Origin: Candidatus Zhuqueibacterota bacterium
GTDB lineage: Bacteria > Electryoneota > RPQS01
DNA: 64,000 bases
Assembly (NCBI GenBank): GCA_003818605.1
Contig: RPQS01000022.1
Coordinates: 1 to 64,000 of the forward strand
Direction of reading: 5' to 3'
Shown here: positions 1 through 64,000 of the stretch, one piece after another
Layout of the letters: each line of letters opens with the position of its first letter
Numbering within the stretch: the first letter of the stretch is position 1
The notes under the pieces: model-generated
Told to the model about the DNA's origin: nothing
Seen by the model: the letters and a program-made list of their open reading frames with translations, nothing else
Databases searched by the model: none
Program-made: the position numbers and the translations under genes

Positions 1-145
1 GATGAACCGCTACCGGAAATTACTCACACGTTTTGAAAAAACGGCGCGCGCATATTACGGTCTCTTCTGCCTCGCCGCCGCCAACCTCATCTGGAATCGT
101 ATTATTTCGAGATAGGCCCTGCATCCCCCCGCAAGCAGGAGGAGA

Positions 146-826
146 CTACACCGTAAACAGTTTTATGAGCTTCGCGGGTTCGTCGGTGATGAGGCCGGTG
201 ACGCCCGCGCGGTCGAGGCGGACGGCTTCCGCGCTTTCGTTCACCGTCCACGCAAACACAGGATAGCGATGGTAGCGGAATATGCTCACGAGTTCATCGG
301 GAGCATACGTACTCTCGAAGGCAATGCCCGATGCCCCGATCCCTTGCAGAATTTTCAAATCGCGTTCCGCATCGCGCTTGCCGAATACAATCAGAAAGGC
401 GGGCACATCGGGAGCAAGACGGCGGCACTCGGCCACGGCCTGCATCTCGAAACTGGAGAATGCATAGCTTTCGGCAGGCAACAAACGGCGCGCGAGTTCA
501 ATCAAACTTTGCTCGAAACCCGCCGTCTTGAGTTCGATGTTGAGCAATCCTCTTCCCGCCACTAATTGAAACACATCGGCAAGATTCGGCATTTCAAATC
601 CGGCGCGGCGGGCGGCGGGCTGAAGTTCCATATATGGCAGCGTATTTAGAACTTCGCCCGAAGGCAAGACCTCATCATGATGCGCGACTAATACGCCGTC
701 GGCGGTGCACTGTACGTCCAGTTCAATGCCGTCTGCGCCCTGCTCCAATGCAATGCGGAAGGATTCCAAAGAATTTTCAGGAGCTAAGAGCGGACTGCCG
801 CGATGACCTAAAATGAGCGGGCGCAC
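146..826 (-). CDS. Glycerophosphodiester phosphodiesterase family protein (GTG start proposed)
   Basis: Translation from residue 76 of the 301-aa ORF reads VRPLILGHRGSPLLAPENSLESFRIALEQGADGIELDVQ, the GDPD catalytic signature (HRG..PENT/S; E-D). The upstream part of the ORF overlaps the aminotransferase in another frame; GTG at 824-826 gives a sensible N-terminus. Confidence 0.88.
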   Translation of the reverse strand: MRPLILGHRGSPLLAPENSLESFRIALEQGADGIELDVQCTADGVLVAHHDEVLPSGEVLNTLPYMELQPAARRAGFEMPNLADVFQLVAGRGLLNIELKTAGFEQSLIELARRLLPAESYAFSSFEMQAVAECRRLAPDVPAFLIVFGKRDAERDLKILQGIGASGIAFESTYAPDELVSIFRYHRYPVFAWTVNESAEAVRLDRAGVTGLITDEPAKLIKLFTV

Positions 827-851
827 GCGGGTGAGGCGGGTGAAGCGATCT

Positions 852-2003
852 TCAAACAAGGCGGTGCAAAGCCTCCTCGATGCGGGGAAGGGGTTGAGTG
901 AGTGCGAGGCGGATATAGCCGATTCCTTCCGCGCCGAAGCCGCGGCCCGGAGTAACCACCACGTCGTGATCCAACGCGCGTTCCACAAAAGGCATCTCGT
1001 CATCGCCAACACGCACCCAAACATAGAAGGTGGCTTCACTGTGCGTGACATCGAGGCCTAAAAGCGCGAGAGCTTTTTCGGCATATACGCGGCGTTCACC
1101 GTAGACACGGCGAATCTTCTCGACTTCGGGCGGCGGCTCGGTTCCGCGATAGGACAACAATCCATCCGCCATCGCGCGCTGAATGAAGAGCGGCGCGCCG
1201 CTGTCAATTTGTGTTTTCACGCGCACCATGCCGCTGATGATGTCGGCGCGACCTGCGGCAAAACCGATGCGAAAACCGGTGGCATTGAAAACTTTCGAGA
1301 GCGAATGCATCTCGACGCAGTTTTTTGTGTATTGCAGAAGCGATGGCGCGATGTAATCGCCGAAAGTCATTTCGCTGTAGGCATGATCGTGGCAAACTAA
1401 AGTTTCGGGATGCGTGTCGGCAAAGTCCGCAAGCTGTTCCCAGAAAAATTCCGTGGCCACAGCACCCGTCGGATTGTTGGGATAGTTCACGAACAGGGCA
1501 CGCACGCCTTCGGCAAGATTTAAATCCGGCAGAAAACCGTTTTCGGATTTCAGCGGCATGACCTGTGTTTGCGCATCGCAGAGCGCGGTGATGCCCTGCG
1601 CATAGACCGGATAAGCGGGTGAAGGCACAGCCACGATGTCGCCGGGATTCACATACGCGCGGCCAAGCGAGGACAATCCTTCCTTGCCGCCGAGCACGAC
1701 GCAGATTTGCGATTCAGGATCGAGATCCACTCCGAAGCGGCCTTTGAAAAACCTCGCGATGGCCTTGCGCACATCCGGATCACCGCGCGAAGTGGGATAA
1801 AAATGCGCATCGGGATCGGCCACGTGCATTTGCAGAGAGCGCGTGAAATATCCCGGCGGCGGCAGATCGGGATCTCCGATGCCAAGATTGATCACATCCC
1901 GCCCCGCCGCAATTTTTTCGGCGGTCTTCTTCTCCAAATCCGCAAACAGATACGGCGGCAACGCGGAAAGACGGGAAGCGTAAGGAAGAGTAGAGTTGGT
2001 CAT
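852..2003 (-). CDS. dapL: PLP-dependent class I/II aminotransferase, probably LL-diaminopimelate aminotransferase
   Basis: VINLGIGDPDLPPP, NYPNNPTGAVA and SLSKVFNATGFRIGFAAG motifs; immediately upstream of dapF on the same strand. Confidence 0.75.
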   Translation of the reverse strand: MTNSTLPYASRLSALPPYLFADLEKKTAEKIAAGRDVINLGIGDPDLPPPGYFTRSLQMHVADPDAHFYPTSRGDPDVRKAIARFFKGRFGVDLDPESQICVVLGGKEGLSSLGRAYVNPGDIVAVPSPAYPVYAQGITALCDAQTQVMPLKSENGFLPDLNLAEGVRALFVNYPNNPTGAVATEFFWEQLADFADTHPETLVCHDHAYSEMTFGDYIAPSLLQYTKNCVEMHSLSKVFNATGFRIGFAAGRADIISGMVRVKTQIDSGAPLFIQRAMADGLLSYRGTEPPPEVEKIRRVYGERRVYAEKALALLGLDVTHSEATFYVWVRVGDDEMPFVERALDHDVVVTPGRGFGAEGIGYIRLALTQPLPRIEEALHRLV

Positions 2004-2050
2004 TCAGAAAAATTAGAAATGAGAAATTAGAAACGAGAATATTGAATCAC

Positions 2051-2073
2051 GTAGTGACACAGCTTGCTGTGTC
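2051..2073. repeat. 23-nt repeat identical to 28678-28700
   Basis: GTAGTGACACAGCTTGCTGTGTC. Confidence 0.85.
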
Positions 2074-2091
2074 TCCGCCTCTGCGTAGCCG

Positions 2092-2105
2092 CGCACGGCC
2101 GTGCG
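2092..2105. repeat. 14-nt perfect palindrome shared with 13055-13068
   Basis: CGCACGGCCGTGCG at both loci. Confidence 0.7.
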
Positions 2106-2131
2106 GCGCTACTACGCGTATTTCGGGTAAC

Positions 2132-2154
2132 GGACATGGCAGGCCATGTCCCTA
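2132..2154 (-). repeat. GTAGGG-type hairpin overlapping the dapF stop codon
   Basis: + strand GGACATGGC-AG-GCCATGTCC-CTA; the CTA is the reverse complement of the dapF TAG. Confidence 0.75.
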
Positions 2155-2967
2155 CAGTACAATATGTCCTTCAAACACAAAGGTGGCCGGGCCGCGCTGG
2201 CGGATTTCGCGGAAATCTTTGGCCACGGTGATTTCCAGCGTGCCGCCGGGCTGGTGAACGGCGATAGGCGCATCGAAAACGAAATGGCCAAGCGCCGCTC
2301 CCGCCGCCGCCGTAGCCGTGGAACCGCTGCCGCAAGCCTGCGTGATTCCCGCCCCCCGCTCCCAAACGACTAACTTGCACGCGCGATCCGAAAGCACGTG
2401 CACAAATTCAATGTTCGCGCCTTCAGGAAAGGCCTGATGTTTTTCCAAAGGCGGGCCGTAGGTCTCGGCAAACGTAATGTCGCGTTCGAAGCCGAAAATC
2501 ACTCCATGTGGATTACCCACGGAAATAGGCAGCACATGAAACGTTTTTCCGCGCGCTTCGAGTTTTAGCGGCGTAGGCGTTCCGCCTTCGCGAAACTGAG
2601 GCAGGGGCATAGTGGTTTCCACCGTACCATCCTGCATAAGTGCTGCGCGCTGAATGCCGCCGCCGGTCTCGATGGTCAATTCGCGCGAGACATCATAGCC
2701 CTTATCCCGCAAGAGAAGCACAAAACAGCGCAAGCCGTTGCCGGAAATCTCCGCGCGGGAACCGTCGGCATTGAAAAGGATCATGCAATGGTCGGCCTTC
2801 TCACTCCTCTGCCGTACGAGGATTCCGTCCGCGCCGATCCCTATATGACGATCGCAGAGCAAGCGTATTTTTGCGGCAGACAGCAGAGGCAGGAGGCCGC
2901 CGTCCGGGTCGTCCATCAGCAGAAAATCGTTGCCGAGGCCGTGGTATTTGCAAAAATCAAGCTTCAT
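2152..2967 (-). CDS. dapF: Diaminopimelate epimerase
   Basis: MKLDFCKYHGLGNDFLLMDD, NADGSRAEISGNGLRCF and GAGITQACGSGSTATAAA carry both catalytic cysteine motifs. Confidence 0.95.
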   Translation of the reverse strand: MKLDFCKYHGLGNDFLLMDDPDGGLLPLLSAAKIRLLCDRHIGIGADGILVRQRSEKADHCMILFNADGSRAEISGNGLRCFVLLLRDKGYDVSRELTIETGGGIQRAALMQDGTVETTMPLPQFREGGTPTPLKLEARGKTFHVLPISVGNPHGVIFGFERDITFAETYGPPLEKHQAFPEGANIEFVHVLSDRACKLVVWERGAGITQACGSGSTATAAAGAALGHFVFDAPIAVHQPGGTLEITVAKDFREIRQRGPATFVFEGHIVL

Positions 2968-3256
2968 GATATGAAATAACAAGATGTTATGGGGTCGAAG
3001 AAGATTGAATCAATATGCGAAGATTTGCCCATACTCGCAAGGCAAGACGAAAGATCAAAATTTGTCGCTTTGCCCGATAGAAACATAAGATCACTATACC
3101 CCCGGCACGGAATCGGAATTTTTAAAGCGATCCGCATTCGAATGCGGCTGTAATGCGTCATTACTGATTATTCCATCCATACGACAAGAACGTTTTTGAA
3201 ATCCGAATTCGTTCGCTGCGCGAATTGAGATCATACCCGCTTCGCATGAAGTTTTC

Positions 3257-3281
3257 GGGCTGTCGCAAGACAGCCCTTTTT
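3257..3281 (+). terminator. Rho-independent terminator-like hairpin, no + strand CDS upstream
   Basis: GGGCTGTC-GCAA-GACAGCCC followed by TTTTTA. Confidence 0.7.
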
Positions 3282-3956
3282 ATTTATCCAAACTTAAAGT
3301 GCACAAACCACGCGAAGAAATTATAACGCGCGTTGTAATGATATCGAGTTTTCATAGCGAAAACAGAAGCGTCCGAAACACTCATGGCATCGAGAGGCAT
3401 TGCCTCTGAAATCGAATTGCAGAATGCAAGACCGCCTTTTACCCTGTTTCAAAGACAGGACATGGAGAGCATAACGGAACCTCCTCGCGGAATCGAAAAG
3501 AGAGGAAATCTCTTGCCCTCCGGAAAATACACTTACTATATTTAGCACGACTCATAGCGAAGCATGTGGCCGGGAAAAGACATGCCTTCATTGTTTGAGA
3601 AAAGTGAACGGCAAATTGCGACAGAACTGACCCCCGAGGTGCATTGAGAAATTATCGCGCACATCCCATCAAACGGGCGGATAACCAAACAGAATCTATA
3701 CTTGGAACATATTCTCGGGGCTGAATAAACGCTGCTGGACGATAGAAGTATAGCGAGTATATTCCCGATAGGTAGTACGCAGCAGAAAATGAAGAAGATA
3801 TCACGCTTTTTTCCGGGAATACATGGACTCGGTTGCTCTCCTACGAGACTCTCATTAAGTTGTGGACGCGCAACAAACAGCCGTGAGGCCGGGGATCTGT
3901 TGCGAACATTTCGGACGAACGACGGAGTACAAAATAAATCTTCAGGAGGATGACGC

Positions 3957-6641
3957 ATGAAGAGGTTTATGATTCTGATGTTGGCGATGCTGATGGCGAG
4001 CATCGCTTTGGGTTACGAAGCACAGAAGAATGACGGGGGAAACGACGCTATTGATCGTTTCGACAGTCCGAATGCCAAGCGGCTTCAGGAACTCAGCGAT
4101 CTTATGATCGAAATGAAAGCCAATGACCAATTCGACCAAGCGATTTGGGACGAATTCTATGGATTGTTGCACGGTATGGACATGGTGCAGGAACGCGCGA
4201 ATCATCGCGCCAATCTGGATCAGGGCGGCGACGTTTTTGCCAGCGCGTTCGTGATTCCGAGTCTTCCGTTCACGGACGGCGGGACAACCACCGGCTACGC
4301 AAACGACTATAACGGCGGTTGGTCATATACGGGTCCCGACGTTGTCTACAAGTATACGCCCAGCAAGGATGAACACATTCAGATTTCGCTGTGCGGGTCT
4401 TACTACGACACCCGGTTGATCGTGTATCGGAACAGCACCTCCGACCGCATAGCCAGAAACGATGATGGCTGTCCTCAGTATCGCGAGGATCTGTCGCTGC
4501 TGAGTGATGTAGAACTCACAACAGGCAATACCTATTATATCGTGGTTGACGGCTACAATAATGCCAATGGGCAATACTTTCTGCGCGTTGACGTCAAAGG
4601 CTGCGACCGTCTGCCGGATGGATTGTTCCAAAATGGTGACGGCAGCTTTACTTACCGTCAGACCACCAGCGAATCCACTACGGATACGAGCCTTTATCAA
4701 GGTCCGTGGTATGATCCGAGCGATTGCGGCCCCGATGACGAAAAAGGATTTGGGTATTACAGTGCGCATGATCAGGACTACGACTGGCGGCATTATTGGC
4801 CGGATTGGAATACACCGGGCTTGAACATTCAATCCGTGCAGGTTCTAATCTGCGCGTATGACGTAGATGAATATTCGTGCAACCTCGACAATCCCGGCCA
4901 TCCGGAATACTGCGAATTGGATAACATCTATGCCGACGACGCGATGCAGCTTCCGACCTATCTGGCAGGCGACAACGGCATTGACTGGGTAACTGTATTT
5001 ACTTTGTCTCCGTCCCTCCTGTTTGATGGTTTTGTGAACATGTTCATTGACATCAACGTCTTCGGCCCGCGCCCGGAAGCCGGCCAATGCTGGTGTACAA
5101 CTCTGATGTGGTCGCAGTTGATTGTCAACTATACGATTCAGCAGGAAGAAAATGATCCGCCGTATACACCGACCGGTTTCGGCATGCCGTGCGTGGACGA
5201 CAATACGCAGATGTGTGTGACCATTACGGGACCGGTGCCTCCGGATCCGAACGGCGATGAAGTAGAATATCTCTATGAGTGGTTTGTATCCAATATCGGC
5301 ACCGGCGGCGGTTTCCAGCCGGATGAATATAATCCGGCTCATCCTGTCAATCACACCGGCAATTGCGTTCCGGCTTCGGACAGCGATATCGGCGACATTT
5401 GGAAAGTGCACGTGTTCGCTAAGGACATTCCGCACGGCGCCGTGTCTGAGAATTACCTCGAAGTCACGTTCCCGGTCATTGTCTTCGATTGCGGCGAACC
5501 GCCCTATACGGACGTGGACATGGGCGATTTGGATCCCTGCAAATATCCGACGCTGATCGGCAATCCGTCGCACGGTCTGTCCGGCATTGCCTGGCTCGGT
5601 GAGACTGTTACGTCGGAAGCGATTCCGCATCCGGTGAACATGGATCTGGATGACGGCGTGGAATTCATCGAGGCACCGTGGACGCCTTGCTATCCGGAAA
5701 TCGTGAAAGTCACGGTTACGGGCGGCCAATTCTACCATGCCTACGCCGACACCGGCGGCAAGCTGTATCTGAACGCGTGGAAGGACGGTAATCTGGACGG
5801 CGATTTCTGCGACTATCTGTGCGAGCAACGCGTTCCGGAATGGATTATCCGCGACAAGGAAGTCACTGCCGATTCCACGTACACGATAGACATCTTAGAT
5901 CCGGGTCGCGAAGACATCACTCACTACGCGGGAATCTTCCGCTTCCGTCTGACCAGCCGCATTGTCGGCCCGTTCGGATTCGGCTTGATTGATCGTCAGG
6001 CTTGCCCGGATATGACTTGCGGATCGTTTGCGCACGACTTCCTTGGCGAAGTCGAAGACTATAATATTCCCGAATTCCAGTTGGCCGTAGAGATGGGTTC
6101 GTTCGACGCGATTGCGAGCGAAAGCCGCATCACGCTGCGCTGGAACACGCTGTCCGAATCGGGCAACGACCGTTTCGTGATTGCGCGCAACGGTTCGGTC
6201 GTAGCGGAAGTGAACAGTCAGGGTGATAATCCGTCCGGCCACAGTTATGAATGGGTGGATGAGAACGTCGAGACCGGCGTGAGCTACTCGTATACGTTGA
6301 GTGCGGTTGACATTCAGGGCGAAAGCCGCGTGTTGGCCACGACGTCGGCCACGCCGACCACGACCGTTGCCACGGTTACGGAGTACGCGCTGTACCAGAA
6401 TTATCCGAATCCGTTCAACCCAACCACTCACATTGCGTTTGATCTCGTAGAGAGCGGTTTCGTGACGCTGAAGATATTCAACCCGATCGGCCAGGAAGTG
6501 GCAACGGTGCTTAACAGTGTCATGGAGAAGGGACACCAGTCCGTCACGTTCGACGCCACGAATCTTCCGGCAGGTATGTATATCTACCGCATCGAGGCGA
6601 CCGGTTTCACGGCCGCCAAGAAGATGCTGCTGATTAAGTAA
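3957..6641 (+). CDS. Secreted multidomain protein: PPC-like N-terminal region, GEVEDY domain, T9SS-like C-terminal sorting domain
   Basis: AGGAGG upstream of ATG; hydrophobic signal peptide MKRFMILMLAMLMASIALG; FLGEVEDYN; C-terminus YALYQNYPNPFNPTTHIAFDL...YIYRIEATGFTAAKKMLLIK. Confidence 0.88.
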   Translation: MKRFMILMLAMLMASIALGYEAQKNDGGNDAIDRFDSPNAKRLQELSDLMIEMKANDQFDQAIWDEFYGLLHGMDMVQERANHRANLDQGGDVFASAFVIPSLPFTDGGTTTGYANDYNGGWSYTGPDVVYKYTPSKDEHIQISLCGSYYDTRLIVYRNSTSDRIARNDDGCPQYREDLSLLSDVELTTGNTYYIVVDGYNNANGQYFLRVDVKGCDRLPDGLFQNGDGSFTYRQTTSESTTDTSLYQGPWYDPSDCGPDDEKGFGYYSAHDQDYDWRHYWPDWNTPGLNIQSVQVLICAYDVDEYSCNLDNPGHPEYCELDNIYADDAMQLPTYLAGDNGIDWVTVFTLSPSLLFDGFVNMFIDINVFGPRPEAGQCWCTTLMWSQLIVNYTIQQEENDPPYTPTGFGMPCVDDNTQMCVTITGPVPPDPNGDEVEYLYEWFVSNIGTGGGFQPDEYNPAHPVNHTGNCVPASDSDIGDIWKVHVFAKDIPHGAVSENYLEVTFPVIVFDCGEPPYTDVDMGDLDPCKYPTLIGNPSHGLSGIAWLGETVTSEAIPHPVNMDLDDGVEFIEAPWTPCYPEIVKVTVTGGQFYHAYADTGGKLYLNAWKDGNLDGDFCDYLCEQRVPEWIIRDKEVTADSTYTIDILDPGREDITHYAGIFRFRLTSRIVGPFGFGLIDRQACPDMTCGSFAHDFLGEVEDYNIPEFQLAVEMGSFDAIASESRITLRWNTLSESGNDRFVIARNGSVVAEVNSQGDNPSGHSYEWVDENVETGVSYSYTLSAVDIQGESRVLATTSATPTTTVATVTEYALYQNYPNPFNPTTHIAFDLVESGFVTLKIFNPIGQEVATVLNSVMEKGHQSVTFDATNLPAGMYIYRIEATGFTAAKKMLLIK

Positions 6642-6683
6642 ACGAAAACGCCGCATGAGCGCGGTGTTCGGAAGGTCTTTTGA

Positions 6684-6725
6684 CAAAGAGGGGCGGTTCA
6701 GTTCGGGAGCCGCCCCTCTTTGTAT
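6684..6725 (+). terminator. Rho-independent terminator
   Basis: CAAAGAGGGGCGG.../...CCGCCCCTCTTTG long stem just downstream of the 3957-6641 gene. Confidence 0.85.
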
Positions 6726-7131
6726 GAAATCGGAAATAAAGCTGTGTTGAACTTGTTGTAGCGCGACGTAAAACGACGTCCAGACGCTGCGTCGAACACG
6801 AAGACCGATCACAGCATGAAAGATGAAGAGAGGCAGCATCTTCCCGACGCATTGCATTTTGCATGAGTGATATTTACGATCTTCAAAGAAATGAACATAG
6901 AAAGAATAAATGAACCGTTGACCAAATAATAAGCGCGAATTATTTGCTTGCTCGCCCGTAATTATGGTAGGTATATTGAATATGAATTTTAAAAGGTAAA
7001 ACGCGTAAAAATATTTGCGTATAATTTGAAAGCAAAATGAAGAGCAAATATGTTTGGCGGATTGGTTCAGATGAACCACCGGTACCCGGAAAAATTCGAT
7101 TCGCTGCGAATGATACATTAAGGAGAGTACG

Positions 7132-8814
7132 ATGAAGAAATGTTTAGTGATTTTCTTTCTGCTGGCATTATCGGCGGGCTTTCTGTATGCAGATCCGGAT
7201 GCTGGCGAAGGCGACGACCGCTGCGCGTGTTCGATCCCAACGTATTCCTGGGCAATTAATGAAGGCGAATCTTCTTCCCAGAACAACAACGGCGGCTGTT
7301 CCGTAAATCCACCCGTTTTTAAAGACATTCAGTGCGGGGTTGCCATAAACGGAAAAAGCAAAGCGGGGAGCGGCTATAGGGATCAGGATTGGTATCGGAT
7401 CACCCTGACCGAACGCGACAGCGTAATCTGGAAAGTGGTGGCGGAGTTTGATGTTATTATCATGATTATGGGTCCCGGTACGAACGGCTGCTCGGATCGC
7501 ATCACGTACGCCGGTCCTGATACGGCTCGGGAATGCGATACGGCCGTTGTATCGGCCTGTCTCGAACCCGGCGTCTATTGGCTGTATGCTTGCCCCAAAG
7601 CCAGCAGCGTTTCCTTTAGAGAGTATTTCGCCTACGTTCGGTGCGTGCCCTGTACGCCGCCCGAACCGCCGGAACCCGAGTTTGATATGGGTGACTTGGC
7701 CACGTGCAATTACCCGACACTGGTCAACAATCCCGCTCATAAAATTTCCGGAATTGCCTGGCTCGGGGACGCTGTGACCGCTGAGACATCTCCCTATACG
7801 AATAATCAGGATCCGGCGGACGACGGTGTGGATTTTATTACCGTCACGTGGACTCCTTGCCGCATCCAGCAGTTGACCGTAAAAATTACAGCTGGTGAAC
7901 ACTATCAAGCCTATGCCGACAGCGGCAATCATTTGTATCTGAACGCATGGAAAGACGGCAATCTGGACGGCGATTTCTGCGACACCCTGTGCCGCGGCGT
8001 CGCTCCGGAATGGATCATTCAGGACGAGATCGTCGTGCCAAGCGCGGAGCCGCAGCTTTTTGAAGTTCTCGATCCGGGAAGAGAAGATACGACACACTAT
8101 GACGGCATCTTTCGCTTCCGCCTAACCAGCCGTCGCGTCGGTGCGCTGGGCTTCGGTTTGATCAGCCCGAATTCGTGCGGAAATATGACTTGCGGTACAT
8201 TCGATGTGGATTATCTGGGCGAAGTTGAGGATTATATCGTGGACGACCTGCAGCTTGCCGTGGAATTGGGATCCTTCAGCGCCATTGCCGGAGATGGATC
8301 CGTCACATTGCGCTGGAATACTCTGGCTGAACAGAATAACGACCGGTTCGAAATCATCCGCAACGGAAGTCTGGTGGCGCGCGTAAACGGCTTAGGCAAT
8401 TCACCCAGTGGACATGCCTATCAATGGGTGGATGAGAATGTCGAACCGTCCGCCGTTTACAATTATTCACTCTATTCAGTGGATCTCGGCGGAATCCGCA
8501 ACATGCTGGCCACGGCGTCGGCCACTCCCGTCAGCACGTCGGCAACCGTCACCGAATATACGCTGATGCAGAACTATCCCAATCCGTTCAATCCGACCAC
8601 GAGCATCTCGTTCAATCTTTTGGAGAGCGGAACGACGATTTTAACTGTCTACAATCCGATGGGCCAGCTCGTTGCGACGCTCGTAAACGGTCAACTGAAT
8701 GCGGGAAGCCATACGGTGACCTTCGATGCGGCCAATCTGCCTTCCGGCGTTTACCTCTATCGCCTGGAATCCGGAAGCTACTCGGCTGTGAAGAAAATGC
8801 TGCTCATGAAATAA
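7132..8814 (+). CDS. Secreted protein, paralogue of 3957-6641 in its C-terminal part (GEVEDY domain plus T9SS-like CTD)
   Basis: Signal peptide MKKCLVIFFLLALSAGFLYA; LYLNAWKDGNLDGDFCD, LGEVEDYIV; YTLMQNYPNPFNPTTSISFNL...KKMLLMK. Confidence 0.88.
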   Translation: MKKCLVIFFLLALSAGFLYADPDAGEGDDRCACSIPTYSWAINEGESSSQNNNGGCSVNPPVFKDIQCGVAINGKSKAGSGYRDQDWYRITLTERDSVIWKVVAEFDVIIMIMGPGTNGCSDRITYAGPDTARECDTAVVSACLEPGVYWLYACPKASSVSFREYFAYVRCVPCTPPEPPEPEFDMGDLATCNYPTLVNNPAHKISGIAWLGDAVTAETSPYTNNQDPADDGVDFITVTWTPCRIQQLTVKITAGEHYQAYADSGNHLYLNAWKDGNLDGDFCDTLCRGVAPEWIIQDEIVVPSAEPQLFEVLDPGREDTTHYDGIFRFRLTSRRVGALGFGLISPNSCGNMTCGTFDVDYLGEVEDYIVDDLQLAVELGSFSAIAGDGSVTLRWNTLAEQNNDRFEIIRNGSLVARVNGLGNSPSGHAYQWVDENVEPSAVYNYSLYSVDLGGIRNMLATASATPVSTSATVTEYTLMQNYPNPFNPTTSISFNLLESGTTILTVYNPMGQLVATLVNGQLNAGSHTVTFDAANLPSGVYLYRLESGSYSAVKKMLLMK

Positions 8815-8835
8815 ACAACCCCCGGCGCGGGAAGC

Positions 8836-8868
8836 AAGGGCGGCCTTATCGGCCGCCCTTATTGTTTT
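8836..8868 (+). terminator. Rho-independent terminator
   Basis: AAGGGCGGCC-TTATC-GGCCGCCCTT followed by ATTGTTTT. Confidence 0.85.
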
Positions 8869-8923
8869 ATGGAACATCAGGCGCCGGAAATTCGTATATT
8901 GCACATATGCCGCAGGAGATGAT

Positions 8924-9757
8924 ATGCTGATCGGTGCGCACGTTTCGGTGGCCGGCGGACTGGTGGAAGCCTTTCGCCGGGCTGAAGAATTCGATTGTGA
9001 GTGCATTCAGATTTTCACCAAAAGTCAATTGCAGTGGTCGGCCAAGCCTCTGGAGCCGGACGAGGTTTATAAGTGGCTGGTCACTTGGGAAGAAAGCGGC
9101 TGGCCGCCATGCTTCGTGCATGACAGCTATCTGATTAATTTGTCAAGTCCGGATGAAGCTTTGCGGCGGAAATCGGTGGATGCGTTTGCGGATGAATTGG
9201 AACGCGCGGCCCTGTTAGGAATTCCGTGGGTGAACATGCATCCGGGCTCGCACAAGGGCGCGGGTGAGGAAATCGGTCTGACAAATTGCGTGCGTTCACT
9301 GAAAGAAGTGTTGGAACGGACGGCAGGACTCGGTGTTGGTATTCTATTGGAAACCACCGCCGGACAGGGCAATGACATCGGTTCGCGATTCGAGCATCTG
9401 TCGCATCTTCTCGAAAAAGTGAATCAGCCCGAACGGATGGGCGTATGTTTGGATACATGTCATGCCTTTGCGGCGGGATACGATTTGCGCACTCCCGAAG
9501 CTTATGCAGCTACATGGAAACGATTTGAAGAAATCATTGGCATAAAATTTCTGCATGCGTTTCATCTGAATGACTGCCGTTATCCGTTGGGCAGCCGCCG
9601 CGACCGCCATGCGGAAATCGGAAAAGGGGAAATCGGCCTTGAAGCCTTTCGTATGTTGATGAATGATCCGCGGTTTGAAGGACATCCGGGAATAACCGAA
9701 CTGCCGGATGAAGTGACACCGCGGAGTCACAAGTTGTTGAAGAGCCTCCGCAAATGA
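8924..9757 (+). CDS. nfo: Deoxyribonuclease IV (endonuclease IV, AP endonuclease)
   Basis: MLIGAHVSVAGGL, WVNMHPGSHKGAG, VCLDTCHAFAAGYDLRT, HLNDCRYPLGSRRDRHAEIGKGEIG are Nfo metal-site motifs. Confidence 0.96.
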   Translation: MLIGAHVSVAGGLVEAFRRAEEFDCECIQIFTKSQLQWSAKPLEPDEVYKWLVTWEESGWPPCFVHDSYLINLSSPDEALRRKSVDAFADELERAALLGIPWVNMHPGSHKGAGEEIGLTNCVRSLKEVLERTAGLGVGILLETTAGQGNDIGSRFEHLSHLLEKVNQPERMGVCLDTCHAFAAGYDLRTPEAYAATWKRFEEIIGIKFLHAFHLNDCRYPLGSRRDRHAEIGKGEIGLEAFRMLMNDPRFEGHPGITELPDEVTPRSHKLLKSLRK

Positions 9758-9761
9758 CTTC

Positions 9762-9787
9762 GGGCGGGTACAGGGACCCGCCCCTAC
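9762..9787 (-). repeat. GTAGGG-type intergenic hairpin
   Basis: + strand GGGCGGGT-ACAGGG-ACCCGCCC-CTAC; on the - strand GTAG precedes the stem. Confidence 0.7.
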
Positions 9788-9895
9788 TCAAAATTGCAGA
9801 ATTAAAGTTCCTTCACCCATCTGCCGATAATACCGATAAGCCCCGAAAGCATGGCGGGGCATCACAATCACTAAAGCAATATAAGGCTTAGTGTT

Positions 9896-10630
9896 ATGAG
9901 TGATTGGGCAACCATCACGGCAGGAATTTCTCCGATTGGAGCGATTACTCCGCCTCCTGAAAGGCGGCCTCTGCCTCCGCAGGAAGCAAGTGAACGCACA
10001 TCCGAAAAGCGGGATCGCGCTGAAATTTCCGCGGCGGGTCTGGAACGCTCGAATCGCACAGCGGATGGATTTTTCGGGCAGGTTCAGGAATCGCCGCAGG
10101 ATGAGAAAACCGGACGCGAGCCGCAGAAAGAGCGAGCGGAGACCGGCGGGAAAGAAAGCGAACAGGGCGGGCTAACCGAAGAAGAAAAGCGGGAAGTGGC
10201 CAAGCTGCAAGCACGGGACCGCGAAGTCCGCGCGCATGAGCAGGCGCATTTAGCGGCGGCAGGCGGCATGGCTGTGGGCGGGGCGCACTACGAATACGAA
10301 AAAGGGCCGGACGGAAAATCGTATGCGGTGGGCGGAGAAGTGCAAATCGCCGTGAAAAGCGGCGGCACACCCGAAGAGCAAATTCGCAATGCGGAACAAG
10401 CCGCGCGCGCGGCTATGGCTCCGGCCAATCCTTCCGCGCAAGACCGCGCATCAGCAGCGGAAGCGCGGGCGATAGCAGCAAAAGCGCGCGCCGAAGCGAT
10501 GAAGGAAAGCAGTGAGAGTGGACAGACGCAAGTATCGTCCAAGCTGCAATCGCCTTTACAGGCGGCCATCGCTGCCTACGCCATACAAGACCAAGAAATC
10601 ACCGAGCCGAGTCTCGATATCTCGGCATAG
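9896..10630 (+). CDS. Putative metalloprotease, SprA-related family
   Basis: REVRAHEQAHLAAAGGMAVGGAHYEYEKGPDGKSYAVGGEVQI...TPEEQIRNAEQAARAAMAPANPSAQDRASAAEARA is the family core. Confidence 0.8.
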   Translation: MSDWATITAGISPIGAITPPPERRPLPPQEASERTSEKRDRAEISAAGLERSNRTADGFFGQVQESPQDEKTGREPQKERAETGGKESEQGGLTEEEKREVAKLQARDREVRAHEQAHLAAAGGMAVGGAHYEYEKGPDGKSYAVGGEVQIAVKSGGTPEEQIRNAEQAARAAMAPANPSAQDRASAAEARAIAAKARAEAMKESSESGQTQVSSKLQSPLQAAIAAYAIQDQEITEPSLDISA

Positions 10631-10652
10631 ACGCGGAGAGCACCGGGGAGAG

Positions 10653-10688
10653 AAAGCGGGATGCCCACAGGCATCCCGCTTTTATTTT
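10653..10688 (+). terminator. Rho-independent terminator
   Basis: AAAGCGGGATGCC-CACA-GGCATCCCGCTTT followed by TATTTTTTATTT. Confidence 0.88.
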
Positions 10689-10694
10689 TTATTT

Positions 10695-10758
10695 CCCCCC
10701 GTTTACGGGGGGAAGAAAGGGGGGTGTTTTTCTCGCCGAGCCGGGGCTCCCGACCCGG
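10695..10758. repeat. Composite intergenic hairpin module
   Basis: CCCCCCGT-TT-ACGGGGGG (10695-10712), then AGAAAGGGGGGTGTTTTTCTCGCCGAG, then CCGGG-GCTCCCGA-CCCGG (10741-10758) and CCGGAATCTTT; related to the composite at 28758-28860. Confidence 0.65.
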
Positions 10759-10767
10759 CCGGAATCT

Positions 10768-12702
10768 TTACTTCATCAGCACGATTTTATGTGTAGTGCG
10801 GAACGCGTAGGCGTTCATGCGCACGAAGTAGATTCCGCTCGGCAAGTCGTTCGCATTGAAGGTCACGGAATAACTGCCCGCTTCGCGGTTCTCATTGGTA
10901 AGCGTACGAATCCACCGTCCGGACACATCGTACACATCCAGCCGCACATTCCCGGATTCTATAATCGAGAACGAAATCGTCGTGCTCGGATTGAATGGAT
11001 TCGGATACGCGGACAGATAATATTCCTTCGGCAGAACCGACGCGCCACGCGCTAAAGCGGAACGAAGCAGGTCGCGATGCTCAGTGCGGTTGCCGTTTTG
11101 ATCCACGTCGGCCAGGAAGTACCAGTAGGTCTGTCCATCGGCCACGTCGCGATCTAAATATGCGTAACGGTGCTCCGTAGCCGAATTCCCCTGCGACGGC
11201 AGTGATGTGATGCGCGTGTATTCTCCAAACTCAAACGTGCTGCGCATAATCTCGAAATGATCGTTGTTTAACTCCGATGCGGTAGAGAAGGACAGGCGGA
11301 TTCCACCTGATGAAGACACGGCATCAAACGAAGCCAATTCCACGGGCAGCGGACCGTCAATGATGCCGCTTGTGTCGCCCACTGACCAATTAATTTGCGC
11401 TATTCCGCAGTTCGAATTCGAAAGCCAGAAAGTGTCGGTTGATCCGCTTGTAAGCGGGAAATTAGCGACGAAAATAATCGAATCGCCGTTGTTGCCATCA
11501 CCGTTCGCAAGCACTGACCAATTAGCCGCCGCCGCTCCCGTGACATATCCGGTCGTGCCGGGACAGAAATTCGTAAAGGTAAGCTGATCAATGCAGCCTT
11601 GACTCTCAACCAAACGATAACCCCAATTCGGCGGGCCGGATTTAATTAACTGTACCGATCCTCGGGAAGTACCGGAGCAACTTATTATAGCAGTGCAATC
11701 GTAGACGTAAAGTGACCCCCACTGCTCGATAACGTAGAGAAAGTTGCCCGATACGTCCATGTTTTCCACGACAATCGAATTCGTACGGCCGACCGGAACA
11801 GGTGCTGTCGGAGTTGAGATGTCGAAAATCAGCACGCGATTGCCCGGCGCGCCCGACAGAAAAAGAAAATTTCCGCTTACAAGAGCCCTTTCGGCGGCTG
11901 GAAGAGCTCCGACACGTGTTACATCTACCGGAGCATAAGGATCACTCGTATTGATTATACGCGATCCGCCGGATGAACCGCTGGCAACGTAGGCGTAATT
12001 TCCTTTAAAAGCGACACCCCAGGCGTCCCCATCCGGAATTTCACAAGATCCCATCCACCCTCCAGTTATGGACATCGTATAAAAGTCGCAACTGTTGGCG
12101 GCAATACCGATATAGTCCATACCGTGATAAGCGGCAGCCGAGAATGTGCACAAATCAAAGGGCCATGATCCTAACCATTGCTCAGAGTACAATTTTAAGT
12201 CCTGTGGATTCCGAATATTCCATGTATCTACGTAGGGAGTGTTGTAAAACCAGGAAAGAGTCACGGCAACGGTGTCTAATGCTTCAACTGAATACGGCCC
12301 AAATTCCTCTCCATTAAAGATATCCGCTTGGACTGGATTAGCCGGATTGCTAATGTTAATGGAAAGAAATCCGTTAAAGTCAGTGACCACATAGGCGTAG
12401 TTGCCCTGCACCACCACATCTCTGGGAACTCCTGTAGAAACTCGACCGGTTTCGTCTATTGAAGTTGGATTGCTGACGTCCAACACAAACAGCCCTCTGA
12501 ACGTGTCTTCGTCAGTGTCTTCGCCCCCCACTATATAAGCATAGCTGCCCCGGACGCTGATTCCACGAAAATACGTGTCGTATAATCCGGCTGCTCCATG
12601 ATATTCCCCGACTACCGGGACATTTGATACCTGCGCGAACACCGCCGGCACTAAAACCAATACGGCTAAGAGCCCTACACATACTTTTAAAACTGAGTTC
12701 AT
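10768..12702 (-). CDS. Secreted LVIVD-repeat-like beta-propeller protein with T9SS-like C-terminal sorting domain
   Basis: Repeated V.GNYAYV / LFVLDVSNPTSID / LSINISNPANPV units; C-terminus YYLSAYPNPFNPSTTISFSI...THKIVLMK; signal peptide. Confidence 0.85.
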   Translation of the reverse strand: MNSVLKVCVGLLAVLVLVPAVFAQVSNVPVVGEYHGAAGLYDTYFRGISVRGSYAYIVGGEDTDEDTFRGLFVLDVSNPTSIDETGRVSTGVPRDVVVQGNYAYVVTDFNGFLSINISNPANPVQADIFNGEEFGPYSVEALDTVAVTLSWFYNTPYVDTWNIRNPQDLKLYSEQWLGSWPFDLCTFSAAAYHGMDYIGIAANSCDFYTMSITGGWMGSCEIPDGDAWGVAFKGNYAYVASGSSGGSRIINTSDPYAPVDVTRVGALPAAERALVSGNFLFLSGAPGNRVLIFDISTPTAPVPVGRTNSIVVENMDVSGNFLYVIEQWGSLYVYDCTAIISCSGTSRGSVQLIKSGPPNWGYRLVESQGCIDQLTFTNFCPGTTGYVTGAAAANWSVLANGDGNNGDSIIFVANFPLTSGSTDTFWLSNSNCGIAQINWSVGDTSGIIDGPLPVELASFDAVSSSGGIRLSFSTASELNNDHFEIMRSTFEFGEYTRITSLPSQGNSATEHRYAYLDRDVADGQTYWYFLADVDQNGNRTEHRDLLRSALARGASVLPKEYYLSAYPNPFNPSTTISFSIIESGNVRLDVYDVSGRWIRTLTNENREAGSYSVTFNANDLPSGIYFVRMNAYAFRTTHKIVLMK

Positions 12703-12966
12703 TGTCGAACCTCCTCGGAAGTTGCTCTATAAAACGTATGAGGTGATTGTTGTCTATCCTGTTCGGGGCTTTAGAGCCCCGAACTTACCCTAAACTACAT
12801 GCGGGAAGCCGGATTGTCAATGAATTTCGCATATCCTGATAAAATTCAATTGAAGTTACAGATTCTGCTTTTCCAAAATATTACGCATGGTTGCTTCACG
12901 GCATCCGCAGTCTTTTTGCACCATTTTACACAAAACAGAGAGGCACATCCAAATTCATTGACAAAG

Positions 12967-12996
12967 AAAGCGGGAGCCTAAAAGGCATCCCGCTTT
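12967..12996. terminator. Terminator-like hairpin, close relative of 10653-10682
   Basis: AAAGCGGGAGCC-TAAAA-GGCATCCCGCTTT; lies downstream of the - strand gene 13116-13574. Confidence 0.6.
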
Positions 12997-13012
12997 ACTT
13001 TTTAGAAAAAAC

Positions 13013-13036
13013 GGGCACGACATGTCGTGCCCCTAC
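13013..13036 (-). repeat. GTAGGG-type intergenic hairpin, 20-nt perfect palindrome
   Basis: GGGCACGACATGTCGTGCCC followed by CTAC (GTAG-GGGCACGACATGTCGTGCCC on the - strand). Confidence 0.75.
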
Positions 13037-13115
13037 GCGGATTCTATTTCGGATCGCACGGCCGTGCGCGGCAACGGCGTCTCCGTCTCATCCCTTATCC
13101 TTCATCCTTCATCCT

Positions 13116-13574
13116 TTACTCGTCTTCCCCGATGTCTTCATTCCAGATTTCGGGATGGGCGGCGATGAATTCGTTCATCATGGCGATGCACTCTACGGAA
13201 TGCAGATCAATCACATTCACGCCGCTCTCGCGCAGCCAATTCAGATCGGCCTGAAACGTAACGGATTCACCGACGATGACCGTTCCGATTTTAAATTGAC
13301 GGATGAGGCCGCTGCAATACCAGCAGGGAGCAAGCGTGGTGGCGAGAATTTTATCGCGATAAGTTTGCTGCCGCCCGGCCTTGCGGAAGGCATCGGTTTC
13401 GCCGTGAATGGACGGATCGTTTTCCTGCACGCGGCGGTTGTGACCGCGGCCTAAAACGTTTCCGTCTGCATCAAATAAAGCCGCACCCACGGGAACGCCG
13501 CCTTCGGACAGGCCCAGCTTCGCCTCGTCAATCGCCACGCGAAGAAGAGTAAAATGATCGAGGTGTTTATCCAT
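13116..13574 (-). CDS. Cytosine deaminase-like (Fcy1-type) nucleoside deaminase
   Basis: HGETDAF and APCWYCSGLI zinc motifs; C-terminus EFIAAHPEIWNEDIGE resembles that of yeast cytosine deaminase. Confidence 0.85.
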   Translation of the reverse strand: MDKHLDHFTLLRVAIDEAKLGLSEGGVPVGAALFDADGNVLGRGHNRRVQENDPSIHGETDAFRKAGRQQTYRDKILATTLAPCWYCSGLIRQFKIGTVIVGESVTFQADLNWLRESGVNVIDLHSVECIAMMNEFIAAHPEIWNEDIGEDE

Positions 13575-13615
13575 TCTTCGTCCGTCCTTCCGCTCTCAAC
13601 GTCCAAAGACATTTC

Positions 13616-14686
13616 TCAGATGGCAATTCCGCGCGGGCTGGTCATGGCTTTAATCATGGCCGCTTCATCTTTGGTCAATCCGGCCATCACCATGAGTTCG
13701 TCAATATGATTGCCGCACGTGGCAATGATCTGCTCTTCTTCATGCAGAGCTTCTTCGCGCTCCATCTGCCCGGTGATGACCATGTTGCAAAAGCCCATGC
13801 AGTCCATGCTGCAGCCCGCCAATTTTACCCAGAGATAATTCACGATTTCATGCAGCTTGCAGTCGGCACGCCAGGACGTGACATGATCGGCGGGCTTTTC
13901 CCAGCCGAGCTTGGTCGCAATCGTTTCTTTAATCAGGCGGCGATCCCACGGAATGTAATCGAAGACGCTGATTTCGCGGACGGACGGATCCACTAATTTG
14001 GGTTTTTCGCGCGATAAAAGCGAATTGCCCGGAACGTGGAATTCCAGCCTCTGCAACAGCGCATAGAATTCCGTCTTATAGAGATTGGGATCCAGCAGTT
14101 TGTGCAGCCGCGATCGCTTTGAGCCTTCTAAGGCCAGATCGCGGGTCTGTTCAGTAGATTCCGCCGTGGACGTTCCCCACAACAGAAGCGGAACGTTGCG
14201 ATTGATCGCTTCGATGTATGATACGCTTTTATAGCCGTAGCTGCATTGACGGCAGAAGGAACCGACCAGCGTGGGAAGGCCGAGAGGAATTCCCGCCCGC
14301 ACGTTCGCGGCAACGAATTTATGGCCGATATCCCGCTTGGAACGAACTTCATGCAGCTCCACGCCCAGCGTCCGGCAGGCATTCCTCATGTTCTTGACTG
14401 CCTGCTCGTTGCGGAATTCATTATCCGCGTTGACCGCCAGAATATTCAGACCGTAAACGGCTTTAGCCAAATACAACACGTACGTGCTGTCGCGTCCACC
14501 GCTGAGCGGAACGATGGCTTCGTACGGCTGTCCCTTTCCTCGCACCGTGTCCAATATCTTGACAAATTCCTCCTCCCCGAAGGGAGTGAAGGTTTTATAC
14601 GTTCGGCAGTGACTGCACACTCCGTTTTCATCAAAGGTAATTCCCGGAATCGAATCCGGCATAATGCATCGCGTACACCGTTTCAT
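13616..14686 (-). CDS. N-acetyl sugar amidotransferase family protein (ATP-PPi loop, WbpG/PseA-like)
   Basis: MKRCTRCIMPDSIPGITFDENGVCSHC; PLSGGRDSTYVLYLAK; CRQCSYGYKSVSY. Confidence 0.8.
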   Translation of the reverse strand: MKRCTRCIMPDSIPGITFDENGVCSHCRTYKTFTPFGEEEFVKILDTVRGKGQPYEAIVPLSGGRDSTYVLYLAKAVYGLNILAVNADNEFRNEQAVKNMRNACRTLGVELHEVRSKRDIGHKFVAANVRAGIPLGLPTLVGSFCRQCSYGYKSVSYIEAINRNVPLLLWGTSTAESTEQTRDLALEGSKRSRLHKLLDPNLYKTEFYALLQRLEFHVPGNSLLSREKPKLVDPSVREISVFDYIPWDRRLIKETIATKLGWEKPADHVTSWRADCKLHEIVNYLWVKLAGCSMDCMGFCNMVITGQMEREEALHEEEQIIATCGNHIDELMVMAGLTKDEAAMIKAMTSPRGIAI

Positions 14687-15028
14687 TCATCCTCCAACTG
14701 AGCGTCTCGGTAAGCAATTCCTACAAGGTCATGCAATATACGAAAGAGTTTGTTCCCTTGTCAAGGATTCATGTCTGCTGTATTATTTTCGTGAGTTCGT
14801 ATCCGACAATTCATCCCTATTACAATCAAGTTGTTATAAGAATGTCCGGAATGTTTACGGAGCGGATTTCAGCAGAAAAACTCTTGAAAGTTAGCCGGAA
14901 TGTTCCTATCTTCACATAGATAGCCGCGCGTATTCGCACGGCGGTTGAAGTTCTTGTTTTTTGATTTCCACGATCATCATTCCGTGCTGCACCGTTCAGG
15001 AGGCACGCGGATCAAAGGAGAAACATAC

Positions 15029-16558
15029 ATGGCTCTGGTCATTAGCGGGAAGAATCTTAAAATCGAAGACGTCGTCAATGTGGCGCGCGGTGAAGAGAAG
15101 GTTGAACTGCATGCGGATGCCGTGCAGCGCATCCGCCGCTGCCGCGAATTCTTGCAGAAAAAAGTAGCCGCGCATGAAATGATGTACGGTGTAAATACGG
15201 GAATCGGCGAACTCTCGGAAGTGGCCTTAACCGACGAACAGACCAAAGAATTCCAAAAATATCTGGTCTACAATCACGCGGCGGGAATCGGCGATCCCAT
15301 GCCCGTGGAGTGGGTGCGCGCGGCGATGCTCTCGCGAATCAACGTGCATGCGAACGGCCATTCGGCCTGCCGTCCGGAAATCACGCAAACCTATGTGGAA
15401 ATGCTCAACAAGGGCGTAACGCCGGTTGTGTGCCTTAAAGGCAGCGTAGGCGCGTGCGGCGATTTGGCTCCCATGTCGCAGATCGCGCTTTCACTGATGG
15501 GTGAAGGCGAAGCCTATTATCAAGGTGAAAGAATGCCCACGATTCGCGCACAGGAAAAAGCGGGAATCAAAGCTCCCGGTTTGGAAGTGCGCGATGGATT
15601 GGCCGCAATTAACGGCAGCAATTTTATCGTATCAGTCGGCGGTATGCTACTCTATGATACGGAACGCTGGCTGAAGCAGGCGGAAATTGCGGCGGCTATG
15701 AGCTTGGAAGCTCTGCTGGCCAATATGAAGCCCTACGATGAGCGGCTGCATAAGCTGCGCGGATTTCGCGGCGCGGTGACCAGCGCGGCTAACCTGCGCA
15801 AGATGATGGCCGGATCGGATCTGACGACGGGCAAGATGAAAGTCAAAGTGCAGGACGCCTACAGCATGCGTTCCACACCGCAGGTTATCGGTGCGGCGCG
15901 CGATCAAGTGCGCTGGGCGCGCGAACAATTTGAAACCGAATTGAACGGCATTGCCGATAATCCGATCTTTGTTCCGGACGATGGCGTTGTGCTGTCCGGC
16001 GCGAATTTCCAAGGATCGCCGATCAGCCTTCCGCTCGATATGGTGGGAGCGGCCATCACGATGGTGAGCGTACTTTCCGAACGGCGGCTCAATCGCTTGC
16101 TCCACCCCGCCTTGAGTGTAGGCTTGCCCGCCTTTCTTACGAAAGGTGCGGGAATGTTTTCCGGACACATGCTCAGCCAATATACGGCGGACATGCTGAT
16201 TGTGGAACAGCGCATTCTCTCAACTCCCGCTTCCACGCAATCCATTCCCGCGGCGGCGGATCAGGAAGATTTCGTGAGCATGGGCTGGAACACCGCGCTC
16301 AAAACAAATCAGATTCTCGACAACGCATACGGCGTACTCGGCATCGAATTCATCGCCGCCGCACAGGCCTTGGACTTCCGCGAATTCACTCCGGGCGCGG
16401 GAACGCGCGCCGCGCACGCTGCCGTGAGAAAAGTCGTGCAGCATCTCGATATAGACCGTCCCCTCTTTACTGACCACAACAATATGAAAGCCGCCGTCAA
16501 GAGTTTGAATGTTCTGAAAGCGGTGGAAGAAGCGATCGGCGAATTGGGAATGTATTAG
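15029..16558 (+). CDS. Aromatic amino acid ammonia-lyase, HAL/PAL (MIO enzyme) family
   Basis: RBS AAAGGAG then ATG at 15029. MYGVNTGIGELSEVALT, YNHAAGIGDPM, LKGSVGACGDLAPMSQIA, VQDAYSMRSTPQVIGA, DQEDFVSMG. The hutH symbol is withheld because substrate motifs are mixed and no hut neighbours are present. Confidence 0.9.
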   Translation: MALVISGKNLKIEDVVNVARGEEKVELHADAVQRIRRCREFLQKKVAAHEMMYGVNTGIGELSEVALTDEQTKEFQKYLVYNHAAGIGDPMPVEWVRAAMLSRINVHANGHSACRPEITQTYVEMLNKGVTPVVCLKGSVGACGDLAPMSQIALSLMGEGEAYYQGERMPTIRAQEKAGIKAPGLEVRDGLAAINGSNFIVSVGGMLLYDTERWLKQAEIAAAMSLEALLANMKPYDERLHKLRGFRGAVTSAANLRKMMAGSDLTTGKMKVKVQDAYSMRSTPQVIGAARDQVRWAREQFETELNGIADNPIFVPDDGVVLSGANFQGSPISLPLDMVGAAITMVSVLSERRLNRLLHPALSVGLPAFLTKGAGMFSGHMLSQYTADMLIVEQRILSTPASTQSIPAAADQEDFVSMGWNTALKTNQILDNAYGVLGIEFIAAAQALDFREFTPGAGTRAAHAAVRKVVQHLDIDRPLFTDHNNMKAAVKSLNVLKAVEEAIGELGMY

Positions 16559-16581
16559 CATTTCTGGCATCTGTGTATTCG

Positions 16582-16609
16582 ACGGGCTTTCGCAAGAAAG
16601 CCCGTTTTT
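16582..16609 (+). terminator. Rho-independent terminator
   Basis: ACGGGCTTTC-GCAA-GAAAGCCCGTTTTT just after the ammonia-lyase. Confidence 0.85.
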
Positions 16610-16668
16610 CGTATAGCCCCAAAAATGCGAGGACTTTACAAAGGGGGTTTGGGAGCTTATATTCTATT

Positions 16669-16686
16669 AATGAACAAGTGTTCATT
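16669..16686. promoter_or_regulatory. Candidate operator palindrome
   Basis: AATGAACA-AG-TGTTCATT, perfect 8+2+8 inverted repeat in an AT-rich intergenic region. Confidence 0.4.
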
Positions 16687-17142
16687 TAGACATCTGACAG
16701 GGTTTTATTTATGATTGCCTATGAGCAATCCGGACATCTCATATATCACAATCCGTTTTAATGATCGAAGGGCGGAAGGACCGGCGGGGAACGAGTAGCT
16801 TAGTGGCGGATGAAATTCAGCCATGCATGCTTCGGGATTATACGGTTCCATAATTACCCTGAAATGATCGCATCGGCAAAACGTAGCCATGCTCTTTTTT
16901 ATAGTGAATGAGGTCATGAATCCCTTCCTGAAAAACACAAAAAGTACCTGTTATAACTAATTTGTAAGCACATATTATACAACTATATATTAAACCGCGT
17001 GGAACAGTTTTCATTTTCTGGAGTGTACTATCAACAATGCTGAACCTCACTTTAAGATGCCATGTCTGCTGGCATAGAATGTGCACCATTGCCCATTGAA
17101 TCTTCCGGCTTCCAAATCACATTAAGCTGAATCAGTCCCGGC

Positions 17143-20100
17143 GTGTCCTTACCGAAAATACCATTCGAAACCCTTGATATCGCCTTCTTCTACTATGGGC
17201 TGGCGTATATTCTCCTCGCGGCGGTGTGTCTGCCTCTGCAGCGAAAAGACGGTCGCCGTTTGCCGTGGGGATATCTGGGCGGATTCGGACTTTTTTTAGG
17301 TTTAGTTGCCTGGCTGAATCTATTCGCCATCAGCTTCGGCGATAACATATTGATGCTTCAATTGCGCATCGTGCTGATGTCGCTGGGCTTTTTATCGCTG
17401 CTGGAGTTTGGCCGCCGGGGAATCATCGCCAGCGGCAACCGCGCCCCGGGCCTGTGGATCCACATTCCCTTGGTCCTACTGGCAGCAACCGGAGTATTTT
17501 TCGATCCCAATGGATTGAAAATTACGCCACGCTACGCCTTAGCCGTTCCCGGCGGGATTATGGCCGTCATCGCGCTGCTGCGAACGGCTTCGCAGTCGCG
17601 GACAGGACGCCTGTCTCTGTGGGCAATTTCCGCCGCGATGATCGGAATCACCCTTACGTCCGGACTCTTTGCAGCTCGCGGCGAATTCTTTCCCGCCAAT
17701 TTCCTCCATCAGGATTTCTTTCAATCCGTCTTCGGCATTTCCATCCAGTTCGCCCGCTGTGTCTTGGCTTTAGCTGCCGCCCTCGCGCTGACTCTATACT
17801 ATTCGGCGGTTCATCAGTCAGGCTCGCACAATCAAATTCGATATATCGCCGGGCCGTTCAGTAAGTGGCTTCTGCCCGGATTGACATTTATCCTTGCGCT
17901 TGGATGGATTGCCACGACCGCCACGGGAATCAAGTTCAAGAATCAGATCTGGTCGGCCTTAAGTATGCGCGCGCAAATCGCGGTTTCGTCGCTCGAGCCG
18001 CACCACACCTTGCTTGTATTCGATTCGAACGATTCGCTTCGAACTTTCGCGCGGACAAGAATCGGCGCCAAACTGTCGAGGCAATATGCGGCCAACAAGG
18101 ATCTTCTCGCGCTTTATGTATGCGTGCGGACGGAACAGAATACGCTCACTCCGCTGATATCCGATTCGATTGGATCGCGTCGCGGCAACGGGCAGTCGGG
18201 ACGACAGAGCGCGGACTGGACGAGATCGGATATTTCCACGTGGTCGGATATCGGAAACTCCGTCCGGGCACGACTCGGCGATCATTCACAGCAAGCGGTG
18301 TTAGCCGCCGCCGTCCCGGAAACGGATCTTCATCCGCTCTATTTGGTCATGGTCATCCGGGTGCCGGCCCTGACACGCGGTTTCTTTCGCGACCGCTTAT
18401 TCCCTCTGGGCACCATGCTGTTTATTACTCTGGCGCTGATTGCCATGGATCTGGCCTGGCGGCGATCCCGCGAATCGGCCGTGCGTATCGCGGAATCGGA
18501 AGAGCGCTATCGCAGTGTGGTGGAGTACTCGCCCGAAAGCATTTTTATTCTGCAAAGCGACAGCATTCTGTTCGCCAATCGCGCGGCGGCGCACATGTTG
18601 GGCGCGGGTGGACCGGAAGAACTCATTGGTCAATCATTCCGGAATTTAGCTGCGCACGGGTTGCGTGAGATTACCGCTCAAACCGTGAATCAAGCCGCCG
18701 ACAAACCTTCCTCGGATACACCGCTGGAAGTTCGCCTGCTGCGTCGCGACGGCGCATCGGTTGACGTGGAATTGATCGCGGTCAAACTCGTTTTTGACCA
18801 GCATACGGCCACCATGATTCTCTGTCGGGATGTCACCGAACAAAGGCGGGCGCAGAAAGCGATCCGGGAGAGTGAAGAACGTTATATCCGGCTGTTCAAT
18901 GAATCACTGGCCGGCAATTACGTATCCTCTCCGGACGGCCGCATTCTGCTGTGCAATTCGGCTTTCGCCCGCATGTTGGGATTTGCGTCCATCGCGGATG
19001 CAACCAGTGAATCGTCCTTTTCGTTCTATCCGACTCCCGCGGCGCGCAGCCGCTTTCTGGACATGCTGCAGGAAAATAAGCGGCTCGAACAATATGAGAC
19101 CGAATTGATCCGGGCGGACGGAAGTCGTCTCTTTGCCATCGAAAACGTTGTGGGCGTTTTCGATGAAAACGACCGGTTGGTCCGGCTGCACGGCAACATC
19201 GTGGATATCACCGCCAGAAAAGAAGCCGAGGAAGCGGTTCGCACCAGCGAAGAGCGGTATCGCACATTGATCGAGAATCAGGGAGAAGGCATCGGCATCA
19301 TAGATGAAGCGGGACGGTTCTTCTTTGCCAATCCCGCCGCGCATGAAATTTTCGGAGTGAGCGATGGACAACTGCACGGTCGTTCACTTTGGGAGTTTTG
19401 GCGGGATTATAGCACCGAAAACGTGCTTCCGCAGTGGCAACAGCAAGAGGCGGGCACGCGGAGTTTGTGGGAAGCGGAAATCGTCAGACCGGACGGTCAG
19501 AATCGCCATCTGCTCGTCACGGCGACTCCGCGCTTCGACGGCGTCGGACAATATATCGGTACGTTCGCCGTTTTCCGGGACATCAGCGAACGCAAACTGG
19601 CGGAGAGCGCGCTGCATGAAAGCCAGCGCGCCATGTCCACGCTGCTCAGCAATCTGCAGGGCATGGCATATCGCTGCCGGAATGATGCCGATTGGACCAT
19701 GGAATTCGTGAGCAACGGCAGTCTGGGACTGACCGGATATGCGCCGCAGGATTTGGTGAATAATCAGGTAGTCAGCTACAGTGATTTAATCCGTCCGGAA
19801 GATCGCGACATCGTTTGGAACGCCGTGCAGACCGCGCTGACTCAAGATAGTCCTTTCCGCCTTATTTATCGTATTCACACGGCGGACGGCACGCAAAAAT
19901 GGGTTTGGGAGCAGGGCCAGGGTGTCTATGATGATAAAGGCTCGCTGCGGGCTATTGAAGGCTACATTTCGGATATCACGGAACGCAAACTTGCCGAAGA
20001 AGCGCTCGAAAAACGGCTCATCGCGCTCACCCGTCCGTTGGGTGATACGTCGAATCTGCAATTCGAAGATCTTTTTAACGTGGAAGACGTGCAGCGCATT

Positions 20101-22116
20101 CAGGACGCCTTTGCGGAAGCGGCCGGCGTCGCGTCCATTATCACCGATACGACGGGAAAACCCATTACCAAGCCCAGCAACTTTTGTTATCTGTGTGAAA
20201 ATATCATTCGCAAGACGGAACGCGGCCGGGCCAACTGCTATCGTTCGGATGCCATTTTGGGACGGATGAGCAAAGATGGACCGCAGATCCAGCCCTGTCT
20301 CAGCGGCGGGCTGTGGGACGGCGGCACCAGCATTCGCGTGGGAGACCGGCATATCGCCAATTGGCTGATCGGGCAAGTCCTCGATGAAGACGCCGATCCC
20401 GAGAAAATGATGCGTTATGCGGAGGCGATTGGCGCGGACGAAGAAGAATTCCGTACGGCTCTGTCGCAAGTAAAGCGCATGCCGCGCGAACAGTTCAGCC
20501 GGATTTGTCAAGCGCTCTATCTGATCGCCAATCAGATGTCGAGTCTGGCGGTGCAAAATATTCAGCAGGCTCGTGAAATCACGGAACGGCGGCGCGCCGA
20601 AGAAGCCCTGCGGCAGAGCGAGCGGCGCTTCCGCGACATCGTCGAAAAATCCGATGATGCGATCTATGTCTGGCAAAACAACCGCATAGTTCTCATCAAT
20701 CCGAAATTCCGGGAATTATCCGGCTACTCGCTGGATGAAATGACGGCGCCGGGCTTCAGCATCCTCAACACCGTAGCCGAATCCGATCGCGACAGAGTGA
20801 GCCGGCATTTGCGCATACTCGGAACGTATGACACGGCCGTGGAACGGTATTCCTTCAAAGGTTTGGCAAAAAACGGCAAGCTGTACGAGATGGAAGCCAG
20901 CGTCACCGAGATCACGTGGGACGGTGCTCCCGCATGGCTCGGTGTGCTCCGCGATATGACCGCGCAACATGCTCTGGAAACGCAGGTTCAGCAATCGCAA
21001 AGGCTGGAGTCCATCGGCAGACTCGCGGGCGGCGTGGCGCACGATTTCAACAATCTGCTCACGATCATCGGCGGTCACGCTGACCTTGCACTTCTAAAAC
21101 TGAGTGATGAAGATCCGCTGCGTCCTGATGTAGAAGAGATTCTGAAAACGGCCAACCGGGCCGGCAATCTCACGCGGCAGCTGCTGGCCTTCAGCCGGAA
21201 ACAAGTCATTGAACCGGAAATCATTGATCTTAATTCCACGATTTCCGATATGAAGCGCATGCTGACGCGGATTATCGGCGAAGATATTTCTTTGATCACC
21301 GAAACCGCCGATGACTTGTGGAATGTGAAAGCGGATCCCGGACAGATTGAGCAAGTGGTCGTCAATCTTGCGGTCAACGCGCGCGATGCTATGCCGGACG
21401 GCGGCACGCTGCGATTGGCTACGGCTAACGTTGTCCTCGATAGGGAATATGCCGCCACGCATCTGGAGGTGGAACCGGGCAACTATGTCTTGTTGGAGGT
21501 TTCTGATACGGGCTGCGGAATGGATGAAAACGTCATTAGCCGCGTCTTCGAACCGTTCTTTACAACCAAGCCGCTCGGTGTGGGAACCGGTTTGGGTCTG
21601 GCCACCGTGTACGGAATTATTCGCCAAAGCGGCGGACATATCACGCTGGAGAGCGAAGTCGGGCGCGGTTCTATATTCCGCATCTATCTGCCTAAAACGG
21701 ACGATACTGCGGCAATTCGCGCTCCCATAGATGCGAAAGCGACACGCCTGACCGGAACGGAAACCATTTTAGTGGTGGAAGATAACGAGGCGCTGCGAAA
21801 TTCGATTTTTCACACGTTGAAGCACTTCGGCTATGAAGTGGTTATGGCCGCCGATGGCGATCAAGCGATCACGATGTGCAAGGGCTTGTCCGGCCACGTG
21901 GACTTGGTGCTGACGGATGTGATTATGCCCAATTTGGGCGGTGTGGAATTAATCACTCTGCTGAAAGACGTGTGGCCGCGTATAAGAGTTCTGTTGATGT
22001 CCGGTTATACCGACGCGGCGATTATCCCCGACCCGCAAACACCCTATATCCAGAAACCGTTCCGGCCGCAGGCTTTGGCGCAGAGAATCCGCGAAATTCT
22101 TGACGCTCCCCGTTAA
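17143..22116 (+). CDS. Membrane-anchored multi-PAS hybrid sensor histidine kinase with PocR-type sensory domain and C-terminal receiver
   Basis: Hydrophobic N-terminus; several PAS blocks ending [12 protein letters not shown]; PocR-like LFNVEDVQRIQDAFAEAAGVASIITD...[41 protein letters not shown] (HisKA); [13 protein letters not shown]...GTGLGLATVYGI (HATPase); ILVVEDNEALR...DLVLTDVIMP (REC). GTG start. Confidence 0.9.
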   Translation: MSLPKIPFETLDIAFFYYGLAYILLAAVCLPLQRKDGRRLPWGYLGGFGLFLGLVAWLNLFAISFGDNILMLQLRIVLMSLGFLSLLEFGRRGIIASGNRAPGLWIHIPLVLLAATGVFFDPNGLKITPRYALAVPGGIMAVIALLRTASQSRTGRLSLWAISAAMIGITLTSGLFAARGEFFPANFLHQDFFQSVFGISIQFARCVLALAAALALTLYYSAVHQSGSHNQIRYIAGPFSKWLLPGLTFILALGWIATTATGIKFKNQIWSALSMRAQIAVSSLEPHHTLLVFDSNDSLRTFARTRIGAKLSRQYAANKDLLALYVCVRTEQNTLTPLISDSIGSRRGNGQSGRQSADWTRSDISTWSDIGNSVRARLGDHSQQAVLAAAVPETDLHPLYLVMVIRVPALTRGFFRDRLFPLGTMLFITLALIAMDLAWRRSRESAVRIAESEERYRSVVEYSPESIFILQSDSILFANRAAAHMLGAGGPEELIGQSFRNLAAHGLREITAQTVNQAADKPSSDTPLEVRLLRRDGASVDVELIAVKLVFDQHTATMILCRDVTEQRRAQKAIRESEERYIRLFNESLAGNYVSSPDGRILLCNSAFARMLGFASIADATSESSFSFYPTPAARSRFLDMLQENKRLEQYETELIRADGSRLFAIENVVGVFDENDRLVRLHGNIVDITARKEAEEAVRTSEERYRTLIENQGEGIGIIDEAGRFFFANPAAHEIFGVSDGQLHGRSLWEFWRDYSTENVLPQWQQQEAGTRSLWEAEIVRPDGQNRHLLVTATPRFDGVGQYIGTFAVFRDISERKLAESALHESQRAMSTLLSNLQGMAYRCRNDADWTMEFVSNGSLGLTGYAPQDLVNNQVVSYSDLIRPEDRDIVWNAVQTALTQDSPFRLIYRIHTADGTQKWVWEQGQGVYDDKGSLRAIEGYISDITERKLAEEALEKRLIALTRPLGDTSNLQFEDLFNVEDVQRIQDAFAEAAGVASIITDTTGKPITKPSNFCYLCENIIRKTERGRANCYRSDAILGRMSKDGPQIQPCLSGGLWDGGTSIRVGDRHIANWLIGQVLDEDADPEKMMRYAEAIGADEEEFRTALSQVKRMPREQFSRICQALYLIANQMSSLAVQNIQQAREITERRRAEEALRQSERRFRDIVEKSDDAIYVWQNNRIVLINPKFRELSGYSLDEMTAPGFSILNTVAESDRDRVSRHLRILGTYDTAVERYSFKGLAKNGKLYEMEASVTEITWDGAPAWLGVLRDMTAQHALETQVQQSQRLESIGRLAGGVAHDFNNLLTIIGGHADLALLKLSDEDPLRPDVEEILKTANRAGNLTRQLLAFSRKQVIEPEIIDLNSTISDMKRMLTRIIGEDISLITETADDLWNVKADPGQIEQVVVNLAVNARDAMPDGGTLRLATANVVLDREYAATHLEVEPGNYVLLEVSDTGCGMDENVISRVFEPFFTTKPLGVGTGLGLATVYGIIRQSGGHITLESEVGRGSIFRIYLPKTDDTAAIRAPIDAKATRLTGTETILVVEDNEALRNSIFHTLKHFGYEVVMAADGDQAITMCKGLSGHVDLVLTDVIMPNLGGVELITLLKDVWPRIRVLLMSGYTDAAIIPDPQTPYIQKPFRPQALAQRIREILDAPR

Positions 22117-22145
22117 TACATTGACTCTCTGAACGGTCATGCAAC

Positions 22146-22187
22146 AAAAAAAGGCCGGCTCGGTTTTCCGAGTCGGCCTTTTTTTGA
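22146..22187. terminator. Bidirectional Rho-independent terminator between convergent genes
   Basis: AAAAAAAGGCCGGCTCGG-TTTT-CCGAGTCGGCCTTTTTTT. Confidence 0.92.
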
Positions 22188-22197
22188 AACAGCCTGT

Positions 22198-23598
22198 TCA
22201 GGCATGAATCGCGCGATTTCCCGTGGCCGCTAAGCAGGCTTCGCGAAACGCTTCCGTGAACGTGGGATGAGCGTGCGACATTCGTGCGATATCTTCCGCG
22301 CTGGCGCGATATTCGAGAGCGACCACAGCCTCCGCGATCATGTCCGCCACGCGCGCGCCGAACATATGAACTCCGAGCAGTTCATCCGTTTTTTCATCGG
22401 CCAGCACTTTCACCAATCCTTCGCTCTCGTTGGCCGCGCGCGCTCTGCCCAACGGTTTGTATGAGAACATACCGGTTTTATAGGCTTGCCCGCGCCGTCG
22501 GAGATTGTTTTCAGTCACTCCGACTCCCGCCACTTCCGGCCAAGTATAGACTACCCACGGAATCGCGTTGTAATTGATATGCGGTTTTTGCCCGGATAAT
22601 CGTTCCGCGACAAAGATTCCTTCCTCTTCGGCTTTATGCGCGAGCATCGCCCCGCCGATCACATCGCCAATCGCAAACACTCCCGGACATTGCGTTTCCA
22701 GATTCCCGTTGACTTCTATAAATCCGCGCGAATCGGTAATGATACCTGCACGATCGAGCCTTAAGTTTTCCGTATACGGTTTGCGCCCCACCGATATCAG
22801 ACAGACATCTCCGTTGAACTGAACCTTCTCTCCGGCGGGATTCTCCGCCGTCACAACAACTCTTCCGTCTTCCGCCACCGCGCTTTGCACCTTGTGGCTT
22901 AAATAGAAAGTCATTCCCAAACGCTGCAGGGATTTTTGCAGCTCTTTGCCCATTGTGTGATCCATGTTGGGAATGATGGAGTCCATGAATTCCACCACGC
23001 TGACCCGCGTTCCCAGTCGCGCATACACGGAACCCAACTCCAATCCGATGGCTCCGCCGCCGATCACGATCATCTGTTCCGGAATTTTTTCCAGAGCTAA
23101 AGCTTCCGTGGAAGATATGAGATATTTATTGTCGAAGGGAGCAAACGGCAAGGCGGCGGGGCGGGATCCCGTGGCGATAATCGTGTTCCGCGTTTCGAAG
23201 CGCTCTTCGCGTCCGTCCGAACGCGTCACGGCAATCGCGTGCGCATCGGCAAACGAGCCGTGACCTTCGTATACTGCGATCCCGTTTTTCTTCATCAGAA
23301 AAGCGACTCCCGCCACGGTATCAGCCACGACTTTATCCTTACGGCGGAGCATGGCGGGCCAGTCTACGTCCAATCCGCTGACTTTAATTCCGTGCGCCGC
23401 GAAATGCTTCTTGGCCGTGTAGTAGAGTTCCGAGGAATCGAGCAAAGCTTTTGACGGAATGCAGCCCACATTCAGGCACGTTCCGCCCAGCGCAGGATAG
23501 CGTTCCACCAGCGCGACTTTCATCCCGAGCTGCGCCGCGCGAATCGCGGCCACATAGCCGCCCGGCCCGGAACCGATGACTGTGACGTCGTATTTCAT
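22198..23598 (-). CDS. lpdA: Dihydrolipoyl dehydrogenase (E3)
   Basis: VIGSGPGGYVAAIRAAQLG, ALGGTCLNVGCIPSKALL redox disulfide, HAHPTFTEAFREA C-terminal motif. Confidence 0.96.
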   Translation of the reverse strand: MKYDVTVIGSGPGGYVAAIRAAQLGMKVALVERYPALGGTCLNVGCIPSKALLDSSELYYTAKKHFAAHGIKVSGLDVDWPAMLRRKDKVVADTVAGVAFLMKKNGIAVYEGHGSFADAHAIAVTRSDGREERFETRNTIIATGSRPAALPFAPFDNKYLISSTEALALEKIPEQMIVIGGGAIGLELGSVYARLGTRVSVVEFMDSIIPNMDHTMGKELQKSLQRLGMTFYLSHKVQSAVAEDGRVVVTAENPAGEKVQFNGDVCLISVGRKPYTENLRLDRAGIITDSRGFIEVNGNLETQCPGVFAIGDVIGGAMLAHKAEEEGIFVAERLSGQKPHINYNAIPWVVYTWPEVAGVGVTENNLRRRGQAYKTGMFSYKPLGRARAANESEGLVKVLADEKTDELLGVHMFGARVADMIAEAVVALEYRASAEDIARMSHAHPTFTEAFREACLAATGNRAIHA

Positions 23599-23615
23599 AT
23601 GGCCTCAATTATCAA

Positions 23616-23641
23616 CTCGCCGTTGTCGGTCTCCCGACCGG
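23616..23641. repeat. 26-nt repeat with hairpin, identical to 31201-31226
   Basis: CTCGCCGTTGTCGGTCTCCCGACCGG at both loci; internal CGGTC-TCCC-GACCG stem. Confidence 0.85.
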
Positions 23642-23664
23642 CAAGGGCATCAAAATCAAATAGA

Positions 23665-24453
23665 CTATTTTTCAGATAGACTTTTCACACAGCGAAATCC
23701 GACGTTGATATCCTGCCAATTCGAAGGAAGTGCATTGCGATGAAAGACGCGAACACACCCCGGTCCTGTGTGCCACCCGCCTCCGCGGATCACTCGAAAT
23801 CGTCCGCTTTCCGGTCCTTCAGGATTTCGCTCGGAGCTGGTCATGTAATAAGTATCCTGATAGCGGTCCTGTACCCACTCGCAAACGTTTCCTGTCATGT
23901 CATAAAGTCCAAAAGCATTCGGAGGGTAACTGCCCACAACCTTGGTGCTGTCTGATTTATAATTCGCGGAATCGGGATTCAGCTCGTCGCCCCAAGAATA
24001 ACGTCTTTCGGCAAAGCCGCCGCGCGCCGCATATTCGAACTCTGCTTCCGTCGGCAAGCGGCATCCGATCCATTTGGCAAAATCCTTTGCGTCCGCCCAA
24101 CTGACGCCGATAACCGGGTGACGAGGATAGTCCGGTCCGTTGTGAAACTGCGGCATTCTCCAGAACTCCGGCAGTCGTTGTCGCGCAGTTTCCTCGCAGA
24201 ATCGCTGATACTGGCTGCACGTGATTTCATAAGAGCACATATAGAAGGAATCCAACGCTACTTTGTGAGCGGGATAGTGATCGCCTTGACTGGTATCACC
24301 CATCATAAATTCTCCGGCCGGAATCAACATCATTTGTATGGAATCGGCGCCAACAAATACCGTCTTGGGAACTTGCGCGAATGCGAATGACAGCGGCAGC
24401 AAGGCCACGAGCAGCAAATACGGAAACATGCTGAAAGACTTCAGATTGTACAT
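23665..24453 (-). CDS. Secreted FGE-sulfatase (SUMF1)-domain protein
   Basis: Signal peptide; MVLIPAGEFMMGDTSQGD-like start, RLPTEAEFEYAARGG, GLYDMTGNVCEWVQDRY, VIRGGGWHTGPGCVRVFHRN, NVGFRCVK. Confidence 0.88.
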   Translation of the reverse strand: MYNLKSFSMFPYLLLVALLPLSFAFAQVPKTVFVGADSIQMMLIPAGEFMMGDTSQGDHYPAHKVALDSFYMCSYEITCSQYQRFCEETARQRLPEFWRMPQFHNGPDYPRHPVIGVSWADAKDFAKWIGCRLPTEAEFEYAARGGFAERRYSWGDELNPDSANYKSDSTKVVGSYPPNAFGLYDMTGNVCEWVQDRYQDTYYMTSSERNPEGPESGRFRVIRGGGWHTGPGCVRVFHRNALPSNWQDINVGFRCVKSLSEK

Positions 24454-24493
24454 GATACCTCCGGGTTGTTAAAGTCACGTGCTGTCGCGCCAA

Positions 24494-25693
24494 TCAGACC
24501 TTCAACAAAAGCCGCATCGGATCTTCAAGACACTCTTTCACCCGCACTAAAAATCCCACCGACTCGCGGCCGTCAATGATACGATGGTCGTACGAAAAAG
24601 CCAGATACATCATCGGACGAATCTGCACTTCATCACCCACCGCTATAGGCCGCTTGACAATGTTGTGCATGCCGAGGATTCCGCTCTGCGGCGGATTCAA
24701 AATCGGCGTGGACAACAGCGAACCGAACACTCCGCCGTTGGAAATCGTGAATGTGCCGCCGCTCATTTCGTCGAGTGTGAGCTGATTGCCGCGGGCTCGC
24801 GCCGCTAACCGCTCGATCTCCGCCTCGATCCGGTCGAAAGAAAGCGATTCCGCGTTGCGAATTACGGGAACCACAAGCCCCTTCGGTGCGCTGACCGCGA
24901 TTCCCATGTCCACGTAGTCGTGATACACAATTTCATCGCCTTCAATCACCGCGTTTACCGCCGGAAATAGTCGAACTCCCTCCACCACGGCCTTCACGAA
25001 AAACGACATGAATCCCAGAGAAGCGGAATGCGTTTCCTTGAAAAGTTCCTTATACTTCGCGCGCGCGGCGATGATCGCGCTCATATCCACTTCATTGAAC
25101 GTCGTAAGCATAGCCGTTCGGTTTTTCGAAGCGACGAGCCGCTCGGAAACCTTCAAACGCAACGCGGACATTTTAAAACGGCGCGTCGAGCGTGCGTTTG
25201 CCATAAGAGTCGGAGCTTCCGCAATTGGAGCAGGCTCGGGATTCGGAGCCACAGGCTGTTGGTGTGTCAGTACGTCAGTCTTCGTGATTCGTCCGTCCTT
25301 TCCTGTCCCTACGATCTGTTCGGCGGTGATGCCTCGCTCGTCCATCATCTTTTGCGCGGCGGGTGAAGCGATAGCGGCGGATGTTTCTTCCTGCATCGGT
25401 TCTCCCGAAGCGGATTCGGCGCGAGGTTCGGCGGCGGAAATCGTAACGGGCGGCGCGGCCTCCGTATCAATCGTGCAGGCAACCGCTCCCACGCGCGCGG
25501 TCTCCCCTTCTTTAATCTTAATGGAAACCGCTCCGGAAAAGTTCGCGGACACCGCCAGCGTGGCTTTCTCGGATTCGATCTCGAACAGCTCTTCGTCCTT
25601 GCGAACGTAATCGCCGTCCGCTTTCAGCCATGCGGCTAACGTCACTTCCGAAACGGATTCTCCGGGACTGGGAATGAGAACTTCTGCAACCAT
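24494..25693 (-). CDS. sucB: 2-oxoglutarate dehydrogenase E2 (dihydrolipoamide succinyltransferase)
   Basis: N-terminal lipoyl domain ([14 protein letters not shown]), peripheral-subunit binding region, catalytic [16 protein letters not shown]; located between sucA and lpd. Confidence 0.94.
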
Positions 25694-25716
25694 GATTGGG
25701 TCCGCCGCAATAATGT

Positions 25717-28437
25717 CTATTGAAAAGCTCGTTCGAGAATCGCCGCTTGCTCCGCCTGATGTCGGGCGGGAAAACCGGTGGCCGTCGTCGCCGATGCGGG
25801 GCGCGTAACGTATTCACATGATGAAAAAAGCGGCTGCATTCGGATGTAAGTGCAGGCCCCCATATTTGCCGGCTCCTCCTGCACCCACAGCAGCCGCTTG
25901 GCCGATGAATATTTCGCGATAACGCTTTCGACTTGTTTCACGGGAAACGGATAGAGCTGCTCGATCCGGATGACGGCGGAGTCTTTGCGATTGTCTCTCT
26001 GCTTGCGTTCGAGCAAATCGTAATATATTTTGCCGGAACAGAATATAATTCGCTCTACATTTTTTGCATCGGCGGAAGGATCGTCCATCACTTCGCGAAA
26101 ACATGTTCCCGCAGAAAATTCCGCGAGCGTGCTGATGCATGCTGAATGCCGGAGCAGGCTCTTCGGGGTCATTACAACCATCGGCTTGCGGAACGGCCAA
26201 TGTACCTGCCTGCGCAGCGCGTGGAAAAAGTTGGCCGGGCTCGTACAATTGACTACCTGCATATTATTGTCCGCGCAAAGACTCAGATATCGTTCGAGTC
26301 GTGCGGAAGAGTGCTCCGGCCCCTGCCCTTCAAAACCATGCGGCAGCAGCAAAACCAAGCCGTTCATGAGTCCCCATTTGCTTTCCGCGCTGCTTAAAAA
26401 CTGATCCATGACCACTTGCGCCACGTTGGCGAAGTCACCGTATTGCGCCTCCCAAACGGTCAAACTTTCGGGATGAGCCTGCGCATAGCCGTATTCGAAT
26501 CCGAGCACTCCATATTCCGACAGCGGCGAGTTGTAGATGGAAAATTTGCCTTGCTTTTCGCCGACGTGCGCAAGCGGCATAAATTCTTCTTCGGAATCCT
26601 CCACTGTGACAACCGCATGCCGGTGTGAAAACGTGCCGCGCTCCGAATCCTGACCGGAGAGCCGTACGGAAACGCCTTCATTTAGGAGCGAAGCATAAGC
26701 CAGCAGTTCGCCCATGGCCCAATCTATACGGCTGCCGTCCGCAATCATCTTGCGGCGGTCGTCATAGATGCGCTGAATTTTCGCAAAAAATTTCGGGCCG
26801 GAAGGCAGATGCGTAATATTTTGCCCGATCTCTTTCAGAATCTCCGCATCCACTCCAGTGGCGGGTGATTCCGTAAAATCCTCCGGCACGGCATGGCGAT
26901 AGGACTTCCACGCGTCTTTTAAGAATGTATCATCCGGATGCAGTGCCGCTTTGGAAGCGGCCGCGTATTTCTCCTCCAGATAGCCGCGAAAATCGTCCTC
27001 GACATTCTTGATTTTCGCTTCATCCATCACGCCGTCTATGACAAGCTGTTTCGCATAGATTTCCAGCGGATTGGGATGCGCGGCAATCGCCTTATACAGA
27101 ATCGGCTGCGTGAAGCGCGGTTCGTCGCCTTCGTTATGTCCCCACTTGCGATAGCCTAAGATATCAATGAACACGTCCCGTTTAAAAATATTGCGGAATT
27201 CGAGTGCGAGGCCGATCACATAGGTCACCGCTTCCACGTCGTCTCCGTTGACGTGAAACACGGGCGAGAGCGTGACCTTGCCCACGTCCGTGCAGTACGT
27301 GCTGGAGCGCGCGTCAAGATAATTAGTGGTAAATCCCACCTGATTATTCAACACGACGTGCACGGTGCCGCCCGTTTTGTAGCCGTCGAGCAGCGACATC
27401 TGCAGGACTTCGTAAACGATCCCCTGCCCGGCGATGGACGAATCCCCGTGAATGAGAATCGGCGCAATTTTGTCGAGGTCGCCGCCATACGCGTGATCAA
27501 TCCGCGCGCGGGCAATGCCCTCCACCACCGGATCCACGCTCTCCAAATGCGAAGGATTGGGCGCGAGGCTGAGCCGCACTTTCCGCCCGCCCGCCGTCGT
27601 TTTTTCGCAGGAGTGGCCGAGGTGGTATTTCACGTCTCCCGCGAAATCCGCATCGGAGGCCGCTCTTCCCTCGAACTCCGCAAAAATTTGTTCGAACCGT
27701 TTGTCGAGAATATTGGCAAGAATGTTCAGCCGTCCGCGATGCGCCGTGCCGATGACAAATTCTTCAATCCCTAACGCCGCGCCCTTTTCCACAATCGCAT
27801 CCAGCGCGGGAATGAGTGTTTCCACACCTTCGATGGAAAACCGTTTTTGTCCCACGAAGCGGCTGTGCATGAATTTTTCGAACACCACGGCCTGCGTGAG
27901 CTTGCGCAGGATATGCATTTTCTCATCGCTGGAAAAATTCGCGCGGTTGCGGCACGATTCCATCCGCGTTTGCAGCCAGTTCAATACGCGCGGATCGCGC
28001 ACGTAGCGGTACTCCGCGGCCACGGAATGGCAATACGTTTCGTCGAGCAGTTTGACGATTTCGCGCAAAGGTGAAGGCCCGAGGCCAACGGTCGTTCCCG
28101 CCTGAAAAACGGTGTCGAGGTCGCGTGCGCTAAGGCCGAAACTTTCCAGCGTGAGCGGATCATCGTATTTGCGGCGGATGCGGACGGGATTGGTTTTGGT
28201 AAACAGGTGGCCGCGCGTGCGGTAGCCGTTGATCAGATTCAAAACAGGCGCTTCCTTGCGGAAGAGTTCCGGCACGTGCAGCGCGTCGTCGCCATACGTT
28301 TTACGCGCGAACTCGAAACCTTCGAAAAACCGCCGCCAGCCGGAATCGAGCGATTCCGGACTCTTCAGATATTGCTCGTAGAGTCCTTCAATCACCGCCG
28401 GTTCGGCATGGCCGATATATGTGGGATCGTTTGGCAT
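25717..28437 (-). CDS. sucA: 2-oxoglutarate dehydrogenase E1
   Basis: [72 protein letters not shown]. Start placed at [13 protein letters not shown] (residue 29 of the ORF). Confidence 0.95.
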
Positions 28438-28440
28438 TTT

Positions 28441-28461
28441 TTTCCCAACTCGCTTGGGAAA
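28441..28461. repeat. Intergenic hairpin just upstream of sucA
   Basis: TTTCCCAA-CTCGC-TTGGGAAA followed by GCAGGGAGGG. Confidence 0.65.
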
Positions 28462-28491
28462 GCAGGGAGGGTTCACTATTACTTTTTCGCT

Positions 28492-28515
28492 GCGCGGGGT
28501 GTCCTTACCCCGCGC
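28492..28515. repeat. Hairpin with GTCCTT loop, copy A
   Basis: GCGCGGGGT-GTCCTT-ACCCCGCGC. Confidence 0.8.
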
Positions 28516-28677
28516 ATTCAACTTCTCATGTCATTCTTGAGACCGCATCAGCGAGTTTCCGGAATCTTTTCTCCCTCCGTTTGCGGTCCGTCCGCCTTGC
28601 GGACGCGATCTCGCTCCGCGGAGGGGGTGAAAGGGGGGTCTCTTCAAACGATGATCAATGAACTTCGAATGGAATTC

Positions 28678-28700
28678 GTAGTGACACAGCTTGCTGTGTC
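28678..28700. repeat. 23-nt repeat identical to 2051-2073
   Basis: GTAGTGACACAGCTTGCTGTGTC; internal 8-bp stem GACACAGC-TT-GCTGTGTC. Confidence 0.85.
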
Positions 28701-28757
28701 TTTCTTCGCAAGGTGCGCCGAGCCGTGCGTCCTCGCACGGCCGGAATCTTCTTTCCC

Positions 28758-28778
28758 TTCCCCCACTTCGTGGGGGAA
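28758..28778. repeat. Intergenic hairpin of the C-rich/G-rich type
   Basis: TTCCCCCAC-TTC-GTGGGGGAA followed by GCAAGAAGGGGGAGTTTTCTTCTCGCCGAG. Confidence 0.75.
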
Positions 28779-29051
28779 GCAAGAAGGGGGAGTTTTCTTC
28801 TCGCCGAGGCAGACCTGTACTGAACGAAGTGAACGTATCCCCTGATCTGCCCGGAATCCTCCGCCTGCACGTGTTTATGTCTCAGCTTTCCGCTTTCAGA
28901 TTTCAGCTTTGCTCTGTCTCCGCCTCTTGTACTCTCGCTACACCGCTTTTGATTCAACCCCATGAAAGGCTGCCAATTTTATTGACAGAAAACATGACCT
29001 AAATATCGAGAAGGAAATATTTGTTTATTTTGATATTCGATTCCGTTGATT

Positions 29052-29075
29052 GTAGGGGCACAATATATCGTGCCC
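29052..29075 (+). repeat. GTAGGG-type hairpin
   Basis: GTAG-GGGCAC-AATATATC-GTGCCC. Confidence 0.7.
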
Positions 29076-29097
29076 GTCTTTTTATCTGGCCGCCGAG

Positions 29098-29177
29098 CCG
29101 GGTTATAACTACCCAACACCCTCCGGGGTGTTGGCCGCAACCCGGTCCGCATAGCGAGATCTCGCCAAAGGCGGACC
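29098..29177. repeat. Nested composite hairpin module
   Basis: CCGGGTT...AACCCGG enclosing CCAACACCC-TCCG-GGGTGTTGG, followed by GGTCCGC...GCGGACC enclosing palindrome GCGAGATCTCGC. Confidence 0.7.
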
Positions 29178-29206
29178 GGAATCTTCTCCGCCATTGCTTC
29201 CCCGGT

Positions 29207-29226
29207 GGTGACTCTCCAGAGTCACC
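29207..29226. repeat. Intergenic hairpin
   Basis: GGTGACTCT-CC-AGAGTCACC, 9-bp perfect stem. Confidence 0.75.
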
Positions 29227-29250
29227 CCTCTTCATGTCAATTCTTTCGCC

Positions 29251-29274
29251 GTGCGGGGTGTCCTTACCCCGCAC
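29251..29274. repeat. Hairpin with GTCCTT loop, copy B
   Basis: GTGCGGGGT-GTCCTT-ACCCCGCAC; differs from copy A by a compensatory pair. Confidence 0.8.
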
Positions 29275-29426
29275 GTTTTTTATTGTCATTCCGGACATCG
29301 TTCTTGCGGGCTTCCGGAATCTTCTCTCCCTCCATTCACGGGGGGACACAAGGGGGGTGCCTTCTCATTTTCTTTCGTTCATCATTCATCATTCCTCGTT
29401 CATCATTTCCTTTTCATCCTTTCTTC

Positions 29427-31162
29427 TCATCCATGCCTGAACCTTCTCCGCACGGCAAACACAAACAGCGCCACCAACGTCGCCGTCAGCACAACCTGAA
29501 ATGCCATAATAATGTTCACGCCAATACTGTTCCCCCTTGCGAACTCCAAACCCGCGCGGTTCAAATAGCTGACTTGCAGGCTCAGTCCGAGATAATCAGA
29601 GTAACCCCATAGACCGTTCTTGTGGGCACTTGTGTACGTTGATCCGCGATACCATCCCGCAAATACCAGCAAGCTGCTCGCAAGAATGATAATGGGTCGC
29701 CAGATACTCGCGCTGTAGTTGGAGAGGTACTGATAGATTGCGATCAGGCTGAACCACTGTTTCTGTATTCTTCGCAGCTGAACGAACTTCTTCTTGCACG
29801 CTGCTTTTTGCACTCCAGATAATCGCCGCATTTCAAATGTGCCGCAATCGAAATTGTTTGCCGTGGGATGATTGAAGTCTTCCCTATATCGCTTGGCAAG
29901 CTGTTGATACGTGAGTTCGATCAATTTCCATTTGGGCCAATTGCGAAATGCATTCAGTGTTGATTGGCGTTTGTGGAACATCGCACGGCAGCCGCGTTTG
30001 AAACGATCATAAAATCGGCGCTTTAAGTATGGTCTTGCCAGCCATTCGTCTCCGACAATCTGGCGGCCTAAAACAAACGTAGCCAACCATCCGCAATTAT
30101 AAAAATGAATCTTTGTACAATCCGTGCCTTCAAGAAGAACGCGGCTCATGTCGCAATCATCTATCACCAATTCACTGTCGGGAGCCAGAAAGTTGTCGCG
30201 TATATCGAGGATGCCCATCTTATTAAATTGAATATGCTTAAGAAGCAACCTGCCTCGTTTAATCTCTATGCCCTGAATTTTACCTCTCTTTATATCAGTG
30301 TCCCTGAGTTGTTCACGCCTGGTGCCATCGCCTGGCCACAGCAACCTCACACGCCCATTAATGTGAACATCTTGAAAATCTCCTTGAACTGTAAATGATG
30401 TGCCATATAATCTCAATTCTGATTGAAATGTTGCCTTTTTGAAGTATGCATGCCACTGAAACGCTGCATTCTGGAATGACACTCTATTTGAAAACATCAC
30501 GCTCTTGAAGTCTACGTCCCCTCCGAATAGGGCGAAACTAAAATCCGCGTCCTCCGTGAACTGCACGGAGCTGAAATATGCGTTCTTCATGAACTGCGCG
30601 GAATGAAAATATACGTCTCCCGTGAACTGCGCGGAGCGGAAAGACGCGTACTCCTTAAACTGCGCGAACATGAAATCCATAATCCCCGTACATAGAGTGG
30701 AGTTGAAATCCGCAGCCCCCATGAATTGCGCGGAACTGAACGCTGCGCCACACTTGAACTGCGTGGATTCGAACCACGCGTTTTCCGTAAACTGCGCGGA
30801 GAGGAAATCCGCGCACCCTATGAACATTGAAGAAATGAAAAAGACAGATGTCTCAAATCTTACCTCGCAAAAGTCTACTTCAACCGGAAACACAGCCTTG
30901 CAGAACATATCGTATTTCTGTTTATACGATAAAGGCTTGTGGTTTTGAGGTTTTTCCCATCTACGAACACCCACCCTCTGAAATTCCACGTCGTCGCCTT
31001 CGCATTCCGCCAATCAATAATCTGCTTGGCAAGCGCATTGCGGAACTCCTGCGGGTCCTTCTTGTCCGCCGGAGCATGAAAGATGCACAGGCCGGTATCG
31101 CCATGCACGTCGCGGGAACAGCCTTGATAGCTGCAATGGGCGGTAGGTTCGGATTCAGGCAT
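29427..31162 (-). pseudogene. Pentapeptide-repeat membrane protein split by an apparent -1 frameshift near 30951
   Basis: ORF 30875-31162 gives the N-terminus (CSYQGCSRDVHGDTGLCIFHAPADKKDPQEFRNALAKQI...WNFRGWVFVDGKN). ORF 29427-31013 in the -1 frame continues (SYKQKYDMFCKAVFPVEVDFCEVRFETSVFF... many A(D/N)FxxAxF repeats, then a hydrophobic C-terminus). Could be a frameshift mutation, a homopolymer error or programmed frameshifting. Confidence 0.75.
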
Positions 31163-31200
31163 GATTATAACCCCGAAAGTTTAGAAAAGCGGAAATTTGT

Positions 31201-31226
31201 CTCGCCGTTGTCGGTCTCCCGACCGG
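31201..31226. repeat. 26-nt repeat identical to 23616-23641
   Basis: CTCGCCGTTGTCGGTCTCCCGACCGG. Confidence 0.85.
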
Positions 31227-31368
31227 TCCGCGTAGCGAGATCTCGCTGGAGGCGGACAATGGCGCCATTGCGACTCAGGAGAGTCACAACGGCGAATTGA
31301 AGCCAACTTTTAGTGATCCTTCACGTCGAAGACGACGTTCAGGATAACAGCCCTCAGATAGTTCGCCG

Positions 31369-31401
<33 letters not shown>

Positions 31402-31771
31402 GCTTCATCCCTCGTCCTTTCTGTGAGGAGGGGGAAAATGGGGGGGCCATTCCTCCTCCTCCAAAGAACACTACCTTACGAACCCCCACAATATCAACAC
31501 CAAAACTGCAACTGCAATAAAAGATCGTCTTGACATCCGGCCAATCTCAGAGTATCTTTTTGAACATAGTTTCAAAAAATAGCCTTTCAATCGCCGAGCC
31601 GTGTAATAACTACCCAACACCCTCCTGGGTGTTGGTCGCAACCCGGACCGGAATCCGCAGCAATCATGCACATTTTCGCCATTTCGCTCATTTTTACGCC
31701 TCTAAATCCGCATCTTATCCCATTATTCACATGGATATACCCGAGTTCGTTTGGTCAAAAATATTTTTACT

Positions 31772-32332
31772 TCACAAAAGCCCTAAATGATTAATCGGCG
31801 TCCAGATACCCAAAAGAATCAGCACGATTCCCGCGATGATCTCGCAGCGTCGGCCCATCCATGCCCGCACTTTATCGGCCAAACGCATCGCGCAGAACGT
31901 CGCCGCCGCCGAAACCAAACCGATGACTGCCACTGCAACGGGAATATTCGCATTCGATGCGGGCAGACTCACTCCCGCACCCAATGCGTCAATACTCACG
32001 GCAAGCGAAAGCCCGATCAAGGAAAATCCGCGCGTGAGATCCGTGTCGGCATATTTCTCCGCGTCTCCTTTCCATGCCGCGTAAATCATCCGCGCACCGA
32101 TGGCCACCAGCAAAGCCATCACAATCCAGTGATCGCTGCTTTCCACGAAGCTCAGTAAAAACGCTCCGGCTAATGCTCCCGCGAGCGACATCAGGCTCTG
32201 AAACAAGCCGAAGTGAAACGAGAGCCGAAAGACCTGCCGCGCACCGGGATGGCGGAGTCCCACGGCCGCTCCCACCGAAAACGCATCGGCGGAAAGAGCC
32301 AAAGCAAGAATGAAGATTTCGAGAAGAGTCAT
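31772..32332 (-). CDS. mntP: Manganese efflux pump MntP
   Basis: LALSADAFSVGAAVGLR and LAVSIDALGAGVSL duplicated acidic TM motifs, six hydrophobic segments, about 186 aa. Confidence 0.93.
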   Translation of the reverse strand: MTLLEIFILALALSADAFSVGAAVGLRHPGARQVFRLSFHFGLFQSLMSLAGALAGAFLLSFVESSDHWIVMALLVAIGARMIYAAWKGDAEKYADTDLTRGFSLIGLSLAVSIDALGAGVSLPASNANIPVAVAVIGLVSAAATFCAMRLADKVRAWMGRRCEIIAGIVLILLGIWTPINHLGLL

Positions 32333-32476
32333 AAGCGGAAAGCGGAAGAAAAGATTCCGGCGGGGTCACAGACCCTCCCCGGCGCGGCTGAAGCCGAGTA
32401 CGTCGCGGCGGCAGGCATCTTGTCCGTCGAAGACGAGATCTCGCTCCGCGGACCTGCCCCGCGAGATAAAATTAGA

Positions 32477-33373
32477 TCATCCGAACATCACCAGATAAAC
32501 TCCGGCCACGGCAATAATAATTCCGATCGTGCGCACCCGGTTGATCGGCTCGCGCAGCACAAGCCACGCAAAGATAAATACAAAAATGTTGCTGGTCTGA
32601 TTCAACGCCGCCGCCGTGGATGCCTGCGTAAATTTCATTCCGCCCAGCCAGAGCACCGTAGAAAGATACGCGCCCAGCCACGAACTGGAAACCGTGTAGC
32701 CGAAGTGCTTGGTCGTGATCAGCGTTTTCATAATCGCGCGCCGGTCGCGATGAAAGAGCAGAATGATAATCAGCGTACCGATGCCTCCGAACAACCGCCA
32801 CTCCGTCGTCCACAAGAGCGGCGATCTTTCGATCACCGATTTGGCAATTACCACGCCGAAAGCGATCAACACCATGGACAAAACGCCCCACGAAATGCCG
32901 AGCAGCAGATTGCGGCGGGAAATTCCGCCCGCCCAGCGGGGATTGGTCACACCGAGCACCGCCGAAATAATCATGAGCACGCCGATAATCTGCAGCAGAG
33001 AAAGACTCTCGCCGAGAAAGATCAGCGAAAGTCCGATCACAAACGGCGCATACAGGCAATCCACAATCGCCGAAAGACTCGCGCCCAAAAGATTCAAACT
33101 CATAAAGAAAAACGTGTCCGAAAGACCGATGCCTAAAACGCCGCTCAGCAGAAGCAGCATGTAATCGCGCACGGGCGCATCGTACATCAGCGTTCCGCCC
33201 GCAATCCACATGGTGGGAATAATCAATCCCGCCGCTAAAAGATTCTTGAAAAAATTGAGCGCGATGGGGTGGACGGTCTCTCCGCTTTTCTTAAAAAGAA
33301 TGACCGACAGCCCCCAGACAACGGCTGTGGTCAGGGCAAGAGTTTCACCGAAATGCGGAAAGGGAGGAGTCAT
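32477..33373 (-). CDS. EamA/DMT-superfamily transporter
   Basis: About 10 hydrophobic segments; GLSVILFKKSGE...ALNFFKNLLAAGLI and second-half repeat SSWLGAYLSTVLWLGGMKFTQASTAAALNQTSNIFVFIFAWLVLREP. Confidence 0.88.
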   Translation of the reverse strand: MTPPFPHFGETLALTTAVVWGLSVILFKKSGETVHPIALNFFKNLLAAGLIIPTMWIAGGTLMYDAPVRDYMLLLLSGVLGIGLSDTFFFMSLNLLGASLSAIVDCLYAPFVIGLSLIFLGESLSLLQIIGVLMIISAVLGVTNPRWAGGISRRNLLLGISWGVLSMVLIAFGVVIAKSVIERSPLLWTTEWRLFGGIGTLIIILLFHRDRRAIMKTLITTKHFGYTVSSSWLGAYLSTVLWLGGMKFTQASTAAALNQTSNIFVFIFAWLVLREPINRVRTIGIIIAVAGVYLVMFG

Positions 33374-33454
33374 GAATCACGATCAGGATGGAAAAGTGAG
33401 GCATGTAATGTACATTTGCCGGAGATGGCGGCAAACCTAAAATATCATCGCCTG

Positions 33455-34267
33455 CTACGGACGCTGCCCCTGATAAATCGCCAAAGCCTCCGGCATGTGC
33501 TTCTGGAGTTCATTGATGCGGCGGTTATCCATGGGATGCGTGGACAGGAATTCCGGCATCCGGCTCCCCTGCTGATCCGCATAGGCTTTAAACCGCGTCC
33601 AAAAATTCACGGCTTCGCGCGGATCGTATCCCGCCTTCGCCATGTAAATCAGTCCCATGTAATCCGCTTCGAGTTCCTGCTTGCGGCTGTGCGGCAATGA
33701 GACTCCAACCGCGCTTCCGACACCGTAAGCCAGCATGGCCAGCTCCTGCGTTTGCGCCGGCTTCTGCTGCAAGGCCGCACTCAAAGCAATGCCGCCGAGA
33801 TTCAGAAGCAACTGCTCGCTCATCCGCTCCCCGCCGTGCCGGGCTACCGCGTGAGCCACTTCGTGCCCAACCACCACCGCCAGACCGGCATCGCTCTGCG
33901 TGAGAGAAAGAATCCCCGTGTACACTCCCACCTTGCCGCCCGGCAAGCAAAAAGCGTTGGCCGTTTGATCCTCGCGGAACATTACGAACTCCCATTGCGC
34001 ATAAGGCAGTTCCACTACCGTGGAAATCTTCTGCCCGACCCGCTGCACTAATTCGGTATGCGCGGGATCGGTTGAAATGGGAGTCTCACTCTTGATTTGC
34101 GTGAAAGTCTGGAGGCCTAATGTGCTCTCTTCCTGCGGCGTGAACAGCACCAGCGCGCGGCGATGCGTCTGCGGATTGACATAGCAGGCCGCCACGAAAA
34201 TGCTCATCAGCACGAGAACGGAAAGACTGAAGGATAAAACGAATCTCTTCATACACGGTTTCTCCAC
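33455..34267 (-). CDS. M48-family zinc metalloprotease, probable lipoprotein
   Basis: VVVGHEVAHAVARHGGERMSEQL (HExxH), HSRKQELEADYMGLIYMAKAGYDP, STHPMDNRRI; N-terminal hydrophobic segment with Cys. Confidence 0.92.
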   Translation of the reverse strand: MEKPCMKRFVLSFSLSVLVLMSIFVAACYVNPQTHRRALVLFTPQEESTLGLQTFTQIKSETPISTDPAHTELVQRVGQKISTVVELPYAQWEFVMFREDQTANAFCLPGGKVGVYTGILSLTQSDAGLAVVVGHEVAHAVARHGGERMSEQLLLNLGGIALSAALQQKPAQTQELAMLAYGVGSAVGVSLPHSRKQELEADYMGLIYMAKAGYDPREAVNFWTRFKAYADQQGSRMPEFLSTHPMDNRRINELQKHMPEALAIYQGQRP

Positions 34268-34411
34268 TCAAAACGCCCGTTGAGGCGGTATTTTAGCGTA
34301 TCTGATGTAGACAAGATATTGTGAATAGATGCCAAAGTCAACGGCCGTTCCGTTTTTTATCCCTTTTTGATTTAGAGCCTAACTTCTTGGAACTGCGGGG
34401 AATATCACAAC

Positions 34412-34434
34412 AAAAAGGCCGCGGTGGGCGGCCC
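34412..34434 (-). terminator. Rho-independent terminator for the hybrid kinase gene
   Basis: On the - strand GGCCGC-CCACC-GCGGCC-TTTTT. Confidence 0.7.
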
Positions 34435-34455
34435 ATTTTGAATTTGTGGATGCGG

Positions 34456-37400
34456 TCAGGAAACCGGAGCGGGTGTGTCCAGCACTTGTCGGACCTTGCG
34501 TGCCAGTGCATCAGCGGTAAACGGTTTTTCCAGAAAGGCCGTACCCGGATCAAGTACTCCGTGCTGGCCGATGGAATCGTCCGTATAGCCCGACATATAG
34601 AGCACGCGGATTTCCGGCCGAAGACTCGTAATTCTCCGCGCCAGCTCGTCCCCGCTGAGTTCCGGCATAATCACATCCGTCACCAGCAAGTGGATCGGCT
34701 CGCGATTTAATTCGATAACCTGCAAAGCTTCGCTGGCCGCCCGCGCAGACAATACGCGATAGCCTTTCTTCTCGAGAATTTTACGTACCAAATCTCGCAC
34801 GCCGTCCTCATCCTCAACCAGCAATACGGTTTCCTTGCCCAACAGCGGTTCGTTACTGGCGGGAATCGCGAGCAATTCGGCGGCACCCTCAACGCGCGGC
34901 AGGTAAATTTTAAAAGTGGTTCCCCGTCCCACTTCGCTGTAGACATAAATGTGGCCGCCGCTCTGCTTGACGATTCCATAGACGGTGGAGAGACCCAGTC
35001 CCGTGCCTTTACCGTGCTCTTTGGTTGTAAAGAACGGCTCGAAGATATGCGACAGCGTGTCACTGTCCATTCCGTGGCCGTTGTCGGATACCGCCAGCAT
35101 AATGTAATGACCGGGATTGATGTCGCCGTGCTGCCAAGCGTAAAGCTCATCCAATTCGACGTTCGAGGTTTCAATAATCAGTTTGCCGCCGCCGGGCATG
35201 GCATCGCGGGCGTTGACAGCCAGATTCATGATAACTTGTTCGACCTGACCGGGATCCGCTTTCACCGAACCCAAATCGGAACCAAGCTTTGTTACCAACA
35301 GCACGTCCTCGCCGATAAGCCGTCGCAGCATCTTTTCCATTTCGGAAACGATGTCGTTTAAGGCGAACACGCGCGGCTGCAATACCTGCTTGCGGCTGAA
35401 GGCCAGGAGCTGCCGCGTAAGCGCGGCGGCGCGCTCGGCGGACTTCATAATTTGCTCGACTCCCTCGCGCAGCGGATCGTCTTCGTGAAGCTTGTAAAGC
35501 GTCAGTTCACTGTGCCCTAAAATGCTCGTTAAAAGATTATTGAAATCGTGAGCAATGCCGCCCGCCAGCCGTCCCACCGCTTCCATTTTCTGCGCTTGCC
35601 GCAGTTGTTCTTCACTTTCAAAGAGCGCATCCACGGCTCGCTTTCGCTCAATGGCCATCGCGAGATGGCTCGAGACCAGCGACAATATATCCATGTCTTC
35701 CGCGGCAAAGTTGACGTCGTCGGTATAACTCTGCACCGCGACAACGCCGATGACGCCTTGCGCGGTGCGAAGCGGAGCCCCCATCCAAATATGGGAGTTG
35801 GTGCCGATGAGTTCGACTTCGCCTTCTTCTTCAAGCCTTCGACATACGGCCTCATCCGCCAGCAGCGGTTGTCCGGTGCGGCGGACGTAGTCCGTCATGC
35901 CCCGCGGCAGCGGCCGCCGCGATAATCCGAAAGTGTCGTGCTGATCCGCGAAGACGGGAAAAGAATAAACGCTCTTCTCCGGATCGTAAAGGGCAATGTA
36001 AAAGTTGGTCGTATCCAGCAGCAAGCCTAAATGCTCGCGCACGGCACTCAGCAAGTCTTCCAGATTGTCGGATGTGACGGCGGCATCGGAAATCCGCGCC
36101 AAAACGGTTTGGATTTGTTCAGCGCGTTTTCTCTGCGTGATGTCGGAAATGACTCCGTCCACGCGGAGTAGCGTTCCGTCGGCCGCAATCGCCGGTTTGG
36201 CGTTCACCTCAACCCACCGCATTTCGCCGTCGGCGCGAATGATCCGCAACTGTCCGTTAAACGGTTCGCCGCGATACAGTTTCTCAAACCATTCCGCGGC
36301 GACCGCCTGATCCGACGGAACCACGCGATTAGCAACCAAGCCCGGGTCATCGTAAAACGCCTGCCGTGGAAATCCGTATATCTTCTCGCATGCCGGAGAC
36401 ATCTGCAGAATTCGGTTATTCAGGATGTCCCATGACATGAACATATAATCCAGATTGTCGAACAGGTTTTTCAACTGACCGGTTGTCGTGCGCAGCGTCT
36501 CTTCCGCCAGCTTGCGCTCCGTAATGTCGCGGGTGACGCCGATCAGGCCGTCATAATTGCCGGATTCGTCGAATAGCGGGACTTTGATCGTATCGAAATA
36601 GGTGATCCTGCCGTTGGCGTCGGTGGACGCTTCCTCAAAGACCACCGGTTTGCCGGCCAGCTTGACTTTCTCATCACTGGCCCGGCAGTAAGCCGCGAGA
36701 TCGGGCGGGAATAAATCGTCGTCGGTCTTGCCGATAATCTCGCTCTGCTCGCGGCCGACCAATTTCTCAAAAGACTTGTTCACGACCAGATTGCGGCCGG
36801 CGGCGTCTTTGAAATAGACGTACTCCGGTATGGCCTGCACCAATGTGGCCAAGCGATGATGCGCCTCGCGCCGCGCGTCCTCCGCGCGCTTTCTCTCGAT
36901 GGCAAGCGCTAAAGAACCCGCAACAATGCTCAACAAGTCTCGGTCTCGTTCCGTGTATTGATCCGGATTCGTGTAGCTTTGCACCACGACTACACCAATC
37001 ACGCCGTGCGAAGCCATAAGCGGAGCACCCAGCCAGATCATCGCGGAAGTGCCGTACGGTTCGACTTTCCCGGACTCCGCCAATTCGCGATGCTTCTCGG
37101 GGTCCATCAGGAGGGGAGTCTTTATGCGGCGCACCAGATCCGTCAGAGAATTCGGCATCTGTCTCGGACTCTCCGGGGGCATATCGCATTGATCCCAGAA
37201 GCAGGGAAATTCGTATTGATCTTTCTCCTCGTCATAAAGCGCGACGTAAAAATTGGTTGTATCAATCAGTCGTCCCAATTTCCGGCGGATTGTAGTCAGC
37301 AAACTACCCAAATCCTGCGACGCGGTGGTGGCTTCGGCAATCTGATATAAAACCGATTGAATGCGCGCATTGCGTTTACGTTCGCTGATATCGCGCGAGA

Positions 37401-38154
37401 CTCCGGTAAAGCCGATGATGCGGCCCTGACTGTCTCGGAGAAGCGTTGCAGTAATTTCCACCCACAACATCGTACCGTTCTTGTGACGCAACTCGATTTC
37501 CAGAGTCCGCGAACGATACATATCGCTCGTGTCGGATTGTCGTGCGGCCATCTCCTCCGCGTAGATCTGTTTTACAAGTTCCAGAGATTCCGGACTGATG
37601 ATGTCGGCAACAGATCGTCCGACCATCTCTTCGGGAGTGAATCCCTGCAGCAGGTAGACGGAGGGACTGACAAACGTCACGTTCAAATCGGTGTCCGCCG
37701 TCCAGATAACATCCCGCACGTTTTCCGCCAGCAGCCGGTAGCGCTCCTCGCTTTGACGCAATTCGGTGAGTGTTCTGGCGCGTTCAATGGCATAGCGAAC
37801 CGACCGCATGATCACGCCGCCGTCCATCTCGCCCTTGACCAGATAATCCTGCGCTCCTTCCTGAACGGCGCGCACGGCGAAACGGTCGTCATCATAACCG
37901 GTCAGCACGACGATGGGCTTGTCCGGCGCGGCGGCGTGCAGCTGCTCCAGCGTATCAAACCCCTCGCTGTCGGGCAGGGAAAGATCCAGCAGCACAATGT
38001 CAAACGGATCGCTCCGCAGTCTGGCCAGAGCCTCATCCAGACGCGATACGTTGGTCACAATGGGTTGGTGTCCGTTCATCCCCTTCAGCGCCTCGCGCAG
38101 AAGGCGGACATCCAACGGATTATCTTCAACTAACAGTATCCGAATCTGCTCCAT
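34456..38154 (-). CDS. Hybrid sensor histidine kinase, REC-PAS-GAF-PAS-PAS-GAF-HisKA-HATPase-REC
   Basis: [19 protein letters not shown]...[15 protein letters not shown] (REC); PAS blocks ending in [21 protein letters not shown]; two related GAF blocks ([21 protein letters not shown] and [21 protein letters not shown]); [47 protein letters not shown] (REC). Start placed at ATG 38154 after CGGGAG. Confidence 0.92.
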
Positions 38155-38171
38155 GTCGTTCGTCTCCCGAT

Positions 38172-38624
38172 TCAAGCGTTCGTATGCGGCAACGTCACGA
38201 TGTTGAGCCAGAATCCTTCTATGGTTTTAATCACTTCAATGAACTTATCGAGATTGACGGGTTTTACGATGTAGCAATTGGCGTGCAAATCGTAGCAGCT
38301 AAGCACATCGAGATCATTGTCGGACGTGGTAAGCACAATCACCGGAATCGAGCGCAAGTTCTCGTCGGATTTGATCTCGAAAAGCACTTCCCGACCGTCC
38401 TTTTTGGGAAGATTCAAATCCAGCAAAATGAGATCCGGACGCGCCGCCTCCGCGTACGGGCCCCGGCTATGGAGATAATCCATGGCTTCGACACCGTCCC
38501 AAACCACGTGAAGGCGGTTCCGGATTTTTCCCTCGCGGAGAGTTTCTGCGGTCAGGCGCACGTCGCCCGGGGAGTCTTCCACCAGCAGAATCTCAATGGG
38601 TTTAACGATGGTCTGTGCTTCCAT
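38172..38624 (-). CDS. Rcp1-like single-domain response regulator
   Basis: [42 protein letters not shown]...[19 protein letters not shown]...[10 protein letters not shown]...[24 protein letters not shown]; start MEAQTIVKP. Confidence 0.94.
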
Positions 38625-41600
38625 GGTTTCCGGTTCTCCTCTTGGATGGTTTTCGTTTGGGGAGCGTAAAATGGAAGGTGGAACCCAGACCCGGCTTCGA
38701 TTCCACCCAAATGCGGCCGCCGTGCCGCTCGACGATTTTCCGGCATATCGCCAAGCCAATTCCCGTACCGGGATGGTCTTTCTGTCCGTGCAGGCGCTGG
38801 AAGATGATGAAAATGCGTTCGAAATATTTCGACTCGATCCCGATGCCGTTGTCTTGCACCGCAAACTCCCAATGATGTTCGTCATCCGACGCCGTTATAT
38901 GCACGCGCGGTGATTCCGGGCTGCGGAACTTGACCGCGTTGCTGATCAGATTCTGGAAAAGCTGCGTCATTTGAGTATCGTCCGCCGCAATCGTGGGCAG
39001 CGGATCGTGGGTAATCGTGATGCCGCTTTCCTCGACGGCCACCTGCAGATTATGCAGCACTTCCTGAAGCACTTTTTCGCAGTCTACCGGTTCAAACGGT
39101 TTACCGCGCGTATCCACTCGTGAAAATGTAAGCAAGTCGTGAATCAGTTGGCGCATCCGTTCCGCACCCGAGGTGATAAACCCGATAAAATCGTCCGCGT
39201 CATTGTCCAGCCTTCCCCGGTAGCGCTGGTCCAGAAGCTGGGCATAACTGGCCATCATGCGCAGCGGTTCCTGCAGATCGTGCGACGCCACATAGGCAAA
39301 CCGTTCCAGCTCAGCGTTCGAACGTTCCAGTTCGGCGGCGCGCGCCGCCAATTCCTCTTCCGCCCGCTTGCGCTCCGTAATATCGGCACCCGAAGACAGG
39401 GTGCCCATAATGTGGCCAAACTCGTCATAGATGATGGCATTGTGCCACTCGATCATGCGTTCTTCGCCGGACTTCGTAATCACCGGGTTCTCGTAGAAGC
39501 GCACCGGTTCTATTTCGCCTTTCATCAGCCGCTGGAATACGTCGGACGTTGTCTGGCGGGTTGATTCGGGTAAAGCCGTTTCGAACCAGTTGCTCCCCAT
39601 CAGATCATTTTCCTCGCAGCCCAGAATACGGCAGCCCGTCTTGTTTATTAAAGTCACTTCGCCGCGATTGTTCAAGGCAACCATGATGACGTCCACCAAA
39701 TCGAGATACATCTGCGCCCGGTCGCGCTCGCGCCGTACGACGTCTTCGGCTTGCTTGCGTTCCGTAACATCGCGGCTGATCCCTTGAATACCAACGATCT
39801 TTCCGGACGCGTCGCGCAGCGCCGTGGCCACGACTTCCATCCAGACGCTGGATCCATCCGCCGCAATCAGTTCGTGTTCGATATGGCTGACGCCGCCGAT
39901 TTCTGGACCGCCTGTTTCGGAACCCCCGATCAAGTCCTGAAGGAAACGAAGAGACGCCTCCGCCGATCCCGGAGCGACTGAAGACATGATAGACCGCCCG
40001 ACAACATTTTCCTCCGTAAAGCCCAGAATTCCGGTGATGGCGGGACTGACGTAGGTCACGTTGAAATCGGCGTCCGTCATCCAGATCAGATCGTGCGCAT
40101 TCTCGGCAATCATGCGGAAGCGTTGTTCGCTTTCCGCAAGCGCTTCCGCGGCTCTTTTTTTCTCCGTGATATCTAAGGCCGTAAACGTCAGACCGGCACT
40201 GAAGTCTCCGGGGACAATCGAACTGGAACTGAGCAAAACATCTATGATCGTTCCGTCCTTTTTTACCCAACGGGTTTCCACGGTGCCGACGCCAACCTCC
40301 CGGATTTGCCGGTACTTCTCCGTCCCGACGAAATCGTATTCCTCTTGAGTCGGGTACAGCATCCGGGCGCTTTGTCCGATTAATTCCTGTTTGGAATAGC
40401 CCGTCATAGCCGAAACCGTCTCGTTGACTTCCGTAAAGACGCGTTGAATCACCACGCCGATGCCGACCGGAGCCGCCCTGAACACACTGGTCAGCCGGGC
40501 TTCTCGCTCGCGCAGCGCTTCTTCCGCCCGCTTGCGCTCGCTAATATCGCGGAAGAAGACGGCCATCCGCTCGGGGCCGGTTCGGAAAGCGTGAACTTCA
40601 AATGCGCCCCGAATAGTATCGCAATCATAATCTACTTGATCGGTCTGATACCGTTCGCCGGTTTTCGCTACGTGTCGATAAGTGTCGGGAATAGGTCCTT
40701 CTGCGAGGCCGGGGAAAGCGTCTTCAATGCTCTTGTGGATTAACTGTGAATGATCTATTCCCAGAATTTTATCCGCGGCGGCGTTGGCTCCCATGAAAAC
40801 CAGCCGGTCGTCCGCATCCAATTCATACAGATGCGCGCCGAAGGGGGCTTCGTCAATGATGGAACGTAACCGTTGTTCGCTTTCGCGCAATTCGTCTTCC
40901 GCCCGCTTGCGCTCGGTAATATCCATCGCCGTAAACGTGATTCCCGACGACGAATCGCCGGGCTTGATCGGAGTCAGACTGAGCAGCACATCAATGATCT
41001 TCCCATCCTTGCGCCGCCAGCGGGTTTCCGTGCTCGCGGTTCCCTTTTCCCACGCTTCCGGATAGACATCGCTGCCGACGGTCTCGTACTCTTTCTCCGA
41101 TGCGTAAATCGTCGAAGCGTTCCAACCGATCAATTCCTCCGTCATATAGCCCGTCATATGGCACATTTGGTCATTGACGTCGGTGAACACGCGATCAACG
41201 GCGATGCCAATGGCAACTGGCGCGCCGCGATAAATACTGACGATGCGCGCTTGGCGCTCACGGAGTTCCGCTTCCGCCTTCTGCGTTTCCGTTACATCCA
41301 GCACGGTAAACAACATACCGGTGTCCGTTTGACCGGGAAGAATCGTGCTGATGCTCAGGATCAGATTGATGATTTCGCCGTCTTTGCGCCGCCAGCGGAT
41401 TTCCTTGTTTGCCGTTCCGTGCGCCAACACCGCCGGATACATGGTCTCTGCAATATCCGCCCATTCCTCATCGGAAAGATAAAGCATGCGCGTGTTCTGT
41501 CCGATCAGTTCTTCGCGCGAATAACCCGTGATCTGACACAGACGATCATTGACTTCGTTAAAGACCCGATTCGTCGTAACTCCGATTCCCACCGGAGCGC

Positions 41601-44600
41601 CTTTCCAGATGCTTTCGATGCGGGCTTGCCGTTCGCGCAGGGCTTCTTCCGCGCGTTTGCGCTCCGTGATGTCCTGCAGCGTTTCGATGGCGCCGACCAG
41701 ATTCCCTTCCATATCCCGGATTCCCGCCGCCGTAAACGTCAGCCAGCGGGATTCACCGTGAACATCGGGAAATGCGTCCGTCGCTTCATAGGAGCCTTTT
41801 ATCAGTTTGGATGCGACGTATTTCCCCGCATACCATTCCGGAATGCTGTCCAGCCGTTCATCCACTAAGAGATCCGCCATGCATGGCCGCGCCCCGTGAT
41901 AAAACGCTTTCCATTGGTCTGTTGTGCCGATCACGTCTTTGGCTTTAATTCCGCTCAGCTCTTCCAAAGCCAGATTCCATTGCAGAATCCGGTGGTCTTT
42001 CCCGATGACAAACGTGGGAATCGGCGATCCCTGAATCACACTGTGCAGCCGCCGCTCGCTGTCGCGCAGCGCCTGTTCGGCTTGCACTCGCTCGGTAATG
42101 TCGGTCAGAGCGGCCACCATGCCGCTGAATTTTCCCTTTTCATCATACTGGGGAGCCGCATTGATCGAGAGAAGTACGCGCCGACCGTCCGGCCATACAA
42201 CGGAGTGCCGCGCATCTTCCACGGCTTTCCCGGTGCGATGGATGGTTTGGAAAGGCAATTGTTCGTCCGCAATCGGACCGCCGTCCAAACCGACAATTTG
42301 CCAGGCCGGATCGTTGTAATGACGCAGCAGAATCTCGGACTTGGACAAACCCAGAATGCCTTCCGCTTTGTGATTGGCAAACGTGATTTTGCCCTTACGA
42401 TCCGCAACGACGATTCCGACCGGACTCGTTTCCATAATGCGGGCGACCAACTCGCTTTCGCGGCGCGCCGCTTCTTCCGCCTTTTTACGCGCGGTAATGT
42501 CGCGCTGAACTCCCCACACGCGTTTGAGTTTGCCGTCCGCAACGACGCCCGTGTAACTCTCGCGAATGTAAATCGGGTCGCCCGTCTCGGTATACTCGGT
42601 TTCTTCGCGCTCGACAATCTGATAGTTCTTCTGCAGCAGCAGATCCGCCATCTGGGCCCCGCAGTTCGGCGCGAAGTCCCGGACCATGCGTCCGACCATC
42701 TCTTCCGGCTGGATCGCGTACATGGCGGCCAGTGCTTTATTCACTTCGCCGGTGACGGCGTTCTGCGTGATCTCTTTTTCCAACTCCTCGCGCGGCAGGC
42801 TGATATCCACGGGCGGAACAAGATCAATTCGATAGATGCCCTCGCTGGCGTTCTTGATGAAGTTCCGATACCGCTCCTCGCTCTCGCGAAGAGCCTCTTC
42901 CGCCAGCTTGCGCTCGGTGATATCGCGCTGGGTGCCCCAGATCCGAATCAGCTTCCCATCCTCGACAATCCCGACGGAGTTGTTGACGAAAAAGTGACGA
43001 TTGCCGGCATTGTCCGTCTCCTCGGACTCGACGTCGGATACGTTATAGCGGGTCGCAACGAGGAGGCGTGATAAACCAATGAATTCCTCTTCGTCAATGA
43101 ACTCGCCAAAGGATTTCCCGATCATCTCCTCGGCGCTGCTGAACCCGTACTGTCTCGCGACCGCGACGTTAGCCTCCGAGATTCGGCCCCGCATGACCCG
43201 GCGAACCTGCTCATCCTCGGGCAGGTCGATCGAAAAAGGTTCATCAACATCCCAGCACCAGACGCCCTCGCTTGTCTTGGTTATAAACGCCCGATACCGC
43301 TCCTCATTGTACCGGATTTCCCGCTCCGCCCGCTTGCGTTCGGAAATGTCGCGAAAAAATCCCTGCATCACTTTGCGGCCGCCCGCCAATTCCACCAGGC
43401 TGGCTTTGATCTCCACCGGAATATAGCAGTCGTCTTTCGTGCAAATTTCCCGCTCGACGGCGTCATGCCCGCCCTCGCCCAACGTGTCCCGGAACGTCTG
43501 GTGATTCGCATCCCGATGTTCCGGCGGATGCAGTTCGGCCTGATGCATGCCGATCAGTTCATCGCGCGACCGCCGCAGCAAAGTCTCCGCCATCCGGTTC
43601 ACCTCGATGATTTCACCGGACTCCGCGTCCGCGATGATAATCGCGTCGCGCGCCTCCTCGAACAGCGCCTGCCGCCGCTGATTGGCTTCACGCAGTGCGG
43701 ACTGAATCCTTCGGCTTTCGGTCACATCGCGCGCCGCGGCGTAGATCAGTTTGTTTTCATAGGCCGTAGAGCGCCATTCAATCCACCGATAAGAACCGTC
43801 CTTGCATCGGTAGCGATTGGTAAAATTCAAAACATCGTGACCGGAAGACAATTCGGAAACTGCCGCCAGCGTCGCTTCCAGGTCGTCTGGATGAACGAAA
43901 TCCAGGAAACGGTGTCCTTCCAACTCCGGCAGTGTATAGCCCAGAGTCCGTTCCCATTCCCGGTTCATGCGGCGGAAGTTTCCTTCCGTATCGGCAATGC
44001 ATAAGAGATCCAGCGCCACGTTGAAGAAGCGATCCAATTCCTCCGTCTTTTGCAGCAGAGCGTCTTCCGCACGCTTGCGCTGGACGATTCGCCACATACC
44101 CTCCATCAGCAGGCGCAGTTGGCGAACATCCGTCTCATCATATATATCCGTCTTGTTGCCGACTCCGGCTACAATCACGATTTTCCCGTTATCGAAAATC
44201 GGAACGTTCATATGGCGGGTAACGGGGACATGCCCTTCCGGATATCCCTTTTTCCATGGACTGGGAGCGGCATAATCGTTGGTGATGACCGGCTGCCGCT
44301 GTCGCACGGCCTCGCCCCAGAGACCGGTCTCCGACACCTTGTAAACCAGCGGCTTGTTCTGGATCATGCAATCCTGCATAGCGCCGCGCGACCATGCGTA
44401 CATGGTCAGTTCGGTCTCATCTTCATTGGCAAAAGCAACGTATCCGATGGCGCTCTGCGTCAAACGAACCGCCTCTTCCATGGTAAAGACCGCGATCTCT
44501 TCCAGCGATTCGGCTTTCATTTGGTTGAGCTGCAGCATTGCTTCAAGTCGCGATTCGTTCAGCCGCAGCGCTTCTTCGTTCCGCTTGTGCTCCATAATAT

Positions 44601-47600
44601 CCGTATGCGTGCCGAACATCATCAACGGCTTGCCGTCCTCGGTAAACGTAATCACGCGGCCGCGATCCTGAATCCAAACCCAGCGCCCGTTCTTATGCTT
44701 CATCCGCATTTCGCATTCATAATAGGGCAGATCGCCGGAGAAATGCCGCATCAGTATACCCTTAGCCTTCTTCAGATCATCAGGATGCGTCAGCGCCTCC
44801 CACGTCTTAACGCTGACAGGCGATAATTCGTCGAGAGTATAACCGGCCATCTGCGCCCAAGTCTCATTGAAGATCGTTTCTCCGGTCTGGACATTCCATT
44901 CCCACGTGCCGACGCGCGTGCCTTCGATAATGCTTTCCAGCCGCCAGCGTTGATGGCGCAGCTCCTCCTCCGACTGCTTGCGTTCGGTGATATCGCGGCC
45001 GGCAACAATGAATTCCGACACCGCGCCGTCTTGACCGATCATGGGGCGAGCGGAGCTTTCAATCCAAACATACGATCCATCTTTGCGGCGGAAGCGATAT
45101 TCCACCGTGATGTCTTTCTTTTCATGCAACAGGGTTTCCATACACGCCGCGATTCGCGGCCTGTCATCAAGATGAATCAGCTCCGCCGCCGTCTTTCCGA
45201 CCAGCTCTTCCACCTCGTATCCCAGGCTTCGGACGGCGGGAGAAACATACAAGTAATTCAGCTCTGCATCGTGACGGGAGATGATATCCGATACATTGTC
45301 GGCCAGCAAACGGTAGCGGGCCTCGCTGTCGCGGATCGCTTCTTCCGCCCGCTTGCGTTCCGTCACATCCACAAAAACCGAGAGCAGGCATGGTTCATTA
45401 TTCAGAGCAATCTGTTCCGCGCTGTACCGCGCGATGACGAGTTTACCCTTTTTCGTTACGAAACGGTATTCCCGATCGCGGACGGATTTGCCGGCTGCCA
45501 AGTCACTCAGGATTTGATTGCGATCTTCGATGTAGTTCCATAATCCGAGATCGCGAGTCGTTAAGCCGATCACCTCACCGTGATCGTATTCGAAGAATAC
45601 TTCGGCGGCTTCATTGCACTCGATGATTTTTCCGTCGCTCATCCGCGTGACGGCAATCGCCATCGGACTGGCGGCAAAGGCTTTGAAGAACCGCTCTTCA
45701 GACAGCCGCAGCTCCGCTTCGATGCGTTCCCGCTCCGCTTCCGCCAGCTTGCGGGCCGTGACATCCCGGTTGACGACAATCACCTCAATGAAGGAACCGT
45801 CTTCGCTGAGCACTCCGCGGGAGGAACACTCGAACCAAACGTATCGTCCATCCTTATGCAGAGCGCGATACTCCACGGGCGTGGTCGGTTGACCCGATAA
45901 ATTCCGTCCGTGAAGCTCGATAATCCGTTGCTGATCTTCCGGATGGATGATTTCCAAGGCGGATTTGCCCAACAGCTCCTCGGGCAGGTAGCCGAGTAAA
46001 GCATAACACGCCGGAGAAACGTACAGGAATTTTGCTTCGATGTCATGGCGCGTAATCAGGTCGTTAGCGTTGTCCGCGAGCAGCCGGTATCGCCTTTCAC
46101 TTTCCCGCACGGCTTCTTCCGCCTTGATCAGCTCATCAATATCGCGCGTAATCGAAAGAATATGCGGCTCGCCATTCAGCAAAATCACGCGGGCCGACAT
46201 GAGACCGGCGCGAACCCGACCGTCCTTCATGCGGAATTTCGCTTCCAGATTGCGCACAACTCCCACTTCGCGGAGTCCCTTTACCAACCGGGATCGGTCC
46301 GCCGGATCCACCCAAATTTCGGCTTCTAAAGAAGATCGTCCGATGACGTCTTCGCGGCTATAGCCGGTGGTCAGCGTGAATCCTTCGTTAATGTCCACGT
46401 ACGCGCCGTCGTTCAGCCGATTGATGTTAATCGCATCGGGGCTGGTATGGAAAGCCAGGCGGAAGCGCTCTTCACTCTGCCGCAACGCCTCTTCCGCCTC
46501 TTTGCGTTCGGTGATATCGCTGAAGATCGTATACGCCTGAACGGGCATAGACTCATCAGAACCAAACTGCGGGACGGCGTCCACTTCGATCCAGCGATAG
46601 CGCTCTTCATTCTGGTTGTACACGCCCATCACGATATTGCGCACGGGCAATCCCGTTAACAGCGCGACCATTCCCGGATGCGTCTCGCCCGGGAACGGGT
46701 TTCCGTCCGGACGAATCGCCCGCCACCGCCGGTCGGCGGACGTGCGCCCGCGCATCTGTTCCAAGGTAAGACCCAGAATCCGCTCGGCGGCCCGATTGGC
46801 GTTGATGATATAACCGTCGCGATTTTGATAGACGACTCCCTGCCCTATCGTTTCGAACAACGTACGGTAGCGCTCCTCGGATACGGCCAGATTGGCAACG
46901 GTCAGTTCATGTTCCGCCCGCGTTCGTAAAGCGGAAATACCGAAAGCAAGATCGTCCGCCAGTTCCATAAGCAGCTCGGTCTCCGCATCTTCAAAGGCTT
47001 CGGATTCCTCCGCATAGACGCTGAGAACACCGATAACCTGCTGGTTGAGCCGCAATGGAAGGGCTGCAATGGACTGGATTCCGCGTTCCAGCGCTCCCTT
47101 GCGCCACGCCGCATCGTTCGAATCCGTTTCGATGTTCTGCACGGTATAGGGTTGTCCACTGCGGATTGCCTTTTCTGTCGGTCCCATTCTCCACGTTCTG
47201 TCCCCCCCACTGTCGGCAACCTCCTTCAGGAAGCTGTCTGCGCCTGCCTGGGCCGTTAGACGTATGGTGATGTCTTCGGCATTTTCAGTATAGCCTACCC
47301 ATGCGGAGCGGTAGCCGCCGAAATTGACGATGATCCTGCAAATATCGTTTAACAGTTCCGCTTCGTTGGTGGCGCGGACCAATGCCTGATTACACTCGCT
47401 GATAGCGCGCAGCGCACGATTCATTTTTTGGAGTTCGTGCTCGGCATGTTTGCGTTCGGTAACGTCTATCGAATAGCCGTTCATGCCGTAGGGTGTGCCG
47501 GAAGAATCGCGCAGCACGGTCAACGCGAGATGGGCGTCGAACTCCTCGCCGTTTTTTCTTTTCAATCTCAGTTCGACTTCGTGTCTGTCTTTAACCAGCA

Positions 47601-50600
47601 GAGGTTCGATGACTTCCTCTTTCAGAACATCCACGTCCGGATAGAGAAAACCGATTTCATGACCGATGACTTCATCCGCGGTGTATCCGTAGAGCCTTTC
47701 CGCTCCCTTGTTCCAATAGAGGACACGGCCGGTCAAATCCGTGGTCACCACGGAATCATGAATCTGATCCATGATCTCCGCCTGCCGGTGGAGCGCTTCA
47801 TCCGACCTCTTCCGGTCCAGTGCGCTGATAAAAATCTCCCCGACCAGACGCAGCAGGGCAATCATGTCATCCGACCACTCCTGTTCCCGCTGCACCGAAT
47901 CGAAACCCAGAAAGCCCAGCAACTGACCGTGCAGATGCATGGGCAGGCAAATCAGGGACTTTATGTTTTGATTTTCGAATTCAGCTTTTTCCGCTACGGC
48001 CTCAGGGGGGAGCTCCCTGACACGTGGAATGCTGACAATATCCAGCCGGCGAATCATCCCGATAAAATTCGGAAAAACGTCTTCCGCATCAATGTTTTGC
48101 ATGCGGTAGCTTTCGGATGATATCCCGTCCGCACACCATTCGTGCGTGTTGTCCATCGTGCGGCCGTCCGCCCGGAACTGGAATACGTAGCTGCGGTCAA
48201 CTCCGGCGTATTTACCGATAGCTTGCAGCGCATCATCAATCGCTGCATCAATCTCGTGATACGCAAGATGAATGAATTGCGTCGAGATCGTCGAAATCAG
48301 ATTCTCGAATTCAAGCCGTTTGCGCAGCGCTTCTTCCACTCGCTTCCGCTCGGTGATGTCGTTCATCGAAGTCAGCAGAAACGTGCCTTCCTGCAGATCC
48401 AATACGTCCGCCGAGAACAAACCGTCCCGAATCTCGCCGGAACGGGTTCGGATCATCACGTCTACATCGCGGGCGTTGCCCGTTTCCTTCATAAGCTTGA
48501 TCACTTGCCGCCGTTGATTCAGATCCACGAAGATGTCTAATTCCCGCGACGTCCTGCCGATGACTTCTTCACGGGTGTATCCCAGCACTTTCAGGAATGT
48601 GTCATTGACATCCACAAAGCGTCCGTCGTTGACCGTGGAGATCGCCATGAGAACGGATGTCGTTCGAAAAGCCCGCAGGAATTTTTCTTCGCTCCGGCGC
48701 AGCGCTTCTTCAACCGATTTTTTTGCGGTAATATCTTCATACGTGCCCAGCAAACCGATCACTCGCCCTTGGGCGTCCCGCAAGGGAATTTTACACGTGT
48801 TCAACCACAACTGGGTGCCGTCAGGCCAGTTTTGCGGCTCTTCGTACTGCAATTTGGGAACGCCCGTGTCCATGACTTCGCGATCATCGTTCCGGTATGA
48901 TTCCGCCTGCGCAAGCCAGGAAAGCTGAAAATCGTCCTTGCCGACTATTTCTTCGGGTGAAGTCAAACCGGCATCGAGAGCGAAATTCATGTTGCAGCCC
49001 AGATAGCGCAATTTCGTGTCTTTCCAGAAAACACGGACGGGAATATTATCCAGCACCACCCGCAGCATCTGCCGGGCGGTTTCCCGCTCCGCCTCTATCC
49101 GTTTCCGTTCGGTGATATCCACAATCACGGAGTAAGATCGAACAACCTGCCCTTCGCCGTCGCGTTCGCAGGTCGCGGACAGCAGCGTATCTATAATTTC
49201 GCCGGTTTTCTTGACAAACTGATAGGGTTCATTCGTGACCGAGCCTTCGCGGAAAAAGACGGGCAGAACGTGCTCTTCCACATAGCGTTTCGAGGACGGC
49301 GTAAGAAAATCCGTCATGCGGCGGCCGATAACGTCTTTACGCTCATACCCCAGCGTTGCCAGCCAGAAATCGCTGACGCCCACTAACTGCACGTCCCGAT
49401 CAATCGAGTGCATCATGACCGGTGTCTGATTGTAGAGCGTGCGGAAGCGTTCCTCGTTGTCGCGCAGCGCCTGCTCCGCGTCCTTGCGCGCCGTAATGTC
49501 TATGCAGGATCCAATATAGCCCGTAAAACTCTGTTCCTGAGAAAATCTCGGCACACCGGTGTCGAGCACCCAATGATATGTGCTGTCCGTATGCCGCAGC
49601 CGGTATTCGATAGTAAACGAATTCCGCGACGCGAAGGCGTGCTCATAGGTTGCCTGCAATCGCGGCAAATCATCCGGATGCACTCCTTCCTGCCATCCTT
49701 GACCATACTCTTGTCCCACCGTGCGGCCCGTAAAATTCAACCACGTGCGATTGAAGTAATAGGTGTGGCGTTTCGTCCCGGCCATCCAAATGAGTACGGG
49801 AGCCATATCGGCTAAATTGCGGAAGCGTTCTTCGCTTTCGCGCAGCGCCTCCTCCGCGCGCTTACGTTCCGTAATGTCGTAAATTGCGGCCTGCATCGCC
49901 GGCCGGCCGTGATAGGTGATGCCCCGCACATAGACGTCTGCGGGAAATTCCTCTCCGTCAAGGCGGATGAGAACGGTCGTATAGTGTTCGGGAACTCCCG
50001 CTTCGCCGCGCATGCGCGCCATGAAAAATCCCTCTAACCGCTCCCGCTCGCGTTCCACAATAAAGTCGCTCATGCGGCGAGCCGTGGACGGCGCCGATGA
50101 AGATGACGAGGTTCCGAACATCGCCGCGGCCGCGGGATTGGAAAACACCACATCAAAGTCCTGGATGATGATTACCGCGTGGGGCAGCGCTTCGATCAGC
50201 GTGCGATATTTCCCCTCGCTTTCCCGCAGCGCGTTTTCGGCCTCCCGCCGTCCCTGGAAATGCCGGATGCTGTTTTGCACGAACACCCCCCAAGCCGCAG
50301 TCAACAGAAAGAAAAGCGCTCCGGCAAGAGCAACTACGATGCCGATCTGCTGATAGAATCTGTCTCCGATACCTACGCGTTGACTCGTGAGAGAAAGCCC
50401 CGTTTCCTGCAGCGCTTCATGCATGGACACCAGCACAGCCTGATAGGAACGCTCCGATAAATAGCGATGCAGCGAATCCGCGCACCCGGTCACGATCTGC
50501 CGCAGCGCCTCCGCTTCGATGGTTTTCAATTGAGAATGACAATCGGCGGCACGATTCCAGGACAAAAACAGATGATATTTTCGAGCGGATGAATTCCCGA

Positions 50601-50898
50601 GCGATAATGCTGAATCCGTCCGCTCCGATATATCCCTGAAACGCGCGCGTTTATCCGCCTCTCCATCCGTATTCAAACAGGAAAGCGCTGCCCTCTCCCA
50701 TACCCCGTGTTCAATCGTCGTGATCAAACGGCGCAAGGAAGTCAACTCGCCATGAGCCTGCTGCAAGTCCCGATAGGCATGCCACAGCCTGAATCCGCTG
50801 AGGGCATAAAAAAGAATCATCAAGCCTAATCCGATCCCAAATAAAGTGAGGGGGCGGAAACGCTCGACGAAAGCAGGGGGGGCGATCCATTTTTTCAT
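38602..50898 (-). CDS. Giant membrane-bound multi-PAS/GAF histidine kinase (about 4098 aa from ATG 50898; ORF extends to 50994)
   Basis: Two N-terminal TM segments; my manual parse gives 24 PAS-like blocks and 3 GAF-like blocks separated by [20 protein letters not shown]-type linkers; C-terminal [23 protein letters not shown] (HisKA) and NAVKFR...[24 protein letters not shown] (HATPase). AGAAGGA precedes ATG at 50898. Confidence 0.93.
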
Positions 50899-51648
50899 GG
50901 CACCGTCCTTCTGTTGGAGAAGCAATTGTTCAGGGCGTGGCGATGCGGCAGTCATGCCGGTCAGATCGAACGGACGATCAAGCCGGTGATGCATAGCGAG
51001 AAGTGTACTCTGTCCGGCAGGTCAACAGAGAGAAAGAGGCAAGAATCCTTCCATGGTCTGCGCACCCGGTTCAACCTGTTTCAACGGCGCGAATTCCACT
51101 ACGGATAGGTAGCATGAGGACAACGATGATCCGAAAAAACCGGGAGCTTCCCATGAATCGAACCAAACGCATCCAGTGATGAGGGTGGGTCAAGTAGGAT
51201 AGGTTAGTTGTTTCAACCTGATAGACCCATTATAATTTAATACTGTCAGGTGGAAAAATCAAGAATTGAAAACTCCAAGATGTTTATTTGCATACGCTTG
51301 ACCCGCGTATCACTTATGAACTTATCCACATATTCACTAAATGCCTTGTTGCTAATGTGTTTGCGTTTCTTGAATTTATAGTACCATCCGAATGTGCCCG
51401 AACGATGGTTGCCTACGTTTTTCCGAACATCGTTTTCGACACCACGCAGACGGTTCGAAAATATTCAAAAATTATTTAGAAATGCCTCTCGGAAAGCCGT
51501 ACGGTTTTTCGTAAGGAACGCTTTACATTCAACCCATTTTTACCCCTTACGGAAGCAACCCGTGACAAAATTGCCACGGGTTGTTCCGATGGTTGCGAAT
51601 CTTTGCTGCGGAATGAACAAGCCGCCGCGGGTGCGCCTCCCGGTTTTT

Positions 51649-52182
51649 CTACTCCGGAATTGCCTGCAAATTCCAGTAGCGGCCGTCCAAATAGACCATC
51701 TGATGTTCCGGGTCGAGCTGTGGACGGTGCAGCGGATGATCCGGCTGTTCGTGGCCGTGCACGGCCACAATTTCCGCGATGAATAGATCATGCGAACCCA
51801 AATGCAGTTCATGTTTCACGCGGCAGGCCAACGCCAGAGAGAATTCGTCTATCATCGGCGCAGAGCGCAGCGGCGGACACGCCACGGGGGTTAAACCCAG
51901 TTCCGTGAATTTGCGGTTCGTTCTTCCCGAAACCGCTCCGCAAAACTGAACGGCTCGCAGGTCGGAATCATGCGGGATATTCACGGAAAATTCGCGATAC
52001 TCGCGAATTAATTCGTAGCTGCAGCGCGATTCGCGAACGGCCAAGCCAACCATCGGCGGTTCGGAACACACCGTTCCGAACCATGAACACGTGATCAGAT
52101 TGGGCTTTTCCACGGTCCCGCATCCGACCAGAATCGCCGGAGCCGGATACGCGTGCACAAAAGGAGGCAAGAGTGTTTTCAT
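51649..52182 (-). CDS. Flavin reductase family protein (FMN-binding split barrel)
   Basis: PAPAILVGCGTVEKPNLITCSWFGTVCSEPPMVGLAVRESRCSYELIREYREFSVNIP. Confidence 0.88.
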   Translation of the reverse strand: MKTLLPPFVHAYPAPAILVGCGTVEKPNLITCSWFGTVCSEPPMVGLAVRESRCSYELIREYREFSVNIPHDSDLRAVQFCGAVSGRTNRKFTELGLTPVACPPLRSAPMIDEFSLALACRVKHELHLGSHDLFIAEIVAVHGHEQPDHPLHRPQLDPEHQMVYLDGRYWNLQAIPE

Positions 52183-52203
52183 AGCAACACCGAATCCTGA
52201 GTT

Positions 52204-52713
52204 TCACCAGCGATTTTTCCGCACGCGAGTCGAATCGTAACGCCGCACGGGAGACGGCGTATCGGCGGGATGGCCGATCGGCACTAAAGACACCGGGACA
52301 ATATATGAGGGAAGTCCGATCAGGTCGCGGATGCGTTCGATCCGCTCGGTGTTCGGATGAATTCCCACCCAGACCGCACCCAAACCGGTCGCATGCGCCG
52401 CCAATAACATATTTTGCGTGGCCGCGGCGCAATCCAGAACCCAGCCGCCTTCGTGTTGTTGATGGCGGATGTCCCCGCAGATTAAAACGGCCATCGGAGC
52501 CTGCGTCAGCATCTGGGCATGAGGATGAAATTCAGCTATGGCATCCATGATTCCGCGATCCGTAATCACGATAAACTGCCACGCCTGTTCGTTTCCCGCC
52601 GACGGGGCATTCATCGCCGCCTCCAGTAAAATCTGCAGCTGCTCTTCGGACACGGCGCGGGTCTGATAGTAGCGCACGCTGCGTCTCGTGAAAATGGCTT
52701 CCAGCGCATCCAT
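52204..52713 (-). CDS. Nitroreductase family protein
   Basis: MDALEAIFTRRSVRYYQTRAVSEEQLQILLEAAMNAPSAGNEQAWQFIVITD; ATGLGAVWVGIHP; PVSLVPIGHP. Confidence 0.93.
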   Translation of the reverse strand: MDALEAIFTRRSVRYYQTRAVSEEQLQILLEAAMNAPSAGNEQAWQFIVITDRGIMDAIAEFHPHAQMLTQAPMAVLICGDIRHQQHEGGWVLDCAAATQNMLLAAHATGLGAVWVGIHPNTERIERIRDLIGLPSYIVPVSLVPIGHPADTPSPVRRYDSTRVRKNRW

Positions 52714-52811
52714 CGCGTCTCATCTCCTTCGTATCGTAAAAAGGTAAAAGAAGAACCCGCACAAAGGTCGCGGGTTCTTCGCATTCATTCATCGAAGACC
52801 GCAAGCGTTCG

Positions 52812-54587
52812 CTATTGCAGTCCCTGCAGCATGCGCGGCAGTAAAACGTCCATCATGCTTGCCGCTTCGGTCTCATTGCAGAAATACATGGGCACTCCGA
52901 AGACCGCCACGCGGAAGCTGAGATCGTACACGTAGCACGAGGTACGGTTGGCGAACGGATTCGCAAGGGAATCCGACACGACCGTGCGTCCCATCACCGT
53001 ACACTCGCCGCGCTGCTGAAACGACCAGCATTTCGCCAATTTCCCGGCCCAGGATGCGGGCATCTTCGCCGGATCAATCGCCATACTCGGGAAAGGATCC
53101 ACTCCGGTAAAGCCCAGCGTTGTGCGCGGAACGGTGCGGAAGGCTTCAAAGGCGCGCAGTTTATCACGTCCGAAAGACCCGGCCGCGAATTGCAGTACGG
53201 TTTGCGAATCCGCCGCGGCAACGTCCTTGAACAAATCCCAGCCCGAGAGAATCAAGCGGCCGCCCTTATCCAAGAACTCGCGCAGAATTCGCTGGTTGTT
53301 GTCCCACTGCACGTCGCTGGCGTCGTCGGAATGCCAGATGATCAGTCCGGCATGGCGGATATCCCACGGCGACACATAGGACACGCCGCCTATCGCATTG
53401 ACATCCCAGTCAATGTTGCGGAACTTCGCTCCGGCGTGTGTCAGAATGTTGTCGTAGAACTGATCCACCTGCACATCGTTCGGCGAACCCGGATTTCCAT
53501 TTCCATTGCGGGTTTCATCCACTACGATCACGCTGTCGGAGAGCGTCTGCTGCACAATGCGGATGGTAAATTCGGCGGTATCGCTCATCACGCCCGCCAA
53601 ATCGCGGGCCATCATCTGAACGACCCACACTCCGGGGGGAACGTCCGTCTCCTCGACGACGGAGTTGTCGGTCCATGCGCTCCATGATCCATCTCCGACA
53701 CGGAAGCGGTAGGCGTTGATCTCTCCGCTATAGGCGGCGGCGGATGCGCCGAACGTGAGCTGCGTCCGCAGCCCCGCCTGCGCGGAGTAGTAAACCGAGC
53801 CGTCCGCATAGTAGTTGTTTGCACCGTAGGCGGCGGTGACCACCGTGTCCATCACCGGACGGAACGTCGGATCCACCGTAAACGTCCGCCGGATCATCGG
53901 ACTCTCCGCTTCACCGGCGTCCTTGGCTTTGGCATAGATCACATGCGCGCCCGCCGTTAAACCGGCGTTGGAAATCCCCTCGACGTCATCCGGGAAGGTC
54001 GGATCACTGATGATATCCGGCGAAGCAAACACGAATACCGGCGTAAACGTCCATGCCGACCACCCGCCGAGAGAATCATCCAGTGCGATGCGATAATACA
54101 GCAGCGACGGATTGCCGTCCGTAGCGGTAATGCTCATGCGGAATCCCGCACCGACGGTTGCTCCCTCGGCGATGCTGCCTTCGGGATCGAAGGACGCCGT
54201 CGGAGCATAATTCACTACGTAGAAATCAGTGGATGCCGTGTCGGAAAGCAGACCCAGATTGTCCACGGCCACAACTCCGAAGGTGTGATACAGCGGTGTG
54301 CCGTCGGAGGGAGCGGCGAAGGGCATGGTCGTGTCCCGCGCCATGGTGGTTGCCAGACGTACGCCGTCTACAATCAGATAAAAATTCACGATCTCGCCGT
54401 CGCCGTCATTACCCGCCCAGTTCAGCGGGATATAATGATTGACGGTGTCTCCGGCCGTTGGAGCGACGGAAAGCGTGGCGGTCGGCGGCCTGTTCGGCAG
54501 CGCGCTGCCCGGATCTTTCACGTCGCATCCCGCAAACCAGAGACCGAGTCCGACCGCCAAGATCAGCAAGGCTTTTGCAGTTTTCAT
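52812..54587 (-). CDS. Secreted lipoprotein with Ig-like/fibronectin-like segments, unknown function
   Basis: MKTAKALLILAVGLGLWFAGCDVKDPGSALPNRPPTATLSVAP lipobox; start placed at residue 41 of the ORF. Confidence 0.75.
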   Translation of the reverse strand: MKTAKALLILAVGLGLWFAGCDVKDPGSALPNRPPTATLSVAPTAGDTVNHYIPLNWAGNDGDGEIVNFYLIVDGVRLATTMARDTTMPFAAPSDGTPLYHTFGVVAVDNLGLLSDTASTDFYVVNYAPTASFDPEGSIAEGATVGAGFRMSITATDGNPSLLYYRIALDDSLGGWSAWTFTPVFVFASPDIISDPTFPDDVEGISNAGLTAGAHVIYAKAKDAGEAESPMIRRTFTVDPTFRPVMDTVVTAAYGANNYYADGSVYYSAQAGLRTQLTFGASAAAYSGEINAYRFRVGDGSWSAWTDNSVVEETDVPPGVWVVQMMARDLAGVMSDTAEFTIRIVQQTLSDSVIVVDETRNGNGNPGSPNDVQVDQFYDNILTHAGAKFRNIDWDVNAIGGVSYVSPWDIRHAGLIIWHSDDASDVQWDNNQRILREFLDKGGRLILSGWDLFKDVAAADSQTVLQFAAGSFGRDKLRAFEAFRTVPRTTLGFTGVDPFPSMAIDPAKMPASWAGKLAKCWSFQQRGECTVMGRTVVSDSLANPFANRTSCYVYDLSFRVAVFGVPMYFCNETEAASMMDVLLPRMLQGLQ

Positions 54588-54613
54588 TTGTCGAACACCT
54601 CCTGGTTTGTGGG

Positions 54614-55684
54614 TCACCATTCCAAGCCGAGAGCCAGACGGTGCGGCTGACCTTTCAATTGATCCGCTCCGTCCATGTTGCTCACGGCCTCGGTGAGTCG
54701 GCCCCAATGCGAGTACGCGTAGTCAAATCTCACGCGGTACTGGTTGAACACCGGAATACGCAGTCCGAAACCCAATGCGAAACTCTCTTCATCATAAGCG
54801 AATTTGCCGCCCGCCCGCAAAAAGAGCAGGTCGCGATAAACGCCCTCGCCGCCGATGTTGAGCCGCTCCCGATTATCGTTCGGATGGTTCATCTCAATGG
54901 ATAATTCGCCGGCCCAATCGGGAGACTTCTTGATTCCGAACATTTCAAACGCGTCAAACGCCACGCCCAACCGGAATAAAGTGGGAAGACTCGCGCCTTC
55001 ATATTGTTCTTCCCGCAAAATATTGTCGTTCAGCACGCGATTGCGGTAATCGAGATAGGTGCCCGAATATTCCACGTCGGGACCCAGATTCTGGATGACC
55101 ATTCCTAACCGCAGCGAGCGCAGCCCGGTTTTATAGAGCGTGCCCACATCCACCGCGACGCCGTCGTATGTCTCCTCTTCCAACTGGCTGTGCAGATACC
55201 GGACGTTGCCGCCCAGACTGAACTTGTCCGTCAGCTTGCGCGCGTACCCGACACCCGCTGCCAAATCCCAGGCGTTGAAATTCTCGCCCGTTCCTTCCGG
55301 ATGATCCCAGGTCCGCACCGCCATATCGTTGGTGAAAAGATTGATCGCGTGCAGCGAAAAGGCCGAATAATCGCCCCACGAGCGCGCCATCGCCATCGAA
55401 TTCAAATGGACGTTCGCGGGCATGTTGATCTGCGAGAAAACCACGTGACGGCCTTTGAGTTCCGTTAAAGCTCCCGGATTCCACCACACGGCTTCCGCAT
55501 CACGGGCCGTCGCGCAAAAGGCGTTGCCCATCGCGATGCCCCGCACTCCCATCGGAATCTTCAAGACCTGCATGGATGTCGTGCCGACTTTATTCAATGC
55601 CAGCGTCGGCAGTGCCACGGCTAAGAGAACCGCGAGCACGATCCAGGCGGTGAAATGAAGGGTGACTGGTCGTTGTACGGTCAT
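54614..55684 (-). CDS. PorV/PorQ-family outer-membrane protein
   Basis: MQVLKIPMGVRGIAMGNAFCATARDAEAVWWNPGAL...FSQINMPANVHLNSMAMA; beta-rich, signal peptide. Confidence 0.8.
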   Translation of the reverse strand: MTVQRPVTLHFTAWIVLAVLLAVALPTLALNKVGTTSMQVLKIPMGVRGIAMGNAFCATARDAEAVWWNPGALTELKGRHVVFSQINMPANVHLNSMAMARSWGDYSAFSLHAINLFTNDMAVRTWDHPEGTGENFNAWDLAAGVGYARKLTDKFSLGGNVRYLHSQLEEETYDGVAVDVGTLYKTGLRSLRLGMVIQNLGPDVEYSGTYLDYRNRVLNDNILREEQYEGASLPTLFRLGVAFDAFEMFGIKKSPDWAGELSIEMNHPNDNRERLNIGGEGVYRDLLFLRAGGKFAYDEESFALGFGLRIPVFNQYRVRFDYAYSHWGRLTEAVSNMDGADQLKGQPHRLALGLEW

Positions 55685-56658
55685 GGTCTCTCCTCCGCGT
55701 AAACGAGCACCAGTGTGGCGGTGATCCGCGAATCCGGACCGGTCAGCAGCGCGTGGAACGAGTGCGTACCCTCAGCCATGCAGGGACGCGGCGATCCGGG
55801 GAAGCAGACCGTCCAGTTGACTTCCAGATTCAAGCCGATGTTGTTGGGATCCGCCGCCTGAAAACGATCCAGCGGCAAGGAAAATCTCCGGCCTTTCCAG
55901 CCGGACATCGCGGAAGCGGTATCGCCGGTCAGCGCATCGAAAATGCTCTGGCCTCCCAGATGACGGGTGGTATCGCGGAACACCGCTTCCGGATAGAACA
56001 TCGTCGTATCATTATCCATCCACAACGCCAGCGTGTAGCGGTCATCCAAAACCAGCGCCAGGGAATCCCGCTCCAAGCCAAGCCGGGTGGTATCGGCCAG
56101 AATCGAATCCACGATGCCGCCGAAGAGGATAATGTCGGCGCTCGTCTGCGCCATCGCCGCGCCCAATCCGTTCGTATCGTACCCGCAATTCGGGGTCGTC
56201 CGGCAGATGCTGTCAATGTAAGCCATGCTGTCCAGACTCGCCCGCAGCGCAAAGAAAACCACCTGCTTCGCCACAAGAGTATCGCTCAGTCGTGGGAGGA
56301 TCGCCAGCATGACGGTATCCCGCCGCAGGATATCCGCATCCGGCTGAATATACGCGACCAGCGTCAAGCGCGCCGGAGTGTCTACGCCGATATTATTGAT
56401 CGGCGCCAGCGGCTGAGTCACGTGGAATGAGGACGAAATGCGCTGGCCGCCGGACACGACATTATTCCACAGAACGATTGTTTCGGTATGTCCCGGCGAA
56501 ACCGGCGCCGTCGGCTCGTTGCGCGGATCGGCGCATCCTCCCATCAAACCCCACAAGCTTGCGGCGACCAGAACGGCGGCTAACACGCCCCATCGGGCGT
56601 TCGCACGCACTCTCCGTTTCGGATAGACGTGCTGATTCGTGTGTTGGGTCTCGTTCAT
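55681..56658 (-). CDS. Secreted lipoprotein, unknown function
   Basis: LVAASLWGLMGGCADPRNEPTAPVSPG lipobox-like; coding continuity and overlapping start/stop with neighbours. Confidence 0.7.
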   Translation of the reverse strand: MNETQHTNQHVYPKRRVRANARWGVLAAVLVAASLWGLMGGCADPRNEPTAPVSPGHTETIVLWNNVVSGGQRISSSFHVTQPLAPINNIGVDTPARLTLVAYIQPDADILRRDTVMLAILPRLSDTLVAKQVVFFALRASLDSMAYIDSICRTTPNCGYDTNGLGAAMAQTSADIILFGGIVDSILADTTRLGLERDSLALVLDDRYTLALWMDNDTTMFYPEAVFRDTTRHLGGQSIFDALTGDTASAMSGWKGRRFSLPLDRFQAADPNNIGLNLEVNWTVCFPGSPRPCMAEGTHSFHALLTGPDSRITATLVLVYAEERP

Positions 56659-59111
56659 TTGATCACCACAAATTTGTCAATGAACTGCTTGGAACCGTAC
56701 TCGACGGTATAATAATAGATTCCGCTGACGATCTCCTGTTTGTTCTTCGTGATCAGATCCCACTGATCGTACTCGGTGCCGTTGTGATGGTCTATCGTGA
56801 TCAGATGGTCTCCCGCCAGCGAGAAAACGCGAATGTAGCACTCGTTCCAGGAACTGGATGGAGGCAAACCCATGAAATAAATCTTGCGCGGATACTCGAT
56901 CAATCCCTTGGATGGATTGACCTGACCGCCCTCCTCTCCGGGGTGGCTGCCCTTGTATGGATTCGGATAGACATACACTCCCTTGAGGTCGTTTGCCGCT
57001 CCGGTGGCCGCCGTGCGCGCCATCAACGCCTCCTGCACGTTGCCCGTGCGGCCCGAATACAGAATGCCCGCGCCGGGGACGCCTTTATCAAAGGCGCGTA
57101 CGCAGTAATAGTATGTGTGCCCCGGGATCAAATCGCGGTCTTCCAGCATGTATTCCTTGCTGGAATCTCCCGACAGCGGATACACGATCCAGCGTACGCT
57201 GCCCGGTCGGCCCGGATCGCCGGGCATGCCCAGATTGTAATTCTGCCACTCGAATTCCTGCCGCTCCGGATCTACCACGACCGTAAACGAATCCGGATAG
57301 CCCGGAACCGGCACGTGCAGCGTGTCCAGCCGGTCTAAGATGTCGTAGGCGGCAATTGTCTCCCAGCGGATTTGATTCGTAGACCGTTCGACGATATAGC
57401 CCTCAAAATCGTAGAACTGCGTAATCACGTCCTGCGACGTTTCCGAATTCGCCGCCCAGCGGATCCGCACCATGTCGCTGTAGACGTCCAGAGTATAGGC
57501 CGGCACTTCGGGCGCCGACGGCCCCTGAAAGTCGTTCAGATACATGCGCAGCGCCCACTCGGCATTGCGATTCGCCGCCGCGATATCGCGGCCCGAAATA
57601 TACGCCACCGTGATCGGCAGTTCCGCGCCCGGATTAAGCCGGAAGCCGTTGGAGGCGTCCGCTCCGAATCCCAGCAAAACGCGCCAATCGCCCAACGCTT
57701 GCGTCGGTGTGGCAACCGCTCCGGACGAAATCAAATTGTACATCGCCAGATTGTCTTCCGGATCGCCGCCGGCCACGCGCTCGAAATTGGCGAACGAAAT
57801 GCGCAATTGATCGAGAGCCACCGGCGTCTTGACGACCCGCATGGCGAAGATGCCAGGAGCCGTGCCGTCGTTATCCGTCGTGTCATCGCCCTGAATCATC
57901 ATCAGACGATCCGCGTCGTAGTAATTCCAGTCGTCAACCGATGCGGCATCGCCCGCTTCACCGGCCGCCGCTACGTCGGGATCGGCAAACAGCGCCATAT
58001 ATACGTTCTCGAGCGGCAGCGGATTCGCGCTGCGAATCCGGTAGTCTATCAAAATAAACTCGGCGGCGTACGCTTCCGGGAAAGCGTAGGTGCGCTGCAG
58101 GACTTCCAGCCGCAGCGGCGTGTGCCCGTCGCTGGGATTGGGATTACCCACATAATTCAGCTCGATATCGTCCTGAAATACGCAGTAGTATTCCTGCACG
58201 CCGCGCGCCACGCCATCTTCATCGAATTCGCCGTCGCCGTCGTCATCGTCCGAACCGACGGCCTGATCCCCATCGTAATCGGGATCGTCCATATCCACCA
58301 ATCCGTCAAAATCGTTGTCCACCCAGTCGCGCGATATATCTCCGGCGGGATCTTCATCAATGCGCGGTTCCGGATCGTACGCGCAGTTTCCGTCGCCGTT
58401 GCGGTCGCCCGATGGCCCCGTGTCGTTCAGATTGCCGTCGCCGTCCGCGTCTATCTCCACCGGTATCCCGTCAATGCCGATATACACGCTGTCTTCGTCA
58501 ACCAAACCGTCGCCGTCGTCGTCGTATCCGATCAATCCCTTGCCGAGATCCCAGTTGGCTGACGGTTTCCCGTCGCGATTGAGATCATCCGTCGCTTCCG
58601 TCCAGTCGCCGTCATCGTCCATGCTCTTCGCACCCCAGATATAGTCGAGGTCGGAGAACGTCGTAAAATTCTTGGATGTGACGTACCAGTCGCCGCTTCG
58701 CGTCGCACGGGAAAAGGGATACGTGCCGATGTGGATCGGATAAAACTCGTTCGTGCCGTTATCGCCGTCGGTGGTCGAGCTGACCAGCCGGATGCCGTTC
58801 ACTTCGGCACCGATCCAAATACCCGAAGAGAACAGAAAATCGCTGCCGCTGTTCACCGGAAATTCGAAGCCGCGGTAGCCGGGAATGCCGTCGGGATTGC
58901 CGCCCTCTCCCCAGTTGGAGAGAGTCATGCGCACATTCCCGATGTCATGAACAATCAGGCTTCGAATCGAATTGGGGTCTGCGGCGTCTATCCGGCCCGG
59001 CGATCCGCCCCGTGGAGCGGTCACCGTGCGGGCCGGAGCCGCGATGCAAAAGAGCAGCACCGCGACCAAAACAAGCGCCGGACCCCAGAATTTGAGTGAG
59101 GTATGCTTCAT
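56655..59111 (-). CDS. Secreted protein with acidic Ca-binding-like repeats
   Basis: DDDGDWTEATDDLNRDGKPS, YDDDGDGLVDEDSVYIG, DADGDGNLNDTGPSGDRNGDGNC, DDDGDGEFDEDG; C-terminal GVYVYPNPYKGSHPGEEGG...GIYYYTVEYGSKQFIDKFVVIK. Confidence 0.8.
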   Translation of the reverse strand: MKHTSLKFWGPALVLVAVLLFCIAAPARTVTAPRGGSPGRIDAADPNSIRSLIVHDIGNVRMTLSNWGEGGNPDGIPGYRGFEFPVNSGSDFLFSSGIWIGAEVNGIRLVSSTTDGDNGTNEFYPIHIGTYPFSRATRSGDWYVTSKNFTTFSDLDYIWGAKSMDDDGDWTEATDDLNRDGKPSANWDLGKGLIGYDDDGDGLVDEDSVYIGIDGIPVEIDADGDGNLNDTGPSGDRNGDGNCAYDPEPRIDEDPAGDISRDWVDNDFDGLVDMDDPDYDGDQAVGSDDDDGDGEFDEDGVARGVQEYYCVFQDDIELNYVGNPNPSDGHTPLRLEVLQRTYAFPEAYAAEFILIDYRIRSANPLPLENVYMALFADPDVAAAGEAGDAASVDDWNYYDADRLMMIQGDDTTDNDGTAPGIFAMRVVKTPVALDQLRISFANFERVAGGDPEDNLAMYNLISSGAVATPTQALGDWRVLLGFGADASNGFRLNPGAELPITVAYISGRDIAAANRNAEWALRMYLNDFQGPSAPEVPAYTLDVYSDMVRIRWAANSETSQDVITQFYDFEGYIVERSTNQIRWETIAAYDILDRLDTLHVPVPGYPDSFTVVVDPERQEFEWQNYNLGMPGDPGRPGSVRWIVYPLSGDSSKEYMLEDRDLIPGHTYYYCVRAFDKGVPGAGILYSGRTGNVQEALMARTAATGAANDLKGVYVYPNPYKGSHPGEEGGQVNPSKGLIEYPRKIYFMGLPPSSSWNECYIRVFSLAGDHLITIDHHNGTEYDQWDLITKNKQEIVSGIYYYTVEYGSKQFIDKFVVIK

Positions 59112-59125
59112 GGATCCCTCTGGGT

Positions 59126-62100
59126 TCAGAATTCAAGAGCCAAACCGGCGCGAATGAGCCGCCGCACATCCCAGGCATCGGGATTCGGCGCGCCGCGCGG
59201 CACGGTATTGGGGCCCCAGTAATTCGGCGAGGCGTTGTCGTTCACATATCCCGGACGCCCGTTGTCCGTTGCCAGATATGTGTCAAGCAGGTTCTGGTCC
59301 GATGCGCTTCCGTAATTGTCTATACCCTGCACATTGCGCACGTTGAACAAATTGCGGACTTCCACCAGCAGCTTCATGTTCAAACCGGCATAGCGGAAAT
59401 CCCGCGTCAAATTGAGATCCGTCGTGTAATTCCACGGCCCGCGCCGGGAATATTCCTGACCGGTGACGTCCGTTCCGTTGGCGTAGGTCGGAGTGTACGG
59501 CAAGCCCGATAAAAGCTGACTGATCACGTTTACCGTCCAGCCCGTCTTGAACCAGTCCGTGCTGAAGGCTTTGCCTTTCAGCGCTTCGTGATACGCCAGA
59601 TTCAAAACGATCTGATGGCGGCGATCCCAGGCCAGCGGAGTCTCCCGCTTCGGATCAATGTAATTCTGCCGCGTGACGTTCGATCCGATATCATACGAGT
59701 TCTTGCCCATGGCCCACGACAAAGTGTACGTGGCGCGGCCGGAGAACCGCGAACCGTAGTCCTTCGACAGATTGAACTCAAAACCGCGCACCGACGCGAA
59801 GTCCGCGTTGTAGTAAATCGCGTTGTTCGAACCCACCGGCGAAAAACCGTAGCGGTCGAAATAGAGCTGGTTTTGCGACGCCGTGTTGATCCAGTTATTG
59901 ATGTCCTTGTAGTACGTCGAAACGTCCAGCAGGAAATCGCCTCCGAACTGGTGGCGGACGCCCAACTCATACGCGATCGTTTTCATCGGTTCGAGCGACG
60001 GATTGCCCACGATGGGCGTGCCGCCCGTCTGCAGCTGATTGACCGCCGTGTAATAATAGTCCTGGCGGCCGCGCTGATAGAAATAGCCGTAGTTGAAGTG
60101 GAACACGTCCCGCTCGGTGACGCTGTAGGCGATGCCCAGGCGCGGCGAGAGATATAAATCCCCGTTCTTCGACGGCGGATCGTAATCCACGTAGTTCTGC
60201 ACATTGTCCCGCGCGCCAGCGGAGTCTCTAAGGACGAGCCGCCCACCTTCCAGTAATCGGCGCGTATTCCCGCGTTGACGATGATGTCCCGGTACTCCAT
60301 CTTGTCCTGAACATACACCGCTCCGGACGACGGGAAGTAACGGTAAACGTCCGTGTAAATCCCGCCTCCGTCGTTGGCGATGGAAGGATACGGACGATCT
60401 TCGGCGGCCGTATTGTAGTACGAGTACTCCACACCGGTCTTCAGCAGATGGCGGTTCGTCAGCTGGCTGCTGAGATCGGCTTTGAACGTATAGCTTCGCG
60501 ATTCGAAGTAAGCCCAATCCGGCACAAGCTGTCCGGTGCTGCCGGTCAATCCGTCGCCCGCGATGTGGTATCCGTTGACGTTCGGATAGGCGTTGTTCGG
60601 ATTGTTGAAATCGTACATGCCGTCGCTGTCCAAATCCGTGAACGGCTCTCCGATGTCATACCGGTTGTTGTACCGGCCCGTGGCGTCGGGCAGATCCACC
60701 CACGGCTCCGAGGCTACGCCGTATTCGTTGGCCGCCTGATTGTATCCGGCGCGCCAGCGATTGGCGTCGTAAACGCTCGCCCGAATCGTATAAAACGTCC
60801 TCTGGCTGACGTTGCGGTTGAAAACGAGGTTGAATTGCTGATCGCGGATGCGATTCGTCCGCGCATGGTTATTGCCGTTGTACTCGTAGAGCTGCAAGTC
60901 CTCGTCTATGCGCCCGTCGCCGTCGTCATCCTGCCAGTTCAGAGCCTCTTCATTGTAGCGGCCGTCACTGTCGTCGTCAATGGCCGGCTCATCCGGATCC
61001 CATCTCCCGTTGTTGTTCCGGTCGTGCCAGAACAAATTCGGGTAGTCCGTCGCATTCGAGGCAAAACCCTGAATCGCCGATAAGGCTTGAATCCCCTGCG
61101 AGATTTCATACTGTGTAAAATCCCACGGGAAGGTCCGCGATAATCGGTAGGAGAACGGGTTCATCCACGTCTGCGCCTGATTCCAGCCGAAACTGAACTT
61201 GGATCTCGCGTCGGGAGTGTACGTCAACTTGAAATTGGAATTGACGTACCCTTCATTCTTGCGGACGTCCATCCCGAACAGATCCGTCAATTGATGGCGG
61301 TACCAGCGATCCGTGTTGATCCACACGCCGTTATAGGTCGTGTTGCGTCCCCAGGCCGTTCCCGATCCGAAGAACGAGACCGATCCGGGTATCTTCACGC
61401 CCAAACGCGGCAGCAGCTTCTGCGTAATCGGTTCCGGTCCCGAAAGAGTCATCTCCGAGTAGTCGTAATCCTGATAGTGATCCTGATCCGACTTCAACTC
61501 GCGATAGCCCGGAGCCGCATCCGTGTATTCCACTCCGGTCGTGATCGGATTCGACTCCAGTCCCTTGAAATCCATCACGTGCTGCACGCGGCCGTGATAC
61601 TGCTGCTCGCCTTCTTTAATGACCAGATTCACCACCGCCGATTGAGCTTCCCCGAACTCCGCGTTGAATCCCGCCGTTAAAACCTGCATTTCACCGATGG
61701 CGTCGGAGGAAACATCCAAACCGCGCGTGGCGAACTGCGGATCCTTCACGATGAGGCCGTCAATCAGAAAGACCACTTCATCGCCGCGGCCGCCGCGGAA
61801 GTGGAGCGTATTCTGTCCGGTCAGCACCACGCCGGCGGTGTTGCCCAACGCTTGTTGATACGTGGTGACCGGCAACTCCGTTAATTCATTGGACGTCATC
61901 GAGCGGACGGTCGTCGAAACGTCGCGCTTCACTACGTCCCGCTCCGCGACGACGGTGACTTCCTGCCCTTGCAGCACCGTCTCCTTGAGCTTCGGATCCA
62001 ATTGATAGGTCTGATCCGCCAGCACCTGAATACCGGTGACGTTCTGCGTCTCGTAGCCCAGAGACGTCACCCGCAAATCGTATTGGCCGATGGGAATATT

Positions 62101-62301
62101 CAAAATGAAGTATTCCCCGTCGGCGTTGGTCGTCGCTCCCATCGTGGTCCCGACGACGGAGATATTGACGCTGGGAATGGGCTCTTTGGTGTTCGCGTCC
62201 ACCACCTTTCCCGCGATCTTGCCCGTCTCCGCGGCCCATAACGGCCATGCGGTCAAGAGCACGATCATCGCCACCGTCAGTGGCCAAAGAAATCGTTTCA
62301 C
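59126..62301 (-). pseudogene. TonB-dependent receptor with carboxypeptidase-regulatory-like N-terminal domain, split by an apparent frameshift near 60208
   Basis: ORF 59983-62301: GKIAGKVVDANTKEPIPSVNISVVGTTMGATTNADGEYFI, plug LPVTTYQQALGNTAGVVL...LHFRGGRGDEVVFLIDG. ORF 59126-60517 supplies the C-terminal barrel in the -1 frame (RDNVQNYVDYDPPSKNGDLYLSPRLGIAYSVTERDVFHFNYGYFYQ...). Confidence 0.82.
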
Positions 62302-62386
62302 GATACACCTCCGGATCCCGTGCGGGATCCACTTAGCACTCTGATGGTCTCCGCTGAAACATCGTGAAAAATGAGATTAAAGAAAA

Positions 62387-62419
62387 TGCCACGGGACGGC
62401 TGAAGACCGTCCCGTGGCA
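62387..62419 (-). terminator. Rho-independent terminator
   Basis: TGCCACGGGACGG-loop-CCGTCCCGTGGCA, 13-bp stem, followed on the - strand by TTTTCTTT. Confidence 0.8.
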
Positions 62420-62431
62420 ATTCTCCAAGTT

Positions 62432-64000
62432 CTACTTCATGAGAACCATTTTACTGGCCGCATAGTGCGGTCCCGCCTCCAACGTGTAGAAATACACGCC
62501 GCTGGATAGGCTGGACGCATCGAAATTGAAATAGTGCAGTCCCGCCGAAACCATACGATGGTCGGCCAACGTGGCCACCACTTGGCCCAGCGTGTTAAAG
62601 ACCTTCAGCGTGACCGGCTGATCCGTCGGCAGGCTGAACATAATCCGCGTGGTCGGGTTGAACGGGTTCGGATAGTTCCCCATCAACCGGAATTCGCGCG
62701 CCACCGCCGGAACACTCGGATCATCACTGTCCAAATACGCCGTGCCGACGATGAGCAGCTGGTGGAGATCGTTGTTGTAGAGACTGCTCAAGTCGTACGC
62801 GTCGCAGTAGAAGTCAATCGTGTCGCCGACCACCCAGGCATTGCCATCCGCGTTCGTACTCGGAATGGTGAAGAAATACCAGCCGGACTGCTTCTCCACG
62901 TCCTCGATCCATGCGCTGTCGCGCAGCGCCGAGGTCTCCGCGCCTTCCTGCACCGTTGCGCAAGACCAGTTCACCCACGCCCGCGTCGTGTCAATGCCCA
63001 CGTTGTCATCATAGTGAGCTTTCACCGCCCACGGACCGGTGGTCATGTAGTCGCCCAGTAAAAGCGTGCCGGTAATCGAAGCCGGAGTCAGATCCGTCAG
63101 ACCCTTCATCGCGCAGGTAATGGCATAAGCCACGCCATTGGAACCGCCGATGACTTCGGCGTTCTGCATCGTCGCCGCGTCCAGCGTATCCAATAGATAA
63201 TTCCACTGCTGGACGGCATCAATCCACGTCACGCCGCCGTCGGTCGAACGCGATGTAATCAGTTTCTCGCCGCGCGCCGGTTCATCCCAAGAGTTGAATG
63301 TGGCGATTCCGTGGGTGGCGTCCCAGAACCACTGCTCGTTCACGTAGCACACGCTGCCCGTGCTGCTGAAATCGTCCCGCGTAATGCAGAAAATGCTGTC
63401 GGGAGCAATCCAGCTTCCGCCGTCATAGCCCAACTCGTCGTAGCTCTGATAGACGCAAGCCCGCTGGCCCACCGGCATCGAAATCGTCATGTTCAGAATC
63501 ATGAACGGTGTGCCCGAGGTCGGAGAATCCGGTCTCAGGGCGATTCCCGGATAGCGCGATCCGGCCACACCCGTGTTCGCTTGGAATGTAAACGTCTGAC
63601 CGCCGTTATTCGAATAGAAAACGAACGCGCCCGTGCGGTTGTAGTTGAAGAAAGTGATGAACAACGCATTGGCTTCAGGATCGTAGGCAATCGGCTTGCT
63701 CGCACCGAACATGTAGCTGAAGAAGTGACCGGCGTATTCGCCGACGTCGGTCACGGTGCCCATGCCGCCTGCCGTCGGGCAGCGCAGCACGTACTGATCG
63801 TAGCCCGTCTCACCGGTTTTCTGAAAGATCACAAAGAAATGCGTCGCCGAATTCCGGTCTGAAATGTGGAACATGTGCGAAAAGTTCGCCGCGTCTTCCG
63901 CGCCGATTAACGCTTCGTTCGCCACGACATAGGGCGTCCCCCAGCTCGCGCCGCTGGTGGTGGACTTCACCGCCCACAGAGTGTTTTCACCTGCGGCGTT
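62432..64000 (-). CDS. Secreted protein with T9SS-like C-terminal sorting domain; 5' end outside the window
   Basis: C-terminus FRLMGNYPNPFNPTTRIMFSLPTDQPVTLKVFNTLGQVVATL...YAASKMVLMK; the frame stays open to the window edge (NAAGENTLWAVKSTTSG). Confidence 0.85.
   Translation of the reverse strand, partial: NAAGENTLWAVKSTTSGASWGTPYVVANEALIGAEDAANFSHMFHISDRNSATHFFVIFQKTGETGYDQYVLRCPTAGGMGTVTDVGEYAGHFFSYMFGASKPIAYDPEANALFITFFNYNRTGAFVFYSNNGGQTFTFQANTGVAGSRYPGIALRPDSPTSGTPFMILNMTISMPVGQRACVYQSYDELGYDGGSWIAPDSIFCITRDDFSSTGSVCYVNEQWFWDATHGIATFNSWDEPARGEKLITSRSTDGGVTWIDAVQQWNYLLDTLDAATMQNAEVIGGSNGVAYAITCAMKGLTDLTPASITGTLLLGDYMTTGPWAVKAHYDDNVGIDTTRAWVNWSCATVQEGAETSALRDSAWIEDVEKQSGWYFFTIPSTNADGNAWVVGDTIDFYCDAYDLSSLYNNDLHQLLIVGTAYLDSDDPSVPAVAREFRLMGNYPNPFNPTTRIMFSLPTDQPVTLKVFNTLGQVVATLADHRMVSAGLHYFNFDASSLSSGVYFYTLEAGPHYAASKMVLMK

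Follow-up and report, generated by a model that had tools for sequence, protein, structure and literature searches.

A nested mosaic of probable REP-like hairpins in the spacer upstream of sucA in a Calditrichaeota-related bacterium

Hairpin content of the spacer upstream of sucA

The window analysed here, a 64,000-nucleotide stretch of contig RPQS01000022.1 from Candidatus Zhuqueibacterota bacterium, contains a 989-bp spacer (28438-29426) between sucA and a pentapeptide-repeat gene. Both genes are encoded on the minus strand, with sucA starting at 28437 and the pentapeptide-repeat gene ending at 29427, so that the spacer lies directly upstream of sucA between co-directional genes. Pfam searches confirmed the two neighbours named in a preliminary description of this DNA and agreed with its statement that the spacer holds no convincing coding sequence. 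None of the seven ORFs that lie in the spacer or overlap it matched a Pfam family at E values up to 1, which argues against a decayed gene, the identity under which that description would have given up its reading. All eleven inverted repeats that it had listed were located where it placed them. Within 28441-29440, we found nine non-overlapping perfect hairpins (arm of at least 7, loop of 2-12) whose arms comprise 158 nt, whereas 100 dinucleotide-preserving shuffles gave 0.52 ± 0.73 hairpins (maximum 3) with 7.6 nt in arms. The minus strand of the island, folded as RNA, reached a z score of -7.3, and none of 20 shuffles was as low. The recurring flanks were also recovered, CCGGAATCTT exactly at 28559, 28741, 29176 and 29314, and CTCCCTCC twice.

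Sampled stretches of the same genome from outside the island covered 81% of the spacer with repeats, compared with 0% for the sucA N-terminal region and 5% on average for random 986-bp stretches of the window; overlapping loci inflate repeat depth in this analysis, and coverage alone was used. The view that the island consists almost entirely of stacked hairpins is therefore slightly too strong, since no repeat relative exists for about 19% of the spacer, mainly around 28,910-29,050 and in the 30 bp nearest sucA. One hairpin lies outside the repeat families, namely TTTCCCAA-ACTCGCT-TTGGGAAA at 28441-28461, which was found neither elsewhere in the sampled genome nor in the same-genus genome. 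An arm of this hairpin that is not conserved in the same genus contains the ribosome-binding site of sucA, GGGAAAAAAATG (window 28437-28461), and the hairpin could mask translation initiation.

The remaining units, all given on the plus strand, fall into several tagged and untagged types. Class A units carry CGCCGA. One of them, CGCCGA-GCCGTGCG-TCCT-CGCACGGC-CGGAATC, occupies 28716-28748 and has many copies in the related genome G002. Another, CGCCGA-GGCAGA...TCCCCTGATCTGCC-CGGAATC at 28802-28858, is split by the 24-nt insert CCTGTACTGAACGAAGTGAACGTA (28814-28837), related to the sequence CCTGTCCTGAACGAAGTGAAGGA that occupies the loops of REPs at G000:C87 and C153; unsplit GGCAGATCCCCTGATCTGCC copies occur elsewhere. 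The composite unit at 29091-29183 consists of CGCCGA-GCCGGGTT-[insert]-AACCCGG, followed by a GGTCCGC..GCGAGATCTCGC..GCGGACC hairpin and the end CCGGAATC, and is known from both filled and empty copies. In its class A loop sits a hairpin of the CTAG class (CTAC here), CCAACACCC-TCCG-GGGTGTTGG, at 29109-29134.

TCGC-tagged class B hairpins are present twice, as GCGCGGGGTGTCCTTACCCCGCGC at 28487-28516 and as GTGCGGGGTGTCCTTACCCCGCAC at 29246-29275. The second was recognised by pattern counts and by stem covariation with the first (the copy at 28491), the two stems being GCGCGGGG/CCCCGCGC and GTGCGGGG/CCCCGCAC. A GTAG/GTGG foot is present in two units, the canonical GTAG REPs GTAG-T-GACACAGC-TT-GCTGTGTC at 28678-28700 and GTAG-GGGCAC-AATATATC-GTGCCC at 29052-29075, the latter identified in an alignment of the GTAG family of this genome; the feet of the remaining tagged units are CCGA, CTAG/CTAC, TCGC or CCCGGT. 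The CCCGGT-tagged hairpin, GGTGACTCTCCAGAGTCACC, lies at 29201-29226.

Further units have copies elsewhere in the genome. These are a GTCCGC/GCGGAC hairpin with a GCGATCTCGC tail (28586-28626), a C-rich hairpin, TTCCCCCACTTCGTGGGGGAA, with a GGGGG tail (28757-28792), the adjoining units TGTCATTCCGGA...TCCGGAATCTTC (29284-29324) and CTCCCTCC...GGGGGGACACAAGGGGGG (29325-29356), and a decayed copy, TGTCATTCCGGA...TCCGGAATC (28529-28569), which is 74% identical to 29284-29341. Smaller hairpin islands were found in the window at 31163-31771, 10650-10715, 12760-13032, 2056-2151 and 9762-9783; they include a further CCAACACCC hairpin (at 31614) as well as GTAG REPs (at 2132, 9762 and 13013).

Dispersal, turnover and nesting of the units

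BLAST searches against the genome itself listed 80 places at which island units recur, each short and matching one part of the island. As the units are found throughout the genome, the concern in the preliminary description that they might be confined to this locus does not apply. The class B hairpin GCGCGGGGTGTCCTTACCCCGCGC has 48 copies in this genome, 24 per strand, whereas a reversed-sequence control gave none. The assembly is fragmented, 93% complete and carries 5.5% contamination, and statistics were drawn from stretches of two kinds, 464 kb taken without selection and about 250 kb selected for islands.

Related genomes differ in their dominant unit, which is CGCCGA-GCCGTGCG in G002, GGTGACTCTCCAGAGTCACC in G003 and G009 (more than 40 copies there, compared with about 14 in the genome studied here), and GCGCGGGGTGTCCTTACCCCGCGC in G008. 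None of three tested units was found in G007, a RAYT-free member of the family, and across 12 genomes the number of RAYTs and the number of units were correlated (rho 0.77, without correction for kinship). The correspondence is not complete: G010 and G011 contain RAYTs and gave no match to the island, no class B RAYT is evident in G002, where a class B variant has 25 copies, and the class B RAYT of G008 is frame-broken. Hairpin density regardless of tag was 0.84 per kb in the RAYT-rich G008 and 1.23 per kb in the RAYT-free G007, the reverse of what was expected, and the two genomes differ only in tags (2 of 18 versus 0 of 29 hairpins, both small numbers). When 84,980 species genomes were scanned for TTCCGCCGAG-N10-40-CGGAATCTTC, 65 stretches matched, mostly chance single matches without a palindromic interior, along with a cluster of matches in JAPKYT01 and one true hairpin in Calditrichaeota DeMMO2_36.

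When we compared the locus with the same-genus genome G001, the two agreed in gene order across about 24-35 kb of the window, whereas the orthologous pentapeptide-sucA spacer measured 354 bp and contained a single class A hairpin. The two spacers have no hairpin in common, and the next spacer differs likewise. Within the same window, a minus-strand gene at 23665-24453 adjoins sucB here and is missing at the syntenic position in G001; we read its product as probably formylglycine-generating-enzyme-like.

Nested insertion, with REPs lying in the loops of other REPs and intact empty copies elsewhere, was seen directly. Copies of the element CCGAGCCGGGTTAAGTCTTCGCAACCCGG come in three states, with a loop that is empty, occupied by a CTAG hairpin (TTAAG[AACTAGCCAACACCCTCCTGGGTGTTGG]TCGCAA) or occupied by CCTGTCCTGAACGAAGTGAAGGA. 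Both types of loop filling are represented in the island, by the composite at 29091-29183 and by the split GGCAGA/TCCCCTGATCTGCC unit at 28802-28858, and nested composite copies are themselves repeated.

RAYT genes and their flanking hairpins

Pfam identified six Y1_Tnp genes in this genome, and about ten matches to the NCBIfam model REP_Tyr_transpos were obtained; four of six tested proteins passed the cut-off of that model. The HUH and tyrosine residues of the RAYTs are intact, and TnpA_REP (4er8) was the sole confident relative in the PDB. Bracketing of a RAYT by inverted copies of a single hairpin was seen for class B, CTAG and class A stems as well as for unit F. The class B hairpin, TCGC with GCGCGGGG...CCCCGCGC, surrounds L035 and is identical around its sister L224 in G008. 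The outer hairpin of the composite, GCCGGGTT...AACCCGGC, stands beside L032 in the genome studied here, L218 in the same genus and L232 in another genus. CTAG with CCAACACGC or GCAGCACGC brackets L034 and L046, and the class A tag brackets L044, L048 and L059, with GGCAGATCCCCTGATCTGCC around L048 and also beside L033. The CCCGGT-tagged GGTGACTCTCCAGAGTCACC brackets L204 of G009, and GTAG with GGACACGG or GACACAGC occurs near L036, L216 and L220, the hairpin of the unit at 28678-28700 being found near L216 in the genome studied here and near L220 in the same genus. No RAYT partner was found in the RAYT flanks of this and related genomes for the C-rich hairpin or for the TGTCATTCCGGA and GCGAGATCTCGC units.

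Computed without any RAYT information, the foot tags were enriched at noncoding hairpins 117-fold for CTAG, 22-fold for GTAG, 11-fold for CCGA and 6.7-fold for TCGC in a sample that includes island-chosen stretches. On a tree of 53 RAYTs, with tags assigned automatically, the tag changed 6 times compared with 13.2 in shuffled data, and none of 200 shuffles was as low; bootstrap support of this tree is unsettled and some branches are long. Sister RAYTs of different genera have kept the same hairpin (L035/L224, L032/L232, L045/L231 and L215/L062). RAYT and REP thus co-evolve, with the foot tag (CCGA, CTAG, TCGC or GTAG) tracking the RAYT tree. Alignment of the GTAG units gave no support to the idea that a conserved dinucleotide on their 3′ side is complementary to the guide.

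Several RAYT loci showed features of their own. L031 (G000:C108:19415-21372) and L037 (G001:C66:1-1947) each encode a DNA adenine methyltransferase of the Eco57I/TaqI_C type with a RAYT-like Y1_Tnp domain embedded in frame, preceded in L031 by Eco57I profile positions 1-69 and followed in L037 by positions 71-171; in-frame palindromes such as AACAAGGGGCTTAAGCCCCTTGTT surround the domain. The REP bracketing L047 in G008 was recovered in 26 copies (L267-L278 and L309-L321), whose ends have 96% pairwise identity and whose stem shows one compensatory C-G/T-A change; the 26-nt loop core evolves fast (47% identity) at nearly constant length. On either side of L053 (G002:C3:159958-163230) lie tandem arrays of the GGCACTTGTCTCCAAGTGCC hairpin, mostly with a 47-bp period.

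Origin of the island and comparison with known systems

The preliminary description had offered two readings, a landing zone for small palindromic elements and a structured RNA. The first holds up well, as the units are dispersed, are absent from the orthologous same-genus spacer and belong to hairpin types that bracket RAYTs. We consider it probable (roughly 0.85) that REP-like elements, foot-tagged hairpins mobilised in trans by cognate RAYTs, accumulated and nested in this spacer to form the mosaic. The observed basis of this reading is the repetition of the units, their lineage-specific presence, the bracketing of RAYTs, the co-evolution of tag and RAYT, and nesting beside empty copies. 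Each unit would be a non-autonomous hairpin, believed to be moved in trans by its cognate RAYT, a Y1 HUH endonuclease (TnpA_REP). TnpA_REP cleaves and rejoins REP DNA in single-stranded form, recognising a guide tetranucleotide together with the hairpin (PMC8266576, PMC6006769). By analogy, we infer that the units here are mobilised, and that they move by single-strand cleavage and transfer, each RAYT lineage most likely copying or moving its own hairpins, with CCGA, CTAG and TCGC presumably acting as guides. The elements that piled up between the pentapeptide-repeat gene and sucA would derive from several RAYT lineages of this and related genomes, which differ in tag and stem (CCGA...CGGAATC, CTAG, TCGC or GTAG). 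Some elements would have inserted into the loops of earlier elements, which may be preferred targets, and the spacer upstream of sucA would have tolerated repeated insertions.

Spread of the repeats by recombination, replication slippage or another, MITE-like transposase, with the RAYTs merely lying among them, is unlikely. It would accommodate the units without a RAYT partner and the repeated nested composites, but the RAYTs of several genera are bracketed by hairpins whose tags and stems follow RAYT phylogeny. We consider it very improbable that the island acts as a long regulatory sucA leader or as a single structured non-coding RNA, maintained for its fold. The strong fold (z = -7.3), the position directly upstream of sucA and the hairpin over the ribosome-binding site would fit such an RNA. 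The reading is nevertheless unsupported, because single units occur at many unrelated loci and on both strands (equally so for class B), no architecture is conserved in relatives, the orthologous same-genus leader having no hairpin in common, and Rfam gives no matching family. The sole Rfam hit was a sub-threshold one to CRISPR-DR29 (E 0.31), and a CRISPR was ruled out since the units differ and form no repeat-spacer array. A stack of ordinary intrinsic terminators is the least credible explanation: 25 of 82 noncoding hairpins of the genome have an adjacent T/A run and look terminator-like, but nine hairpins stand here in one spacer between co-directional genes, and their sequences recur at many other loci and in RAYT flanks.

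Taking the REP-like mosaic as the preferred reading, we give about even odds to a broader proposal, namely that this family comprises RAYT lineages using the non-GTAG guides CCGA, CTAG and TCGC, each with its own hairpin family and with REP loops as targets, which would produce nested intergenic mosaics. How REPs spread and what fixes RAYT-REP pairing have been studied mostly in GTAG systems. The family described here contains many natural pairs of RAYT and hairpin that differ in foot tag and are common to several genera, so that guide and stem specificity could be probed through tag swaps. Single insertion events can be recognised where a nested copy has an empty counterpart.

Mosaics of short repeats in intergenic spacers are likewise formed by the Neisserial intergenic mosaic elements (NIMEs). 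REP hairpins are also insertion targets of certain IS elements (PMC1525189, PMC8450116); the inserts here differ in being REP-like hairpins of 20-30 nt. The host of the present system is a Calditrichaeota-related lineage, and the Calditrichaeota genome of Caldithrix abyssi contains dispersed, intergenic 18-nt palindromes that its authors likened to REPs (PMC5317091). Those palindromes represent a single motif, aAACCGTTgaAACGGTTt, with no transposase link in that report, whose authors regarded closely related genomes as essential for interpreting them (PMC5317091). The genomes compared here suggest a RAYT explanation for palindromes in this part of the tree.

TIRYT transposases are RAYT-like genes with flanking repeats, in some cases self-complementary and dispersed, that are terminal inverted repeats unrelated to GTAG (PMC3733652). 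As RAYT-like genes with non-GTAG flanks are already known in this form, the distance of our system from known ones is moderate. It differs from TIRYTs in its clear hairpins, in fixed foot tags common to whole RAYT clades, and in proteins that pass the RAYT model. Neither CTAG nor CCGA appears in the main text of two papers that define REP and TnpA_REP families (PMC3733652, PMC6006769). The closest likeness is to GTAG REPs with RAYT/TnpA_REP (REPtrons, BIMEs and REPINs; PMC2817692, PMC3733652, PMC3116915, PMC8266576), which are also short, many-copy intergenic hairpins with a foot tetranucleotide, comprise several families per genome, co-evolve with their RAYTs and bracket them as inverted copies. 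The foot there is GTAG or GTGG, whereas here it is mostly CCGA, CTAG or TCGC; class A units have a conserved 3′ CGGAATC, unlike GTAG REPs, and a single spacer brings together many families in mixed and nested arrangement. The island works like a REP/RAYT system, but as most units have no canonical GTAG guide, it stands apart from standard GTAG REPs.
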